Origin: Antiquaquibacter metalliresistens | GTDB lineage: Bacteria; Actinomycetota; Actinomycetes; Actinomycetales; Microbacteriaceae | Length of the DNA: 64,000 nt | NCBI RefSeq assembly: GCF_029211225.1 | Contig: NZ_JARGEM010000002.1 | Location: forward strand, 372,001 to 436,000 | Direction: 5' to 3' | Shown: piece by piece, positions 1 through 64,000 of the stretch | How positions within the stretch are numbered: the first letter of the stretch is position 1 | Layout: every line of letters starts with the position of its first letter | Program-made: the position numbers and the translations under genes | Notes under the pieces: model-generated | Database searches by the model: none | Seen by the model: the letters and a program-made list of their open reading frames with translations, nothing else | What the model was told of the DNA's origin: nothing

Positions 1-268
1 CGTCGAGCTCCGCAGCGCTGCCCAGTCGGTACGCGTCGACGTGCACGAGGGGAGCCGCACCCGGAGCCTGCCTCGGATGCGTGCGGGCCAGCACGAACGT
101 GGGGCTGGTGACCGCGCCCCGCACGCCGAGCGCCTCGCCGATGCCGCGGGTGAGCGTGGTCTTGCCGGCACCGAGCTCGCCGTTGAGCAGCACGAGATCG
201 CCGGCGCGCAGCTCCGCCGCGATTCGCGCACCGAGCTCGGCCATCGCCTCCGGCGTCTCGACGATCAC
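1..268 (-). CDS. tsaE: TsaE, tRNA threonylcarbamoyladenosine biosynthesis ATPase (5' part only)
   Basis: This is the N-terminal 89 residues of the small P-loop ATPase that works with TsaB/TsaD to make the t6A modification at position 37 of ANN-decoding tRNAs. The conceptual translation shows the Walker A GELGAGKTT near residues 31-39, then SPTFVLARTH and HVDAYRL, all hallmarks of TsaE. The start is a GTG whose last two bases open the TGA stop of alr (GTGA overlap), so the two are translationally coupled. The C-terminal third lies beyond the left edge. The position directly after alr is common in actinobacteria. Confidence 0.9.
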   Translation of the reverse strand, partial: MIVETPEAMAELGARIAAELRAGDLVLLNGELGAGKTTLTRGIGEALGVRGAVTSPTFVLARTHPRQAPGAAPLVHVDAYRLGSAAELD

Positions 269-1332
269 GGCAGGTACTCCCGCTTCACCCGCGGCCCGAT
301 GCGGGTGACGATCTCGTAGTTGATCGTGCCGGCCGCGGTCGCCCACTCGTCGGCCGAGGGCACGCCGAGTGCCGGGTCGCCGAACAGCACCGCGCGGTCG
401 CCGACGCGAACCGGATCGTCCCCGACGTCGACGACGACCTGGTCCATCGCGACCCGTCCGGCGATGCGATAGCCGATGCCGTTGATGCTGATCGGTCCGC
501 GTCCGGAGGCCTGGCGCGGGATGCCGTCCGCATACCCGAGCGGGATCAGGGCGAGCGTCGTCTCGGCCGCGGTCACGTAGTCGTGGGAGTACGAGACGCC
601 CGTGCCCGCCGGCACGCGCTTCGCGGAGACCACGGTGGCCTCGAGTGTCATGGCCGGTCGCAGGATCGGGCCGTTCTCCACGGCGCGCAGACCGTAGGTG
701 CTGATGCCGAACCGCACGAGGTCGTAGCGCAGCGCGGGGTCGGCGATCCCCGCGGCCGAGGCCGCGAGATGCACCAGCTCGGGCGTGAGCCCAGCAGCGG
801 CGGCGGCATCGCGAGCGCGATCGAACGCGGTGGCCTGGGCCGCGTCATCCGCGCCCGCCAGGTGGCTCCACAGCCCGCGCACGGTGAGGCGTCCTGCGCG
901 CTCGTGGGCGGCGGCGGCCTCGAAGAGGCGAGACCAGTCGGCCTCGGGGGCGCCGCTGCGACCGAGGCCGCTGTCGACCTTCAGCTGCACCGCGGCTCCG
1001 CCGACGCCCGCGATGGTGTCGAGCTGCTCGATGGAACTCACACCGAGGTCGACGCCGGCGGAGATCGCCGCTCGGAAGTCGGCATCCGGGGCGTGCAGCC
1101 AACAGAGCACCGGCGCCTCGACGCCGCCCGCGCGCAGCGCCAACGCCTCGTCGATGTCCACCACGCCGAGCCAGTCCGCGCCGGCCTCGAGCGCGGCGCG
1201 CGCGACCGGAACGGCACCGTGTCCGTAGGCGTTCGCCTTGACCACCGCCATCGTGGCGGCATCGCCCGCGCAGGCGCGAAGCGCTGCGACGTTCTCGCGG
1301 ATCGCCGACAGGTCGATGACTGCGCGGCGCAT
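265..1332 (-). CDS. alr: Alanine racemase
   Basis: PLP enzyme converting L-alanine to D-alanine for peptidoglycan. It has 355 residues, a normal length. The PLP lysine sits in AVVKANAYGHG (about K32). The C-terminal beta domain carries GVSYSHDY, with the likely catalytic tyrosine, then PLGYADGIPR and GRVAMDQVVVDVG. An open frame continues 56 codons upstream, but that stretch lies inside acpS and looks nothing like the family; the ATG at 1332 overlaps the acpS stop as TGATG and begins with the family-typical RRAVIDLSAI. It forms one overlapping run with glmS, acpS and tsaE. Confidence 0.95.
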   Translation of the reverse strand: MRRAVIDLSAIRENVAALRACAGDAATMAVVKANAYGHGAVPVARAALEAGADWLGVVDIDEALALRAGGVEAPVLCWLHAPDADFRAAISAGVDLGVSSIEQLDTIAGVGGAAVQLKVDSGLGRSGAPEADWSRLFEAAAAHERAGRLTVRGLWSHLAGADDAAQATAFDRARDAAAAAGLTPELVHLAASAAGIADPALRYDLVRFGISTYGLRAVENGPILRPAMTLEATVVSAKRVPAGTGVSYSHDYVTAAETTLALIPLGYADGIPRQASGRGPISINGIGYRIAGRVAMDQVVVDVGDDPVRVGDRAVLFGDPALGVPSADEWATAAGTINYEIVTRIGPRVKREYLP

Positions 1333-1703
1333 CAGGACTCGGTCACCACGTACGCGATGGCCAAACCGGAATCGTGGCTCATCGAGAGATGGATCGCACG
1401 GATGCCCTGGCGCTCGGCGATCTGCCGCGTCGTGCCCTCGAGCTCGAATCCCGGGTTGCCGAACTCGTCGGCGACCACGCGCAGGTCGCTCCAGCTCCAC
1501 GGGATGCCGCCGGAATCCCCGAGCGCCTTGACGAGCGCCTCCTTCGCGGCGAACCGGCCGGCGAGGGACCGCAGCGGCATGGGCTTGCCATCCTTGATCT
1601 GTTCGCTCTCGGCGAACAGTCTCGCCGTGAGTCGAGGCGTCGTCGTGAGGCGGCGTTCGAACCGCGCGACATCGACGATGTCCACGCCGACTCCGACGAT
1701 CAT
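1332..1703 (-). CDS. acpS: Holo-[acyl-carrier-protein] synthase
   Basis: Transfers 4'-phosphopantetheine from CoA to the serine of acyl carrier protein. The 123-residue length is typical of AcpS-type transferases. The metal-binding motif GVDIVDVARF contains D8, and GRFAAKEALVKAL carries the conserved glutamate E55; LSMSHDSGLAIAYV is the usual C-terminal strand motif. The ATG at 1703 gives exactly the canonical IVGVGVDIV start. It begins 4 bases after the glmS stop and overlaps alr. The CoA kinase gene coaA lies just across glmS on the other strand, so two CoA-linked steps are close together. Confidence 0.95.
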   Translation of the reverse strand: MIVGVGVDIVDVARFERRLTTTPRLTARLFAESEQIKDGKPMPLRSLAGRFAAKEALVKALGDSGGIPWSWSDLRVVADEFGNPGFELEGTTRQIAERQGIRAIHLSMSHDSGLAIAYVVTES

Positions 1704-1707
1704 GACG

Positions 1708-3558
1708 TCACTCGACCGTGACCGACTTGGCGAGGTTGCGCGGCTGGTCCACGTCGAGTCCCTTGGCCGACGCGAGTTCCATCGCGAAGATGTGCAGCGG
1801 CACCACCGCGAGCATCGGCTCGAAGAGGGGGCCGGCGAGCGGGATCGGCACGACCTCGTCCGCGAAGGGGAGCACCGCGGCATCCCCCTGCTCGGCGATG
1901 GCGATGACGCGAGCCCCGCGAGCCCGGATCTCCTGGATGTTGGAGACCACCTTCGCGTGCATCTCCCGCGACTGCCGGGGGCTCGGCACGATCACGATCA
2001 CGGCCTGGCCCGGCTCGATCAGGGCGATCGGGCCGTGCTTGAGCTCGCCGGCCGCGAATCCCTCGGCGTGGATGTAGGCGAGTTCCTTGAGCTTGAGCGC
2101 ACCCTCGAGCGCGATCGGATAGCCCACGTGGCGACCGAGGAAGATGACGGACTTGACCTCGGTCATCCAGTGGGCGAGCTGACCGATCTCGGCGGCGGTC
2201 GGCAGCACCTCGGCGATCTTGGCGGGGATCGACTGCAGTTCCGCGGTCGCGGCGGCCGCGTCATCGGCCGACAGGGTGCCGCGCACCCGGCCGAGGTGAA
2301 GGCCGAGCAGGTAGAGCGCCGTGACCTGGGCGAGGAACGCCTTGGTCGAGGCGACCGCGACCTCGGGACCGGCGTGCGTGTAGATCACGGCCTCGGAGGC
2401 GCGCGGGATCGAGGCGCCGTGCGTGTTGCAGATCGACAGCAGTCGCGCGCCGGACTCGCGCGCGTGGTTGACCGCCATGAGCGTATCCATGGTCTCGCCG
2501 GACTGGCTGATCGACACGACGAGCGTGCGCTCGGTGAGGATCGGGTTGCGGTAGCGGAACTCGTGCGAGAGCTCGACCTCGACGGGAACGCGAGCCCACT
2601 GCTCGATCGCGTACTTGCCGAGCATGCCCGCGTAGGCGGCCGTGCCGCACGCGATCACGATGATGCGATCGAGGTCGGCCAGCAGTGCGTCGCCGAGCGG
2701 CTCGAGCTCGTCCAGGCGCACCTGGCCGTCGTGCACGCGACCGAGGATCGTGTTGGCGACCGCATCCGGCTCTTCGCTGATCTCCTTCTTCATGAAGCTC
2801 GACCAGCCGCCCTTCTCGCTCGCCGAGGCATCCCAGGCGATCTCGAACTCGTCGGTCTCGACGCTCTGGCCCGCGAAGTCGGTGACGAGCACCGAATCGG
2901 GCCGGATGGTGACGATCTGGTCCTGCCCGATCGCGACCGCACGGCGGGTGAACTCCACGAAGGCGGCGACATCGGAGCCGAGGAAGTTCTCGCCATCGCC
3001 GAGCCCGATCACCAGCGGGGAATTTCGACGGGCGCCGACCACGACGCCGGGCTGATCCTCGTGCATCGCGAGCAGCGTGAATGCACCCTCCAGCCGGGCG
3101 ACCACCAGCCGCATGGCCTCGGTGAGATCGCCCGTCTCCTGATAGGCGTGCCCCACCAGCAGCGCCGCGACCTCGGTGTCCGTCTCGCTGGTGAACTCGT
3201 CGCCCGCCGCAGCCAGCTCGGCCTTCAACTCCGCGAAGTTCTCGATGATGCCGTTGTGGATGAGGGCGAGCTTGCCCCCGTCGCCGAGGTGCGGATGGGC
3301 GTTGCGGTCGGTCGGACCGCCGTGGGTGGCCCAGCGGGTGTGCCCGATGCCCGTGGCGCCGTTCGGAATCGGATGCTCGTTCAGCTCGTCGACCAGAACC
3401 TGCAGTTTGCCCGCACGCTTACTGGTGTGCATGACACCGTCGGCACCGAGCACGGCAACGCCCGCGGAGTCGTATCCGCGGTACTCGAGGCGCTTGAGTC
3501 CGCCCAGCAGCACCTCGATGCTCTTGTCGTCCCCGACGTAACCCACGATTCCGCACAT
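1708..3558 (-). CDS. glmS: Glutamine-fructose-6-phosphate aminotransferase (isomerizing)
   Basis: Makes glucosamine-6-phosphate from fructose-6-phosphate and glutamine, the first step to UDP-GlcNAc. It has 616 residues. The start MCGIVGYVG leaves Cys2 as the N-terminal nucleophile of the glutaminase domain. HTRWATHG and HNGIIENF follow in that domain. Two SIS sugar-isomerase domains come after, with SQSGETMDT and [16 protein letters not shown], and the family-typical end NLAKSVTVE. The partner enzyme GlmM is encoded at 10345-11709. The start codon is only 34 bases from the divergent coaA start. No glmS ribozyme is visible in that short space. Confidence 0.97.
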
Positions 3559-3579
3559 GGGGACCGATTCTAGTTGCCC

Positions 3580-3585
3580 TAGGCT
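3580..3585 (+). promoter_or_regulatory. Candidate -10 element for a leaderless coaA transcript
   Basis: TAGGCT sits 7 bases before the coaA ATG, so a transcript starting the usual 6-7 bases downstream would begin at the start codon. There is no Shine-Dalgarno sequence, which fits leaderless translation, common in actinobacteria. The -35 region overlaps the glmS start and is not recognisable. Confidence 0.4.
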
Positions 3586-3592
3586 GAATGCG

Positions 3593-4540
3593 ATGTCTGA
3601 GACGGGAGTGCCCAACGGCCACGTCTCGCCGTTCCTCGAGCTCGATCGAGCCGATTGGACGGCCCTCGCGCCCACCATGACGGCTCCGTTGACCGCCACC
3701 GAGGTCGTCGAGCTGCGCGGTCTCGGTGACGAGCTCGATCTCGTCGAGGTGCAGGAGGTGTATCTGCCCCTCAGCCGGCTGCTCAACCTCTATGTCGAGG
3801 GCGCCCAACGGCTGCACGCCGCCACCTCGGAGTTCCTCGGCTCGCGCGGCGCCGGTACGCCGTTCGTGATCGGCATCGCAGGCTCCGTCGCGGTCGGCAA
3901 GTCCACGATCGCGCGACTGCTGCGGGAGTTGCTGCGGCGCTGGGAGGGGACCCCTCGAGTGGAGCTCGTCACCACCGACGGCTTCCTCCTGCCGAACGCC
4001 GAGCTTCAGCGGCGCGGCCTCATGGAACGCAAGGGCTTTCCCGAGTCCTACGACCGACGTGCGCTGCTGCGCTTCGTCAGTCAGGTCAAGAGCGGCGCGG
4101 CCCAGGTGCGTGCGCCGTTCTACTCGCACCTCGCCTACGACATCGTCCCGCGCGCCGAGATCGTGGTGAATGCGCCGGACGTGCTCATCGTCGAGGGCCT
4201 CAACGTGCTGCAGCCGGCCGCGCCCGGCCACAGCCTCGCCGTGAGCGATCTCTTCGACTTCACGATCTATGTGGATGCCAGAACCAGTGACATCGCCCGC
4301 TGGTACGAGGAGCGCTTCCTGCGCCTGCAGCGCGGCGCGTTCGCCAACCCTCAGTCGTTCTTCCACCGCTTCGCCGACCTCAGCGAGGACGAGGCACGAG
4401 CCAGAGCGCGCGGAATCTGGGCCGGCATCAACGAGCCCAACCTGGTGCAGAACATCCTGCCGACGCGCCCGCGAGCGTCGCTGGTGCTGCGCAAGGGCGC
4501 CGATCACGCCGTGTCGAGCGTGCTCATCCGCAAGACCTGA
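3593..4540 (+). CDS. coaA: Pantothenate kinase, type I
   Basis: ATP-dependent phosphorylation of pantothenate, the first and regulated step of CoA synthesis. The 315 residues match prokaryotic type I kinases. The Walker A GSVAVGKS lies at residues 97-104. It is followed by TTDGFLLPN and KGFPESYD, then the [10 protein letters not shown] and FTIYVDA motifs, and [13 protein letters not shown] near the C-terminus. An in-frame ATG 36 bases upstream lies inside the glmS start region and is less likely. It is divergent from glmS. Confidence 0.95.
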
Positions 4541-4633
4541 CCGCCGCCTCTCGCGGCGACCGCACCAAAAGACGTTCCAGTGGCACAATAGTGTCGATTG
4601 CGGGCAGCACGGGGCCGCTGACGTCAGGAGAGG

Positions 4634-7270
4634 ATGCGGGTGGAGGCCGGTCGCACGCTTCGGGGAGAGTGGCCGCTCGTTGGTCGCGATGAACTCATCG
4701 GCACCATCACGGCGAGCCTGCGGTCCCCGACCGCTTCGGTCGTCGTGCTCTGCGGCGCATCGGGGGTGGGCAAGTCCCGACTGGCGACCGAAGCTGCCGC
4801 GGCGCTCGGCGAGACCGAGTGGCTGACCATCCCGGTGAGCGCGAGCGATGCGATCGCCGCGATTCCCCTCGGCGCGCTCGCCCCCGCGCTCGCACAGTTG
4901 GGTGATGCCAGCCTCCCCGAGACCTCGACGGCGCTGTTCGACTCGGCACGGGCAGCGGTCGGCGCCGCCGCGCAGGGTCGTCGCGCGGTGATCCTCGTCG
5001 ATGACATCTCCCGGCTCGACCCACTCTCGCTCGCCCTCGTGATCCAGCTCGTGAGCGCGGGCAGCGTCAAGCTCATCGCGACCCTGCCGGAGGGCGATCC
5101 ACTCCCAGACGGCATCACCGCGATGTGGGCGGGCAACTCCGCCGTGCGCATCGACGTTCCCGCAATCACCCTCGAGCGGGTCAAGGAACTCCTCACTCAC
5201 GTCTTGGACGGCCCCGTGGCCAACCGCACCGCCGTCGACCTCCGGCGCCTCTCCGGCGGCAACACCCTTTACCTCCGCGAACTGGTGATCGGCACCGTCG
5301 AGTCCGGCCGACTCTCGGTACGCGCCGGCGTCTGGCAGTTGCTTGCAGATCCCGTGGCCACGAGCGCGTTGCGTGAGCTCATTCGAGCGCGATTCGAGCG
5401 GCTCACGCCGGAGGCACGAGCCGTTGCAGAGCGGCTCGCGCTGTGCCAGCCGCTCGCCCTCGCTGACTTTCCCGATCGGGATGCGCGCACCCACGTGATC
5501 GAGATGGAAGGCGCCGGCCTTGCCCGAATCGCCGAATCCGACGGAGGGCTGGAGATCAGCCTCGCCCACCCGCAGTACGCCATCATCGTCCGCGAGGCGA
5601 TGTCGCGGCTGCGAGTCATCGATGTGCTGCTCGAGACCGCCGAGCACGTGGCCGAGCGCGGTCGGGGCGACACCGACGACCTGCGGGTGGCGACCTGGCG
5701 ACTCGATGCCGATGCACCATCGGATCCCGCGCTGCTCGCCCGCGCAGCCCGCCTCGCCGCGCTCGCGCAAGACCACCGGGGAGTCGTGCGCCTGACGTCG
5801 GCGGCGATCGACGCGGGCGCGGCCACCGCCCCCATGCTGCTCCTCAAGGGCGAGGCGCTGTGGACCCTGGGGCGCGATGCCGAAGCCGTGCCGGTGCTCG
5901 ATCAGGCGGCCTCCGCCAACGACGACCCCGGCACCGACCCGACGCTCGGCGCGGATATCGCGCGCATGCGTGCCGCGGCGTACTGGGGCAGCGGCATGGG
6001 CGAACTGCCGGGTCTTGCGCTGCTGGATGCCGCCAGCCATCGCATGCCCGAGGCCGAGCCCGCGCTCGCCACGGCCCGCTCGGTGCTCTTGCTCTACCTC
6101 GAGGAGGCGACGCGCGCCCTCGCCGGCCTCCAAGACCCCGAAGAATCGCGTGACACGGCACTCCGACGTGCCGTGCGATCCGGATACCGCAGCCAGGCTC
6201 TTGCCGCCCGGGGTCGCGCGCAGGACTCGATTGCGGCGGCGCGGTACGCGGTCGAGTACGCGACCGCGTACGAGAGCGCCGCTCTGCCTCGACGGTGGTC
6301 CGAGATGCTGCTCGCGAGCGCACTGCTCCAGGCGGGCGATCCGGCGGCGGCCCGGGAGATCGCAACGGCCGCGCTCCACTCCGGCATGCAACACGACGAC
6401 GAGGTCGTCGTGAGCTACAACGAGTTCACCCTGGGGCGCTGTCAGCTCGCGGTCGGGCGGCTCGATGCCGCCGCCAGGTGGTTTCGGGATGTCGCATCCG
6501 GCTCGCTCGACCGCGGGCCGCTCCCCTACGGCGACCAGGCCACAGCGGCCCTCGCGCTCACGCTGGCCTGGCAGGGGCGCCTCGCTGAGGCCGCGGATGC
6601 GCAACAGAGACTCGATCCGCACTATGCCGCGAATGACTCGCACGGCGTACTGGCGACGCTGTGGATCGCGGCCGTCACGGGTGATCGGTCCGACGCGACC
6701 GACGCGCTGATCGAGCGTGCCGAAGTCATCACGCAACGCGGCCACCACGTCAACGCCGGGATGCTCCTGCACGCGGCCACCCGGCTCGGTGCGGCCAAGC
6801 GGGCCGCCCCTGCGCTCGCGGCCCTCGCCGCCGAGAGCAGCTCGCCGGCGATCGAGATGCAGGCGGCCCATGCCGCGGCCGAGGCTGCGGACGACGCCGA
6901 CGCCTTGCGGTCGGTCGGCGAGACCTGGGAACGCAGCAACCACCTGCTCTTCGCCGCCGAGGCCTACTCGTCCGCGTCGGCATCGGCCGCCCGCGGGGAT
7001 CGCAAGCGCGAGGCCTCCTCGTTGCGCGGCCAGGCGCAGCGCCTCGCCGCGTTGTGCGAGGGCGCGGCGACCCCCTTGCTGCAGTTCGGCAGCGAGTGGG
7101 AACCGCTCACGCCGCGCGAACGCGAGATCGCGGGCCTCGCGGCCCAGGGGCTGAGCACGGCCGACATCGCCGCGCGGCTGTTCCTCTCGCCGCGCACGGT
7201 CGACAACCACCTCCAGGCAACGTACGCCAAGCTCGGCATCCGCGGTCGCGGCGAGCTCTCGGCGGGCTAG
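4634..7270 (+). CDS. Large ATP-binding LuxR-family (LAL-type) transcriptional regulator
   Basis: 878 residues: an N-terminal STAND/AAA-type ATPase with Walker A GASGVGKS at 41-48 and Walker B VILVDDI at 119-125, a long alanine-rich helical (TPR-like) middle, and a C-terminal LuxR/NarL helix-turn-helix ([11 protein letters not shown]...SPRTVDNHL) in the last 60 residues. Such proteins are signal-integrating activators. The ligand cannot be read from sequence. AGGAGAGG ends directly at the ATG, so a GTG six bases on (4640) has better spacing and may be the true start. The 93-base gap from coaA contains CACAATAG, a possible -10. It is convergent with the LAXTG surface operon and is a candidate regulator of it (inference). 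Confidence 0.9.
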
Positions 7271-7282
7271 CCACCACGCCGA

Positions 7283-7318
7283 AACGGCCCCCGCCGGTTT
7301 CCCGGTGCGGAGGCCGTT
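7283..7318. terminator. Bidirectional terminator hairpin between convergent genes
   Basis: AACGGCC (7283-7289) pairs with GGCCGTT (7312-7318), with further internal pairing of CCGC/GCGG and CGG/CCG around a TTTC loop. It lies between the ends of the LuxR-type regulator and the LAXTG protein gene, the expected place for a shared terminator. Confidence 0.75.
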
Positions 7319-7332
7319 CGATCGGTCGGGGA

Positions 7333-8154
7333 TCAGCGTGCGGTACGCGTGCGGCGGATGCCCCACACCAGACCCGCGCTGCCCAGCGCCAGCAGCGCGA
7401 GCCCCGGAGCCAGCAGCCCCTCGGAGACCGTGCCGGTGTAGGCGAGCGTGGACTGCTCGACGACCGTGTCGTCGCCGGTGGGGACAGCGGGCGGGGTGAC
7501 CTCGATGGTCACGAGAATCGGGTCGCTGACGAATCCATCATGATCGAGCCAATAGCTGAAGGTCTTGGTGCCGACGAATCCCGGTGCTGGCGTGTAGGTG
7601 AACTCACCGTAGACGTTCATGTCGATCTCACCCGTGGCATCGTCGTTGCCGCCGACGTGGGTCGAGTCCGGGTCGTTGTTGATCGTGCGATCCGCGGAGA
7701 CCACGAGTTGGGTGTCCATGGGGGTCGTGTAGAAGTCGGGCGCTCCGATGAGTTGACCGTGCTCGACCTCGATCCAGACGTCGGCGGAGTTGCTCGCGTA
7801 GCCATCGCCCGCGAGGTCGTTGTAGATGAAGTGAGCCGTGCCCCAGAAGCCCGGGTCGGGGGTGAAAACGAAGCTGCCGTCGGCGGCGAAATCGAGCGTT
7901 CCGCCGTCGGAGAGCGTGACGGCGTCGACGCGAAGGTTGCCGTTGCCGCCGTCGGTGTCGTTGGCGAGCAGCCCGGCGGCGGCATCGATGGAGATCGGAA
8001 CGTTGCGCGTGGTCCCATAGCCGTCGGTGTTGGCGACGGGCGGGAAGGTGGCATCCGCGGCGAGCGCCGCCGAGGAGAACAGGAGCGGTGCCGCGAGCGC
8101 CGTGCCGAGGGCGGCGAACGCGGTTGCGCTGCGCACGATGATGGTGCGGGACAT
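7333..8154 (-). CDS. LAXTG-anchored surface protein with bacterial Ig-like repeats
   Basis: 273 residues. A signal peptide (SRTIIVRSATAFA then a hydrophobic core, likely cut after ALA) is followed by two Ig-like/cadherin-like repeats of the Big_9 type. The first has GLLANDTDGGNGNL and ADGSFVFTPDPGFWGTAHF; the second has YGEFTYTPAPGFVGTKTF. The C-terminus is a sortase signal: LAYTG at about 237-241, a hydrophobic helix and a basic tail (RRTRTAR). LAXTG is the signal used by class E sortases of actinobacteria, so the protein should be covalently wall-linked. No sortase is in the window. It is the last gene of the four-gene unit, 40 bases after its neighbour. The binding target is unknown. Confidence 0.85.
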   Translation of the reverse strand: MSRTIIVRSATAFAALGTALAAPLLFSSAALAADATFPPVANTDGYGTTRNVPISIDAAAGLLANDTDGGNGNLRVDAVTLSDGGTLDFAADGSFVFTPDPGFWGTAHFIYNDLAGDGYASNSADVWIEVEHGQLIGAPDFYTTPMDTQLVVSADRTINNDPDSTHVGGNDDATGEIDMNVYGEFTYTPAPGFVGTKTFSYWLDHDGFVSDPILVTIEVTPPAVPTGDDTVVEQSTLAYTGTVSEGLLAPGLALLALGSAGLVWGIRRTRTAR

Positions 8155-8194
8155 GGGTTGAAGCCTTTCTGTCTGGTGTGACGTGGTGGGAGAT

Positions 8195-8617
8195 CTAGAG
8201 CGGTCGAGCGAGCTCGAGGGTGAGGGTGGTATTCGGGGCGGCGGGGTCGAGGCTGACCGGGACCTTCGCGCCGGACTGCATCCGCCCGAGGTCGACCGCC
8301 GAGAGCACGGCCGTGTGGGCCGCAGCGAGCGGGATGCCCGAGGGCAGCACCACGAGCAGCTCGAGCTCGACGACCGACGCCTGGTTGATCTGCGCACCGG
8401 TGAGGCGGCAGGAGGTGACGGTCGCGATGGCCTCGACACGACGCGCCTGGCTCGCGGGATCCGAGGCCGCCGCGGCCTGCGCGTTCTGCGCGGCCATGGT
8501 GGCGTTGAGTCCATCGAGCCTGGACTGCATCGAGGCGAGGCTCGCGCCGACGTCGCTGCGCTTCTCGGAGGCCTTGGCCATGTCGGTCAGCCGAAAGTAG
8601 CTGTCGAGGAGGCCCAT
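8195..8617 (-). CDS. Small soluble protein with N-terminal coiled coil and C-terminal beta domain
   Basis: 140 residues, no signal peptide or membrane segment, so probably cytoplasmic. Residues about 10-55 are helical and alanine-rich. From about 65 it becomes beta-rich: TSCRLTGAQINQ, VELELLVVLPSGIP, GAKVPVSLDP. That half resembles a beta module I recall from other actinobacterial proteins with the pattern pdG.p......GA.VPV.vDP; this is a recollection, not a search result. The ATG at 8617 begins 1 base after the upstream gene's stop, so the two are tightly coupled. Function unknown. Confidence 0.75.
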   Translation of the reverse strand: MGLLDSYFRLTDMAKASEKRSDVGASLASMQSRLDGLNATMAAQNAQAAAASDPASQARRVEAIATVTSCRLTGAQINQASVVELELLVVLPSGIPLAAAHTAVLSAVDLGRMQSGAKVPVSLDPAAPNTTLTLELARPL

Positions 8618-8618
8618 C

Positions 8619-8981
8619 TCAGGCCGCCGTGAAACGCTGGTTGAACGCGGCACCGACGGCGGGGTCGGACTGGATGCGCGCGGCCCAGCCGTCTTGGGCG
8701 ATGGCCCAGTTCTCGGCGCTGACGCCGTAGGCCGCGGCCACGAGCGGAAGTTTCGCGGCGTCGTAGCCGTACGCCGCGATGCCCTTCGAGACCTTGACGT
8801 AGACGTCGAGGTCGACGCCGGCGATGGGCTCGAGCGCGGCCGCCGAGGGCACCGCCGGCGCGACGGCCGCTTGGGCCTGCTGCGCCTGCGCGTTGGCGGC
8901 GAGCTGGTTGGCGGACTCGATCAGATCTGGGGCGGCGTTCATCATCGCGCCCAGGTCTTTGACTGACTTGAAGAGGTTCAT
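8619..8981 (-). CDS. Small soluble protein of the LAXTG operon, unknown function
   Basis: 120 residues, no signal peptide. The first half (MNLFKSVKDLGAMMN, then AQAQQAQAAV) is helical and low-complexity. The second half, from about residue 52, is an ordered helical domain: PIAGVDLDVYVKVSKGIAAY, GVSAENW, DGWAARIQSDPAVG. The pattern of aromatic residues suggests a real fold, possibly an interaction module. AAGGAAACC before the ATG is a good ribosome site. It lies 38 bases after the first LAXTG gene and 1 base before the next small gene. I do not recognise the family with certainty. Confidence 0.75.
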   Translation of the reverse strand: MNLFKSVKDLGAMMNAAPDLIESANQLAANAQAQQAQAAVAPAVPSAAALEPIAGVDLDVYVKVSKGIAAYGYDAAKLPLVAAAYGVSAENWAIAQDGWAARIQSDPAVGAAFNQRFTAA

Positions 8982-9019
8982 CTCGGTTTCCTTCGTGGTG
9001 TGGAGTTGGTGATCGGATT

Positions 9020-9613
9020 TCAGACGGCCAGGGCGCGGCGGCGGGAGTGCCACAGCGCGAGGCCGCCGAGCGAGAGCAAGGCCAGGGCGGGCGCAGCCAT
9101 CCAGCCCGAGACCACGCCGGTGTAGGCGAGGGTGTCGAGGGGAGCGCTGTCGGTGTCCGTGGAGTCGGCGGGAGTGGCAGGCGCCACCGGTGCCGGATCG
9201 ACCGGCGCCACCGGCGCCGCCTCCACCGTGATGCTCACGGTGCGCGAGTAGCTCCAGTGCTGGTGACCATCGTCGGCGTTGTAGTTGAACGTCGCGACGC
9301 CGATGAAGCCTGCGGCCGGCGTGAACGAGAACGAGCCGTCGGCGTTCATGGTGAGCTCGGCGGCGTCGTAGTTGTACACGTACCCGACGGTGAGCAGGTC
9401 GCCATCCGGGTCCGTGTCGTTGGCGAGGATGCCGTTGGCGGCATCGACGGTGAGGGTCGAGCCCTGCACCATGCCGTAGCTGTCGTCCCAGGCATCCGGA
9501 ACGGTGTTGGGCGCGTCGTCGGCGTGGGCTGCGGTGGCACCGGCAAGACCGAGTGCCGCGACGCCGAGAACGGTGAGAGCACTGCACGTGGCAGTGGCGA
9601 GTGCGGTACGCAT
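9020..9613 (-). CDS. LAXTG-anchored surface protein with one bacterial Ig-like domain
   Basis: 197 residues and first gene of the operon. The signal peptide ends near ATAAHA. One Big_9-type Ig-like domain spans roughly 35-130 (GILANDTDPDGDLL, NADGSFSFTPAAGFIGVATF). A proline/alanine-rich stretch (about 133-160) would span the wall. LAYTG at about 162-166, a hydrophobic helix and HSRRRALAV form the sortase signal. It is a shorter relative of the protein at 7333-8154 and shares its exact LAYTG pentapeptide. AAGGAA precedes the ATG by 6 bases. A bipartite motif lies 88 bases upstream. Confidence 0.85.
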   Translation of the reverse strand: MRTALATATCSALTVLGVAALGLAGATAAHADDAPNTVPDAWDDSYGMVQGSTLTVDAANGILANDTDPDGDLLTVGYVYNYDAAELTMNADGSFSFTPAAGFIGVATFNYNADDGHQHWSYSRTVSITVEAAPVAPVDPAPVAPATPADSTDTDSAPLDTLAYTGVVSGWMAAPALALLSLGGLALWHSRRRALAV

Positions 9614-9700
9614 GGGGATTCCTTCTGAGTCACGTTGTCGCGCAGATTGCCGCGCAACATCAGACTCTCGGAGGTGCCCGTCGACGGCATGAGGGGCGAT

Positions 9701-9729
9701 TGCTCAACTCCCCCGACCGCGACTACCTA
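9701..9729 (-). promoter_or_regulatory. Bipartite motif TAGGTAG-N13-AGTTGAGCA upstream of the LAXTG operon
   Basis: Read on the minus strand, TAGGTAG (9729-9723), 13 bases, then AGTTGAGCA (9709-9701), 88 bases before the operon's ATG. The same two halves with the same 13-base spacer occur at 63117-63145, upstream of the lipoprotein gene. It could be an activator site or an unusual promoter. The rest of the 202-base gap (9614-9815) shows nothing else clear. Confidence 0.6.
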
Positions 9730-9815
9730 GGTTCGTCGCGGCGCTACCCAGGTGATCGCCGGACCCGTCGACCGGCGCGCGGGCGCGCCAAGGCGCCTCC
9801 CCGCCGCGAGAAGTG

Positions 9816-10169
9816 CTAGGCCTGTACGACGAGCGGTCGCAGGCTCTCGAGCCTGCTCTCGACCTGGTCGACGACGCCGGGCGCAACGCCGAGGTCGGCG
9901 AGGGTCACGAGCAGATGCGTCGTCACGCTCGTGAACGCGGCATCCGTGATCGCCATGTCGTGATGGGCGGCACCGAGGTCGAGCCCGGTGAATACCTGAG
10001 GACCGTCGAGCGCTGCGGTGAGAAAGGCGCGCTGGTGGGCCTTGAGCCGGGTCATGTCGACGCCGTCGAACCATGCGGCGAGGGTCGGATCATCGGTCAC
10101 GCGCCCGTACAAGACCGAAACGGCCGTCCTGAGGACGTCATTGCCGCCGATGTGCTCGTAGATGCTCAT
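9816..10169 (-). CDS. Truncated haemoglobin, group I (TrHbN-like)
   Basis: 117 residues, the short 2-on-2 globin fold. Compared with mycobacterial HbN: the B10 tyrosine is in VLYGRV (Y21), the E-helix glutamine in LKAHQRAF (Q46), and the proximal F8 histidine in GAAHHDMAIT (about H69). Group I proteins bind O2/NO and often detoxify NO. It differs from the second copy at 61496-61852 in the ALDGP (not ALGGP) turn and in the F-helix region. GAGGG precedes the ATG. It stands alone between glmM and the LAXTG operon and is preceded by two CTACTCA repeats. Confidence 0.92.
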   Translation of the reverse strand: MSIYEHIGGNDVLRTAVSVLYGRVTDDPTLAAWFDGVDMTRLKAHQRAFLTAALDGPQVFTGLDLGAAHHDMAITDAAFTSVTTHLLVTLADLGVAPGVVDQVESRLESLRPLVVQA

Positions 10170-10299
10170 AGTGCCCTCAATCCAATGCAGAACGCCCCAG
10201 GCACTGCGCCGAGACAGACGCCGAGGGTGGCCGGTGGCAGCAGTCGCAAGGGCACGGCGCCAGACTAACGGTGCGCACGACGAGATGGGCGGGATGCCA

Positions 10300-10329
10300 C
10301 TACTCAATCCCCGGGGCCGACTACTCAGT
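10300..10329 (-). promoter_or_regulatory. Direct repeats of CTACTCA upstream of the globin gene
   Basis: CTACTCAAT (10300-10308) and CTACTCAGT (10321-10329) match at 8 of 9 positions and are 21 bases apart, two helical turns. On the minus strand they read TTGAGTAG and CTGAGTAG and resemble the halves of the motif at 9701-9729. They sit 131 bases before the globin ATG, in the 175-base gap after glmM. Confidence 0.5.
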
Positions 10330-10344
10330 CGACGACGCCTGCCC

Positions 10345-11709
10345 TCAGCGGTGGGCGAGCCTCTGCTGCACGACCGCGGCGAGTTCGCCTGCGACCTCCT
10401 CAGCCACGTGCTGATGCTCGGCTTCGACCATCACGCGCACCATGGGTTCCGTGCCGGAGGGGCGCAGCAGCACGCGACCGGTATCACCGAGCCGCGCGGT
10501 CGCCGCCGCCACGGCATCCGCGATCACCGAGTCGGAGCCCAGCCTGTGATGATCCACGTCGCGAACGTTCACGAGCACCTGCGGATACACCGTCATCACG
10601 CTCGCGAGGTCGGCGAGCGTACGACCGGTGCGGGCCATCTCTGCGACCAGATGCAACCCGGTCAAGACGCCATCGCCCGTCGTCGCGAACCGGGTCATGA
10701 TGACGTGTCCGGATTGCTCACCGCCGAGGGACAGTCCCCGTTCGGCGAGCGCCTCGAGCACGTACCGGTCACCGACCGCGGTCTCGACCACCGTGATGCC
10801 GTGCTCGCTCATCGCCCGGTGGAGTCCGAGGTTGCTCATCACGGTGGCGACGAGGGTGTTCTCCGCGAGCACGCCGCGCTCGGCCATCGAGACGGCGAGG
10901 ATCGCCATGATCTGATCGCCGTCGACGACGTTGCCCTGTGCGTCCACGGCGAGGCAACGGTCGGCGTCGCCGTCGTGCGCGATCCCGAGGTCCGCCCCGG
11001 CAGCGACGACTGCGGCGGCGAGGTGCTCGAGGTGGGTCGATCCGACGCCGTCGTTGATGTTGATGCCGTCGGGGTCGGCCGCGATCACGGTGACGCGGGC
11101 GCCGGCATCCGTGAACACCTGCGGGGAGACACCCGACGCGGCACCGTGCGCGCAGTCCAGCACGACGTGAATGCCGTCGAGCCGATGCGGCAACGTGCCG
11201 AGCAGGTGCACGATGTAGCGATCTTCCGCGTCCGCGAAGCGTCGGATACGACCGACGTCGCCGCCCTTGGGCGCGATCTTCGGTTCGCCGATGGCGGCTT
11301 CGATGCGATCTTCGACTTCATCGGGCAGCTTCGTGCCGCCCGTGGCGAAGAACTTGATGCCGTTGTCGGGGGCCGGGTTGTGCGAGGCCGAGATCATCAC
11401 GCCGAGATCGGCCTTGGCATCCGCGACGAGGAATGCCAGTGCGGGCGTGGGAATCACTCCGGCGTCGTAGACATCCACACCCGAACTCGCGAGCCCGGCC
11501 GCGACCGCCGAGGCGATGAACTCGCCCGAGATCCTCGGATCCCTGGCGATGACCGCGGACGGCCGACGACCGGAGGCGCGTCGGCCGTCGGCGACGCGCC
11601 CCTTGCCGAGCACGACGGCGGCCGCCTGGGCGAGCCCGAGCGACAGCTCGACGGTCAGCTCGCCGTTGGCAAGGCCGCGTACGCCATCCGTTCCGAAGAG
11701 ACGAGGCAT
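10345..11709 (-). CDS. glmM: Phosphoglucosamine mutase
   Basis: Interconverts glucosamine-6-phosphate and glucosamine-1-phosphate, the step after GlmS on the way to UDP-GlcNAc. 454 residues. The phosphoserine loop is [12 protein letters not shown] (S109), the metal loop is HDGDADRC, the sugar loop GGEQSGH, and the phosphate-binding loop [12 protein letters not shown] near the C-terminus. The start [12 protein letters not shown] is canonical. It follows rpsI by 16 bases, the standard actinobacterial rplM-rpsI-glmM order. Confidence 0.97.
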
Positions 11710-11725
11710 CGTCTGCCCGGTCGGA

Positions 11726-12214
11726 TCAGCGCTTCGAGAACTGCGACGCCTTGCGCGCCTTCTTGAGACCGGCCTTCTTGCGCTCGATGACGCGGGCGTC
11801 ACGAGTGAGGAAGCCCGCCTTCTTGAGCGCGGGACGGTTGTTCTCGCGGTCGATCTCGTTGAGGGCGCGCGCGATCGCGAGGCGAAGGGCACCGGCCTGG
11901 CCGGAGGGGCCACCCCCGGTGATCTTGGCCGTCACGTCGTAGGAGCCGAGGAGGTCGAGCACCTTGAACGGGTCGTTGATGAGCTGCTGGTGCAGCTTGT
12001 TGGGGAAGTACTCGGCGAGTTCACGCCCGTTGACGACCGCGGTGCCGGAGCCGGGCACGATCCGCACGCGGGCGATCGCCTCCTTGCGGCGGCCGACGGC
12101 GGAGCCGGGCACGTTGAGCACGGCACGGGGCGCCTTGGGCGCCGCGTCCGCGGGGGTCTCGGTCGAGTAGGTCTCGAGCACACCCGCGTCGATGGAGTCT
12201 TCGATCTTGGCCAC
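11726..12214 (-). CDS. rpsI: 30S ribosomal protein S9
   Basis: 162 residues. The S9 core begins at about 37 ([19 protein letters not shown]) and ends with [17 protein letters not shown], whose basic tail reaches the ribosomal P site. The first 35 or so residues are an acidic/alanine-rich extension typical of actinobacterial S9. The start is GTG. It is 30 bases downstream of rplM and forms the usual rplM-rpsI pair. Confidence 0.96.
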
Positions 12215-12244
12215 TTGGTTCAGTCCTTGGTATTCAGCGGGCCG

Positions 12245-12691
12245 CTACTGGGCGACCTGGGAGAGGGTGTACGGCTTGGGCTGCTGGGCAGCGTGCGGGT
12301 GCTCGGCACCCGCGTAGACCTTGAGCTTGGCGAGCTGCTGGCGGCCGATCGAGTTCTTCGGCAGCATGCCCCGCACCGCCTTCTCGACCGCGCGGGTCGG
12401 GTGCTTCTCGAGCATCTCGGCGTAGGTGGTGGCCGTCAGGCCGCCCGGGTATCCCGAGTGACGGTACGCCTTCTTCTGCGCGAGCTTGGCGCCGGTGAGC
12501 GCCACCTTCTCGGCGTTGATGATGATGACGAAGTCGCCCATGTCCATGTGGGGGGCGAAGGTGGGCTTGTGCTTGCCACGGAGCAGGGTCGCGGCGTGGC
12601 TCGCGAGCCGGCCGAGGACGATGTCCGTAGCGTCGATGACGACCCAGTCGCGCTGAACGTCAGCGGGCTTGGGTGAGAACGTGCGAGTCAC
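12245..12691 (-). CDS. rplM: 50S ribosomal protein L13
   Basis: 148 residues with the L13 signatures [33 protein letters not shown] and RHSGYPGGL, and [13 protein letters not shown] in the C-terminal third. I chose GTG at 12691 (protein starts [16 protein letters not shown]), which matches actinobacterial L13; the frame runs 46 codons further up but that part is unlike the family. The 147-base gap to truA holds the leader; no clear promoter stands out. Confidence 0.95.
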
Positions 12692-12838
12692 AGGAATGCT
12701 GCTTTCGGTTGATCGGATGAGTGGTTCGTGAATCCCGCTCCGGTGGGCCGTTCGCCGACGATGTCGGAGAACCACCCGTGTGCTTCGCAGCACTGGAGGG
12801 CTCATGATCGGGCGCCCATAAGGCACCAAGGGTCTACT

Positions 12839-13741
12839 CTAGCTCAGGTTCAGGCGTGCGGACAAGCCGACCTCTGCGTCGCGACGGGCGCGCGTCTGCT
12901 CCGCGCGTGCGGCCAGGTCGTGATCCGGCGGATAGCCGACCTCGAGCAGCGTCAGCCCTGCCGCCGGCATCACCTTGAACTCGTTCGTGCGCACCGCTTC
13001 GTCCCGCACCGAGACCGCCCGATCGGCCTCCAGCTTTCCCTCTCCGACCGCGACCGTCGCCCCGACCAGGGCACGCACCATGCTGTGGCAGAACGCATCG
13101 GCCTGCAGGCGCGCCACGAGCACGCCGTCGGCCTCACGCGTCCACGAGAAGTGCTGCAACTCGCGGATCGTGGTCGCGCCCTCCCGGGGACGGCAGTACG
13201 CCGCCCAGTCGTGCAGTCCGGCGAGTTCGCGGGCCGCGGCATCCATCGCGGCATGGTCGAGTTCGGCGGGGTACCAGACCGTGTGACGACGCAGGAGCGG
13301 GTTCCTGGTGGCGGCGGGATCCGCGATGCGGTACTCGTATCGGCGCCAGAGCGCGGAGAACCGCGCATCGAAGGCGGCGGGAGCGAACGCTGCCGCGCCG
13401 ACCACCACGTCGGCCTTCAGCCCGGCGATGCCGTTGAGCCGAGCGCGCAGCGCGCCGGGCGCCAGCTCGCGCGAGCGCGGTGGGCGCTGACGCATCAGGG
13501 CCGCGATCTGCGCCTCCAGCAGGTCGAGGTGCGCCACCTGCCCCGTGGCGTGGACGCCGGCATCCGTGCGTCCCGCCACGACCAGCCGCGGCGCGGGTCC
13601 GTAGCGTCCCAACACGGTCTCGAGCGCCGCTTCGAGCTCGCCCTGCACGGTGCGCTGGCCGGGTTGCCGCGCCCAACCGTTGAAGTCCGTTCCGTCGTAG
13701 GCGAGGTCCAGTCGCACACGCGTGGCGGGTTCCTCGGTCAC
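12839..13741 (-). CDS. truA: tRNA pseudouridine synthase A (positions 38-40)
   Basis: Converts uridines at 38-40 of the tRNA anticodon arm to pseudouridine. 300 residues. The catalytic aspartate is in AGRTDAGVHATGQ (D60). RLDLAYDGTDFNGW is the N-terminal signature and AFCHSMVRALVGA the C-terminal one. The GTG at 13741 gives VTEEPATRVRL; the upstream part of the frame overlaps the divergent promoter region. It normally follows rplQ directly; here two genes separate them. Confidence 0.94.
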   Translation of the reverse strand: MTEEPATRVRLDLAYDGTDFNGWARQPGQRTVQGELEAALETVLGRYGPAPRLVVAGRTDAGVHATGQVAHLDLLEAQIAALMRQRPPRSRELAPGALRARLNGIAGLKADVVVGAAAFAPAAFDARFSALWRRYEYRIADPAATRNPLLRRHTVWYPAELDHAAMDAAARELAGLHDWAAYCRPREGATTIRELQHFSWTREADGVLVARLQADAFCHSMVRALVGATVAVGEGKLEADRAVSVRDEAVRTNEFKVMPAAGLTLLEVGYPPDHDLAARAEQTRARRDAEVGLSARLNLS

Positions 13742-13811
13742 GATGCCATGGTAGGCGCCCCGGTGGGCCGGGACCCCCCGCGAGTAGTCTTGTGCTCGGA
13801 ACCCCGACACC

Positions 13812-15653
13812 ATGACCTCCGCAACGACGCCCTCCGCCCCCGCACGTCTGGGCGGACTCGACGGGCTCCGGGCGATCGCGGTGCTCGCCGTGATGGCCTA
13901 CCACTTCCTGCCGTCCACGCTCGTCGGCGGCTACGTCGGCGTCGACGTCTTCTTCGTGATCAGCGGGTTCCTGATCACGGGACTTCTCGTGCGCGAGCAC
14001 GCCGCGCACGGTCGCATCGGTCTTCGCGCGTTCTGGGCTCGTCGTGCCCGGCGCCTGCTCCCCGCGCTCGCCCTCGTGGTGATCGTGTGCTCGTCCGTGG
14101 CGGCCTACGTCGGCGGCGACGTGCTCGTCGGTCTCGGTCGCCAGGTGCTCGGCGCTGCGACCTTCAGCATCAACTGGATCTTCATCGCCGAGGGTGCGAG
14201 CTATTTCGACAGTTCGACACCCGAGCTGTTCCGCAACCTCTGGTCCCTGGCGGTCGAGGAGCAGTTCTACCTCGTCTGGCCGCTGGCGATGCTCCTCCTG
14301 CTGCTGGTGCGCAGGCGCGCGGTCCGCGCGTCGATCGCGGGCGCGCTCGCCGTGGCCTCCGCCGTGGCGATGGGCCTCCTGGCCGGCGACGACGGCACCC
14401 GCGTGTACTACGGCACGGACACGCACAGCTTCGGGCTCGCGCTCGGTGCCGCGCTCGCGTTCCTGCTCGAGGCGCGCTTCACGCCGGCTGGGGATGCCCC
14501 GCCCCGCACCCAGCGGATCGTGCTGCCCCTCGTGGGCGCCGCCGCCCTCGCCGGCGTTCTGGCCATCGCCGCGCTGCTGCCCGAGGACGCCGCGTTCACC
14601 ACTCGCGGCGGACTCGCGCTCGCCAGTGCGCTCACCGCGATCGCGATCCTCGGCGCGACCGTCCCGGACTCGTGGCTGGGGCGCGCCCTCGACGTCCAGC
14701 CCCTGCGCTGGATCGGCGAGCGCTCCTACGGCCTGTACCTCTGGCACTGGCCCGTGCTCGTGCTCTTGGCGGCATCGGTGCCCGCGGTCGCGGGATGGTG
14801 GGTGGTCCCTGTTGCGGCTCTCGTCGTCACGGTCGCCGCGGCGGCAGCCTCCTACCGCTTCGTGGAGACTCCGGTGCGCCGACTGGGCTTCACCGGCAGT
14901 CTGCGTCTCATTCGCGCGCGACTGCGCTCCGGCGGTCGCCGGGTGCTGGCCTGGAGCGCCGTGACCCTCACCGCCATCGCCCTTCTGGCCGGTGTCGGCC
15001 TCACCGGCGCTGCCATCGCACTCGATCCCGGCACGGGTGAAGCGCAGTCGGAGATCGACGAGGGCGCGGCACGCCTTGCGCTTCCGGGCTACGCCGTCGC
15101 CCCACGACGTCCGCAGCCGCTGCCCACCGGCGACCAGATCTACGCGCTCGGCGACTCGGTGATGCTCTCCGCGGTGCCCGAACTGCAGGAGGCGTTCCCC
15201 GGCATCGCGATCGACGCCTCGGTGTCACGGCAGCTCAGCGATGCCGAGCCGCTCGTCGCCGCGCTGGCGGCCTCCGGCGCTCTGCGCCCGATCCTGGTGA
15301 TCGGGCTCGGCACGAACGGCTGGATCGACGCCGCGGCGCTGCCCCGGATCCTCGAACTGGTGGGCCGTGATACCCAGCTGATCGTGGTCAATGTGCAGGC
15401 GCCGCGGGACTGGACTCCCGAGGTCAACGCGATCCTGGCGGAGTTCGCCCGCTCGAAGCGCGATGTCGAGCTGTCGAACTGGCACGACGCGATCCAGCCG
15501 CACCTGGATGTGCTCGCCTACGACGACATCCATATGGGCCCCGCCGGCGCCCGCATCTACACGGCCGCCCTCGCCGATGCCTTGCAGCGCTTGGCCGAGC
15601 TCCCGCCGCTCGTGCACGACAACGAGCGCGGCGACGCAGCCCGCCCGGTCTAG
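13812..15653 (+). CDS. Membrane acyltransferase fused to an SGNH hydrolase domain (OafA/YrhL type)
   Basis: 613 residues. Residues about 10-380 form a multi-pass acyltransferase-3 domain (GGLDGLRAIAVLAVMAYHF with the conserved histidine; GVDVFFVISGFLITG; WSLAVEEQFYLVWP; ERSYGLYLWHWP). The C-terminal part is an extracytoplasmic SGNH esterase/acetyltransferase fold: LGDSVML (S449), GLGTNGW, and the DDIHMGPAG block with D571/H574. Such fusions O-acetylate wall or exported polysaccharides or lipids; the acceptor is not known here. It is the only plus-strand gene in the ribosomal cluster. Its stop overlaps that of the convergent GNAT gene. Confidence 0.9.
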   Translation: MTSATTPSAPARLGGLDGLRAIAVLAVMAYHFLPSTLVGGYVGVDVFFVISGFLITGLLVREHAAHGRIGLRAFWARRARRLLPALALVVIVCSSVAAYVGGDVLVGLGRQVLGAATFSINWIFIAEGASYFDSSTPELFRNLWSLAVEEQFYLVWPLAMLLLLLVRRRAVRASIAGALAVASAVAMGLLAGDDGTRVYYGTDTHSFGLALGAALAFLLEARFTPAGDAPPRTQRIVLPLVGAAALAGVLAIAALLPEDAAFTTRGGLALASALTAIAILGATVPDSWLGRALDVQPLRWIGERSYGLYLWHWPVLVLLAASVPAVAGWWVVPVAALVVTVAAAAASYRFVETPVRRLGFTGSLRLIRARLRSGGRRVLAWSAVTLTAIALLAGVGLTGAAIALDPGTGEAQSEIDEGAARLALPGYAVAPRRPQPLPTGDQIYALGDSVMLSAVPELQEAFPGIAIDASVSRQLSDAEPLVAALAASGALRPILVIGLGTNGWIDAAALPRILELVGRDTQLIVVNVQAPRDWTPEVNAILAEFARSKRDVELSNWHDAIQPHLDVLAYDDIHMGPAGARIYTAALADALQRLAELPPLVHDNERGDAARPV

Positions 15654-16684
15654 AACACCTTCGTGTAGCTGGCGCTGCTGGCCGATTCCGCGAAGCCGAG
15701 GCCGGTGTAGAGGCCGAGCGCTCCGGTCGGGCTCTCGGAGTCGACGTCGAGCACCAGCTTCTGGATGCCGTCCGCGGCCACTGCGCGAATCGTGCGCGAG
15801 AGCAGGGCCGATGCGAGGCCGCGTCCGCGCCAGTCCCGCCTCGTTCCCACCAGGTCGACGTAGCCGGAGGTGAAACCCTGCAGCGGCCAGTCCTGCTCGT
15901 TGGCTTGGGCGAGCACGAAGCCGACGACCTGCCAGCCGCCCGCGGCATCCTCGCCGAGTGCGACGAACGACCACTCGGGCCGTGAGACCCGGCGCCGCGC
16001 GAAGGCGAGCCAGGCCTCCTCGCTCACCGGCAGGCTGCCCCAGTGGTCGCGGAACGCGTCGTTGCGAGCGAGCCTGGTCGACTCCCAGAGATCCTCCGTG
16101 AACGGCTCGATGCGCACGCCCTCCGGCGCGGGCCGATCCCGCACCGGGTCGGCGAGGTCGCGGGTGACCTCGAGAAAGTACCGCGCGGGCGCGAATCCGG
16201 TTCGCTCGAGCAGCCGCCGGGTCTCGACGGCTCCGGAATCGGCGTAGCTCACGAGCCAGCCCGGCAGCTCCGCATCGGATGTCGCGAGCTGCTGACGTCC
16301 GCGACCCTCCTGCCAAGCGAGCAGCTGCCGCCCGAGCCCGAGCCCGCGGGCGCTCGGCCGCACTCCGCCGGCGAGGATCGAGCGCACCAAGGTCTCGCGG
16401 TCCGGCGTCGCGATCACCACGCCCCAGGCGAGCACGCGACCGTCGGGCGCGACCGCGACGATCGTGTCCCGCCCGAGGTCGACGTAGCTCAGCCGGAAGT
16501 CGTCCTCGATCTCCTCGCGGCTGATGACGTATCGCGGGTGGTCGACCGCGGCGATCGCCATCTCGCAATCGAGGATCGCATCGACATCCGCTTCGGTCGC
16601 GGCCCTCCAGGTCGCCTCAGGCGTCGCCGCTGGGCGTTCGAGCGAGCGCGGCGCGCGCACCCTGCTGCTGAGCGATTCGACCAT
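15650..16684 (-). CDS. Tandem GNAT-family N-acetyltransferase
   Basis: 344 residues with two GNAT folds, as in mycothiol synthase-like proteins. The first (about 25-175) carries RPSARGLGLGRQLL; the second (about 185-344) carries the acetyl-CoA loop RRDWRGRGLASALL and ends YTGLGFAESASSASYTKVF. The second site looks the better conserved. The substrate is unknown; MshD itself is not claimed. The ATG at 16684 has no Shine-Dalgarno and lies just after the rplQ terminator, so a GTG at 16660 is an alternative start. It separates rplQ from truA. Confidence 0.85.
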   Translation of the reverse strand: MVESLSSRVRAPRSLERPAATPEATWRAATEADVDAILDCEMAIAAVDHPRYVISREEIEDDFRLSYVDLGRDTIVAVAPDGRVLAWGVVIATPDRETLVRSILAGGVRPSARGLGLGRQLLAWQEGRGRQQLATSDAELPGWLVSYADSGAVETRRLLERTGFAPARYFLEVTRDLADPVRDRPAPEGVRIEPFTEDLWESTRLARNDAFRDHWGSLPVSEEAWLAFARRRVSRPEWSFVALGEDAAGGWQVVGFVLAQANEQDWPLQGFTSGYVDLVGTRRDWRGRGLASALLSRTIRAVAADGIQKLVLDVDSESPTGALGLYTGLGFAESASSASYTKVF

Positions 16685-16698
16685 GGTTCAACAGTAAA

Positions 16699-16720
16699 GG
16701 CCCCGCACGATGACGGGGCC
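16699..16720 (-). terminator. Intrinsic terminator after rplQ
   Basis: GGCCCCG (16699-16705) and CGGGGCC (16714-16720) form a 7-bp GC stem with an 8-base loop. On the minus strand it is followed by CTTTACTGTT. It would end the rpsM-rpsK-rpoA-rplQ transcript. Confidence 0.8.
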
Positions 16721-16738
16721 CTCACTGTCGACGCGGTA

Positions 16739-17356
16739 CTACTTGGCTTCGCCCTCGGCGCTCGCCTCGGCATCGGCGTCGGCGACCTCAGCGGCGACCG
16801 TGACGTCCTCGATGTCGGAGGTGGACTCCGCTGCGGCCTCCTCGACGGACTCCGTGGCGGTCTCCTCGGCGACGGGCGCCTCCTCGACGGCTGCGTCCTC
16901 GGCGGGCGTCTCCTCGGCGGCGGGCGCGGCCTTCGCCGGCGCGGCCTTCGCGGAGTCCGCTGCAGCGGCCTTCTTCGCCGACTTCGGCTTCGGGTTCACC
17001 GGCTCGAGCACCAGCTCGATCTGCACCATCGGAGCGTTGTCGCCCTTGCGGAAACCGAGCTTGGTGATGCGGGTGTATCCGCCCTCACGGTGCTCGACGA
17101 GCGGTGCGATCTCGGTGAAGAGCTCGTGCACGACCGACTTGTCGCCGATGACGGCGAGCACGCGGCGACGCGCGTGCAGGTCACCGCGCTTGGCGAAGGT
17201 GATGAGGCGCTCTGCGACCGGACGCAGGCGCTTGGCCTTCGTCTCCGTCGTCTTGATGCTCTTGTGCGTGAACAGGGCCGCGGCGAGGTTCGCGAGCAGC
17301 AGGCGCTCGTGGGCCGGGCCGCCGCCGAGGCGGGGTCCCTTAGTGGGTGTAGGCAT
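16739..17356 (-). CDS. rplQ: 50S ribosomal protein L17 with long C-terminal tail
   Basis: 205 residues. The first about 120 are the L17 fold ([49 protein letters not shown]). The rest is a low-complexity tail, first Ala/Lys ([20 protein letters not shown]) then strongly acidic ([15 protein letters not shown]...). Such tails are common in actinobacterial L17, though this one is long. It starts 29 bases after rpoA and ends at a terminator. Confidence 0.96.
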
Positions 17357-17385
17357 GGTTCTCGTTCTCCAGGTTCAAACGCGGG

Positions 17386-18381
17386 CTACGCGTTGGTCTC
17401 GTCATCGTCGTAGCCGCCGTAGAAGTGCGCCCCGTCGAAACCGGGAACACTGTCCTTGAGCGAGAGGCCCATCTCGACGAGCTTGTCCTTCACCTCGTCG
17501 ACCGACTTCTGGCCGAAGTTGCGAATGTTCATGAGCTGCGTCTCGCTCAGCGCCACGAGCTCGCTGACCGTGTTGATGCCCTCACGCTTGAGGCAGTTGT
17601 AGCTGCGCACGCTCAGGTCGAGGTCCTCGATCGGCATGCTGAGCTCGCTCGAGAGCACGGCGTCCACCGGAGCGGGGCCGATCTCGATGCCCTCGGCTGC
17701 GGTGTTAAGCTCGCGGGCGAGACCGAACAGCTCCGTCAGCGTGCGCCCGGCGGACGCGACCGCGTCACGCGGGGTGATCGCGGACTTGGTCTCGACATCC
17801 ACGACCAGGCGGTCGAAGTCGGTGCGCTCACCGGCACGAGTGGCCTCGACGCGGTAGGTGACCTTCAGCACGGGCGAGTAGATCGAGTCGACCGGAATCT
17901 GGCCGGCCTCGCTGAACTCGCTGCGGTTCTGGGTGGCCGAGACGTATCCGCGACCGCGCTCGATGGTGAGCTCGAGCTCGAACTTCGCCTTGTCGTTGAG
18001 CGTGGCGATGACGAGCTCGGGGTTGTGGATCTCGACACCCGCGGGAGCGGAGATGTCCGCCGCGGTGACCTCGCCCGCACCCTGCTTGCGCAGGTAGGCC
18101 GTGATGGGCTCGTCGTGCTCGCTGGAGACGACCAGGTTCTTGATGTTGAGGATGATCTCGGTGACATCCTCCTTGACCCCCGGCACGGTGCTGAACTCGT
18201 GCAGCACACCGTCGATGCGGATGCTGGTGACGGCGGCCCCCGGGATGGAGGAGAGCAGCGTGCGACGCAGGGAGTTGCCGAGCGTGTAGCCGAAGCCGGG
18301 CTCGAGCGGCTCGATCACGAACCGCGAGCGGAACTCGGAGATATTCTCCTCGGCGAGTGTGGGGCGCTGTGCGATGAGCAC
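17386..18381 (-). CDS. rpoA: RNA polymerase alpha subunit
   Basis: 331 residues. The N-terminal assembly domain has [25 protein letters not shown] and [13 protein letters not shown]. The C-terminal UP-element/activator-binding domain has [19 protein letters not shown] and [17 protein letters not shown]. The start is GTG with GAAAGGAAAC upstream. A 178-base gap with strong hairpins separates it from rpsK, so it may have a promoter of its own. Confidence 0.97.
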
Positions 18382-18493
18382 TGGTGTTTCCTTTCGGCGA
18401 GGTGTCCGCTATTTGACACCTGAATACGACGAGTGGCTGGCCCGTCGGTCTATTGAGTTGTTACGTGTGGTCGTGCTGGTGTCGGCCTATGAA

Positions 18494-18565
18494 CCGAGGC
18501 CGAGACGGCCTCGGCGTTTAGCCGAGCGGAGGCCAGAAATGGCCTCCGCTCCTATCGAGCTAAAC
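18494..18565 (-). other. Nested hairpins between rpsK and rpoA
   Basis: CCGAGGCCG/CGGCCTCGG (18494-18514) is a 9-bp stem. GAGCGGAGGCC/GGCCTCCGCTC (18524-18551) is an 11-bp perfect stem with a 6-base loop. GTTTAGC/GCTAAAC (18516-18522, 18559-18565) would enclose the second stem and spans the rpsK stop codon. No clear T-run follows, so these look like an attenuator or processing site rather than a simple terminator. The rest of the 178-base gap shows CAAATAG and CAATAG as weak -10 candidates for rpoA. Confidence 0.6.
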
Positions 18566-18958
18566 GCGGCGGCGCTTGGGCGGACGGCACCCGTTGTGCG
18601 CCTGGGGCGTCACGTCGTTGATCGACCCGACCTCGAGGCCCGCGGCCTGGAGGGAGCGGATCGCGGTCTCACGGCCGGAACCCGGCCCCTTGACGAAGAC
18701 GTCGACCTTCTTCATGCCGTGCTCCTGCGCCTGGCGCGCGGCGGACTCCGCAGCGAGCTGGGCGGCGAACGGCGTCGACTTGCGCGATCCCTTGAAACCG
18801 ACAGCGCCGGACGATGCCCAGCTGATGACGGCCCCGCTGGGGTCGGTGATCGAGACGATCGTGTTGTTGAACGTCGACTTGATGTGGGCCTGGCCCAGCG
18901 CGATGTTCTTCTTTTCCTTCTTGCGCGGCTTGCGCGCAGCGGCCTTCGGTGCAGCCAT
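18560..18958 (-). CDS. rpsK: 30S ribosomal protein S11
   Basis: 132 residues with [55 protein letters not shown] and the C-terminal [11 protein letters not shown], all diagnostic of S11, a platform protein near the 3' end of 16S rRNA. It starts 29 bases after rpsM. Confidence 0.97.
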
Positions 18959-18987
18959 GTTCGTTCTCTCCTAAACCTGGCGGCCCG

Positions 18988-19368
18988 CTACTTGCGGCCG
19001 GCCTTCTTCTTGCCGGCAACGGTGCGCTTCGGACCCTTGCGGGTACGGGCGTTGGTCTTGGTGCGCTGCCCGTGCACGGGCAGGCCGCGACGGTGGCGGA
19101 TGCCCTGGTACGAGCCGATCTCGACCTTGCGACGGATGTCGGCCGCGACCTCACGACGGAGGTCACCCTCCACCTTGAAGTTCAGCTCGATGTAGTCGCG
19201 CAGTGCGATGAGCTGGTCATCCGTGAGGTCCTTGACCCGGATGTCCTTGTCGATGCCGGTGTCGGCGAGGGTCTTGAGCGACCGCGTGCGGCCGACCCCG
19301 TAGATGTACGTCAGTGCGACCTCAACGCGCTTGTCGCGCGGGATGTCGACGCCTGCCAGACGTGCCAT
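18988..19368 (-). CDS. rpsM: 30S ribosomal protein S13
   Basis: 126 residues: [30 protein letters not shown], a helix-hairpin-helix region, and the basic tail [21 protein letters not shown]. It contacts P-site tRNA and the L5 bridge. It lies 187 bases downstream of rpmJ, with a palindromic repeat in the gap. Confidence 0.97.
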
Positions 19369-19507
19369 GGTGGCTTCTCCCTTATGGAGTCATGTGGAGG
19401 TGATGGACAGTTCCGGTGCCTGGGCCTCCAACCCTGGGTGTCCCCGGTGATCGATCGAAGTCGAGATCCGGATCTTGGAACTGCTCTGTGTATTCAGTTG
19501 TTGCTGT

Positions 19508-19548
19508 GGTGATCGAGCCCGTCGAGACCTCGACGTCGCTCGATCACC
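19508..19548. repeat. GATCGAG/CTCGATC intergenic palindrome
   Basis: GGTGATCGAG (19508-19517) pairs with CTCGATCACC (19539-19548), and inside it CGTCGAG (19520-19526) pairs with CTCGACG (19529-19535). Related sequence occurs at 37178-37246. It sits between rpmJ and rpsM, just past the rpmJ stop, and may act as a terminator or as a repeat of the type dispersed through many Microbacteriaceae genomes. Confidence 0.7.
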
Positions 19549-19555
19549 GACCCTG

Positions 19556-19672
19556 CTAGCCCTGGCGCTGCTTGTGCCGCGGGTTGCTCTTGCAGATGAC
19601 CATCACGCGACCGTTGCGGCGGATGACGCGGCAGTGGTCACAGATCGGCTTGACGCTGGGGTTGACCTTCAT
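19556..19672 (-). CDS. rpmJ: 50S ribosomal protein L36
   Basis: 38 residues. Conceptual translation gives [20 protein letters not shown] followed by [19 protein letters not shown]11, C14, C27 and H33 form the zinc site, so this is the zinc-binding (C+) version. It sits in the standard place between infA and rpsM. Confidence 0.97.
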
Positions 19673-19741
19673 GATTGTTTCCTTGCACTCGCTGTCTTCG
19701 TACTCGCGGTGTGCCGCGAGCCGTTACTTTCCAGCGGGCCC

Positions 19742-19963
19742 TTACTTGTAGCGGTACGTGATGCGGCCGCGGGTCAGGTCGTACGGGCTCAGCTCCACAA
19801 CCACGCGGTCCTCCGGGAGGATCCTGATGTAGTTCTGGCGCATCTTCCCCGAGATGTGCGCGAGCACCCTGTGTCCGTTGCTCAACTCAACGCGGAACAT
19901 CGCGTTGGGGAGAGCTTCGATCACTGCGCCCTCGATCTCGATGACACCGTCTTTCTTGGCCAT
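19742..19963 (-). CDS. infA: Translation initiation factor IF-1
   Basis: 73 residues of the S1/OB fold: [60 protein letters not shown]. It binds the ribosomal A site during initiation. The adk-infA gap of 168 bases carries a candidate promoter, suggesting that infA-rpmJ-rpsM-rpsK start separately from secY-adk. Confidence 0.97.
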
Positions 19964-20073
19964 AGCCTCTTCGTCGCTAGAAGGTTGGGTCCGCCGGTCT
20001 GCGGTAGGTTCGGTGCTGCGTCTCGCGAGGAGACAGAAGGCACGACAAAGTCGGCCGGAAGCACCAAGGGTCG

Positions 20074-20102
20074 AGCCTACGCGATTTCGGCGTGTTGCGC
20101 CA
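20074..20102 (-). promoter_or_regulatory. Candidate promoter of the infA operon
   Basis: On the minus strand TGGCGC (20102-20097), 17 bases, then TAGGCT (20079-20074). The -35 is a weak match; the -10 fits the TANNNT pattern. It would give a leader of about 100 bases before infA. Confidence 0.45.
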
Positions 20103-20131
20103 GTCGTTCGCGGAAAGCGAAGGAAGGGATG

Positions 20132-20727
20132 CTACGCGCTCGCCGCGTCGGGCTGCGCGATTCCGCGACCCGCCAACGCTGCAGCGATGCGCTCGGTGAC
20201 CTCGTCGATCGGACCGAGGGCATCCACCTTCACGAGCACGCCACGCGCGGCGTAGATGTCGATGAGCGGCTCGGTCTGCTCGCGGTACACCTCGAGACGG
20301 TGGCGCACCACTGCCTCGTCGTCGTCCGTGCGTCCCTGCTCGTGCGCGCGCTTGCGCAGGCGCTCCACGACCACGTCGGGGTCCGCGACGAGCTCGACCA
20401 CAGCATCCAGGCCCGTGCCGTGCTCGGCGAGGAACTCGTCGAGCTCGCGCACCTGGTCGGTCGTGCGGGGGTAGCCGTCGAGCAGGAAACCGTTCGCCGC
20501 GTCCGCCTCGGCGAGACGGTCCCGGATGAGCGCGTTCGTGAGCTCGTCCGGCACGTTGTCGCCGGCATCCATGTAGGCCTTCGCCTTCTTGCCGAGCTCG
20601 GTCTCGTTCTTGACGTTGCTGCGGAAGATGTCCCCAGTGGAGATCGCGGGCACCAGGTAGGCCTCGGACAGCCGCACCGCCTGGGTGCCCTTGCCGGCAC
20701 CGGGCGGGCCGATGAGCAGGAGCCGGG

Positions 20728-20731
<4 letters not shown>
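20132..20731 (-). CDS. adk: Adenylate kinase
   Basis: Interconverts ATP+AMP and 2 ADP. 199 residues. The P-loop GPPGAGKGT is at 8-16, followed by [20 protein letters not shown] (AMP/lid hinge) and [14 protein letters not shown]. The length and short lid without a zinc knuckle are typical of actinobacteria. The start is TTG, whose last two bases open the secY stop (TTGA), so adk is coupled to secY. No better start exists nearby. Confidence 0.96.
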
Positions 20732-22068
<1,337 letters not shown>

Positions 22069-22096
22069 AACGCCTCCGTTACTGAAGTAAAGCAAT

Positions 22097-22129
22097 CGGG
22101 TGGGGGCTCCGCCAGGAAGCCCCCACCCG
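22097..22129 (-). terminator. Intrinsic terminator or attenuator between rplO and secY
   Basis: CGGGTGGGGGCT (22097-22108) and AGCCCCCACCCG (22118-22129) form a perfect 12-bp stem with a 9-base loop. On the minus strand it is followed by CGATTGCTTTACTT. It lies just after the rplO stop and 29 bases before the secY start. Confidence 0.8.
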
Positions 22130-22147
22130 GTAGACCCGATGGGTCGG

Positions 22148-22807
22148 CTACTTGACCGATCCGCCAGCCGCGACGATCTTCTGCTCGGCAGAGCTCGAGA
22201 CCTTGTCGACGGCAACGTTCAGCTTAACCGCAATATCGCCCGACCCGAGAACCTTGACCTTCTCGTTCTTGCGCACCGCACCCTTCGCGACGAGGTCGCC
22301 GATGGTGACGTCGCCGCCCTTCGGGTACAGCTCGGCGAGCTTCTCGAGGTTCACGACCTGGTACTCGACGCGGAACGGGTTCTTGAACCCACGCAGCTTC
22401 GGGGAGCGCATGACCTGGTTCAGGTTGCCGCCCTCGAGCCCGACGCGCACCTGATAGCGGGCCTTGGTGCCCTTGGTGCCACGACCGGCCGTCTTGCCCT
22501 TCGAGCCCTCACCGCGTCCGACGCGGATGCGGTCCTTCTTGGCGCCGGCAGCGGGACGCAGGTGGTGCGCCTTGAGCACCTGGGGGCGCGACGCGACGTC
22601 GGCCGCAGGGGCCTTCTTCGCGGGCGCGCTCTTGGCGGCCGGCGCCTTTGCGGCAGCGGCCGTCTCGGCCTTGGGCGCAGCGGCCTTGGCCGGCGCCTTC
22701 TCGGCGGCGGCCTTCGGGGCGGCGGCCTTGGGCGCAGCGGCCTTCGCCGGCGCCTTCTCGGCAGCAGCCTTCGGGGCAGCAGCCTTCTTGGGGGCTTCGT
22801 CAGCCAT
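22148..22807 (-). CDS. rplO: 50S ribosomal protein L15 with repetitive N-terminal extension
   Basis: 219 residues against about 145-150 for the family. The L15 fold starts near residue 77 ([36 protein letters not shown]). Residues 1-75 are an Ala/Lys/Pro array in which [14 protein letters not shown] is repeated twice. The ATG at 22807 overlaps the rpmD stop (TAATG), which supports translation of the extension, although no AUG-independent evidence exists. The last gene before the terminator. Confidence 0.95.
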
Positions 22808-22992
22808 TAGTCAATCTCCTCGACCTTGACGAGGTGAGCGACCGTGCGCACGTAGCCACGGTTCTGCTTGTTGTCCTCGCGCACCACGACGTCACCGATC
22901 CTGTGGAGCCCGAGGCTCCGCAGGGTGTCACGCTGGTTCTGCTTCTCACTGATCTTCGACTTGATCTGGGTCACCTTCAGGCGCGCGGCCAT
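22807..22992 (-). CDS. rpmD: 50S ribosomal protein L30
   Basis: 61 residues: [52 protein letters not shown]. The length and motifs match bacterial L30. It overlaps both neighbours by one base. Confidence 0.96.
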
Positions 22993-23708
22993 CAGACACC
23001 TGCCTTCGCTGCTTCACGGGCCTCGGCCTCGGCACGCAGCAGGCGAGCCGGGACGACGAGGTCCACCTCGAGGCCGCGGCGCGCGGCGACCGCGCGGGGC
23101 TCCTCGAGCTGCTTGAGCGCCTCGACGGTGGCGTGCACGATGTTGATCGTGTTCGACGAGCCGAGGGACTTGGAGAGCACGTCGTGGATGCCGGCGCACT
23201 CGAGCACGGCGCGCACCGGACCACCGGCGATAACACCGGTACCGGCGGACGCGGGACGCAGCAGCACGACGCCGGCGGCGGCCTCACCCTGCACCGGGTG
23301 CGGGATGGTGGCGCCGACGCGGGGCACGCGGAAGAAGTTCTTCTTGGCTTCCTCGACACCCTTCGAGATCGCCAGCGGCACCTCGCGGGCTTTGCCGTAG
23401 CCGACGCCGACGAGACCGTTGCCGTCGCCGACGACGACGAGCGCCGTGAAGCTGAAGCGACGACCGCCCTTGACGACCTTGGAGACGCGGTTGATGGTCA
23501 CGACGCGCTCGAGGAACTGGCTCTTCTCCGCGTCGCGGCCGCTGTTGCGGTCGCGATTCGGGTTGCGCTCACGACCGCCACGGCGGGCCTCGCGAGGCTC
23601 GCTCACGACATCCGTCGCGGGCGCGTCAACGACAGCCTCGGCCGGGGCCGTGGTTTCGACAGCCTCAGCGGCCACGTCCTGCTCCTTGTTCTTGATTTCG
23701 TCGCTCAC
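22992..23708 (-). CDS. rpsE: 30S ribosomal protein S5
   Basis: 238 residues. The first about 60 are a charged low-complexity extension (acidic, then [18 protein letters not shown]). The S5 fold follows: [57 protein letters not shown]. It takes part in decoding accuracy. The GTG start overlaps the rplR stop (GTGA). Confidence 0.96.
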
Positions 23709-24076
23709 AGGCTCAGCCCTCCTTCGCGGGCGCCGTCGGCGATCGCCGCGACCCTCCCCGCATAACGGCTGCCACCGCGGTCGAACACGACCGCCTCGAT
23801 GCCTGCCTTCTTCGCGCGCTCGGCGACGAGCTCGCCGACCTTGCGGGCCTTCGCGGTCTTGTCACCGTCGAAGGTGCGCAGGTCCGCTTCGAGCGTCGAC
23901 GCGGAGGCCAGCGTGTGGCCCTTCGAGTCGTCGACGACCTGCACGAACACGTGGCGGGCCGAACGGGTGACGACCAGACGCGGACGCGCCTCGGTGCCGA
24001 CGACCTTCTTGCGAAGGCGTGCGTGCCGACGGCTCTTCGCCGCGGACTTGGACTTGCCCCTGGTTCCCAGAGCCAT
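23705..24076 (-). CDS. rplR: 50S ribosomal protein L18
   Basis: 123 residues: [53 protein letters not shown]. It binds 5S rRNA with L5. The ATG at 24076 is preferred; a GTG six bases upstream would overlap the rplF stop and is possible. Confidence 0.96.
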
Positions 24077-24078
24077 GA

Positions 24079-24615
24079 TCACTTACCACTCTTTCCGGCC
24101 TTGCGGCGAACGACCTCGCCGGCGTAACGCACACCCTTGCCCTTGTAGGGCTCGGGCTTGCGCAGCTTGCGGATGTTCGCTGCGACCTCGCCGACGGCCT
24201 GCTTGTCGATGCCGCTGACGGTCAGCTTGTTGTTGCCCTCGACCGTGAAGCTGATCCCGGCGGGCGGGTCCACGGTGATGGAGTGAGAGAAGCCGAGCGC
24301 GAACTCGACCGAGTTGCCCTTGGCGGCGACGCGGTATCCGGTGCCGACGACCTCGAGGCCCTTGGTGTAGCCCTCGGTGACGCCGACGATCTGGTTCGCG
24401 ATGAGCGTGCGGGTCAGACCGTGCAGCGAACGCGACTCGCGCTCGTCGTCGGGACGGGTGACGAGCACCTGTCCGTCTTCGATCTTCGCCTCGATGGGGC
24501 TCTTGACGACGAGCGAGAGCTCGCCCTTCGGGCCCTTGACCGCGATGGCCTGGCCATCGATCTTGACCTCGACCCCCGCGGGGATGTCGATGGGCAGACG
24601 TCCGATACGTGACAT
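24079..24615 (-). CDS. rplF: 50S ribosomal protein L6
   Basis: 178 residues: [33 protein letters not shown], and the C-terminal [19 protein letters not shown]. It lies near the sarcin-ricin loop. It starts 6 bases after rpsH. Confidence 0.97.
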
Positions 24616-24621
24616 CTCAGG

Positions 24622-25020
24622 TCACCACACGTAGGCGAGGACTTCCCCACCCACGCCCTTCTTGGTCGCCTCGCGGTCGGTCAGCAGACCGGAGGAGGTG
24701 GACAGGATCGCGACGCCGAGGCCGCCGAACACCTTGGGCACCTCGGTCGACTTCGCGTACACGCGCAGGCCGGGCTTCGAGACGCGCTTGATCCCGACGA
24801 TGGAGCGCTCGCGGTTGGGACCGTACTTGAGGTCGATGGTGAGGGTCTGGCCCACGCGGGCGTCCTCCACCTTCCAGCCGGCGATGTATCCCTCGGTCTT
24901 GAGGATCTCGGCGATGTGCGACTTCAGCTTGCTGCTGGGCAGCGACACCGTGTCGTGGTACGCCGAGTTGGCGTTGCGCAGCCTGGTGAGCAGGTCTGCG
25001 ACCGGATCGGTCATGGTCAT
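24622..25020 (-). CDS. rpsH: 30S ribosomal protein S8
   Basis: 132 residues: [37 protein letters not shown], and [19 protein letters not shown]. Primary 16S-binding protein and, in many bacteria, the spc-operon repressor. AGGAAAC lies 7 bases before the first ATG (MTMTD), so that start is used. The 62-base gap to rplE contains CATCCG-N5-CGGATG, a small hairpin. Confidence 0.97.
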
Positions 25021-25082
25021 TGCTGTTGTTTCCTGTCTCGGCCGGTTTCGGCATCCGTTACGCGGATGACGACCTGGTCGGG

Positions 25083-25679
25083 TTAGTTGGCTGAGGCGTT
25101 CTCAGCCGTGCGGAACGGGAAGCCGAGCGCCTTGAGCAGCGCGCGACCCTCCTCGTCGTTCTTGGCCGTGGTCACGACGGTGATGTCGAAACCGCGGACG
25201 CGGTCGATCTTGTCCTGGTCGATCTCGTGGAACATGGACTGCTCCGTGAGACCGAAGGTGTAGTTGCCGTTGCCGTCGAACTGCTTGTCCGAGAGGCCGC
25301 GGAAGTCGCGGATGCGGGGCAGCGCGAGCGAGATGAGCCGGTCGAGGAACTCCCAGGCCCGGTCACCGCGAAGGGTGACATGGGCACCGATCGGCTGACC
25401 CTCGCGCAGCTTGAACTGAGCGATGGACTTGCGCGCGGCGGTGACCTGCGGCTTCTGGCCGGTGATGGCGGTGAGGTCCTTGACGGCGCCCTCGATGATC
25501 TTCGAGTCGCGCGCGGCCTCGCCGACGCCGGTGTTGACGACGACCTTCACGATGCCGGGCACCTGGTGCACGTTCGTGAAGCCGAAGTCCTTCTTCAGCT
25601 GGGCGGCGATCTCGTCGCGGTACTTCTGCTTTAGGCGCGGCTGGATTTTGCCAGTCGGCGCGGCAGCGGTGGTGCTCAT
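25083..25679 (-). CDS. rplE: 50S ribosomal protein L5
   Basis: 198 residues: [79 protein letters not shown]. Binds 5S rRNA and forms the bridge to S13. Confidence 0.97.
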
Positions 25680-25681
25680 GA

Positions 25682-26140
25682 TTACTCAGCGTCCTCAGGG
25701 TTGGTGTTGCTCGACTTGGCAGTCGACGAGACCGGCTCGGCGGCCTTCTCGGTTGTTGCCTTCTTGGCGGCAGCCTTTGCGGGCTTCTTGGCCTCGACGC
25801 GACGCGACTTCTTGAAGAAGCGCACGCGGGTGGTCTTGCCCCGGTCATCCGTCTCGACGCGGAAGCCCACGCGAGCCGGCAGCTTGGTGTCGGGGTCGAC
25901 GAGCGCGACGTTGGAGACGTGAATCGGTGCCTCCATGGTCTCGATGCCGCCCGTCTTCGTGCCGCGCTGGGTCTGTCCGACCTTCACGTGCTTGGTGACG
26001 TAGTTCACGCCCTCGACGATCACGCGGTCCTTGTCGGCGAGCACGCCGATCACACGACCCTGCTTGCCGCGGTCTCCACCGCGCTCCTGGGTCGGGCCGC
26101 TGATGACCTGCACGAGGTCGCCCTTGCGAATGTTTGCCAT
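25682..26140 (-). CDS. rplX: 50S ribosomal protein L24 with C-terminal tail
   Basis: 152 residues against about 105. The KOW-containing fold is at the start ([40 protein letters not shown]). After about residue 115 comes a Lys/Ala then Ser/Thr-rich tail ([20 protein letters not shown]). Two bases separate it from rplE. Confidence 0.96.
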
Positions 26141-26142
26141 GG

Positions 26143-26511
26143 CTACAGCACCTCCGGTGCCAGCGAGATGATCTTCATGAACTTCTTGTCGCGAAGCTCA
26201 CGGCCGACCGGCCCGAAGATGCGGGTACCGCGCGGGTCCCCGTCGGCCTTCAGAATCACGGCGGCGTTCTCGTCGAACTTGATGTACGAACCGTCGGGAC
26301 GACGGGTCTGCTTGACGACGCGCACGATGACGGCCTTGACCACATCGCCCTTCTTGACGTTGCCGCCCGGGATCGCGTCCTTGACCGTGGCGACGATCAC
26401 GTCGCCGAGGCCGGCGTACCGACGGCCGGAGCCGCCGAGCACGCGAATCGTGAGGAGTTCCTTGGCGCCGGTGTTGTCGGCGACCTTGACTCGGGATTCC
26501 TGCTGAAGCAT
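26143..26511 (-). CDS. rplN: 50S ribosomal protein L14
   Basis: 122 residues, exactly the family length: [60 protein letters not shown]. Confidence 0.98.
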
Positions 26512-26514
26512 GAG

Positions 26515-26835
26515 CTACTTCGCCTTCTCGAGAATCTCGACCAGGCGCCAGCGCTTGGTGGCGCTGAGCGGACGGGTCTCGCTGATGAGAACGAGGTCGC
26601 CGATGCCGGCCGCGTTGGCCTCATCGTGCGCCTTGACCTTGGAGGTACGGCGGATGACCTTGCCGTACAGGGGGTGCTTCACGCGGTCCTCGACCTCGAC
26701 GACGACGGTCTTGTCCATCTTGTCGCTGGTGACGTATCCGCGGCGCACCTTGCGGTATCCACGAGCCTCGACGTCCTTGACATCGTGGGCGGAGGACTCG
26801 TGTCCGGATTCGGCCTTCTTGGTGACAGCAGCCAT
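26515..26835 (-). CDS. rpsQ: 30S ribosomal protein S17
   Basis: 106 residues. The S17 OB fold starts about residue 28 ([59 protein letters not shown]). The first 25 residues are a short charged extension. Its ATG overlaps the rpmC stop (TAATG). Confidence 0.97.
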
Positions 26836-27182
26836 TACTTGCTCGCCTCCTCAGTCTCGGTAGTGGACTCCTCGGCCGCAGCCTCGGTGGTCTCGGTCTT
26901 GCTGGTGGTCTTCGCGGCGGCCTTCTTGGGGGCCTTCGCGGGGGCGGCCTCGACGACCGGGGTGGCCCGGATGCCGAGCTCGCGCTCACGGATGATCGTG
27001 TAGATGCGAGCGATGTCGCGCTTGACGGCCCGAATGCGGCCGTGGCTCTCGAGCTGACCGGTGGCGGACTGGAAGCGCAGGTTGAACAGCTCTTCCTTGG
27101 CCTTCTTCAGCTCGTCGACGAGACGCTCGTCTTCAAAGGTGTCGAGCTCGACGGGGGCGAGCTCCTTGGATCCGATCGCCAT
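26835..27182 (-). CDS. rpmC: 50S ribosomal protein L29 with C-terminal tail
   Basis: 115 residues against 60-80. The two-helix L29 fold is [19 protein letters not shown] then [21 protein letters not shown] tail of about 45 residues ([20 protein letters not shown], then acidic) follows. The ATG overlaps the rplP stop (TAATG). It lies beside the nascent-chain tunnel exit. Confidence 0.96.
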
Positions 27183-27601
27183 TATGCGTCGCCCTCCTCG
27201 CGCTTGATGATGCGTGCCTTGAGGGGCAGCTTGTGGATCGCGCGCATGAGTGCCTCGCGCGCGAGGGTCTCGTTCACGCCCGCGAGCTCGAAGAGCACGC
27301 GACCGGGCTTGACGTTGGCGACCCACCACTCCGGCGAACCCTTACCGGAACCCATGCGGGTTTCGGCCGGCTTCTTGGTCAGCGGGCGGTCGGGGTAGAT
27401 GTTGGTCCACACCTTTCCACCGCGCTTGATGTGGCGGGTCATCGCGATGCGCGCCGCCTCGATCTGACGGTTCGTGACATACGCGGGCGTGAGCGCCTGG
27501 ATGCCGTACTCACCGAACGACACCACGGTGCCGCCGGTGGCCTGACCGCTGCGACCGGGGTGGTGCTGCTTGCGGTGCTTGACCTTGCGTGGGATAAGCA
27601 T
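27182..27601 (-). CDS. rplP: 50S ribosomal protein L16
   Basis: 139 residues: [60 protein letters not shown]. Organises the tRNA-binding surface of 23S rRNA. Confidence 0.98.
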
Positions 27602-27603
27602 GG

Positions 27604-28392
27604 TTACGCCTCAACTCCTGCTGCGACGGGCGCCTCGGCCTTGGGGGCCGAGGAGCGGGGCGGACGGCTGTCGCGACGGTCACCGTCACGACGGTCGTCA
27701 CGACGGTCCGGTCGCGATGACTTCTGGTTGGCCTGCTCGCGAGCGAGCTCCTTGTTGGTGATGTCGCCCTTGTAGATCCAGACCTTCACACCGATGCGAC
27801 CGAACGTCGTCTTGGCCTCGTAGAAGCCGTAGTCGATGTTGGCGCGCAGCGTGTGCAGCGGAACGCGACCCTCGCGGTAGAACTCGGAGCGGCTCATCTC
27901 CGCGCCACCGAGACGACCGGAGACCTGGATGCGAACACCCTTCGCCCCGGCGCGCTGAGCACCCTGCAGACCCTTGCGCATCGCGCGGCGGAACGCCACA
28001 CGTGCGGAGAGCTGCTCGGCGATGCCCTGGGCGACCAGCTGAGCCTCGGCCTCGGGGTTCTTGACCTCGAGGATGTTGAGCTGGATCTGCTTGCCCGTGA
28101 GCTTCTCGAGGTCGGCGCGGATGCGCTCGGCCTCGGCGCCACGGCGACCGATCACGATGCCCGGACGCGCGGTGTGGATGTCCACCCGCACACGGTCACG
28201 CGTGCGCTCGATCTCGATGCGGGCGACGCCGGCACGGTCGAGCGAGGTCTTCAGCAGAGAACGGATCTTGATGTCCTCGGCGACGTAGTCGCTGTACTTC
28301 TGCCCCGACTTGGTGCTGTCGGAGAACCAGCGCGACACGTGGTCGGTGGTGATGCCCAGACGGAAACCGTAGGGGTTGACCTTCTGTCCCAT
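27604..28392 (-). CDS. rpsC: 30S ribosomal protein S3
   Basis: 262 residues. N-terminal [20 protein letters not shown], a KH domain with [20 protein letters not shown], and the C-terminal domain [20 protein letters not shown]. The last about 40 residues are an Arg/Asp-rich tail ([20 protein letters not shown]). Part of the mRNA entry channel. Confidence 0.97.
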
Positions 28393-28793
28393 TACTTCTT
28401 CCCTGCCTTGGTGGTCGCGACCGGAGCCTCGCCGACGATGTGGTCGGGGGTGGCGAGCACCACGGTGATGTGGCTCGTGCGCTTGAGGATCTTGAAGGCG
28501 CGGCCCTGGGCGCGCGGCTGGAACCGCTTCAGGGTCGTTCCCTCATCGACGTAGGCCTTCGCGACGATCAGGTCCTGCTCGTCGAGGAAGGTGTTCGAGG
28601 CATCCGCCTTGACGCGCGCGTTGGCGATCGCGGATGCGACGAGCTTGTAGACCGGCTCGCTCGCACCCTGCGGCGCGAACTTCAGGATGGCCAGGGCCTC
28701 CTGGGCCTGCTTGCCGCGGATCATGTTGACGACGCGGCGAGCCTTCATGGGGGTGACGCGGATGTGCTTCACGCGTGCGATCGACTCGACCAT
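28392..28793 (-). CDS. rplV: 50S ribosomal protein L22
   Basis: 133 residues: [39 protein letters not shown], the tunnel-lining loop region and [17 protein letters not shown]. Overlaps its neighbours at TGATG and TAATG junctions. Confidence 0.97.
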
Positions 28794-29074
28794 CAGCGAC
28801 GGCGTCCCTTCTTGTCGTCCTTCTCGTGTCCACGGAAGGTGCGGGTGGGCGAGAACTCGCCGAGCTTGTGGCCCACCATGGTCTCGGTGACGAACACCGG
28901 GATGTGCTTGCGACCGTCGTGCACCGCGATGGTGTGCCCCAGCATGGCCGGGATGATCATCGAGCGGCGCGACCAGGTCTTGATCACGTTCTTACTGCCG
29001 GCCTCATTCGCCTTCACGACCTTCTGCAGCAGGTGGTCGTCGACGAAGGGGCCCTTCTTCAGACTGCGTGGCAT
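28793..29074 (-). CDS. rpsS: 30S ribosomal protein S19
   Basis: 93 residues: [39 protein letters not shown], and [18 protein letters not shown]. Canonical length and content. Confidence 0.98.
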
Positions 29075-29085
29075 CTTCGGATCTC

Positions 29086-29925
29086 CTACTTGCGCTTCTT
29101 GCCGACGTTGCGGCGACGGACGATCAGCTGGTCACTGGGAAGGTTGCGCTTACGCGTACGGCCTTCCTTCTGGCCCCACGGGGAGACGGGGTGACGTCCA
29201 CCGGACGTCTTGCCCTCACCACCACCGTGCGGGTGGTCGACGGGGTTCATGGCGACACCACGCACGGTCGGGCGGACGCCCTTCCAGCGCATGCGGCCGG
29301 CCTTGCCCCAGTTGATGTTCGACTGCTCGGCGTTGCCGACCTCGCCGATGGTCGCGCGGCAGCGCACATCCACGTTGCGGATCTCACCCGAGGGCAGACG
29401 CAGCTGGGCGTACGGGCCGTCCTTGGCGACGAGACGCACCGAGGCGCCGGCGGAGCGGGCCATCTTGGCGCCGCCACCGGGACGGAGCTCGATCGCGTGG
29501 ATCACGGTACCGACCGGGATGTTCTTCAGCGGCAGGTTGTTGCCGGGCTTGATGTCCGCGGTGGGACCCGACTCGATGATGTCGCCCTGGTTCAGCTTGT
29601 TCGGCGCGATGATGTAGCGCTTCGTGCCGTCCACGAAGTGCAGCAGCGCGATGCGCGCCGTGCGGTTCGGGTCGTACTCGATGTGCGCGACCTTGGCGTT
29701 GACGCCGTCCTTGTCGGTGCGCTTGAAGTCGATCACGCGGTACTGGCGCTTGTGGCCACCACCGATGTGACGGGTCGTTATGCGACCGGCGTTGTTGCGG
29801 CCACCCGTCTTGGGCAGCGGGCGCAGCAGCGACTTCTCCGGGGTCGAGCGCGTGATCTCGGCGAAGTCTGCGACCGAGGAACCGCGACGACCGGGGGTCG
29901 TGGGCTTGTACTTGCGAATAGCCAT
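29086..29925 (-). CDS. rplB: 50S ribosomal protein L2
   Basis: 279 residues: [40 protein letters not shown], and [20 protein letters not shown], whose histidine lies near the peptidyl-transferase centre. Canonical length. Confidence 0.98.
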
Positions 29926-29942
29926 GTCTGTTCTCCTCGGTC

Positions 29943-30245
29943 CTAGCCGACAGCCGTGAAGATGTCGATCGAACCGGACTTGAGCGTGACGATCGCACGC
30001 TTGGTGTCCTTGCGCTTACCGGTGCCGAACCGCGTGCGGCGGGTCTTGCCCGTGCGGTTCAGGGTGTTCACCGAGTCAACCTTGACGCCGAAGATCTTCT
30101 CGATGGCGAGCTTGATCTCGGTCTTGTTGGCACGGGGATCCACCTCGAAGGTGTACTTGCCGTCGTCGATCAGGCTGTAGCTCTTCTCGGAGACGACCGG
30201 CGCGAAGATGACGTCGCGCGGATCCTTGTACGTGGTCGCGGTCAT
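29943..30245 (-). CDS. rplW: 50S ribosomal protein L23
   Basis: 100 residues: [60 protein letters not shown]. Forms the docking site for trigger factor and SRP at the tunnel exit. Its ATG overlaps the rplD stop (ATGA). Confidence 0.97.
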
Positions 30246-30922
30246 GAGGCGGCCTCTTCCTTGTTCTGCTGCCCAGCGGCCTCGGCAGTGCCCTTCGACT
30301 TCGAAGCGATGAACGCCTCGAAGGAGCCCTTGGTGAACACGAGGTCGTCGGAGACGATCACGTCGTACGCGTTCAGCTGGTCGACCCACAGCACGTGGAC
30401 GGCCGGCAGGTTGCGCAGGCTCTTGTAGCTGACCTCGTCGGTGCGCTCGAGCACGACGAGCACGTTCTTGCCGGGGATGCCGGCGAGCACGGCTGCGGCG
30501 CCCTTGGTCGAGGGCACATCGCCCTTGCCGAAGGAGTCGACGATCGTCAGACGCTCGCCGCGCGCGCGGTCGGAGATCGCACCGAGCAGCGCCGCCGAGA
30601 TCATCTTCTTGGGGGTGCGCTGCGAGTAGTCGCGCGGCTGCGGGCCGTGCACGGTGCCACCGCCGCGGTGCTGCGGCATGCGCACCGAGCCCTGGCGGGC
30701 ACGACCGGTGCCCTTCTGCTTGAACGGCTTGACGCCCGAACCGGACACCTCGCCGCGGCCCTTGGTCTTGTGCGTGCCCTGGCGCGCCGCAGCGAGCTGG
30801 GCGACGACGACCTGGTGGATGAGCGGCACGTTGGTCTGCACGTCGAAGATCGCCGCGGGAAGGTCGACCGAACCGGTCTTCTTGCCCGAGGTGTCGATGA
30901 CGTCGAGAGATGCGTTGGCCAT
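30242..30922 (-). CDS. rplD: 50S ribosomal protein L4
   Basis: 226 residues: [20 protein letters not shown], the extended loop [20 protein letters not shown] that reaches the exit tunnel, and [21 protein letters not shown] short Glu/Gln-rich C-terminal tail is present. In proteobacteria L4 represses its own operon; nothing here proves that. Confidence 0.97.
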
Positions 30923-30926
30923 GGTG

Positions 30927-31577
30927 CTACGCCCCCTTCACTGCGTTGCGGACGAACACGATGCGGCCGCGAGCGCCGGGAACGGCGCCCTTGACGAGCA
31001 CCAGACCCTTCTCGAGGTCGACCGAGTGGACGGTGAGGTTGAGCACGGTGACCCGGTCGCCACCCATGCGGCCCGCCATGCGCATGCCCTTGAAGACACG
31101 GCTGGGGGTCGAGGAGGCGCCGATGGAACCCGGCTTGCGGTGGTTGCGGTGCGCACCGTGGCTCGCGGAGACACCCTTGAAGTTGTGGCGCTTCATGACA
31201 CCGGCGAAGCCCTTGCCCTTGGAGGTGCCGACGACATCCACCTTCGAGCCGGGCTCGAAGATGTCGACGGTGAGCTCCTGGCCGAGGCTGTAATCGCTCG
31301 TGTCATCCGTGCGCAGCTCCGTGAGGTGGCGGCGCGGCGTCACGCCGGCCTTCTCGAAGTGGCCGGTGAGGGGCTTGGTGACCTTGCGGGGGTCGATCTG
31401 GCCGTAGGCGATCTGCACGGCGCTGTAGCCGTCGACCTCGGGCGTGCGCAGTTGCGTCACGACGTTCGGGCTGATCTCGACCACGGTCACGGGCACGAGC
31501 TTGTTGTTCTCGTCCCAGACCTGGGTCATGCCGAGCTTGGTGCCCAGCAGACCCTTGATCGTCTTGGTGGTAGACAT
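30927..31577 (-). CDS. rplC: 50S ribosomal protein L3
   Basis: 216 residues: [60 protein letters not shown] and [20 protein letters not shown]. The ATG at 31577 gives the family-typical [10 protein letters not shown]. Confidence 0.98.
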
Positions 31578-31603
31578 GGCTTTCCTCTGGCTCTCGAGCT
31601 GAC

Positions 31604-31912
31604 TTAGAGCTTGATCTCGATGTTGACGTCCGCCGGCAGGTCGAGTCGCATGAGCGAGTCGACGGCCTTCGGGGTCGGGTCGATGATGTCGATGAGCCGC
31701 TTGTGGGTGCGCTTCTCGAAGTGCTCGCGGCTGTCCTTGTACTTGTGGGGGGAGCGGATCACGGCGATCACGTTCTTCTCGGTCGGCAGCGGGACGGGTC
31801 CCACGACCGTGGCACCCGCACGGGTCACCGTGTCGACGATCTTGCGCGCCGAGGAGTCGATGACCTCGTGGTCGTACGACTTGAGTCGGATGCGGATCTT
31901 CTGTCCCGCCAT
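31604..31912 (-). CDS. rpsJ: 30S ribosomal protein S10
   Basis: 102 residues, canonical: [29 protein letters not shown]-like [17 protein letters not shown], and [20 protein letters not shown]. Also the NusE antitermination factor. First gene of the S10 operon; GGAAGAG precedes the ATG. Confidence 0.98.
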
Positions 31913-32180
31913 GACGTGCTCTCTTCCTGTTGTGCACCTGAGCTGCTCAGCCATTCGCCACCGCGCGGTACAGGACCGCCCGGTGCTTCTGCTTCGCACC
32001 ACTGTTTATGTGTCAAGGAACCGGTCCCAGGCACGCGGGCGTACTTCTGCCCTCGAACCTTGGGAGTCGATTTAAGCTTGGTTCTGCTCCCCGCGGCCTA
32101 GCCTCTGCGCTTCTGCGACGGGCTATGCACTGCCTGGGAGTGATCCGCACGCGCAAGGCGGCGAAATGTTGAACTAGACG

Positions 32181-32209
32181 AGTTTGCCACACGCGGGCAT
32201 TTGCTGCAA
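32181..32209 (-). promoter_or_regulatory. Promoter of the S10 operon and its long leader
   Basis: On the minus strand TTGCAG (32209-32204), a 17-base spacer, and CAAACT (32186-32181) preceded by TGTGG. Transcription from here would give a leader of about 260 bases before rpsJ, long enough for autoregulation. The leader (31913-32175) also holds TTGACA (32016-32011, minus), but no good -10 lies 17 bases on. The remaining part of this 331-base gap shows no gene. Confidence 0.6.
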
Positions 32210-32243
32210 CCCGGGCGTGTCGCGCTCACGCCGAGGGTGCCGC

Positions 32244-33212
32244 TCACGGTGTCAGGAGTCGCACCAGCGCCCGCTCGCCGGCGCCGGAGCGCCCACGTTC
32301 GATGGTGCGTCCGTGGTCGTAGAGGTCGATGATGCGCGGGTCGATGTAGCTGCCGCGGGCGATCGCCGGGGTGTTGCCCAGCAGCGTGGCGACCTCGCGC
32401 ACCGTGGCGGCCACGACACGCCTTCGCGCCGAAGCGGATGGGCGCGGCCCCGCCTTCGAGAGCGCCTCCGCCGCGGCCACCGTGGCGTGCAGGGTGCGGA
32501 AGTCCTTCGCGGTGAAGTCTCCCCCGGTGCGCTCCCGCACGTACTCGTTGATCTCCGCCGCGGACACCGGATGCCACCCGCCCTCGCCCTTCCAGGCCAG
32601 CAGCCGCGCGGTCGGCCCTCGCCGCTTGAGCGCACGTATGAACTCGGCGAGATCGGGATCGCGCAGTTCGGACGACCACGGCTGCCCGCTCTTGCCCGGA
32701 AACTCCAGGAGCACGGCATCCGCTCCCGTGACCGTCGCGTGCGAGCACAGCAACGTGGACAGGCCGTGGCTGCCGTGCTCCTGCGCGTAACGCTCCGAGC
32801 CCACCCGCAGCAGGGCGGTGTCGAGCATCCGGAAGCCGGCGGCCAGCGCGCGGTCCCGGGTGAAGCCCGAGGAGCGCAGCTCCGCCGTGACCTTGCGGCG
32901 CGCGCCCGGCAGCGACTGCGCCAGCTCCAGCGCCCTCTCGAACTTGATGCGATCCTTCTGTTCGCGCCAGGCGGGGTGGTACAGGTATTGACGACGGCCG
33001 GCGGCATCCAGCCCCGTCGCCTGAATGTGGCCGTTGTCGTATGAGCAGATCCAGACGTCGGTCCAGGCCGGTGGGATCACGAGGCGCTCGATGCGCGCTC
33101 GGGTCGCGGCATCCACGCGGCCGCCGTCGATGCCGCGATAGGTGAAGCCCCTGCCTGCGCCGACCCGACGAAGCCCGGGGCCGCTGGTGTCGGCGCGGCG
33201 GAGTCTGGGCAC
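32244..33212 (-). CDS. DNA topoisomerase IB (poxvirus/bacterial type)
   Basis: 322 residues. Relaxes supercoils by a 3'-phosphotyrosine nick. FTYRGIDGGRV and IPPAWTDVWICSYDNGHIQA are the N-terminal signatures. AKDFRTLHATV carries a catalytic arginine (about R229) and GSYIDPRIIDLYDHGRTI the likely catalytic tyrosine (about Y289). The start is GTG. It lies 9 bases after the membrane-protein gene at 33222, between the str and S10 operons, not a usual place for it. It has no link to ribosome synthesis beyond position. Confidence 0.92.
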   Translation of the reverse strand: MPRLRRADTSGPGLRRVGAGRGFTYRGIDGGRVDAATRARIERLVIPPAWTDVWICSYDNGHIQATGLDAAGRRQYLYHPAWREQKDRIKFERALELAQSLPGARRKVTAELRSSGFTRDRALAAGFRMLDTALLRVGSERYAQEHGSHGLSTLLCSHATVTGADAVLLEFPGKSGQPWSSELRDPDLAEFIRALKRRGPTARLLAWKGEGGWHPVSAAEINEYVRERTGGDFTAKDFRTLHATVAAAEALSKAGPRPSASARRRVVAATVREVATLLGNTPAIARGSYIDPRIIDLYDHGRTIERGRSGAGERALVRLLTP

Positions 33213-33221
33213 GTGCCCAGG

Positions 33222-33653
33222 CTACGTGGCGGGCGCGATCGGCTTCGAGGGCTTGACGAGGCGGTACATCACGAGGGCGACCAGGAGCGCGGCGACGATG
33301 AAGATGATGCCCGCCTCCACGCCGAGGGCGATGGCGAAGATGCCGGCACCGCCCTGGACGAGCGCGACGATCACGACGACCACCAGGTTGAGCGCGGCGG
33401 AGATGAGCGCCGCGAGGACGGTGCCGAGCATCCCGAAGCCGAGGCCCGCACCCCGCGCGGCGCCGAGGATGAGCAACAGGAGCCATGCGATCACACCGAC
33501 GTCCATGAAGGTGAGGATGAGCCGCGGGCCCTGGTCGAGGAGCGCCTCGGCGGGCGACGCCCCGAAGAACCACTGGAGCAGACCGGCACCGAGCACCGAC
33601 AACACAAGGGTGAGGATCGCCTGGAGGGCGGTGAGGAGGAAGCGGCGCGGCAT
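33222..33653 (-). CDS. Small four-helix membrane protein, unknown function
   Basis: 143 residues, mostly hydrophobic. Four membrane segments at about 8-30, 48-68, 76-100 and 105-130; charged ends (MPRRF..., YRLVKPSKPIAPAT). No recognised motif. It ends 9 bases before the topoisomerase start and is likely co-transcribed with it. Preceded by a terminator for tuf. Confidence 0.7.
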   Translation of the reverse strand: MPRRFLLTALQAILTLVLSVLGAGLLQWFFGASPAEALLDQGPRLILTFMDVGVIAWLLLLILGAARGAGLGFGMLGTVLAALISAALNLVVVVIVALVQGGAGIFAIALGVEAGIIFIVAALLVALVMYRLVKPSKPIAPAT

Positions 33654-33679
33654 GACGGAATCGTAGCGTTCGTCCGCGC

Positions 33680-33719
33680 ACGACGAAGGGGCCGGGCCCG
33701 AAGGCCCGACCCCTGTCGT
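33680..33719 (-). terminator. Terminator hairpin after tuf
   Basis: AGGGGCCGGGCC (33687-33698) and GGCCCGACCCCT (33703-33714) pair with one mismatch around a CGAA loop; ACGAC/GTCGT extends the stem outwards. There is no T-run, as is common for high-GC terminators. It starts 14 bases after the tuf stop. Confidence 0.75.
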
Positions 33720-33732
33720 AACGATCCGAGAA

Positions 33733-34926
33733 CTACTTCAGGATCTTGGTCACCGTGCCGGCGCCGACGGTGCGGCCACCCTCACGGATCGCGAAGCCCT
33801 GACCGACCTCGAGGGCGATGGGCTGAATCAGCTCGACCGTCATCTCGGTGGTGTCGCCGGGCATGACCATCTCGGTGCCCTCGGGCAGCGTGATGACGCC
33901 GGTGACGTCGGTGGTGCGCACGTAGAACTGCGGGCGGTAGTTCGCGTAGAACGGGTTGTGACGCCCACCCTCATCCTTGGACAGGATGTACGCGGTGCCC
34001 TCGAACTGGGTGTGCGGCGTGACCGAACCCGGCTTGACGACGACCTGGCCGCGCTCGACATCCTCGCGCTTGGTGCCGCGGAGCAGCAGACCACAGTTCT
34101 CGCCGGCCCAGGCCTCGTCGAGCTGCTTGTGGAACATCTCGATACCCGTGACCGTGGTCTTCTGCGTCGGGCGGATGCCGACGATCTCGACCTCGGAGTT
34201 GATCGCGAGCGTGCCGCGCTCGGCGCGACCCGTCACGACGGTGCCACGACCGGTGATCGTGAAGACATCCTCGATGGGCATGAGGAACGGCTTGTCCTTG
34301 TCACGCACCGGGTCGGGGATGCTGCTGTCGACGGCCTCCATGAGGTCGAGGATGGACTGGGTCCACTTCTCGTCACCCTCGAGGGCCTTGAGGCCGGAGA
34401 CGCGCACGACGGGGGCGTTGTCGCCGTCGAAGCCCTGGCTCGCGAGCAGCTCGCGCACCTCGAGCTCGACGAGCTCGAGGATCTCCTCGTCGTCGACCAT
34501 GTCGGCCTTGTTGAGCGCGACGAGCAGGTACGGAACACCGATCTGCTTGGCGAGCAGAACGTGCTCACGGGTCTGCGCCATCGGGCCATCGGTGGCCGCG
34601 ACGACCAGGATCGCGCCGTCCATCTGCGCGGCACCCGTGATCATGTTCTTGATGTAGTCCGCGTGGCCCGGGGCGTCGACGTGCGCGTAGTGGCGCTTCG
34701 GCGTCTCGTACTCCACGTGGGAGATGTTGATGGTGATGCCGCGCTGGCGCTCCTCGGGAGCGGAGTCGATCGACGCGAAGTCACGCTGGACGTTGGTCGC
34801 CGACGGGAACTTGTCCGCGAGCACCTTGGAGATGGCCGCGGTGAGCGTCGTCTTGCCGTGGTCGACGTGACCGATCGTTCCGATGTTGACGTGCGGCTTG
34901 GTCCGCTCGAACTTGGCCTTAGCCAC
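33733..34926 (-). CDS. tuf: Elongation factor Tu
   Basis: 397 residues. Delivers aminoacyl-tRNA to the ribosome. The P-loop GHVDHGKT is at 19-26, then [34 protein letters not shown] and [11 protein letters not shown]. Domains 2 and 3 follow, ending [17 protein letters not shown] start with GAGGAGG upstream. Last gene of the str operon. Confidence 0.98.
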
Positions 34927-34955
34927 TGTGGGTCCTCCTCAGGACTCGGTTGACG

Positions 34956-34978
34956 GCATCCGAAGGGCTTCCGGATGC
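34956..34978 (-). other. Hairpin between fusA and tuf
   Basis: GCATCCG (34956-34962) pairs with CGGATGC (34972-34978), with GAAG/CTTC extending into the loop. It may moderate read-through or stabilise tuf mRNA in the 108-base gap. No separate tuf promoter is obvious. Confidence 0.5.
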
Positions 34979-35034
34979 TCGACGATGGTGTGTGGATATG
35001 TTACTTGGGTTTTGGGTGAGAGGCCCTGAGAGGG

Positions 35035-37152
35035 TTACTCGCCCTTGCTCTTCTGGACGATCTCGTCGGCAACAGCCTTCGGGACCTCCGCGTAGCTGTC
35101 GAACGTCATGGAGTACACAGCACGCCCGGACGTCTTCGACCGAAGGTCTCCGACGTATCCGAACATCTCCGACAGCGGCACCTTGGCGGTGACGACCTTG
35201 ACGCCGGTCGCATCCTCCATGGACTGGATCTGCCCGCGCCGCGAGTTCAGGTCGCCGATCACGTCGCCCATGTATTCCTCGGGCGTACGCACCTCGACGG
35301 CCATCAGCGGCTCGAGCAGTACGGGGCTCGCCTTGCGCGCGGCCTCCTTGTAGGCCATCGATCCGGCGATCTTGAACGCCATCTCCGAGGAGTCGACGTC
35401 GTGCGACGCGCCATCGACGAGGATCGCCTTCACGCCCACGGTCGGGTAGCCCGCCAGCACGCCGACCTGCATCGCGTCCTGGATGCCGTGGTCCACCGAA
35501 GGGATGTACTCGCGCGGCACGCGACCACCGGTCACGGCGTTGACGAACTCGTACGTCGTCTCCGGAGTGACCTCGAGCGGCTCGAGCGTGATCTGCACCT
35601 TCGCGAACTGGCCGGAACCACCGGTCTGCTTCTTGTGGGTGTAGTCGTACTTCTCGACCGTCTTGCGGATCGTCTCGCGGTAGGCCACCTGCGGCTTGCC
35701 GACGTTGGCCTCGACGTTGAACTCGCGCTTCATGCGGTCCACGAGGATGTCCAGGTGCAGCTCGCCCATGCCCTTGATGATGGTCTGGCCGGTGTCCTGG
35801 TTCTGCTCGGTGCGGAACGTCGGGTCTTCCTCGGCGAGCTTCTGGATCGCGGTGCCCAGCTTCTCCTGGTCGGCCTTCGTCTTCGGCTCGATCGCGACCT
35901 CGATCACGGGGGCCGGGAACGTCATCGACTCGAGCACGACCTGGTTGTTCGCGTCGCTCAGGGTGTCACCGGTGGTGGTGTCCTTGAGACCGATGACCGC
36001 GTAGATGTGACCGGCGGTGACCGAGTCGACCGGGTTCTCCTTGTTGGCGTGCATCTGGAAGATCTTGCCGATGCGCTCCTTCTTGCCCTTGGTCGAGTTG
36101 ACGACCTGGCCACCCGACTCGAGCTTGCCCGAGTAGACGCGGATGTAGGTGAGGCGACCGAAGAACGGGTGCGTCATGATCTTGAACGCGAGCGCGGAGA
36201 ACGGCTCGCTCGAGTCGGCGTGGCGCTCGATGACCTTCTCCTCATCGCGCACGTCGTGACCCTCGATCGCCGGCATGTCCAGCGGCGACGGCAGGTAGTC
36301 CACGACCGCGTCGAGCATGGGCTGCACGCCGCGGTTCTTGAACGCGGAACCGCACAGCACCGGGTAGAGCTCGCTCGCGATGGTGAGCTTGCGGATCGCG
36401 GCCTTGATCTCGGCGACGCTGAAGTCGGTGTCGCCCTCGAGGTAACGCTCGAGCAGGGCGTCGTCGGCCTCGGCGACGGTCTCGATCAGGATCGCCCGGT
36501 ACTCGTTGGCCTTCTCGACCAGGTCGGCCGGGATCTCCTCGATCGCGTACTTCGCACCCATCTCGACGTCACCCTTGGCGTCTCCACGCCACGTGAGGGC
36601 ACGCATCTCGACCAGGTCGACGACACCCTCGAAGGTGTTCTCGAAACCGATGGGGAGCTGGATGACCAGGGGCTTGGCACCGAGACGCTTCACGATCGTG
36701 TCGACCGTGTAGTAGAAGTCGGCACCGAGCTTGTCCATCTTGTTGACGAAGCAGATGCGCGGCACGTCGTACTTGTCGGCCTGGCGCCACACCGTCTCGG
36801 ACTGGGGCTCCACGCCCTCCTTGCCGTCGAACACCGCGACCGCGCCGTCGAGCACGCGCAGGTTGCGCTCCACCTCGACGGTGAAGTCCACGTGACCGGG
36901 GGTGTCGATGATGTTGAGCTGGATGCCGTTCCAGAAGCACGTGGTCGCGGCAGACGTGATCGTGATGCCGCGCTCCTGCTCCTGCGCCATCCAGTCCATC
37001 GTCGCGGCCCCGTCGTGCACCTCGCCGATCTTGTGGGTGATGCCCGTGTAGAACAGGATGCGCTCGGTGGTGGTGGTCTTGCCGGCATCGATGTGCGCCA
37101 TGATGCCGAAGTTACGGACCTTGGTGAGGTCGGTGAGCACGTCCTGTGCCAC
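35035..37152 (-). CDS. fusA: Elongation factor G
   Basis: 705 residues. GTPase of ribosomal translocation. P-loop AHIDAGKTT at 19-27, then [34 protein letters not shown], and [11 protein letters not shown]. Domains III-V follow with [20 protein letters not shown] and the tip region. GTG start. It comes 100 bases after rpsG; the gap holds a palindromic repeat. Confidence 0.98.
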
Positions 37153-37177
37153 GGGGGTTCCTTACTTTCGAAGTGTT

Positions 37178-37246
37178 GGTGGTCGAGCTTGTCGAGACCT
37201 GCGTCGAGCCTGTCGAGACCGGATGATCTCGACAGGCTCGATCACC
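37178..37246. repeat. GTCGAGCCTGTCGAGA palindromic repeat between rpsG and fusA
   Basis: TCGAGCCTGTCGAGA (37204-37218) and its perfect complement TCTCGACAGGCTCGA (37227-37241) form a 15-bp stem with an 8-base loop. A degenerate direct copy, GGTGGTCGAGCTTGTCGAGACC, lies at 37178-37199. The outer GGTG..CACC ends match those of the repeat at 19508-19548. It looks like a dispersed extragenic palindrome. Confidence 0.8.
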
Positions 37247-37252
37247 GGAGAG

Positions 37253-37723
37253 TTACCAGCGGTAGTGCGCGAAGGCCTTGTTGGACTCGGCCATCTTGTG
37301 GGTGTCTTCGCGGCGCTTGACCGCGGCACCGAGACCGTTCGACGCGTCGAGGATCTCGTTGGTGAGACGCTCGGTCATCGTCTTCTCGCGACGGCCCTTG
37401 GCGTAGCTCGTGAGCCACCGCAGCGCGAGCGTGTTCGCGCGGTGCGGCTTGACCTCGACGGGCACCTGGTAGGTGGAGCCACCGACGCGACGCGACTTGA
37501 CCTCGAGGGTGGGGCGCACGTTGTCGAGCGCCTTCTTGAGGGTGACGACGGCATCCTGACCGGACTTCGTGGCGACGCCTTCGAGTGCACCGTAGACGAT
37601 GCGCTCGGCGAGGCCCTTCTTGCCGTCGAGCAGGATCTTGTTGACGAGCTGGCTGACGATGGGTGCGCCGTAGACGGGGTCTGCGACGACGGGGCGCTTG
37701 GGTGCTGGTCCTTTACGAGGCAT
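37253..37723 (-). CDS. rpsG: 30S ribosomal protein S7
   Basis: 156 residues: [60 protein letters not shown], and the C-terminal [15 protein letters not shown]. Primary binder of the 16S 3' domain and str-operon repressor in E. coli. Its ATG abuts the rpsL stop. Confidence 0.98.
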
Positions 37724-38097
37724 TACTTCTTGTCCAACTTCGCTCCATAGCGGCTGCGAGCCTGCTTGCGGTTCTTGACGGCCTGGGTGTCGAGCGCGCC
37801 GCGCACGATCTTGTAGCGCACGCCCGGGAGGTCCTTCACACGACCGCCGCGCACGAGCACCATCGAGTGCTCCTGGAGGTTGTGGCCCTCGCCGGGGATG
37901 TAGGCGGTCACCTCGGTGCCGTTGGAGAGCTTGACACGAGCCACCTTGCGAAGCGCGGAGTTCGGCTTCTTCGGGGTCGTGGTGTAGACGCGGGTGCAGA
38001 CGCCGCGCTGTTGCGGGTTGGACTTCAGGGCGGGCGCCTTGGTCTTGGTGACCTTCGGCGAGCGTCCCTTCCGCACCAACTGCTGGATGGTAGGCAC
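37723..38097 (-). CDS. rpsL: 30S ribosomal protein S12
   Basis: 124 residues: [59 protein letters not shown]. The decoding-centre lysines K43/K44 (TPKKPNS) and K88 (GRVKDLPG) are wild type, so no streptomycin resistance is predicted. GTG start with AAGGAG seven bases upstream. Confidence 0.98.
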
Positions 38098-38310
38098 TCA
38101 GTAACTCCTTGTAGTCGCTGCACGGTGACAGCGGGTTGATGTGTTTGACATCTCACCCGACGGCACGCCGAGAAGCCTCGAGCGATTCGTTGGGTATGCC
38201 GTGGGGGCCGTCCGACGGACGAATCCCTGATGTGCCAGCGCCGCTCACCTTCGCCGGCCGCCGAATGGGCGGGCAGGCATCAATGGCGCGGCAAAGCGCA
38301 CACCCGATCA

Positions 38311-38339
38311 AGAATAGTCGCCGGGTCAAACGCGGTCAA
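38311..38339 (-). promoter_or_regulatory. Promoter of the str operon
   Basis: On the minus strand TTGACC (38339-38334), exactly 17 bases, then TATTCT (38316-38311), a near-consensus sigma-70-type promoter. It gives a leader of about 205 bases before rpsL. The gap 38098-38387 contains nothing else I can identify. Confidence 0.75.
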
Positions 38340-38387
38340 TCCCGCGGGGCCCGCCCGGGGCCGGATTCGCGCAGAGCGTAGCTGCGA

Positions 38388-39143
38388 CTAGAGCGTGCCG
38401 GAGGCTTGCGCCGCGAGGCGCTGCCCCTCGGCCTTCGTCTCCGCGACCTCGCGCTGCCACGCCTCGTGAGCCTCCGCGTTGCGCACCCGGAGCTTGCGTC
38501 CGCGACGCGACAGGATCGCACCGGTCCACAACGCGACCTCCCGCGCGAGCAAGGCGGCGATGATCACGAACGGGTTGAGCAGCTGCGCCGAGAACCGGGC
38601 AGCGGCCTCGGCCGGGGTGTTCTGCACGATGCCGGTGGTCAGCAGCCCCAGGCCGATGGTGCCGAAATACACGATCAGGCCGACGAAGATGCTGCCGACG
38701 ATGTGCACCCACCAGTTGGCACGATTGACCACGAGCACCACGAGCACCAGCCCGATCACGAAGAACAGCGTCGGCACGTAGAACTGCGGGTTGGCGAGGA
38801 ATCCGAAGCCGAACGGCGCGCCGTTGGCGACCCCGACGATCGCCGTGGCGAGCGCGAGCAGCGCGGCGAACACGACCGCCGCCGCGAGCGCGAGCGCGGA
38901 GCCGATGCCGCGGTTGCCGAGCTTGCGCGGGGCCGCGGGCGTGGTGACGTAGATGACCTCCCGGGTGGGCGCGGGCGGCTCCGCGACGACCACGGCGTCC
39001 TCGACCACGACCTCCTCGACGACCGGCTGCGAGATCCGATCTGCGGGCGCCGCCTCGGGCGCGGTCTCATCGACGACGACGGCGTCCTCGATGACCTCCT
39101 CCTTCTTGCGGCGCGGACGTGATGCGGGCGTGGCGTCGGTCAT
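38388..39143 (-). CDS. Four-helix membrane protein downstream of pilO, unknown function
   Basis: 251 residues. The first about 70 are cytoplasmic, highly acidic and valine-rich (VVEEVVVEDAVVVAEPPA). Four membrane helices follow (about 82-108, 122-142, 146-172, 190-210), then a charged helical tail (RRGRKLRVRNAEAHEAWQRE). AGGAG precedes the ATG. It begins 43 bases after pilO with no clear terminator, so it may be the last gene of the pilus operon. No known family is recognised. Confidence 0.75.
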   Translation of the reverse strand: MTDATPASRPRRKKEEVIEDAVVVDETAPEAAPADRISQPVVEEVVVEDAVVVAEPPAPTREVIYVTTPAAPRKLGNRGIGSALALAAAVVFAALLALATAIVGVANGAPFGFGFLANPQFYVPTLFFVIGLVLVVLVVNRANWWVHIVGSIFVGLIVYFGTIGLGLLTTGIVQNTPAEAAARFSAQLLNPFVIIAALLAREVALWTGAILSRRGRKLRVRNAEAHEAWQREVAETKAEGQRLAAQASGTL

Positions 39144-39186
39144 GTCAAGTCTCCTGCCGTTCGCGGACTGGCTCAGTCTACTGAGG

Positions 39187-39783
39187 CTAGGGCGCGGTGG
39201 AGAGGTCCGCGATCACGTAGAGGGCGCCGGTCAGGCTGCCGCGCGTGGTGCCGGCCTCGTCGTTCGCGCTCAGGGTGGAGATCAGGGTCAGCCGCGGCAT
39301 CGTCTGCACGAGCTCGCTGAATCCGAGCACCGCGGACATAGGACCCGAGACGCCGATCGAGACCGCGATCGAGAGCAGGCCGTCGGGGCCGACCGCGGCA
39401 TCCGTCTGCGCCGACGCCTCCGCGTCGGCGGTGGTCGCCGTCGGCGGCACGGCCTCGCCCGTCGTCACACTGTCGATCGTGACCCCCGCTGCCGCGGCCG
39501 CGGCGGCGAGCTCGTCCAGGAAGTCCTCGAGCCCGTGCTCCGACGGAATCGCGACCGCGAGCTCGTCGAGTTCGTCCCGCAGTTCGTCGATGCGCTCGAA
39601 CTCGTCGGCGAGCGTGATGAGCTCCGCCTCGGAGTTCGCGTTCTGCGCCTCGACCAGGGTGCGCTCGGTGTCGGATGCCGCGGCCTCCGCGAGCTTGGGT
39701 GCGACGCCCAGCAGCCAGCCGAGGGCCAGCACGCCGACCGTCAGCATGCCGAGCACGATCGCGATCAGTCGGTTGCCGTTCAT
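39187..39783 (-). CDS. pilO: Type IV pilus inner-membrane assembly protein PilO
   Basis: 198 residues: one N-terminal membrane helix (RLIAIVLGMLTVGVLALGWL), a coiled coil (about 30-80: EAELITLADEFERIDELRDE), and a ferredoxin-like external domain (LLSIAVSIGVSGPMSAVLGF, then a hydrophobic strand). It pairs with PilN to form the membrane platform with PilM and PilC. The ATG overlaps the pilN stop (ATGA). Confidence 0.88.
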   Translation of the reverse strand: MNGNRLIAIVLGMLTVGVLALGWLLGVAPKLAEAAASDTERTLVEAQNANSEAELITLADEFERIDELRDELDELAVAIPSEHGLEDFLDELAAAAAAAGVTIDSVTTGEAVPPTATTADAEASAQTDAAVGPDGLLSIAVSIGVSGPMSAVLGFSELVQTMPRLTLISTLSANDEAGTTRGSLTGALYVIADLSTAP

Positions 39784-40499
39784 CCGTCGACCTCCGTGGT
39801 CTCGTCCTCGGTCGCGCTCTCGTCCTGCCCGGCGGTCTCGTCCTGCCCGGCGGTCTCGCCGAAGCGACCCGCGAGCGCCTCGACCGAGAGACTGATGCCG
39901 ACCGTCGTCGTGTACTTGCCGTCGGCGAAGCTCACGCTCGTGGGGGCGTGATCGGCGTAGCCCGGCAGCGTCGCGACGCGCCGCATCCACCCCGCGACAT
40001 CCGGCAGCGTGGTGGTCTGCACCGTGACGGTGATCGAGGCGACGAGCGGCTTGCGCAGCGGACCCGCCGGGATCAACTCGGCATCGCTCGGCAGCCTTCC
40101 CTGCGTCGACACCGCGGTCAGCACGGCGTCGGCGGGGAAGATCTTCGTGAGCTCGTCGATGAACGGCTTCCAGAGCACCTCGGTCGCGGTGAGTTCTTCG
40201 CGAGCGCGCGTGATCTCCGCGGTGCGCCGGGTGACCTCGAGCACGTCGGCGTACTGCTCTCGCTCGACGAGCAGCTCCTGGGTGCGCGCGTGGGCGGCAT
40301 CGAGCCCGACGGCCGCGGACGCGGCCCGCAGGAAGGCCGCCCCATAGCCGACCGCGACGATCAGGATCGCCCCGATGAGGGTCATCACGAGGGCACGGCG
40401 CAGCCCGGCCCCCCGTCGACGGGCCTTGACCTCGCTCGGGGTCAGGTCGATGCTGGGCGGGCCGCCGAGCACGAGCTCGCCCTTCACCGGGCGGCTCAT
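39780..40499 (-). CDS. pilN: Type IV pilus assembly protein PilN
   Basis: 239 residues. The cytoplasmic N-terminus contains PSIDLTPSEVKARRR, the INLLP-like peptide that binds PilM. One membrane helix (about 36-58), a coiled coil, then an alpha/beta domain (VASITVTVQTTTLPDVAGWM). The C-terminal 25 residues are an acidic repeat (ETAGQDETAGQDESATEDE). Overlaps pilM and pilO at ATGA junctions. Confidence 0.88.
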   Translation of the reverse strand: MSRPVKGELVLGGPPSIDLTPSEVKARRRGAGLRRALVMTLIGAILIVAVGYGAAFLRAASAAVGLDAAHARTQELLVEREQYADVLEVTRRTAEITRAREELTATEVLWKPFIDELTKIFPADAVLTAVSTQGRLPSDAELIPAGPLRKPLVASITVTVQTTTLPDVAGWMRRVATLPGYADHAPTSVSFADGKYTTTVGISLSVEALAGRFGETAGQDETAGQDESATEDETTEVDG

Positions 40500-41539
40500 G
40501 CGCGCTGCCCCACGGCGAGGCCGGCGGCCACCGAGAGGTCGGTGTCGAGGTCCGCGGCGCCTTGGGCGCGTCGGCTCAACGCGAGGCCCGTGAAGGCGCC
40601 GGCGGTGGCGACCGGGATGCCGGTGGCATCCCCCACGAACTTGGCGAGGTTCTGCAGCCGCGACCCGCCACCGGTGAGCACGAGACGATCGACGCGTTGC
40701 GCAGACGGGGTGTTCGCGTAGTACTGCAGCGTGTTGCGAAGTCCGCTGATCAGCTCGTTGCCGGCCTCGTACATCGTCTCGATGGCCGGCCGCTCCTCGG
40801 CGCTGACGCCCGCGATGGCGAGCCCGCGGCTGCGCTTGATGTGCTCGGCCTGATCCTGGGTGATCTCCAGACGCGACTGCAGCAGGCGCGTCACATCGTC
40901 GCCGCCGGCCGGCGTCAAGCGCACGAAGTGCGGCACCCCGTCGCGCACGACCGTGACGCTCGTGGTCTCCGCCCCGATGTTGACGAACGCGACGACCTCA
41001 CGGCTGTTGACGTCGCGCGACAGCAGCCTGGTCAGCGCGAAGGGGATGAGGTCCACCTTCACCGGGTGCAGTCCCGCCGCCGTCGCCGCCGCCACGTTCG
41101 CCCCGACCGCGGTCTTCGCGGCGGCCACGAGCAGGCCGGTGACCATGGCGACGCCGTTGACGGGCGTCGCCTCGGCGACCGGATAGAAGTCCAGCACCGC
41201 GTCTGAGGCCGGGAAGGGCAGCAGCTCCTGCACCTGGAACGGCAGGGACTCGCGGATGCGCTCCAGCGGCATCCGCTGCACCGTCAGCTCGCGGGCGATG
41301 ACGTTCGGTCCGCCCATGCCGAGCACGACGCTTCTGGTGGAGAACCCACCGGTCGACCACAGCCGCTTGAACGCGGTGGCCACCGTGTTCGCGTCGACGA
41401 CCTCGCCGCGGCGCACCGAACCCTCCGGCAGCGCGACCTCGTGGTATCGCACGACCACCGGTCGCGCCTTCTCGGCGTGCTGCAGCTCCACGGCTCGCAG
41501 ACTGCGATTGCCGATGTCGACTCCGACGATGTTTGCCAT
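40496..41539 (-). CDS. pilM: Type IV pilus assembly ATPase-like protein PilM
   Basis: 347 residues of the actin/FtsA-like fold: NIVGVDIGNRSLRAVELQ (phosphate 1), VVAFVNIGAETTSVTVVRDG (phosphate 2), and RLVLTGGGSRLQNLAKFVGD (adenosine). It binds PilN's N-terminal peptide in the cytoplasm and couples the motors to the platform. The ATG overlaps the pilD stop (TGATG); TGGGGGA serves as ribosome site. Confidence 0.92.
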   Translation of the reverse strand: MANIVGVDIGNRSLRAVELQHAEKARPVVVRYHEVALPEGSVRRGEVVDANTVATAFKRLWSTGGFSTRSVVLGMGGPNVIARELTVQRMPLERIRESLPFQVQELLPFPASDAVLDFYPVAEATPVNGVAMVTGLLVAAAKTAVGANVAAATAAGLHPVKVDLIPFALTRLLSRDVNSREVVAFVNIGAETTSVTVVRDGVPHFVRLTPAGGDDVTRLLQSRLEITQDQAEHIKRSRGLAIAGVSAEERPAIETMYEAGNELISGLRNTLQYYANTPSAQRVDRLVLTGGGSRLQNLAKFVGDATGIPVATAGAFTGLALSRRAQGAADLDTDLSVAAGLAVGQRA

Positions 41540-42357
41540 CAGTCCCCCAACCCGATGAACGAAAGGTATCCGCCGGCGATCCAGTCGCCGGCGACGATGC
41601 CCAGCCAGGCTCCGGCGAGCATCCACGGTCCGAACGGGATCCGGGATGCCCGGCCGGCACGGCGAGCGACGATGAGTGCCAGCGAGAAGGCCCCGCCGAG
41701 CAGGAAGGCGCCGAAGGCACCCACGATGAGCGGGCCCCAGCCCAGGTAGCCGAGGAAGAGGCCGAGCACGCCGGCGAGCTTGACGTCGCCCATGCCCATG
41801 CCGCCCGGCCGGATCACGGCGAGCAACAGATAGAAGGCGGCGAGCGCGAGCATGCCCACCGCCGCACCGAGCAGTCGCGCCGGCTCGCCGGCGAGGAGGG
41901 CGGCTGGAATCAGCAGCAGAGCACCGACGGCGTAGGCCGGGAGCGTGATCGCGTTCGGCAGGCGGTGCACGTCCAGGTCGATGAGGGTCAGGGCGATGCT
42001 GATCGCCGCGAGGTACAGGAACGCCACGAGCGCCAGCAGCCCTGCCGCGACGGCCGCGGGCGTCGTCGCCGCGAGCACGGCGGGCAGAAAGAGCAGCGCG
42101 ACGAGGGTGAACGCGAGCGCCGTGCCGAGCTCCACGAGCGGGTAGCGCACGGAGATCGCGGCGTGACAGTCGCGGCACCGGCCGCGCAGCGCGATCCAGG
42201 AGAGCACCGGAACGTTGTCGTACCAGCGGATGGGCGCGCCGCACGCACCGCACGCGCTCGGCGGGCGCACGATGGAGCGCCCCGCCGGAACGCGGTACAC
42301 CACCACGTTCAGGAAGGATCCGATGAGGGAGCCGAACAGCCCGACGACGACGGCCAT
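41539..42357 (-). CDS. pilD: Prepilin peptidase / N-methyltransferase
   Basis: 272 residues and about eight membrane helices. The N-terminal zinc loop has two CXXC pairs (CGAC at 36-39, CRDC at 61-64). The catalytic aspartates are in LIDLDVHRLPN (about D127/D129) and GMGMGDVKLAG (D191). It cleaves PilA, PilV, PilW and PilX after the glycine and methylates the new N-terminus. ATG at 42357; a GTG six bases up overlapping the pilX stop is possible. Confidence 0.94.
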   Translation of the reverse strand: MAVVVGLFGSLIGSFLNVVVYRVPAGRSIVRPPSACGACGAPIRWYDNVPVLSWIALRGRCRDCHAAISVRYPLVELGTALAFTLVALLFLPAVLAATTPAAVAAGLLALVAFLYLAAISIALTLIDLDVHRLPNAITLPAYAVGALLLIPAALLAGEPARLLGAAVGMLALAAFYLLLAVIRPGGMGMGDVKLAGVLGLFLGYLGWGPLIVGAFGAFLLGGAFSLALIVARRAGRASRIPFGPWMLAGAWLGIVAGDWIAGGYLSFIGLGD

Positions 42358-42359
42358 GA

Positions 42360-44312
42360 TCACGGCACGTCTCGGTAGTAGTCGAGGGCCCCGAGCGAGC
42401 CGCCGACCCCGGTGAGGATGGGCGGAAGCACGATGACGCCTCCACCGCCGCCGGCGCCGTTGTCGAGGTCGACGCCCGGCAGGCCGACCTTGACGTACTT
42501 CAACTGAGCGGCGCCCCCTACGGTGACCTTGCCCGCGTAGATCTGCCCCTTGAGCACCGTGCTCGAGGCGAGTTCGACCTTGCACGGCGTGTAGATCATG
42601 GTGCTGATGGTGTCCGCGAACGTGAAGCCCCCGCCGAGGCTGAAGCTCTGGCCCCAGGCGCAGTCCGCCTGGGTGGCGGTGAGTCCCAGCAGCGGCTTCA
42701 CCGTGTCGGGTTCGATCAGCCAGAGCCGGCTGCTGCCGCTGGAGGTGAACCCCCCGCTGCCGTCGAGCACGAACTTGTTCGCGAAGATCGCGACATCGCG
42801 GTTGAGTGCGATCTTGTCGGAGCCCCCGATCATCACGCCATTGCCGTTGCAGCCGAGCGCGTTGACGAGCACGGCGCCCGTGACGCTCGCGAGCTTCGTG
42901 CGCAGCTGGGCGACATCGCAGGTGCCGGTCATGGTGACGACGGTGAAGCCCGTCCAGTCCGCGGCGGTGTAACCGAAGTCGATCCAGTTCGGCACGGTGG
43001 GAGCGGTCGGTGTCGGCGCGTTCGCCGTGATCGCGCTCGTCGGCACGCTCGACGCGGATCGGATGGTCTTGGTGCCGGTGACCTTGTTGTCGCCCGTGAA
43101 GTTGATCACCGTCGCGGTGACGTTCTTCGCGGTGTTCGACCAGCCGGTCGTGGCATCCGCTCGCCCGTAGATGTCGGCGTCGCCGTTGAGCACGACGCCG
43201 CCGTTGAGCGTGAGCTTGCGACCGACCGTCTTGCCGTCGAGGGTCAACTGCGTCAGCGAGACATCGCCGGTGGCGTTGATGCCGCTCTTGAACGTCGTCT
43301 GGTTGGCAGTGAGGCTGCCGTTCGCGACGACGTTCTGGTCGATCGTGACCCCGGTCGCGCTCAGCGCCTTCGCGGTGACGGACCCTCCGACGGTGTTGCC
43401 CCAGGTGAGGGTGACGTCCCCGGTCGACCAGATGCTCCCGCCGATGGGCCGCGATGCTGTGACGCCATTGGCCACGACGTTGCCACCGACGCCGGTGCCG
43501 CCGTCGATCGTCGCAGACCCCGAGGCCCACACGTTGCCGGTGACGACGCAACTGCCATTCACGGTGATGCTGCCGTCGGCGGCGATGATGTCGGCGATGC
43601 CAGCGGAGGCACCATTGCAGTTGACGTTGCCCTTTCGGATCAGCACGCTGGGTCGGCTGCCGTCCACCGGCATGAGCGTGCCGGAGCCCGCGAACCCGTC
43701 GGAGCTGTACGCGTAGATCGCCGCGCCGCTGGCGAGGATCTGCGGTGCCGCCGGCGTCTCCAGCGTGATGATCGACCAGCCGTAGACCGCCTCGACGGTG
43801 TGCTCGTCCAGGGCCGAGACCCCGCTCGTCCCCGGGTTGGCCGCGTAGCCGGTGGACTCGACGCGCACCTGGTAGTTCAGCAGGCCTCCGATGAGGGTGC
43901 GGGGCGGGCATCCGTCGGTCCAGCCGTCCGAGAGCACCGGCTTGTACTGCACCTTCGCCGCGAAGTAGGGGTCGGATGCCGCGACGCCTAGATCGGCGAG
44001 CGTCAGCGACGGCTCGCCGAGCGCGGCGGCCTCGGCGGCGAGCACCGCGCTCGTGTAGACCTGCCCGTAGGTGCGGTTCGCGGTCGGAGCGCAGGAGTCC
44101 TGCTTCAGGCGGTCCGTGAGATAGGCGACCCCGGCATCCGCTGCGGCCTGCGCCTGGACGCCCGCACGAGTGGACGAGGTGTAGCTCAGCGCCTGCACGG
44201 TGGAGACCGTGACGACGGTGGTGATGAGGGCGGCGACGGCGACCAGGCCGACGACGGCGATCAGGGTGCTCCCGGATTCGTCACGGGCACGCGCACGGAG
44301 GTTCAGAAACAT
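42360..44312 (-). CDS. Large PilX/GspK-like pilin protein with beta-repeat body
   Basis: 650 residues. The N-terminus is prepilin-like (DESG|STLIAVVGLVAVAALI); alanine replaces Glu at +5, as in GspK/PilX tip pilins. Helical region to about 95. Residues about 200-480 are a series of short Gly/Val/Asn/Thr strands (GNVWASGSATIDGGTGVGGN, GGSVTAKALSATGVTIDQNV), like the stacked strands of polymer-forming or bactofilin-type beta helices. A C-terminal domain with cysteines (about 500-650) ends with a glycine run, DNGAGGGGG. Probably a pilus-tip or adhesive component. It overlaps pilW by 10 bases. Confidence 0.82.
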   Translation of the reverse strand: MFLNLRARARDESGSTLIAVVGLVAVAALITTVVTVSTVQALSYTSSTRAGVQAQAAADAGVAYLTDRLKQDSCAPTANRTYGQVYTSAVLAAEAAALGEPSLTLADLGVAASDPYFAAKVQYKPVLSDGWTDGCPPRTLIGGLLNYQVRVESTGYAANPGTSGVSALDEHTVEAVYGWSIITLETPAAPQILASGAAIYAYSSDGFAGSGTLMPVDGSRPSVLIRKGNVNCNGASAGIADIIAADGSITVNGSCVVTGNVWASGSATIDGGTGVGGNVVANGVTASRPIGGSIWSTGDVTLTWGNTVGGSVTAKALSATGVTIDQNVVANGSLTANQTTFKSGINATGDVSLTQLTLDGKTVGRKLTLNGGVVLNGDADIYGRADATTGWSNTAKNVTATVINFTGDNKVTGTKTIRSASSVPTSAITANAPTPTAPTVPNWIDFGYTAADWTGFTVVTMTGTCDVAQLRTKLASVTGAVLVNALGCNGNGVMIGGSDKIALNRDVAIFANKFVLDGSGGFTSSGSSRLWLIEPDTVKPLLGLTATQADCAWGQSFSLGGGFTFADTISTMIYTPCKVELASSTVLKGQIYAGKVTVGGAAQLKYVKVGLPGVDLDNGAGGGGGVIVLPPILTGVGGSLGALDYYRDVP

Positions 44313-44992
44313 GTCGGCTCCTCGTCCTTGTATGGCTGGCGACCGCCCGCTGTGGTCTCGATCAGCACCGGTGCGGTGTTCGTTCCGCCGGTGACCTCGA
44401 AGGTGATGGTCGCGCTGCGGTTGCCGGCGGCGGCGAACACGGGCGTAGTGGCACCGCCCGCGACGGTGCCCTTCGGCAGCACCCCCGTTGCGGCGACCGA
44501 CCAGACCGGGTCGCCCTCGGAACGTCCGAAGAGCCAGTCGAGGGTGTCGCCCACGATGCCGCCGAGGTCGATCGCCTCGGTGAGTCCGGATCCCAAGTCG
44601 ATCCAGTTGGTGATGCTCGCGCCCCAGGGCCAGGTGGACTCGCCCTCGAACGTGGTGTGGAAGACGGCCTGGGCCGTCGCGTCATAGAACCAGGCCTCGC
44701 AGTGATAGTCGACGTCGCCGTCGCCCGTGGCGGTGCGCGCGACGAGCACCTGCGAGTCACTCGTCGCCCCGTCGAACACGGCGACCGCGGAAGCACCGCG
44801 CAGCTGCTGATCGACCTGTCGTGCCATGAGCTGGGCGCGGCTCGCGGCATCCGCGGTCGAGGTGATGATGTTCTGCGCCGAGAACGACGAGATGAAGAAC
44901 GTGCCGACGAGCACGAGCACGAGCACGCCGAGTGCGGCCGACACGATGAGCTCGATGAGGCTCATGCCCTCGTCGCGATGGTCGCCGGCCAT
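44303..44992 (-). CDS. PilW-like minor pilin
   Basis: 229 residues. Class III prepilin signal DEG|MSLIELIVSAALGVL: cleavage after G9, Glu at +5 (E14). Then a hydrophobic helix, an amphipathic helix (TADAASRAQLMARQVDQQLR) and a beta domain with a C-terminal cysteine. Its ATG overlaps the pilV stop. Probably one of the minor pilins that prime pilus assembly. Confidence 0.85.
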   Translation of the reverse strand: MAGDHRDEGMSLIELIVSAALGVLVLVLVGTFFISSFSAQNIITSTADAASRAQLMARQVDQQLRGASAVAVFDGATSDSQVLVARTATGDGDVDYHCEAWFYDATAQAVFHTTFEGESTWPWGASITNWIDLGSGLTEAIDLGGIVGDTLDWLFGRSEGDPVWSVAATGVLPKGTVAGGATTPVFAAAGNRSATITFEVTGGTNTAPVLIETTAGGRQPYKDEEPTCF

Positions 44993-45384
44993 CAGCCGAG
45001 CCTCACCATGGTGGTGGCCCGCGCGAGCACGGTTTGCTCTCCGGATGCCTCGCGCACGACCACGCTGATGGTCTCCGGCTGCCCGTCCCCGGCTACGCAG
45101 GTGACGACGCGCACGACCTGCAGCTGCCCGCCGCGGCCGTCCGACTTGAACGTCGACGAGGCGAGGGCGTTGAGTGCTGCGCAATCGGCGTAGCTGCCGT
45201 CGCGAGTGGATTCGATGGCCTGGTTGGCCAGTTGGGTCGCCGTGGCGGTGACCGCGTTCGAGGCCGTGGACTTGAGCCCGGTGATGAGCACGGGGAGGAA
45301 GGCGACCGCGAGCAGCGCGAGCATGAACATCGAGACGACGATCTCGATCATGCCGAGACCTTCATCGTCGTGAACGTCGACCAT
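44992..45384 (-). CDS. PilV-like minor pilin
   Basis: 130 residues. Prepilin signal DDEG|LGMIEIVVSMFMLALL with Glu at +5 (E14) and a short C-terminal beta domain with two cysteines (YADCAALNAL, VVTCVAGDGQ), likely a disulfide. TGGGGGA is the ribosome site. It follows the pilA terminator by about 70 bases, so expression may be set by read-through. Confidence 0.85.
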   Translation of the reverse strand: MVDVHDDEGLGMIEIVVSMFMLALLAVAFLPVLITGLKSTASNAVTATATQLANQAIESTRDGSYADCAALNALASSTFKSDGRGGQLQVVRVVTCVAGDGQPETISVVVREASGEQTVLARATTMVRLG

Positions 45385-45452
45385 GGCTGCTTCTCCCCCA
45401 GATGAAGCGCGGAAAACCGGATGAAACGCGAGCGTGAAAACCGGGCGAATGC

Positions 45453-45485
45453 GTCAGGGGCACCGCGTGCGGCGGTGCCCCTGAC
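45453..45485 (-). terminator. Strong hairpin after pilA
   Basis: GTCAGGGGCACCGC (45453-45466) and GCGGTGCCCCTGAC (45472-45485) form a perfect 14-bp stem with a 5-base loop, 9 bases after the pilA stop. TTTT follows about 15 bases later on the minus strand. It probably limits read-through so that the major pilin is made in excess over downstream genes. Confidence 0.8.
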
Positions 45486-45494
45486 GGCTAGGTG

Positions 45495-45905
45495 TTAAGC
45501 CGGGCAGGCTTCCTTGACCGGTCCGCCGTCGGCCGTGACGCTCCAGCCGCCCGCGGCGGCGGTCTGCAGGCAGAAGTCGGTCGAACCGCCGGCGCCAACC
45601 GTGACGCTTCCGTCCTTCGGCCAGCCGAAGGTCTCAAGTGCGGTGAGCTGATCCGCCGTGAGCGTGTCGCCAGGAGCAGCGTTGTTCACGATGTACGACG
45701 TGTAGGCGATTTTCGCGTTGGCGAGGTTGGCCTTCGCCGCGGCTTCTTCAGCCTGCGCCTGCTGACCCAGGAACACCGGGATCGCGATCGCGGCGAGGAC
45801 GCCGATGATGAGCACGACGACGATGAGCTCGATGAGCGTGAAGCCCTCGTCGTTCTTGGTGAGCTGCACGCGCTTCTTGGAGAGCGCGTCGATGAACTTC
45901 TGCAT
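45495..45905 (-). CDS. pilA: Major type IV pilin
   Basis: 136 residues. Prepilin signal NDEG|FTLIELIVVVLIIGVLAA: cleavage after G21, Glu at +5 (E26), giving a mature pilin of about 115. The globular domain has an apparent C-terminal disulfide loop (FCLQTAAAGG to KEACPA). Of two ATGs six bases apart, the second (45905) lies 6 bases after AGGA and is preferred. It sits between pilC and pilV, with its own leader and a strong 3' hairpin. Confidence 0.92.
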   Translation of the reverse strand: MQKFIDALSKKRVQLTKNDEGFTLIELIVVVLIIGVLAAIAIPVFLGQQAQAEEAAAKANLANAKIAYTSYIVNNAAPGDTLTADQLTALETFGWPKDGSVTVGAGGSTDFCLQTAAAGGWSVTADGGPVKEACPA

Positions 45906-45911
45906 TGTCAT

Positions 45912-45939
45912 TCCTGTCTGTAAAGAGATGCGGACAGGA
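45912..45939 (-). promoter_or_regulatory. Hairpin covering the pilA Shine-Dalgarno
   Basis: TCCTGTC and GACAGGA (plus-strand positions 45912-45918 and 45933-45939) form a 7-bp stem with a 14-base loop. In the mRNA the 3' arm includes the AGGA ribosome site of pilA. The 147-base gap pilC-pilA also has three CCCCCA runs and no clear -10/-35 pair. Confidence 0.55.
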
Positions 45940-46031
45940 GGTCCCCCAGTATTGATTTGACCCCCACGACAATGGTGGTGGCCGGGGGCGTGTCCCCCAA
46001 TCCCGCGAACAGGGGGTTTCGACAGGTTTGT

Positions 46032-46050
46032 GTACCCCAGTTCGGGGTAC
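46032..46050 (-). terminator. Weak hairpin just after pilC
   Basis: GTACCCC (46032-46038) and GGGGTAC (46044-46050) form a 7-bp stem with a 5-base loop, three bases past the pilC stop. No T-run follows, so termination may be partial. Confidence 0.5.
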
Positions 46051-46052
46051 GG

Positions 46053-47285
46053 CTACTTGATCTGGTCGAAGATCGTGAAGACCGGCAGATAGAGCGCGAC
46101 GACCATGCCGCCGATCACGATGCCGAGGAACGCGATGAGCAGCGGCTCGATGAGCGAGGTCAGCTGCTCCGTGGTCGACTGCACCTCGGACTCGTAGAAG
46201 TCGGCGATCTTGTTGAGCATCGGCTCGAGGGCGCCGGAGTCCTCACCGACGGCGATCATCTGCGTCACCATCGACGGGAAGACGGGCTCTTGTGCGAGCG
46301 GGCCGGCGATGGACTTGCCGGTGCGCACGGCATCCTGCACCTTGTGCAGCGCGTTCTCGATCACCCAGTTGCCGGAGGTCTCCCCCACGATGCCGAGCGC
46401 CTGCAGAATCGGCACGCCGGAGCCGGTCATCGTCGCGAAGTTGCGGGCGAACCGCGCGATGCCGACCTTCGCGAACAGCGGCCCGAACACCGGGATCTTC
46501 AGCTTCCACGGGTCGACGACCCTGCGCACCGAGTCCTTGTGCTTGTTGCGGCCCCACCAGATGCTGAACCCGACGATCGAGACGATGAGCAGCGGCGCGA
46601 TCCAGAACATCTGCTTGGAGATGGCGACCAGGATCAGCGTCGGGATCGGCAGCTCCCCACCGAGGTCGGCGAACATCTTCTCGAAGATCGGCACGATAAA
46701 CGTGAGCATCGCGACGATCGACAGCAGCGCGATGATCAGCACGATCACCGGGTAGGTCATCGCGGACTTGATGGTCTGGCGCAGCTTGACGTCGGCCTCG
46801 AAGGTCGCCGCGATCGACAGCAGCGACTTGTCGAGGAAGCCGCCGAGCTCCCCCGCCCGGATCAGGTGGATCATCAACGGCGGGAAGATCATGGGATGCT
46901 TCGCGAACGCTCCCGACAGCGACTCGCCGGACTCGACGGCATTGCGCACCTCGGTCAGCGCCTTGCCGAGCGTGGGGTTCTCCGTCTGGTCCGCGAGGAT
47001 CGAGAGCGTCTTCAACAGGGACAGCCCGGCGCTGACCATCGTGGACATCTGGCGCGTCATGATCGCCAGGTCTTTGAGCGTGACCTTCTTCTCGAAGAGC
47101 CCGCCCAGGGTGATGTCGCGGTTGAGCCCGGTTCCCGCCCCCGCCTCGTTGAGTTGCATGGGCGAGAGGCCGAGCGTGCGCATGCGGGCGACCGCGGCGG
47201 CCTCGGAGGTCGCATCCAGCTTGCCCTTGACGACCTTGCCCTCGGGGTCACGCGCCTTGTAAGCCCAGGTCTGCGCCGTCGACAT
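46053..47285 (-). CDS. pilC: Type IV pilus inner-membrane platform protein PilC
   Basis: 410 residues with two GspF repeats. WAYKARDPEGKVVKGKLDAT is the N-terminal signature. LAIMTRQMSTMVSAGLSLLK and FARNFATMTGSGVPILQALG mark the repeats. Three membrane helices (about 170-195, 222-240, 375-400) and the end YLPVFTIFDQIK. It transmits PilB/PilT rotation to pilin. ATG overlaps the pilT stop (TGATG). Confidence 0.94.
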   Translation of the reverse strand: MSTAQTWAYKARDPEGKVVKGKLDATSEAAAVARMRTLGLSPMQLNEAGAGTGLNRDITLGGLFEKKVTLKDLAIMTRQMSTMVSAGLSLLKTLSILADQTENPTLGKALTEVRNAVESGESLSGAFAKHPMIFPPLMIHLIRAGELGGFLDKSLLSIAATFEADVKLRQTIKSAMTYPVIVLIIALLSIVAMLTFIVPIFEKMFADLGGELPIPTLILVAISKQMFWIAPLLIVSIVGFSIWWGRNKHKDSVRRVVDPWKLKIPVFGPLFAKVGIARFARNFATMTGSGVPILQALGIVGETSGNWVIENALHKVQDAVRTGKSIAGPLAQEPVFPSMVTQMIAVGEDSGALEPMLNKIADFYESEVQSTTEQLTSLIEPLLIAFLGIVIGGMVVALYLPVFTIFDQIK

Positions 47286-48628
47286 CAGTAGCTCCTTCCG
47301 AGGTCTCCGACATCGCGGTGCACGAGACGGGCGAACGTCGCCTTGTCGTGCACCTTCGTCAGCGCCTCCTGCATCGCGACCCGGCCCGAGTTGACCAGTT
47401 CCGCGAGGTGCTGGTCCATGGTGTGCATGCCGGCCTCCTTGCCCGCCTGCATCGCCGAGGGGATCTGGTAGGTCTTGCCCTCGCGGATCAGGTTCGCGAC
47501 GGCCGGCGTGGTGAGCATCACCTCCGTGGCCACCACCCGCCCCGTGCCGCTGGCGTGCTTGACGAGGGTCTGACAGACCACGCCCTGCAGGGTGGCCGCA
47601 AGTTGCGCGCGCACCTGACCCTGCTGGTGGGGCGGGAACACGTCGATGACGCGGTCGATGGTCTGCGGGGCATCCTGCGTGTGCAGGGTCGCGAACACCA
47701 GGTGACCGGTCTCGGCGGCGGTGAGGGCCACCGAGATGGTCTCGAGGTCGCGCAGCTCGCCGACGAGGATGACGTCGGGGTCCTGCCGCAGCACGTGCTT
47801 GAGGGCCGCCCCGAAGCTGTGCGTGTCGTGCCCCACCTCGCGCTGATTGATCAGCGAGCGGTGGTTCTGATGCAGGAACTCGATCGGGTCTTCGACGGTC
47901 ATGATGTGATCGGATCGCGTGCGATTGACGAGGTCGATGAGCGCCGCGAGGGTCGTCGACTTGCCCGAGCCGGTGGGACCGGTGACGAGCACGAGACCGC
48001 GGGCCAGCTTGGCGAACTGCCCGACCGACTCGGGCACGCCGAGATCGCCGAGCTGCTTGATCTCGGTGGGGATGAGACGGAAAGCCCCGCCGATCGCGTT
48101 GCGCTGCTGGTAGAAGTTCACGCGGAACCGAGCGTTCGCCGAGACGGTGAAGGCGAAGTCGAGCTCGAGGTCGCGCTCGAAGGCCTCGCGCTGCGGCTCG
48201 GTCATGATGCCGTAGAGCGCGGAGGTGACCTTGTGGCGCTCCCACGGCGTGCCGGAGATCGGCCGCAGGGCGCCGTCGACGCGGATCATCGGCGGCGCGT
48301 TCACGGTGATGTGGAGATCGGATGCCCCGGCCAGAAGCACCTGCTGCAGCGCCGCGATGAGATCGGGATCGGCACCCGACCGCGGCGGCGGCGGCGCGCT
48401 CTCCGCGACGGGCGGCGGAGCCGCTGCGAAGGCGGGGGGTGCCTGTTGCGCGGTGCCGAGGTTGGGCTGCCCGGCCGTCGGCGCAGCGGGCGAGTCCGTC
48501 GGCAGCACCGGTGGCGGCGCGGACTGGTACGCGGGCGGAGCGGTCGATGCCTGACGGCCGGGCGGTGGCACTGCGGCCTCATCACGAAGCCCGCCGTTGA
48601 CGGGAATCTCGTAGATCGGCTTGTTCAC
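47285..48628 (-). CDS. pilT: Type IV pilus retraction ATPase PilT with proline-rich N-terminal extension
   Basis: 447 residues, about 85 more than the usual start of the fold. The extra part is Pro/Ala-rich (PPAYQSAPPPVLPTDSPAAP). The PilT domain then has GASDLHITVNAPPMIRVDG, Walker A GPTGSGKS at 217-224, the Asp box DHIMTVEDPIEFLHQNHRSL, Walker B PDVILVGELRD, the His box TGHLVFATLHT, and the PilT-specific AIRNLIRE-like AVANLIREGKTYQIPS. GTG start overlaps the pilB stop (TAGTG). It indicates retractable pili. Confidence 0.94.
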   Translation of the reverse strand: MNKPIYEIPVNGGLRDEAAVPPPGRQASTAPPAYQSAPPPVLPTDSPAAPTAGQPNLGTAQQAPPAFAAAPPPVAESAPPPPRSGADPDLIAALQQVLLAGASDLHITVNAPPMIRVDGALRPISGTPWERHKVTSALYGIMTEPQREAFERDLELDFAFTVSANARFRVNFYQQRNAIGGAFRLIPTEIKQLGDLGVPESVGQFAKLARGLVLVTGPTGSGKSTTLAALIDLVNRTRSDHIMTVEDPIEFLHQNHRSLINQREVGHDTHSFGAALKHVLRQDPDVILVGELRDLETISVALTAAETGHLVFATLHTQDAPQTIDRVIDVFPPHQQGQVRAQLAATLQGVVCQTLVKHASGTGRVVATEVMLTTPAVANLIREGKTYQIPSAMQAGKEAGMHTMDQHLAELVNSGRVAMQEALTKVHDKATFARLVHRDVGDLGRSY

Positions 48629-50298
48629 TACGCCACCACTCTCAGGATCTCTTCCACCGACGTCAGCCCCAACTGCGCCTTCGCCCACCCGTCCTGGCGC
48701 AGGGTGAGCATGCCCTGCGCGATCGCGGTGCGGGTGATCTCGGCGCTCGACGCGCGCGCGACCGCGAGTCGCTCGATCTCCTCGGTGACGGTCATCACCT
48801 CGTGCAGCGCGATGCGGCCTCGGTATCCCGTGTTGGAGCAGCTCTGGCATCCGGTCGCCCGGAAGATCGGGCCCGTCGGCGGCTGGGTCTCGGCGCCCAC
48901 GCGCAGCGCCGCGAGTTCACCGGAATCCGGCTGATACGGCACCTTGCAGCGATCGCAGAGCCGCCGCGCGAGACGCTGGGCCACCACGCAGTCCAGCGCG
49001 GAGCCGACCAGGAACGGCTCGATCTCCATCTCCGTCAGCCGGGTGATCGCGCTGGGCGCGTCGTTGGTGTGCAGCGTGCTGAGCACGAGGTGACCGGTCA
49101 GAGATGCCTCGATCGCGATCTGGGCGGTCTCATGGTCCCGGATCTCGCCGACCAGCACCACGTCGGGGTCGGAGCGCAGGATGCTGCGCAGCGCGCTCGC
49201 GAAGGTCAGCCCCGCCTTGGGATTCACCTGCACCTGGTTGATGCCGGGCATCCGATACTCGACCGGGTCTTCGACCGTGATGACGTTGATCTCGGGGCGG
49301 GCGACGGCGTGCAGGGTCGTGTAGAGCGTGGTCGACTTGCCGGAACCCGTGGGTCCGGTGACCAGGATCATGCCGTACGGCTTCGTGTACGAGCGGCGGT
49401 AGGCCTCGAAGTTGTGCGGCAGCAGTGCGAGGTCTTCCATCGCCATGCTCGAGGAGTTGTTGTCGAGGATTCGCATGACGACCTTCTCGCCCCACACGGT
49501 GGGCAGGGTCGCGACGCGCAGGTCGATCTTCCGCCCGCCATGGCTGACCGACATGCGGCCGTCCTGCGGTCGTCGACGCTCGGCGATGTCAATGTCGGCC
49601 ATGATCTTCAGGCGCGAGATCACGCCGTTCTGGATGTTCTTGGGTGCGCGCTGCATCTCGTGCATGACGCCGTCGATGCGGTAGCGCACGCCCATGTCGT
49701 ACTCACCCGGCTCGATGTGGATGTCGGAGGCGAGATCCTGGATGCCCTGGCTGATGAGCAGGTTGACGAAGCGCACGATCGGCGCGTCGTCCTCCTTCGG
49801 CTCGGACGGATCCGCGCGCACGAGATCGGAACCACCGGCCTCCTGCTCAAGCTCCGAACTCAGGGACTCGAGCTCGCCGTCCGCGCGGTGGAACCGGTCG
49901 ATGGCGGCGAGCAGGTCGCTGCGTTCGGCCACGACGCACTTGACCTGACGTCCCGCGATGGCCCGCACGTCGTCGACGGCGAAAACGTTGCCCGGATCGA
50001 CCATGGCCAGGATCAGGTAGCCGCCGGCGAATCCGATCGGCAGCACGCCGTAGCGGCGGCACATCGTGCTCGGCACGAGCGCGACGGCGTTGTGGTCGAC
50101 GGGGTAGTCGAGCAACTCCACGAAGGGCAGCCCGGCCTGGGCGGCGCGGGCCGATGCCAGCTGGGTCTCGGTGAGCACACCCTGCTCCAGCAGGTCGTGC
50201 GCGAGCTGCTCGTCATTGTTGCGGTCGCCGGTGAGCTGGTCCAGGCTCTCGATCGGCATGACGCCGCGAAGGATGAGGATCTCGGCAAGAGACGCCAC
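48628..50298 (-). CDS. pilB: Type IV pilus extension ATPase PilB
   Basis: 556 residues. An MshEN (GspE N-terminal) domain at about 1-130, then the ATPase: IQDLASDIHIEPGEYDMGVR, Walker A GPTGSGKS at 315-322, ITVEDPVEYRMPGINQVQV, PDVVLVGEIRDHETAQIAIE, TGHLVLSTLHTNDAPSAITR. Four-cysteine zinc knuckle (CDRC, CQSC) near 457-492. Start GTG with GGGGGAGGTGAT upstream. First gene of the operon. Confidence 0.95.
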   Translation of the reverse strand: MASLAEILILRGVMPIESLDQLTGDRNNDEQLAHDLLEQGVLTETQLASARAAQAGLPFVELLDYPVDHNAVALVPSTMCRRYGVLPIGFAGGYLILAMVDPGNVFAVDDVRAIAGRQVKCVVAERSDLLAAIDRFHRADGELESLSSELEQEAGGSDLVRADPSEPKEDDAPIVRFVNLLISQGIQDLASDIHIEPGEYDMGVRYRIDGVMHEMQRAPKNIQNGVISRLKIMADIDIAERRRPQDGRMSVSHGGRKIDLRVATLPTVWGEKVVMRILDNNSSSMAMEDLALLPHNFEAYRRSYTKPYGMILVTGPTGSGKSTTLYTTLHAVARPEINVITVEDPVEYRMPGINQVQVNPKAGLTFASALRSILRSDPDVVLVGEIRDHETAQIAIEASLTGHLVLSTLHTNDAPSAITRLTEMEIEPFLVGSALDCVVAQRLARRLCDRCKVPYQPDSGELAALRVGAETQPPTGPIFRATGCQSCSNTGYRGRIALHEVMTVTEEIERLAVARASSAEITRTAIAQGMLTLRQDGWAKAQLGLTSVEEILRVVA

Positions 50299-50352
50299 GC
50301 CATCACCTCCCCCAGGTTGCGGCGCACTGCACAGTTCCCCCCGTGCAGCGAC

Positions 50353-50360
50353 TGCTCAAC
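50353..50360 (-). promoter_or_regulatory. Half-site GTTGAGCA upstream of pilB
   Basis: On the minus strand GTTGAGCAGTCG, matching the downstream half of the motifs at 9701-9729 and 63117-63145. The TAGGTAG half is not at the expected 13-base spacing. It lies 55 bases before the pilB start. Confidence 0.35.
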
Positions 50361-50411
50361 GCTACGGGCAGTCACAGAGGCCACACCAGTCCCGCGTCGG
50401 GGGGACAGGGA

Positions 50412-50771
50412 TCAGCTCGCGGCGCGCAGCCATCCCGGGATCGAGGCGAGGTCCGCCGTGCGTCCAACCACGATGTGGTGCAGCACATCGAGCACGTCGT
50501 CCACGTGCGGGCCGAGGGCGAGCGCCATGCGGTTTCGGGCGGCGGGGTCGGCCACGCTGAGCTGATCCACGATGCGGTCGAAGGAACTGGCCAGGGGGTG
50601 GGTCACGTCGTGCGGCCAGGCGGAGAGATCGATCACATCCCGAACCACCGACGACGCGCAACCGGCACAGTCACGCGCCGACGGCAGTCCCGGTGGCCAC
50701 CAGGAGGCGACCAGGGTGTACCAGGAGTCCAGGTGACTTGCGACAACGTCGTCGATCGCAGCGTCATCCAT
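50412..50771 (-). CDS. Small hypothetical protein upstream of pilB
   Basis: 119 residues: DDVVASHLDSWYTLVASWWP, then RDCAGCASSVVRDVIDL with a CXXC pair, then HPLASSFDRIVDQLSVADPA and a C-terminal helix ending SIPGWLRAAS. AGGAGG lies 10 bases before the ATG, which argues for real translation. No family recognised; the CXXC could bind metal or be redox-active. Divergent from the response regulator and 114 bases before pilB, so it may be co-transcribed with the pilus operon. Confidence 0.6.
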   Translation of the reverse strand: MDDAAIDDVVASHLDSWYTLVASWWPPGLPSARDCAGCASSVVRDVIDLSAWPHDVTHPLASSFDRIVDQLSVADPAARNRMALALGPHVDDVLDVLHHIVVGRTADLASIPGWLRAAS

Positions 50772-50931
50772 CGGGGTAAGTCCTCCTGGGATCGTTCATC
50801 GGGTGGCCCCAGCGTGTCAGTGGGAACGCTCCCGCGGCAGTCGTCAGTTCTCATGACACCCGTTCGGGGGGTAGGACGATGCGTACCTGGCCGGGGAAGT
50901 GCGCAATAGTGGGGGCGGGAGGTTCCGCCAG

Positions 50932-51588
50932 GTGTCGACGCTCCAGTCCTCAGCCGCCATCCGGCTCGCTCACGTGGACGATCACGAGACCGTACGGCTC
51001 GGGTTCGCACACCTGATCGCGGGCGAGGCCGATCTCGAGCTGGTGGCCTCCGTCGCGACGATCGCGGAGTTGCTGCCGAGGCTCGGTGAAGTCGATCTCA
51101 TCGTGCTCGATCTGCAGCTCTCCGACGGCTCGAGCCTGAACCACAACCTCAACGCGCTGGCGGGCGGCGCGGCCCGAGTCCTGGCGTTCACCGGGGCCGA
51201 CAACCCGGCGAATCTGCGGCTCGCCTCACGGGCCGGCGTGCTGGGCATCCTGCGGAAGTCGGAGACGCGAGAGGTGATCCTCGACGCGCTCCGTCGGGCC
51301 GGACGAGGCGAGGGCATCGTGACCACCGAGTGGGCGGCCGCACTCGATTCCGATCCTCATCTCTCCTCCGCCGGGCTCAGCCCGAAGGAGCAGGAGGTGC
51401 TCGCGCTGTACGCCTCCGGCGACAAGTCGAGCGTGGTCGCGTACCGCGCCGGCCTCTCGGCGGGCACGGTGGCGGAGTACGTGCGGCGCATCCGGCACAA
51501 GTACGCGATGGCGGGCAGGCCCGCTCACACCAAGGTCGATCTGTACAAGCGCGCGGTCGAAGACGGCATCCTGCCGCAGGTGGAGTGA
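50932..51588 (+). CDS. NarL/FixJ-type response regulator
   Basis: 218 residues from GTG at 50932 (GGGAGG 9 bases upstream; an in-frame GTG at 50899 is less likely). Receiver domain: acidic pair D16/D17 in LAHVDDHETVRLG, phosphoacceptor D60 in DLIVLDLQLSDG, T87 in AFTGAD, K109 in LRKSE. LuxR-type helix-turn-helix in the C-terminal third (LSPKEQEVLALYASGDKSSV, GLSAGTVAEYVRRIRHKYAM). CAATAG at 50905-50910 is a possible -10. It is the first of a three-gene plus-strand unit. Confidence 0.92.
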   Translation: MSTLQSSAAIRLAHVDDHETVRLGFAHLIAGEADLELVASVATIAELLPRLGEVDLIVLDLQLSDGSSLNHNLNALAGGAARVLAFTGADNPANLRLASRAGVLGILRKSETREVILDALRRAGRGEGIVTTEWAAALDSDPHLSSAGLSPKEQEVLALYASGDKSSVVAYRAGLSAGTVAEYVRRIRHKYAMAGRPAHTKVDLYKRAVEDGILPQVE

Positions 51589-51590
51589 GC

Positions 51591-52766
51591 GTGGCCGGCG
51601 ACATCACCACCGCGGCCCGTGTGGGGGTGCTGCGGGGTATCACCGTGGTCTTCGGTATCACGACCCTCGTGTTCGTGCCCCTGACGACCGGCTACATGGC
51701 CGATCAGGCGCACCTCGTTCCCCCTGCTTGGCAGTGGACCGCGATCGGCATCGTGTTCGTGCTGCCGCCCCTGTTCGCCGCCCTGTCGTTCCGACTGTCG
51801 GCCCGGGTGCTGCGCCGACTCCTCGGCGGCTACGCGGTGGCCTTCGCCGCGGTCGCGCTGAGCTGGCTCCTGGTCATGGCACCGGAGCCGCTGCCCGTGA
51901 CCTCGACGCCCTGGCCCCTGTCGGTCATGGGACTCGGCACGGCGGCCGCCGCGCTGGCCTGGCGGCCGGCCGCCGCATGGGCCTATCTGATCGCGGCCGG
52001 GCTCGCGATCGGGCCGGTGCGCCACATCGCCACCGGAAGCCTCGCCTGGGCGCCAGCGCTGCAGGACGTGCTCTACGGCTTGACCTTCATGTCCGTCTTC
52101 ACCGCGCTGATCCTGCTCACCCGCGCCAATGCCAGAGACCTCGATCTCGCGGTGATGGAGGCCCAGCAGGTCGCCGCGCGCACCGCGAGTGCGATCGCCC
52201 GCGACCGGGAGCAGACCCGGCTTGATGCGCTGGTGCACGACGAGGTGATCTCGGCCCTGTACTACGCCTCGCTCGGCGACGCCGCACTGGACGACTCCGT
52301 TCGCCGTCAGGCCCGGCACGCACTGGCCGAGCTCGAACGACTTCGCTCTCCGGACGCCGTCGCCGAACACGCGGATGCCCTCGCCTTCGCGGAGCGGATC
52401 CGAGCCATCACCACGGGACTGTCCACCCACACCAGGTTCCTGGTGACGCTCGAGCGCACCCAGCCCGTGCCCGCCGAGGTCGCGGCCGGCTTCGCCGAGG
52501 CGACGGCCGAAGCGCTGCGCAACAGCCTTCAGCATGCCGGAGCGCAAGCATCGCGCAGCGTCGTCGCGACCATCCGAGAGGATTCGATCGTCGTCGAGAT
52601 CGTCGATGACGGGGCCGGCTTCGACCCGGCTTCGTTGCCGCCGCATCGGCTCGGCATCACAGTGAGCATTCGCGGCAGGCTCTCGGCCATCCCCGGCGCA
52701 CGCGCCACGATCTCCTCGAAGGTCGGTGACGGCACCACCGTGCGCCTCGAGTGGCGACCGGCATGA
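51591..52766 (+). CDS. Membrane sensor histidine kinase (NarL-partner type)
   Basis: 391 residues. Five or six membrane helices in the first about 178 residues with little extracytoplasmic sequence, so it probably senses something in or near the membrane. The phosphoacceptor H216 is in RLDALVHDEVISALYYASLG. The ATPase domain has the N box EALRNSLQHAG (N311) and the G box VEIVDDGAGFDP (D340). A C-terminal GDGTTVRLEWRP matches the last strand. GTG at 51591, two bases after the regulator stop. Confidence 0.88.
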   Translation: MAGDITTAARVGVLRGITVVFGITTLVFVPLTTGYMADQAHLVPPAWQWTAIGIVFVLPPLFAALSFRLSARVLRRLLGGYAVAFAAVALSWLLVMAPEPLPVTSTPWPLSVMGLGTAAAALAWRPAAAWAYLIAAGLAIGPVRHIATGSLAWAPALQDVLYGLTFMSVFTALILLTRANARDLDLAVMEAQQVAARTASAIARDREQTRLDALVHDEVISALYYASLGDAALDDSVRRQARHALAELERLRSPDAVAEHADALAFAERIRAITTGLSTHTRFLVTLERTQPVPAEVAAGFAEATAEALRNSLQHAGAQASRSVVATIREDSIVVEIVDDGAGFDPASLPPHRLGITVSIRGRLSAIPGARATISSKVGDGTTVRLEWRPA

Positions 52767-53767
52767 GCCGAATCGAGGATGCGCGGCGGCGCGGTCGCCT
52801 CGAGCTCACCGGTGCCCGCGCCAGGGCCTTCATCTGGCTGTACTTCGTCACCGTGGCGGCGGTCGCAATCTGGTCGCTGGACAGCGTGCGCTCACCGTGG
52901 CCGACCGTCGTCGCGATCGTCATCTTCGGGCTGACCTGCCTCGTGCTCTCACTGGACACCGGCGACCGTCTCTCGCTTCGCTCCGCGCTGTTCGCCTGCG
53001 CGTCGGGGCTCGTGATGACCCTGCTGGTGTCATGGCAGGTGGTCGAGTACGAGCACACCCAGTGGCAGTATGCGCAGTGGTATTTCGGGGCCGCCGTCGT
53101 GGCCCAGTTCTACCTCTGCCTGCGCGGTCGCGCCGGCTGGGCCTGGATCGGCTACGCCGCGATGTCGGCCGTGGTCGCCGTCTGGGCCATCACCACGGAC
53201 AGTTCGTCCGCGGTCGCCCTGATCGCGCGACAGCTGCCCGTCATCGTCACCGGCACGGTCTTCGCGATCAGCATGCGCCGCACCGTCGACCAGATCGAGT
53301 CCCTCGCGGCCGACACCTCGGCCCGCATGGCCGCGAAGGCCGCCACCGAGGCGACGGCCGCCGAGCGCCGGGCACGGCTTGCGGAGCTCGAGACGCTGGC
53401 CACGCCCCTGCTGAGACGGCTGGCCGAGGATCGACCGCCCACCGACGACGAGCGCGTCGAGTTCGCACTCGCGGAGGCGGAGCTGCGCGACAGCGTGCGC
53501 GGTCGCTCGTTCAGAACCCCCACCGTCTCGGACGCCGCCCGCGACGCGAGGCGACGCGGCGTCGGTGTGATCCTGCTCGACGACAGCGGCGCCTCGGTGC
53601 CACAGACCGACCTGGCTCGCGTGCACGACGCACTGGTTCGTGCCCTGGAGTCCGCGATGGACGGCACCGTGACCGCGCGGCTCATGCCGACCGGTCGTGA
53701 GCAGATCGCCACAATCGTCGTCGACGGCACGGCCTATGCCAAGCACGAGGTCACGCACCTCGGTTAA
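52763..53767 (+). CDS. Membrane protein resembling a sensor kinase without ATPase domain
   Basis: 334 residues. Six membrane helices (about 25-185), a coiled coil (residues about 190-220, ARMAAKAATEATAAERRARL), then a soluble domain: LATPLLRRLAEDRPPTDDER, FALAEAELRDSVRGRSFRTP, ARDARRRGVGVILLDDSGAS. This soluble part resembles the region around the dimerisation domain of some actinobacterial kinases, but I see no phosphoacceptor histidine box, N box or G box. It could be a co-sensor that modulates the kinase next door. Its ATG overlaps the kinase stop (ATGA). Confidence 0.8.
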   Translation: MSRIEDARRRGRLELTGARARAFIWLYFVTVAAVAIWSLDSVRSPWPTVVAIVIFGLTCLVLSLDTGDRLSLRSALFACASGLVMTLLVSWQVVEYEHTQWQYAQWYFGAAVVAQFYLCLRGRAGWAWIGYAAMSAVVAVWAITTDSSSAVALIARQLPVIVTGTVFAISMRRTVDQIESLAADTSARMAAKAATEATAAERRARLAELETLATPLLRRLAEDRPPTDDERVEFALAEAELRDSVRGRSFRTPTVSDAARDARRRGVGVILLDDSGASVPQTDLARVHDALVRALESAMDGTVTARLMPTGREQIATIVVDGTAYAKHEVTHLG

Positions 53768-53771
53768 CGCA

Positions 53772-53801
53772 AGAGGGCCCCTGCCGAAGCAGAGGCCCTC
53801 T
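53772..53801. terminator. Bidirectional terminator between the sensor unit and rpoC
   Basis: AGAGGGCC (53772-53779) pairs with GGCCCTCT (53794-53801), with an inner CTGC/GCAG stem and CGAA loop. It serves the convergent sensor gene and rpoC, each within 15 bases. Confidence 0.85.
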
Positions 53802-53815
53802 CGTGATGCCTGCGA

Positions 53816-57697
<3,882 letters not shown>

Positions 57698-57738
57698 TTC
57701 TTATCCTCTTCTAGTTCCGTAAACCTGTGCCGGTCCGC

Positions 57739-61263
<3,525 letters not shown>

Positions 61264-61414
61264 GGAAATACCCTCCGTGTGGGCCCGTCGGCCCGGTACT
61301 GTCGGTAGTGGATCGCTCCCGGAATTCCCCACCGAAGATCTGCCCCGCCGCTATACTCGGGGCGCGCCAGCTGTCCACAATATGACGGCATGGGGTATGG
61401 GAGCGCAAAGAACA

Positions 61415-61443
61415 ACTATAGGCGCAACCTGACGCGTGCGCAA
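61415..61443 (-). promoter_or_regulatory. Promoter of rpoBC
   Basis: On the minus strand TTGCGC (61443-61438), a 17-base spacer, and TATAGT (61420-61415). The leader to rpoB would be about 145 bases. A second, weaker pair, TTGTGG (61380-61375) with TATAGC (61355-61350) at 19 bases, may be P2. Otherwise the 232-base gap to the globin shows nothing. Confidence 0.7.
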
Positions 61444-61495
61444 GGTATTCCCTTGACCAGATTCGCGCTCTCCGGTATAAGCCTCGCCGCGCTGT

Positions 61496-61852
61496 CTACC
61501 GCGGTTCGACGATCGCTGCGCGCAGCTGTTCCACCGGACGCACGATGCGTTCGATGAGCTCCTGCTCCACGCCGACGGCCGCGAGTGCGCCTCTCAGATG
61601 CTGCAGTGCTCGGGTGTACGCGTGATCGGTGATGTGCAACCCGGCGTGCGCGTTGCGCATGCTGCGCCCGGAGTAGTCCTCGGGTCCCCCCAGCGCCACC
61701 ATCAGGAAGGCCCGCTGGTGCGCCTTCAGGATCTCGAGATCGACCCCGTGAAACCACACGGAGAGCTCGGGGTCGGCCTGCATGCGCTCGTAGAATTCGT
61801 CCACCGCAGCGGCGAGCGCCGGCTCACCGCCGAGCTTCGAATAGAGCGTCAC
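61496..61852 (-). CDS. Truncated haemoglobin, group I (second copy)
   Basis: 118 residues. B10 tyrosine in VDEFYERM, E-helix LKAHQRAFLMVALGGPEDYS, proximal histidine in RNAHAGLHITD. It is closer to the HbN consensus than the globin at 9816-10169 (ALGGPEDYSG is intact). GTG start. It ends 232 bases before rpoB on the same strand and is divergent from the NadR-like gene, with an inverted repeat between them. Confidence 0.93.
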   Translation of the reverse strand: MTLYSKLGGEPALAAAVDEFYERMQADPELSVWFHGVDLEILKAHQRAFLMVALGGPEDYSGRSMRNAHAGLHITDHAYTRALQHLRGALAAVGVEQELIERIVRPVEQLRAAIVEPR

Positions 61853-61886
61853 CGACCCGGTCCTCTCCGTCTGCTCCGCTGAGTGT

Positions 61887-61904
61887 ATAGACGCTGCTGT
61901 CTAT
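61887..61904. promoter_or_regulatory. Inverted repeat ATAGAC-N6-GTCTAT between the globin and NadR-like genes
   Basis: A perfect 6+6 palindrome centred 43 bases before the globin start and 53 bases before the plus-strand ATG. On the minus strand TATACA in its arm could be a -10, so a bound repressor would block the globin promoter. Confidence 0.55.
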
Positions 61905-61948
61905 CCGAGAAACTCGACCGATCGGGACGCGCGATAGGGTCGGGAACC

Positions 61949-62560
61949 ATGGCTGCAGAACCCGCCCGGATCGTGCTCGTCGGGGCCGAATCGACCGGAA
62001 AGACGACGCTCGCGCGCGAGCTGACGGAGCATTTCCGCGCCCGCGGAGGCGACTGGGCCGACACGCGTTGGGTGCCCGAGTACGGCCGCGAGTACACCGA
62101 GCTGCTGCTGGAGCGCCAGGGCGCGGTCGCGGCCGAGGGCGAGGCGGCGAGCGCGGAGTGGACGGCGGTGGATTTCGTGCGGATCGCGTTGGAGCAGCAG
62201 CGTCGTGAGGATGCGGCCGCGGCATCCACGCGCTCCCCCGTGCTGTTCTGCGACACCGACGCGTTCGCCACCCAGGTGTGGGAGCGCCGCTACCTCGGCC
62301 CAGGCAGCACGGCCGCGTTCGACGCGCTGCCGGTGCTGCCGCCGCGGGCGCTCTACCTGCTCGCGGACGTGCACGGCGTGCCGTTCGAACAGGACGGCAT
62401 TCGCGACGGCGAGAACCTGCGCGAAGCCATGCAGGGATGGTTCGTCGAGGAGCTCGAGGCGCGGCGCGAGCCCTGGGCGCTCGTCACGGGCTCACGCGAA
62501 GAGCGCCTCGCCACGAGCATCCGGCTCGTGGACGAGGCGCTGGCCTTCGCGACCGACTAG
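61949..62560 (+). CDS. NadR-like P-loop ATPase / nucleoside kinase
   Basis: 203 residues of the AAA_28/NadR kinase fold: RIVLVGAESTGKTTLARELT (Walker A), WVPEYGREYTELLLERQG, LFCDTDAFATQVWERRYLG, and the lid-like LADVHGVPFEQDGIRDG. In NadR this domain phosphorylates nicotinamide riboside; here it stands alone with no adenylyltransferase or HTH domain. The substrate is thus not proven. Its stop overlaps that of the convergent lipoprotein gene. Confidence 0.85.
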   Translation: MAAEPARIVLVGAESTGKTTLARELTEHFRARGGDWADTRWVPEYGREYTELLLERQGAVAAEGEAASAEWTAVDFVRIALEQQRREDAAAASTRSPVLFCDTDAFATQVWERRYLGPGSTAAFDALPVLPPRALYLLADVHGVPFEQDGIRDGENLREAMQGWFVEELEARREPWALVTGSREERLATSIRLVDEALAFATD

Positions 62561-63042
62561 CGCGCCGCGCCCGCGAGGGAGGTGCTGATCTGACCCGCCG
62601 GATCGAACAGGATGCAAGAGACCTGGCGGTCGTTGTACTCCTTCCAGCCGTCGGCGGTCGGCACGTAGTAGTTGTAGTCCAGGGAGGACTCCTCGAACGC
62701 GAGACCGACGTAGCCCGCGAACGGCCCGTAGCACCCCTCATCGGCGAGGCTGAACACCTCGTCGTCACCGGGGAAGGTCGCGCGGTCGATGTCGAACTCC
62801 GCGTAGACCTCGTAGTCGTGCGGCTCGGTGCACGGCACGGTTGGGATGTCGGTGACGACATCTCCGCCGGGCTCGTTGAAGCAGTCGCCAACTTCGATCC
62901 ACGTCGACTGATCGTTGAGGGCTTCGGCGATGGGTGTGGCGACGTCGATGACGTCCTTGATCGAGCTGCAGCCGCCGAGCGCGATGCCGACGCCGAAACA
63001 GACGACGACGACGGCGGCGATGCCGCGGGTGGTGCGATGCAT
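62557..63042 (-). CDS. Lipoprotein with Septum_form-type domain
   Basis: 161 residues. Signal peptide with lipobox LGGC (C25). The outer domain has four conserved cysteines: VGDCF (54), VPCTEPHDYEVYAEF (71), EGCYGPF (104) and RQVSCILFDP (143), plus SLDYNYYVPTADGWKE. This pattern is that of the actinobacterial septum-formation (DUF) family, whose role is poorly known. ATG at 63042. A bipartite motif shared with the LAXTG operon lies 75 bases upstream. Confidence 0.85.
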   Translation of the reverse strand: MHRTTRGIAAVVVVCFGVGIALGGCSSIKDVIDVATPIAEALNDQSTWIEVGDCFNEPGGDVVTDIPTVPCTEPHDYEVYAEFDIDRATFPGDDEVFSLADEGCYGPFAGYVGLAFEESSLDYNYYVPTADGWKEYNDRQVSCILFDPAGQISTSLAGAAR

Positions 63043-63116
63043 TCTGACTCTCCTTGGGTTGGAATCGGTATGCCCCAAGACTCGCGTTCGAGCGGGGCGA
63101 GCGGATGGGCATCCAC

Positions 63117-63145
63117 TGCTCAACTGCCGCCCGGCCGCCTACCTA
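63117..63145 (-). promoter_or_regulatory. Bipartite motif TAGGTAG-N13-AGTTGAGCA upstream of the lipoprotein
   Basis: On the minus strand TAGGTAG (63145-63139), 13 bases, AGTTGAGCA (63125-63117). All 16 motif bases and the spacer length equal those at 9701-9729. The intergenic region 63043-63183 is shared with the divergent methyltransferase gene and also has CTACCGGGTAG (63164-63174). Confidence 0.6.
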
Positions 63146-63183
63146 CCCGACGTGTGCGGATACCTACCGGGTAGCCTCGACGA

Positions 63184-64000
63184 GTGACTGAGATCCCCGA
63201 GCGCACCCTCGCCGCGAGCGGCTACCGGGCGACGATCACCCCCGACCGTTGGGTCAACGGCGCCTACACGCTCACCGTCAACGGCACACCGCAGTCACAC
63301 GTGAATCTCGAGAACCCGAGCGAGCTGTTCTTCGAGTACGTGCAGCGCATGGGGCACGTGATCGATCGAATCGGCGAGCCCGGCGAGCCCATCACGGCAC
63401 TGCACCTCGGTGCCGGCGCACTCACGCTCCCCCGATATGTCGAGGCCACCCGTCCCGGCTCCCGGCAGCAGGTCATCGAGCTCGAGTCCGACCTCGTCGA
63501 CTTCGTGCGCGCCGAGCTGCCCTGGTCGAAGCAGGCGTCGATCCGCATCCGTCACGGGGACGCGCGCGACGTACTCGGCCGGCTGCCGGCAGGGCTGCGC
63601 GGCACTGTCGACCTCATCGTCGTCGACGTGTTCAGCGGGGCTCAGACGCCCGCCCACGTGACGAGTGTGGAGTTCTATACCGAGGCGGTCGCGCTGCTGT
63701 CGGCACGCGGCATCCTCGTGGCCAACGTCGCCGACGGCCCCGGCCTCGCGTTCGCTCGCGGGCAGGCCGCGACGCTCGCCGCGGTGCTGCCAGAGGTGGC
63801 GGTGCTCGCCGAGACCCAGATTCTGAAGGGCCGCCGCTTCGGCAACCTCGTGATGGTCGGCTCGCGAGCGCAGTTGCCGTTCGACTGGATGCCCCGACTG
63901 CTGGCCGCGGGTCCGCACCCCTCCAAGGTCGTAGCCGGCGCCGAACTGCGCGAGTTCATCGGTGGCACCCCGGTCGTCACGGACACCACGGCCACCGGGT
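63184..64000 (+). CDS. Spermidine-synthase-like methyltransferase-fold protein (3' end missing)
   Basis: At least 272 residues, open to the window edge. Start GTG at 63184 gives VTEIPERTLAASGYRATITP. The SAM-type motif is ITALHLGAGALTLPRYVEAT, then QQVIELESDLVDFVRAELPW and DLIVVDVFSGAQTPAHVTSV, as in polyamine-synthase/fused methyltransferases. No Shine-Dalgarno; TAGCCT six bases upstream would make a leaderless mRNA. True polyamine synthesis is uncertain; many actinobacterial homologues are not characterised. Confidence 0.85.
   Translation, partial: MTEIPERTLAASGYRATITPDRWVNGAYTLTVNGTPQSHVNLENPSELFFEYVQRMGHVIDRIGEPGEPITALHLGAGALTLPRYVEATRPGSRQQVIELESDLVDFVRAELPWSKQASIRIRHGDARDVLGRLPAGLRGTVDLIVVDVFSGAQTPAHVTSVEFYTEAVALLSARGILVANVADGPGLAFARGQAATLAAVLPEVAVLAETQILKGRRFGNLVMVGSRAQLPFDWMPRLLAAGPHPSKVVAGAELREFIGGTPVVTDTTATG

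Follow-up and report, generated by a model that had tools for sequence, protein, structure and literature searches.

In the 64-kb stretch of DNA analysed here (the window), a motif repeated in front of two surface-protein genes is, with a probability that we put at about 0.8, part of the operator-promoter of a small regulon. The regulon would be controlled by the large ATP-binding LuxR (LAL) regulator encoded at 4634-7270, which would act as an activator next to the polymerase.

Two copies of a bipartite motif

The initial annotation had described the motif as TAGGTAG-N13-AGTTGAGCA. Both copies (9701-9729 and 63117-63145) are exact, lie in the same orientation on the minus strand, and are separated by 88 and 75 bases from ATG 9613 and ATG 63042, respectively, as had been claimed. 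With up to 3 mismatches allowed, they are the only bipartite copies in the window. Dinucleotide shuffles of the window contained on average 0.02 copies, and none of 100 shuffles reached two. Because both halves were picked by eye, after looking, the shuffles overstate the significance; the convincing evidence for the motif is conservation at orthologues rather than the shuffle figure. Each bipartite site is preceded, at a distance of 21 bases, by one more TRGGTA-type copy. With this copy added there are two exact occurrences in the window, where 0.23 would be expected even if 2 mismatches were tolerated.

The whole genome (3,072,245 bases) contained no third exact copy of the 16-mer. With up to 3 mismatches the bipartite pattern was found at 18 places and the reversed pattern at 28, thus the relaxed 16-mer is not enriched beyond the two exact copies. 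Among 27 genomes of the genus the exact 16-mer was present only in the window genome (G000). One-mismatch versions occurred in seven others (GAGGTAGTTGTT-type strings in six, TAGGTAG...AGTTTAGCA in one). The 16-mer alone would fail the test of conservation upstream of orthologues that the initial annotation had itself set.

The motif is part of a longer element

Comparison of orthologue upstream regions revealed a longer, related element, whose core is the inverted repeat TGAGYA-N5-TRCYCA. The order of its parts is TRRGTA, 15-17 bases, TGAGYA, 5 bases, TRCYCA, 22 bases, [GT]ANNCT. Of the two original blocks, TAGGTAG corresponds to the upstream half-site, and the first arm falls within AGTTGAGCA. 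The unit is not a fixed one of 7 + 9 bases, since an inverted second arm and then a -10-like hexamer follow, and the fixed spacer of 13 is not general (11-13 in relatives). The longer element precedes the orthologous LAXTG and lipoprotein genes of G006, G019 and G024. In G002 and G003 it precedes the LAXTG genes; none was found in front of the nearest lipoprotein relative of G003. What conservation among relatives supports is therefore the longer element and not the 16-mer, and the proposal of a regulator site in front of envelope-protein genes holds in this form. The genes concerned in the window are:

7333..8154, minus strand: second LAYTG cell-wall protein, 273 aa, two cadherin-like/Big_9 stretches
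8195..8617, minus strand: third gene of the apparent operon, 140 aa, no Pfam match
8619..8981, minus strand: second gene of the apparent operon, 120 aa, no Pfam match
9020..9613, minus strand: first cell-wall protein, 197 aa, signal peptide, cadherin-like/Big_9 domain, LAYTG sorting signal
9816..10169, minus strand: group 1 truncated haemoglobin gene, 117 aa (Pfam Bac_globin, E 9.8e-16)
62557..63042, minus strand: exported protein, 161 aa, lipoprotein-like N-terminus and Septum_form domain, target of site 2

The two LAXTG genes are separated by the two small genes at 8195-8981, and all four may share a transcript. The PDB relatives of the globin are of the group 1 HbN/GlbN type, with GlbN (5ab8) and HbN (1idr) among the first five. 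Three sites precede these genes, the third of which, upstream of the globin gene, the initial annotation had not seen:

9724..9729, minus strand: site 1 half-site TAGGTA, 23 bases before the first arm; further TGGGTAG 21 bases upstream
9690..9706, minus strand: site 1 inverted repeat TGAGCA-ATCGC-CCCTCA, upstream of the first LAXTG gene
9662..9667, minus strand: site 1 putative -10 hexamer GAGTCT, 39 bases after the first-arm start, at a conserved position
63140..63145, minus strand: site 2 half-site TAGGTA, 23 bases before the first arm; further TAGGTAT 21 bases upstream
63106..63122, minus strand: site 2 inverted repeat TGAGCA-GTGGA-TGCCCA, upstream of the lipoprotein gene
63078..63083, minus strand: site 2 putative -10 hexamer GAGTCT
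10290..10306, minus strand: site 3, TGAGTA-GTGGC-ATCCCG, upstream of the globin gene

In site 1 the first arm is exact and the second has 2 mismatches to TRCYCA. The second arm of site 3 is weak (3 mismatches); this site is preceded at 21 bases by the half-site TGAGTA and followed by TAGTCT at 10262-10267. The short region that contains site 2 (63043-63183) is shared with a divergent plus-strand gene, which starts near 63184; the 267 residues read of its product have no Pfam match at E 0.01. By eye, the same divergent neighbour is present in G006, G019 and G024.

Ten sites could be aligned without gaps from the first arm through the -10-like hexamer. The full set comprises 18 sites in six congeneric genomes, picked by the first arm TGAGYA, which by this selection is present in all 18. 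The second arm TRCYCA is exact in 12 sites, has one mismatch in four and 2-3 mismatches in two; both of the latter belong to the window genome, two of whose three second arms are poor. [GT]ANNCT starts exactly 39 bases from the start of the repeat in 16 of the 18 sites; the other two have CACTGT one base later, if this is accepted as the hexamer. TRRGTA was found 21-23 bases upstream of the first arm at all 12 non-globin sites and at one of the six globin sites. An inverted repeat of short half-sites beside a promoter, as found here, is the form of LuxR/NarL-family operators, and by its symmetry TGAGYA, the reverse of TRCYCA (TGRGYA) and TRRGTA appear to be versions of one half-site. By eye, most non-globin sites, but not the globin sites, show GGATGGG across the second arm and its flank when the opposite strand is read. 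This string is one base from the MalT box GGA[TG]GA; the conserved arrangement here is the inverted repeat.

The longer element bears on two other explanations. Two blocks upstream of genes at nearly constant spacing might be the -35 and -10 boxes of an alternative sigma factor, for which TAGGTAG and AGTTGAGCA had also been considered. The spacing of these blocks varies (11-13) instead of being fixed, as it would be for an alternative sigma factor, the first block is absent at five of the six globin sites, and the second has an inverted partner and is followed by a hexamer whose spacing is better kept. The pattern is that of an operator with inverted arms beside a -10-like box, and recognition by such a factor is highly improbable. 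Equally improbable is chance, i.e. that two similar strings were found afterwards among many intergenic regions: the uniqueness of the exact 16-mer to the window genome and the choice of the halves by eye would fit it, but the enlarged element is conserved at orthologous promoters and next to LAL genes of other families, and the controls, both reversed and shuffled, came out clean.

The LAL gene and the sites occur in the same genomes

Two candidate readers had been named, a LuxR-type protein and a response regulator. The former is the preferred one here:

4634..7270, plus strand: large ATP-binding LuxR (LAL) regulator, 878 aa, proposed reader of the sites

Its N-terminal part matches the ATPase family AAA_16 of Pfam above the cut-off of that family (E 1.4e-12), with the Walker A sequence GASGVGKS at residues 41-48. 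The C-terminal helix-turn-helix (residues 824-875) matches Pfam GerE (E 1.2e-14), and GerE (1fse) is its closest solved structure (E 2.5e-9). The middle region matches TPR_7 and TPR_8 at E 4e-4 to 6e-4, under the curated cut-offs. The layout is that of MalT and other LAL regulators: an N-terminal Walker A ATPase, a long middle region and a C-terminal LuxR helix-turn-helix. MalT is switched by ATP and a signal: it multimerises in dependence on ATP and inducer and activates sigma-70 promoters. By analogy the 4634-7270 protein would be switched in an ATP- and signal-dependent manner. GerE of Bacillus subtilis differs from it in being a free 74-residue protein without an ATPase part. The GerE half-site, TRGGY, resembles TRRGYA.

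LAL orthologues with 45-54% identity were found in only six of the 27 genus genomes (G000, G002, G003, G006, G019, G024). The same six have the sites, five of them by model score and the sixth (G002) by position. In the four relatives examined (G003, G006, G019, G024) the LAL gene is divergent from a surface-protein gene, with a site between them. More distant LAL proteins (29-30% identity) are present in six further genus genomes. The window genome and G002 each have a second LAL protein (31-32% identity); that of the window genome lies at G000:C12:249213-251756 (32% identity), and no repeat was seen in the 5.5 kb of its locus (L214).

Model R1, built from 10 sites of G000, G006, G019 and G024, gave matches at E about 2e-5 or better only in G000, G003, G006, G019 and G024. 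It found two sites outside its training set, the globin site of G000 (E 2.2e-5) and a site in G003 (2.0e-5). The best match in a genome without a LAL orthologue had E 0.0066 (G012). The G002 site scored E 0.15, weaker than matches in genomes lacking the LAL gene; it was accepted because it lies between the LAL gene and the surface-protein gene, and it entered model R2 only after this recognition by position. One R1 match (G019:C56, E 8.6e-4) was rejected, as it falls inside an apparent coding frame that we take to be TctC-like.

Model R2 was trained on all 18 sites and used to search 24 of the 27 genus genomes; G008, G018 and G020 were left out for lower completeness or many contigs. All 18 sites scored E 0.0025 or better (weakest true site 20.5 bits). 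Sites 1 and 2, both in the training set, scored E 5.9e-6 and 1.3e-6 in the window genome. The best match in the 18 genomes without a LAL orthologue (18.7 bits, E 0.009) came near the weakest true site. No further strong target was found by R2 in the 24 genomes.

The other candidate reader, the NarL-type response regulator encoded at 50899-51588, also has a LuxR/GerE helix-turn-helix, and its half-sites could look alike. Its relatives are present in all 27 genus genomes, with a best match of at least 65% identity in 21, many of which have no site at all, and its gene is not linked to the sites. We consider it very unlikely that this protein reads the motif. The LAL protein, which shares its distribution with the sites, most likely binds them.

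The repeat at LAL loci chosen independently of the motif

LAL loci from outside the site set point the same way. A first set of 29 loci (427,034 bases) was selected from named genomes without regard to the motif and spanned Microbacteriaceae to Streptomyces, Micromonospora, Nonomuraea and Acidimicrobiaceae. It contained 16 strict TGAGYA-N5-TRCTCA repeats in 13 loci, and their distance to the LAL match ranged from 18 bases to 5.3 kb. The loci had no copy of the reversed pattern, and none of 20 dinucleotide shuffles yielded a strict repeat. When the two training genomes (G003, G019) were set aside, 14 strict repeats in 11 of 27 loci remained. A second set of 29 LAL loci (38 of 394 genomes of the class had a LAL match) yielded eight strict repeats in six loci, and none of the reversed pattern. 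Removal of two repeated records (L253 = L147, L246 = L142) left seven in five of 27 loci. No strict repeat was seen in 16 of the 29 loci of the first set and in 23 of the 29 of the second.

Four repeats lie 62-235 bases upstream of the LAL match (two in Streptosporangiaceae, one each in Acidimicrobiaceae and Herbiconiux), and another lies 222 bases upstream of it in a Streptomyces, which suggests that such LAL genes may be autoregulated. Perfect repeats were also observed beside globin-free LAL genes of Streptomyces, Micromonospora, Streptosporangiaceae and Acidimicrobiaceae (L144, 9643; L143, 6547; L152, 1515 and 1676; L153, 6779 and 10599; L156, 6907; L158, 11070; L164, 5322). The target genes differ there (a protein kinase in L153).

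Wider scans were less telling. Over 148 genomes of the class TGAGYA-N5-TRCTCA had 95 matches versus 56 for the reversed pattern (sums made by hand), a modest enrichment that is weak on its own. Among the matches listed, 34 belong to 11 genomes that have a LAL match as well, and 12 of these 34 were at most 6 kb from it (counted by hand). A phylum scan for TGAGTA-N5-TACTCA was uninformative (3 of 149 genomes, mostly of far-off classes). A distant genome of the same phylum, G139, has five exact copies of this repeat on contig C1 against none reversed, which suggests a larger regulon there. The family scan revealed LAL in eight of 199 genomes. Of the loci that it gave (L205-L213), four show a loose repeat (L206, L207, L209, L213), and none was noticed in L205, L208, L210, L211 or L212.

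A globin gene is linked to the LAL gene

The idea that the targets are envelope proteins alone proved too narrow, since the globin gene is also a target, and the more widely linked one. In G002, G003, G006, G019 and G024 the globin gene is situated beyond the LAL gene. The globin repeat is perfect or near-perfect in these genomes (e.g. TGAGCAATGATTGCTCA), with a GATCCT-type hexamer at the same distance as at the other sites. By tblastn a globin gene adjoins the LAL gene in Microbacterium, Herbiconiux, Agreia, Nocardioides, Salinibacterium and Rhodoglobus loci, and also in L205-L210 and L244-L246. In most linked loci the two genes are arranged tail to tail.

A repeat with at most one mismatch was present in the 200 bases upstream of 11 of 16 LAL-linked globin genes, and the reversed pattern upstream of none. 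Among 1000 base shuffles of the 16 upstream regions, 981 had no repeat and 19 had one. Outside the genus, six of ten globin upstream regions had the repeat at this stringency. In L161 and L207 the globin gene is preceded by CAGGTAGTCNYTACTCA (three mismatches), with GATTCT at 39; in L208 and L210 no repeat was recognisable in the 200 bases upstream. In a maximum-likelihood tree of 56 LAL proteins, made by a quick method, all 18 globin-linked rows fell into one group of 19 rows (SH-aLRT 100). The remaining row is L212, which lies in tandem with the globin-linked L207.

In Herbiconiux, Nocardioides and Agreia a large cadherin-like/Big_9 protein gene is divergent from the LAL gene, with a repeat between the two or at the edge of the longest frame. 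In Nocardioides extra TGAGTA/TACTCA half-sites crowd two regions, the globin promoter and the stretch between the LAL and cadherin-like genes (L142, upstream of 9935; L246, 1200-1520).

Position of the repeat relative to the promoter

No -35 element is recognisable by the sites; the repeat starts 39 bases before the -10-like GANTCT. If this hexamer is the -10 box, as is most likely, the start sites would follow from it, and the centre of the repeat would lie near -43 and the extra half-site near -71. An activating role is proposed because the repeat is placed as polymerase-contacting activators usually are, and MalT-type LAL proteins are activators.

The LAL protein might instead bind the sites and repress the genes, or the conserved hexamer might be something other than a -10 box. 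The position relative to the polymerase was deduced from the hexamer alone, and a LAL protein, SCO6993, is reported as a negative regulator (PMC9628970). Against repression, the promoters show nothing that resembles a -35 element, the repeat would be centred near -43 with the hexamer as the -10 box, as in activator-dependent promoters, and MalT-type proteins activate. Repression or a misread hexamer is thus unlikely, though less so than the other alternatives, and activation by the LAL protein most likely applies.

The C-terminal LuxR/GerE-type helix-turn-helix of the LAL protein would read TGAGYA-N5-TRCYCA, which at surface-protein promoters is accompanied, as a rule, by an extra TRRGTA half-site two helical turns upstream. 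Once switched on by ATP and some signal, the protein would bind the repeat and the half-site adjacent to RNA polymerase. The bound protein would then activate the globin gene, the LAXTG cell-wall operon and the Septum_form lipoprotein gene.

Discussion

LAL regulators and LuxR-type inverted repeats are known kinds of things; the unusual partner here is the globin. The boxes of MalT, as quoted in PMC9628970, are direct repeats of GGA[TG]GA, unlike the inverted-repeat core TGAGYA-N5-TRCYCA with its upstream half-site. According to the same source SCO6993, a LAL protein of Streptomyces coelicolor, was footprinted on short palindromes, binds its own promoter and represses. Its authors state there that no consensus could be predicted, and the site sequences given differ from TGAGYA-N5-TRCYCA. 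TpdR of Rhodococcus jostii is, like the 4634-7270 protein, a LAL regulator, with a different site sequence and function; according to PMC6099782, it activates an operon with a direct and an inverted repeat near -35, and the proposed site is a 15-nt direct repeat, TnnAAnnGCGGAnTC. ComA of Bacillus subtilis has a helix-turn-helix of the same superfamily but is a response regulator. Its promoters, as described in PMC4797271, have an inverted hexamer repeat and extra direct-repeat elements, which lie downstream of the inverted repeat, whereas the half-site here is upstream. Neither TGAGYA-N5-TRCYCA as a LAL site, nor the LAL-globin pair, nor a consensus for the globin-linked LAL group was found in the literature covered, which includes few subscription papers; PMC10100954, PMC3466318 and PMC5595907 yielded nothing decisive. 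Among the papers listed, four contain TGAGTA as well as TACTCA, in two of them within primers; TACTCA in PMC7480387 occurs in primers only.

Judged from the sequences compared, the LAL protein probably switches on surface proteins along with a small haemoglobin in certain actinobacteria of soil and water. A wider reading is speculative and on balance doubtful, namely that the genes of the LAL protein and of the group 1 globin next to it act as a two-gene switch that responds to gas or redox state. If it were true, the pair would have moved as a unit through Microbacteriaceae, Nocardioides and one or more further families. The globin would handle or report nitric oxide or oxygen, and the LAL ATPase would integrate that signal. 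The output would be remodelling of the cell surface by sortase-anchored cadherin-like proteins, and TGAGYA-N5-TRCTCA would be a general recognition code, used by many LAL proteins of actinobacteria that form a large group.

A bipartite motif picked by eye has resolved, upon orthologue comparison, into half an operator. LAL regulators are numerous in actinobacteria, and the DNA target is known for few. The comparative evidence offers a concrete candidate operator for one LAL clade and a partial code for its relatives. It also ties a truncated globin to the LAL regulator by gene order, operator and a single clade in the tree, and links both to surface proteins.
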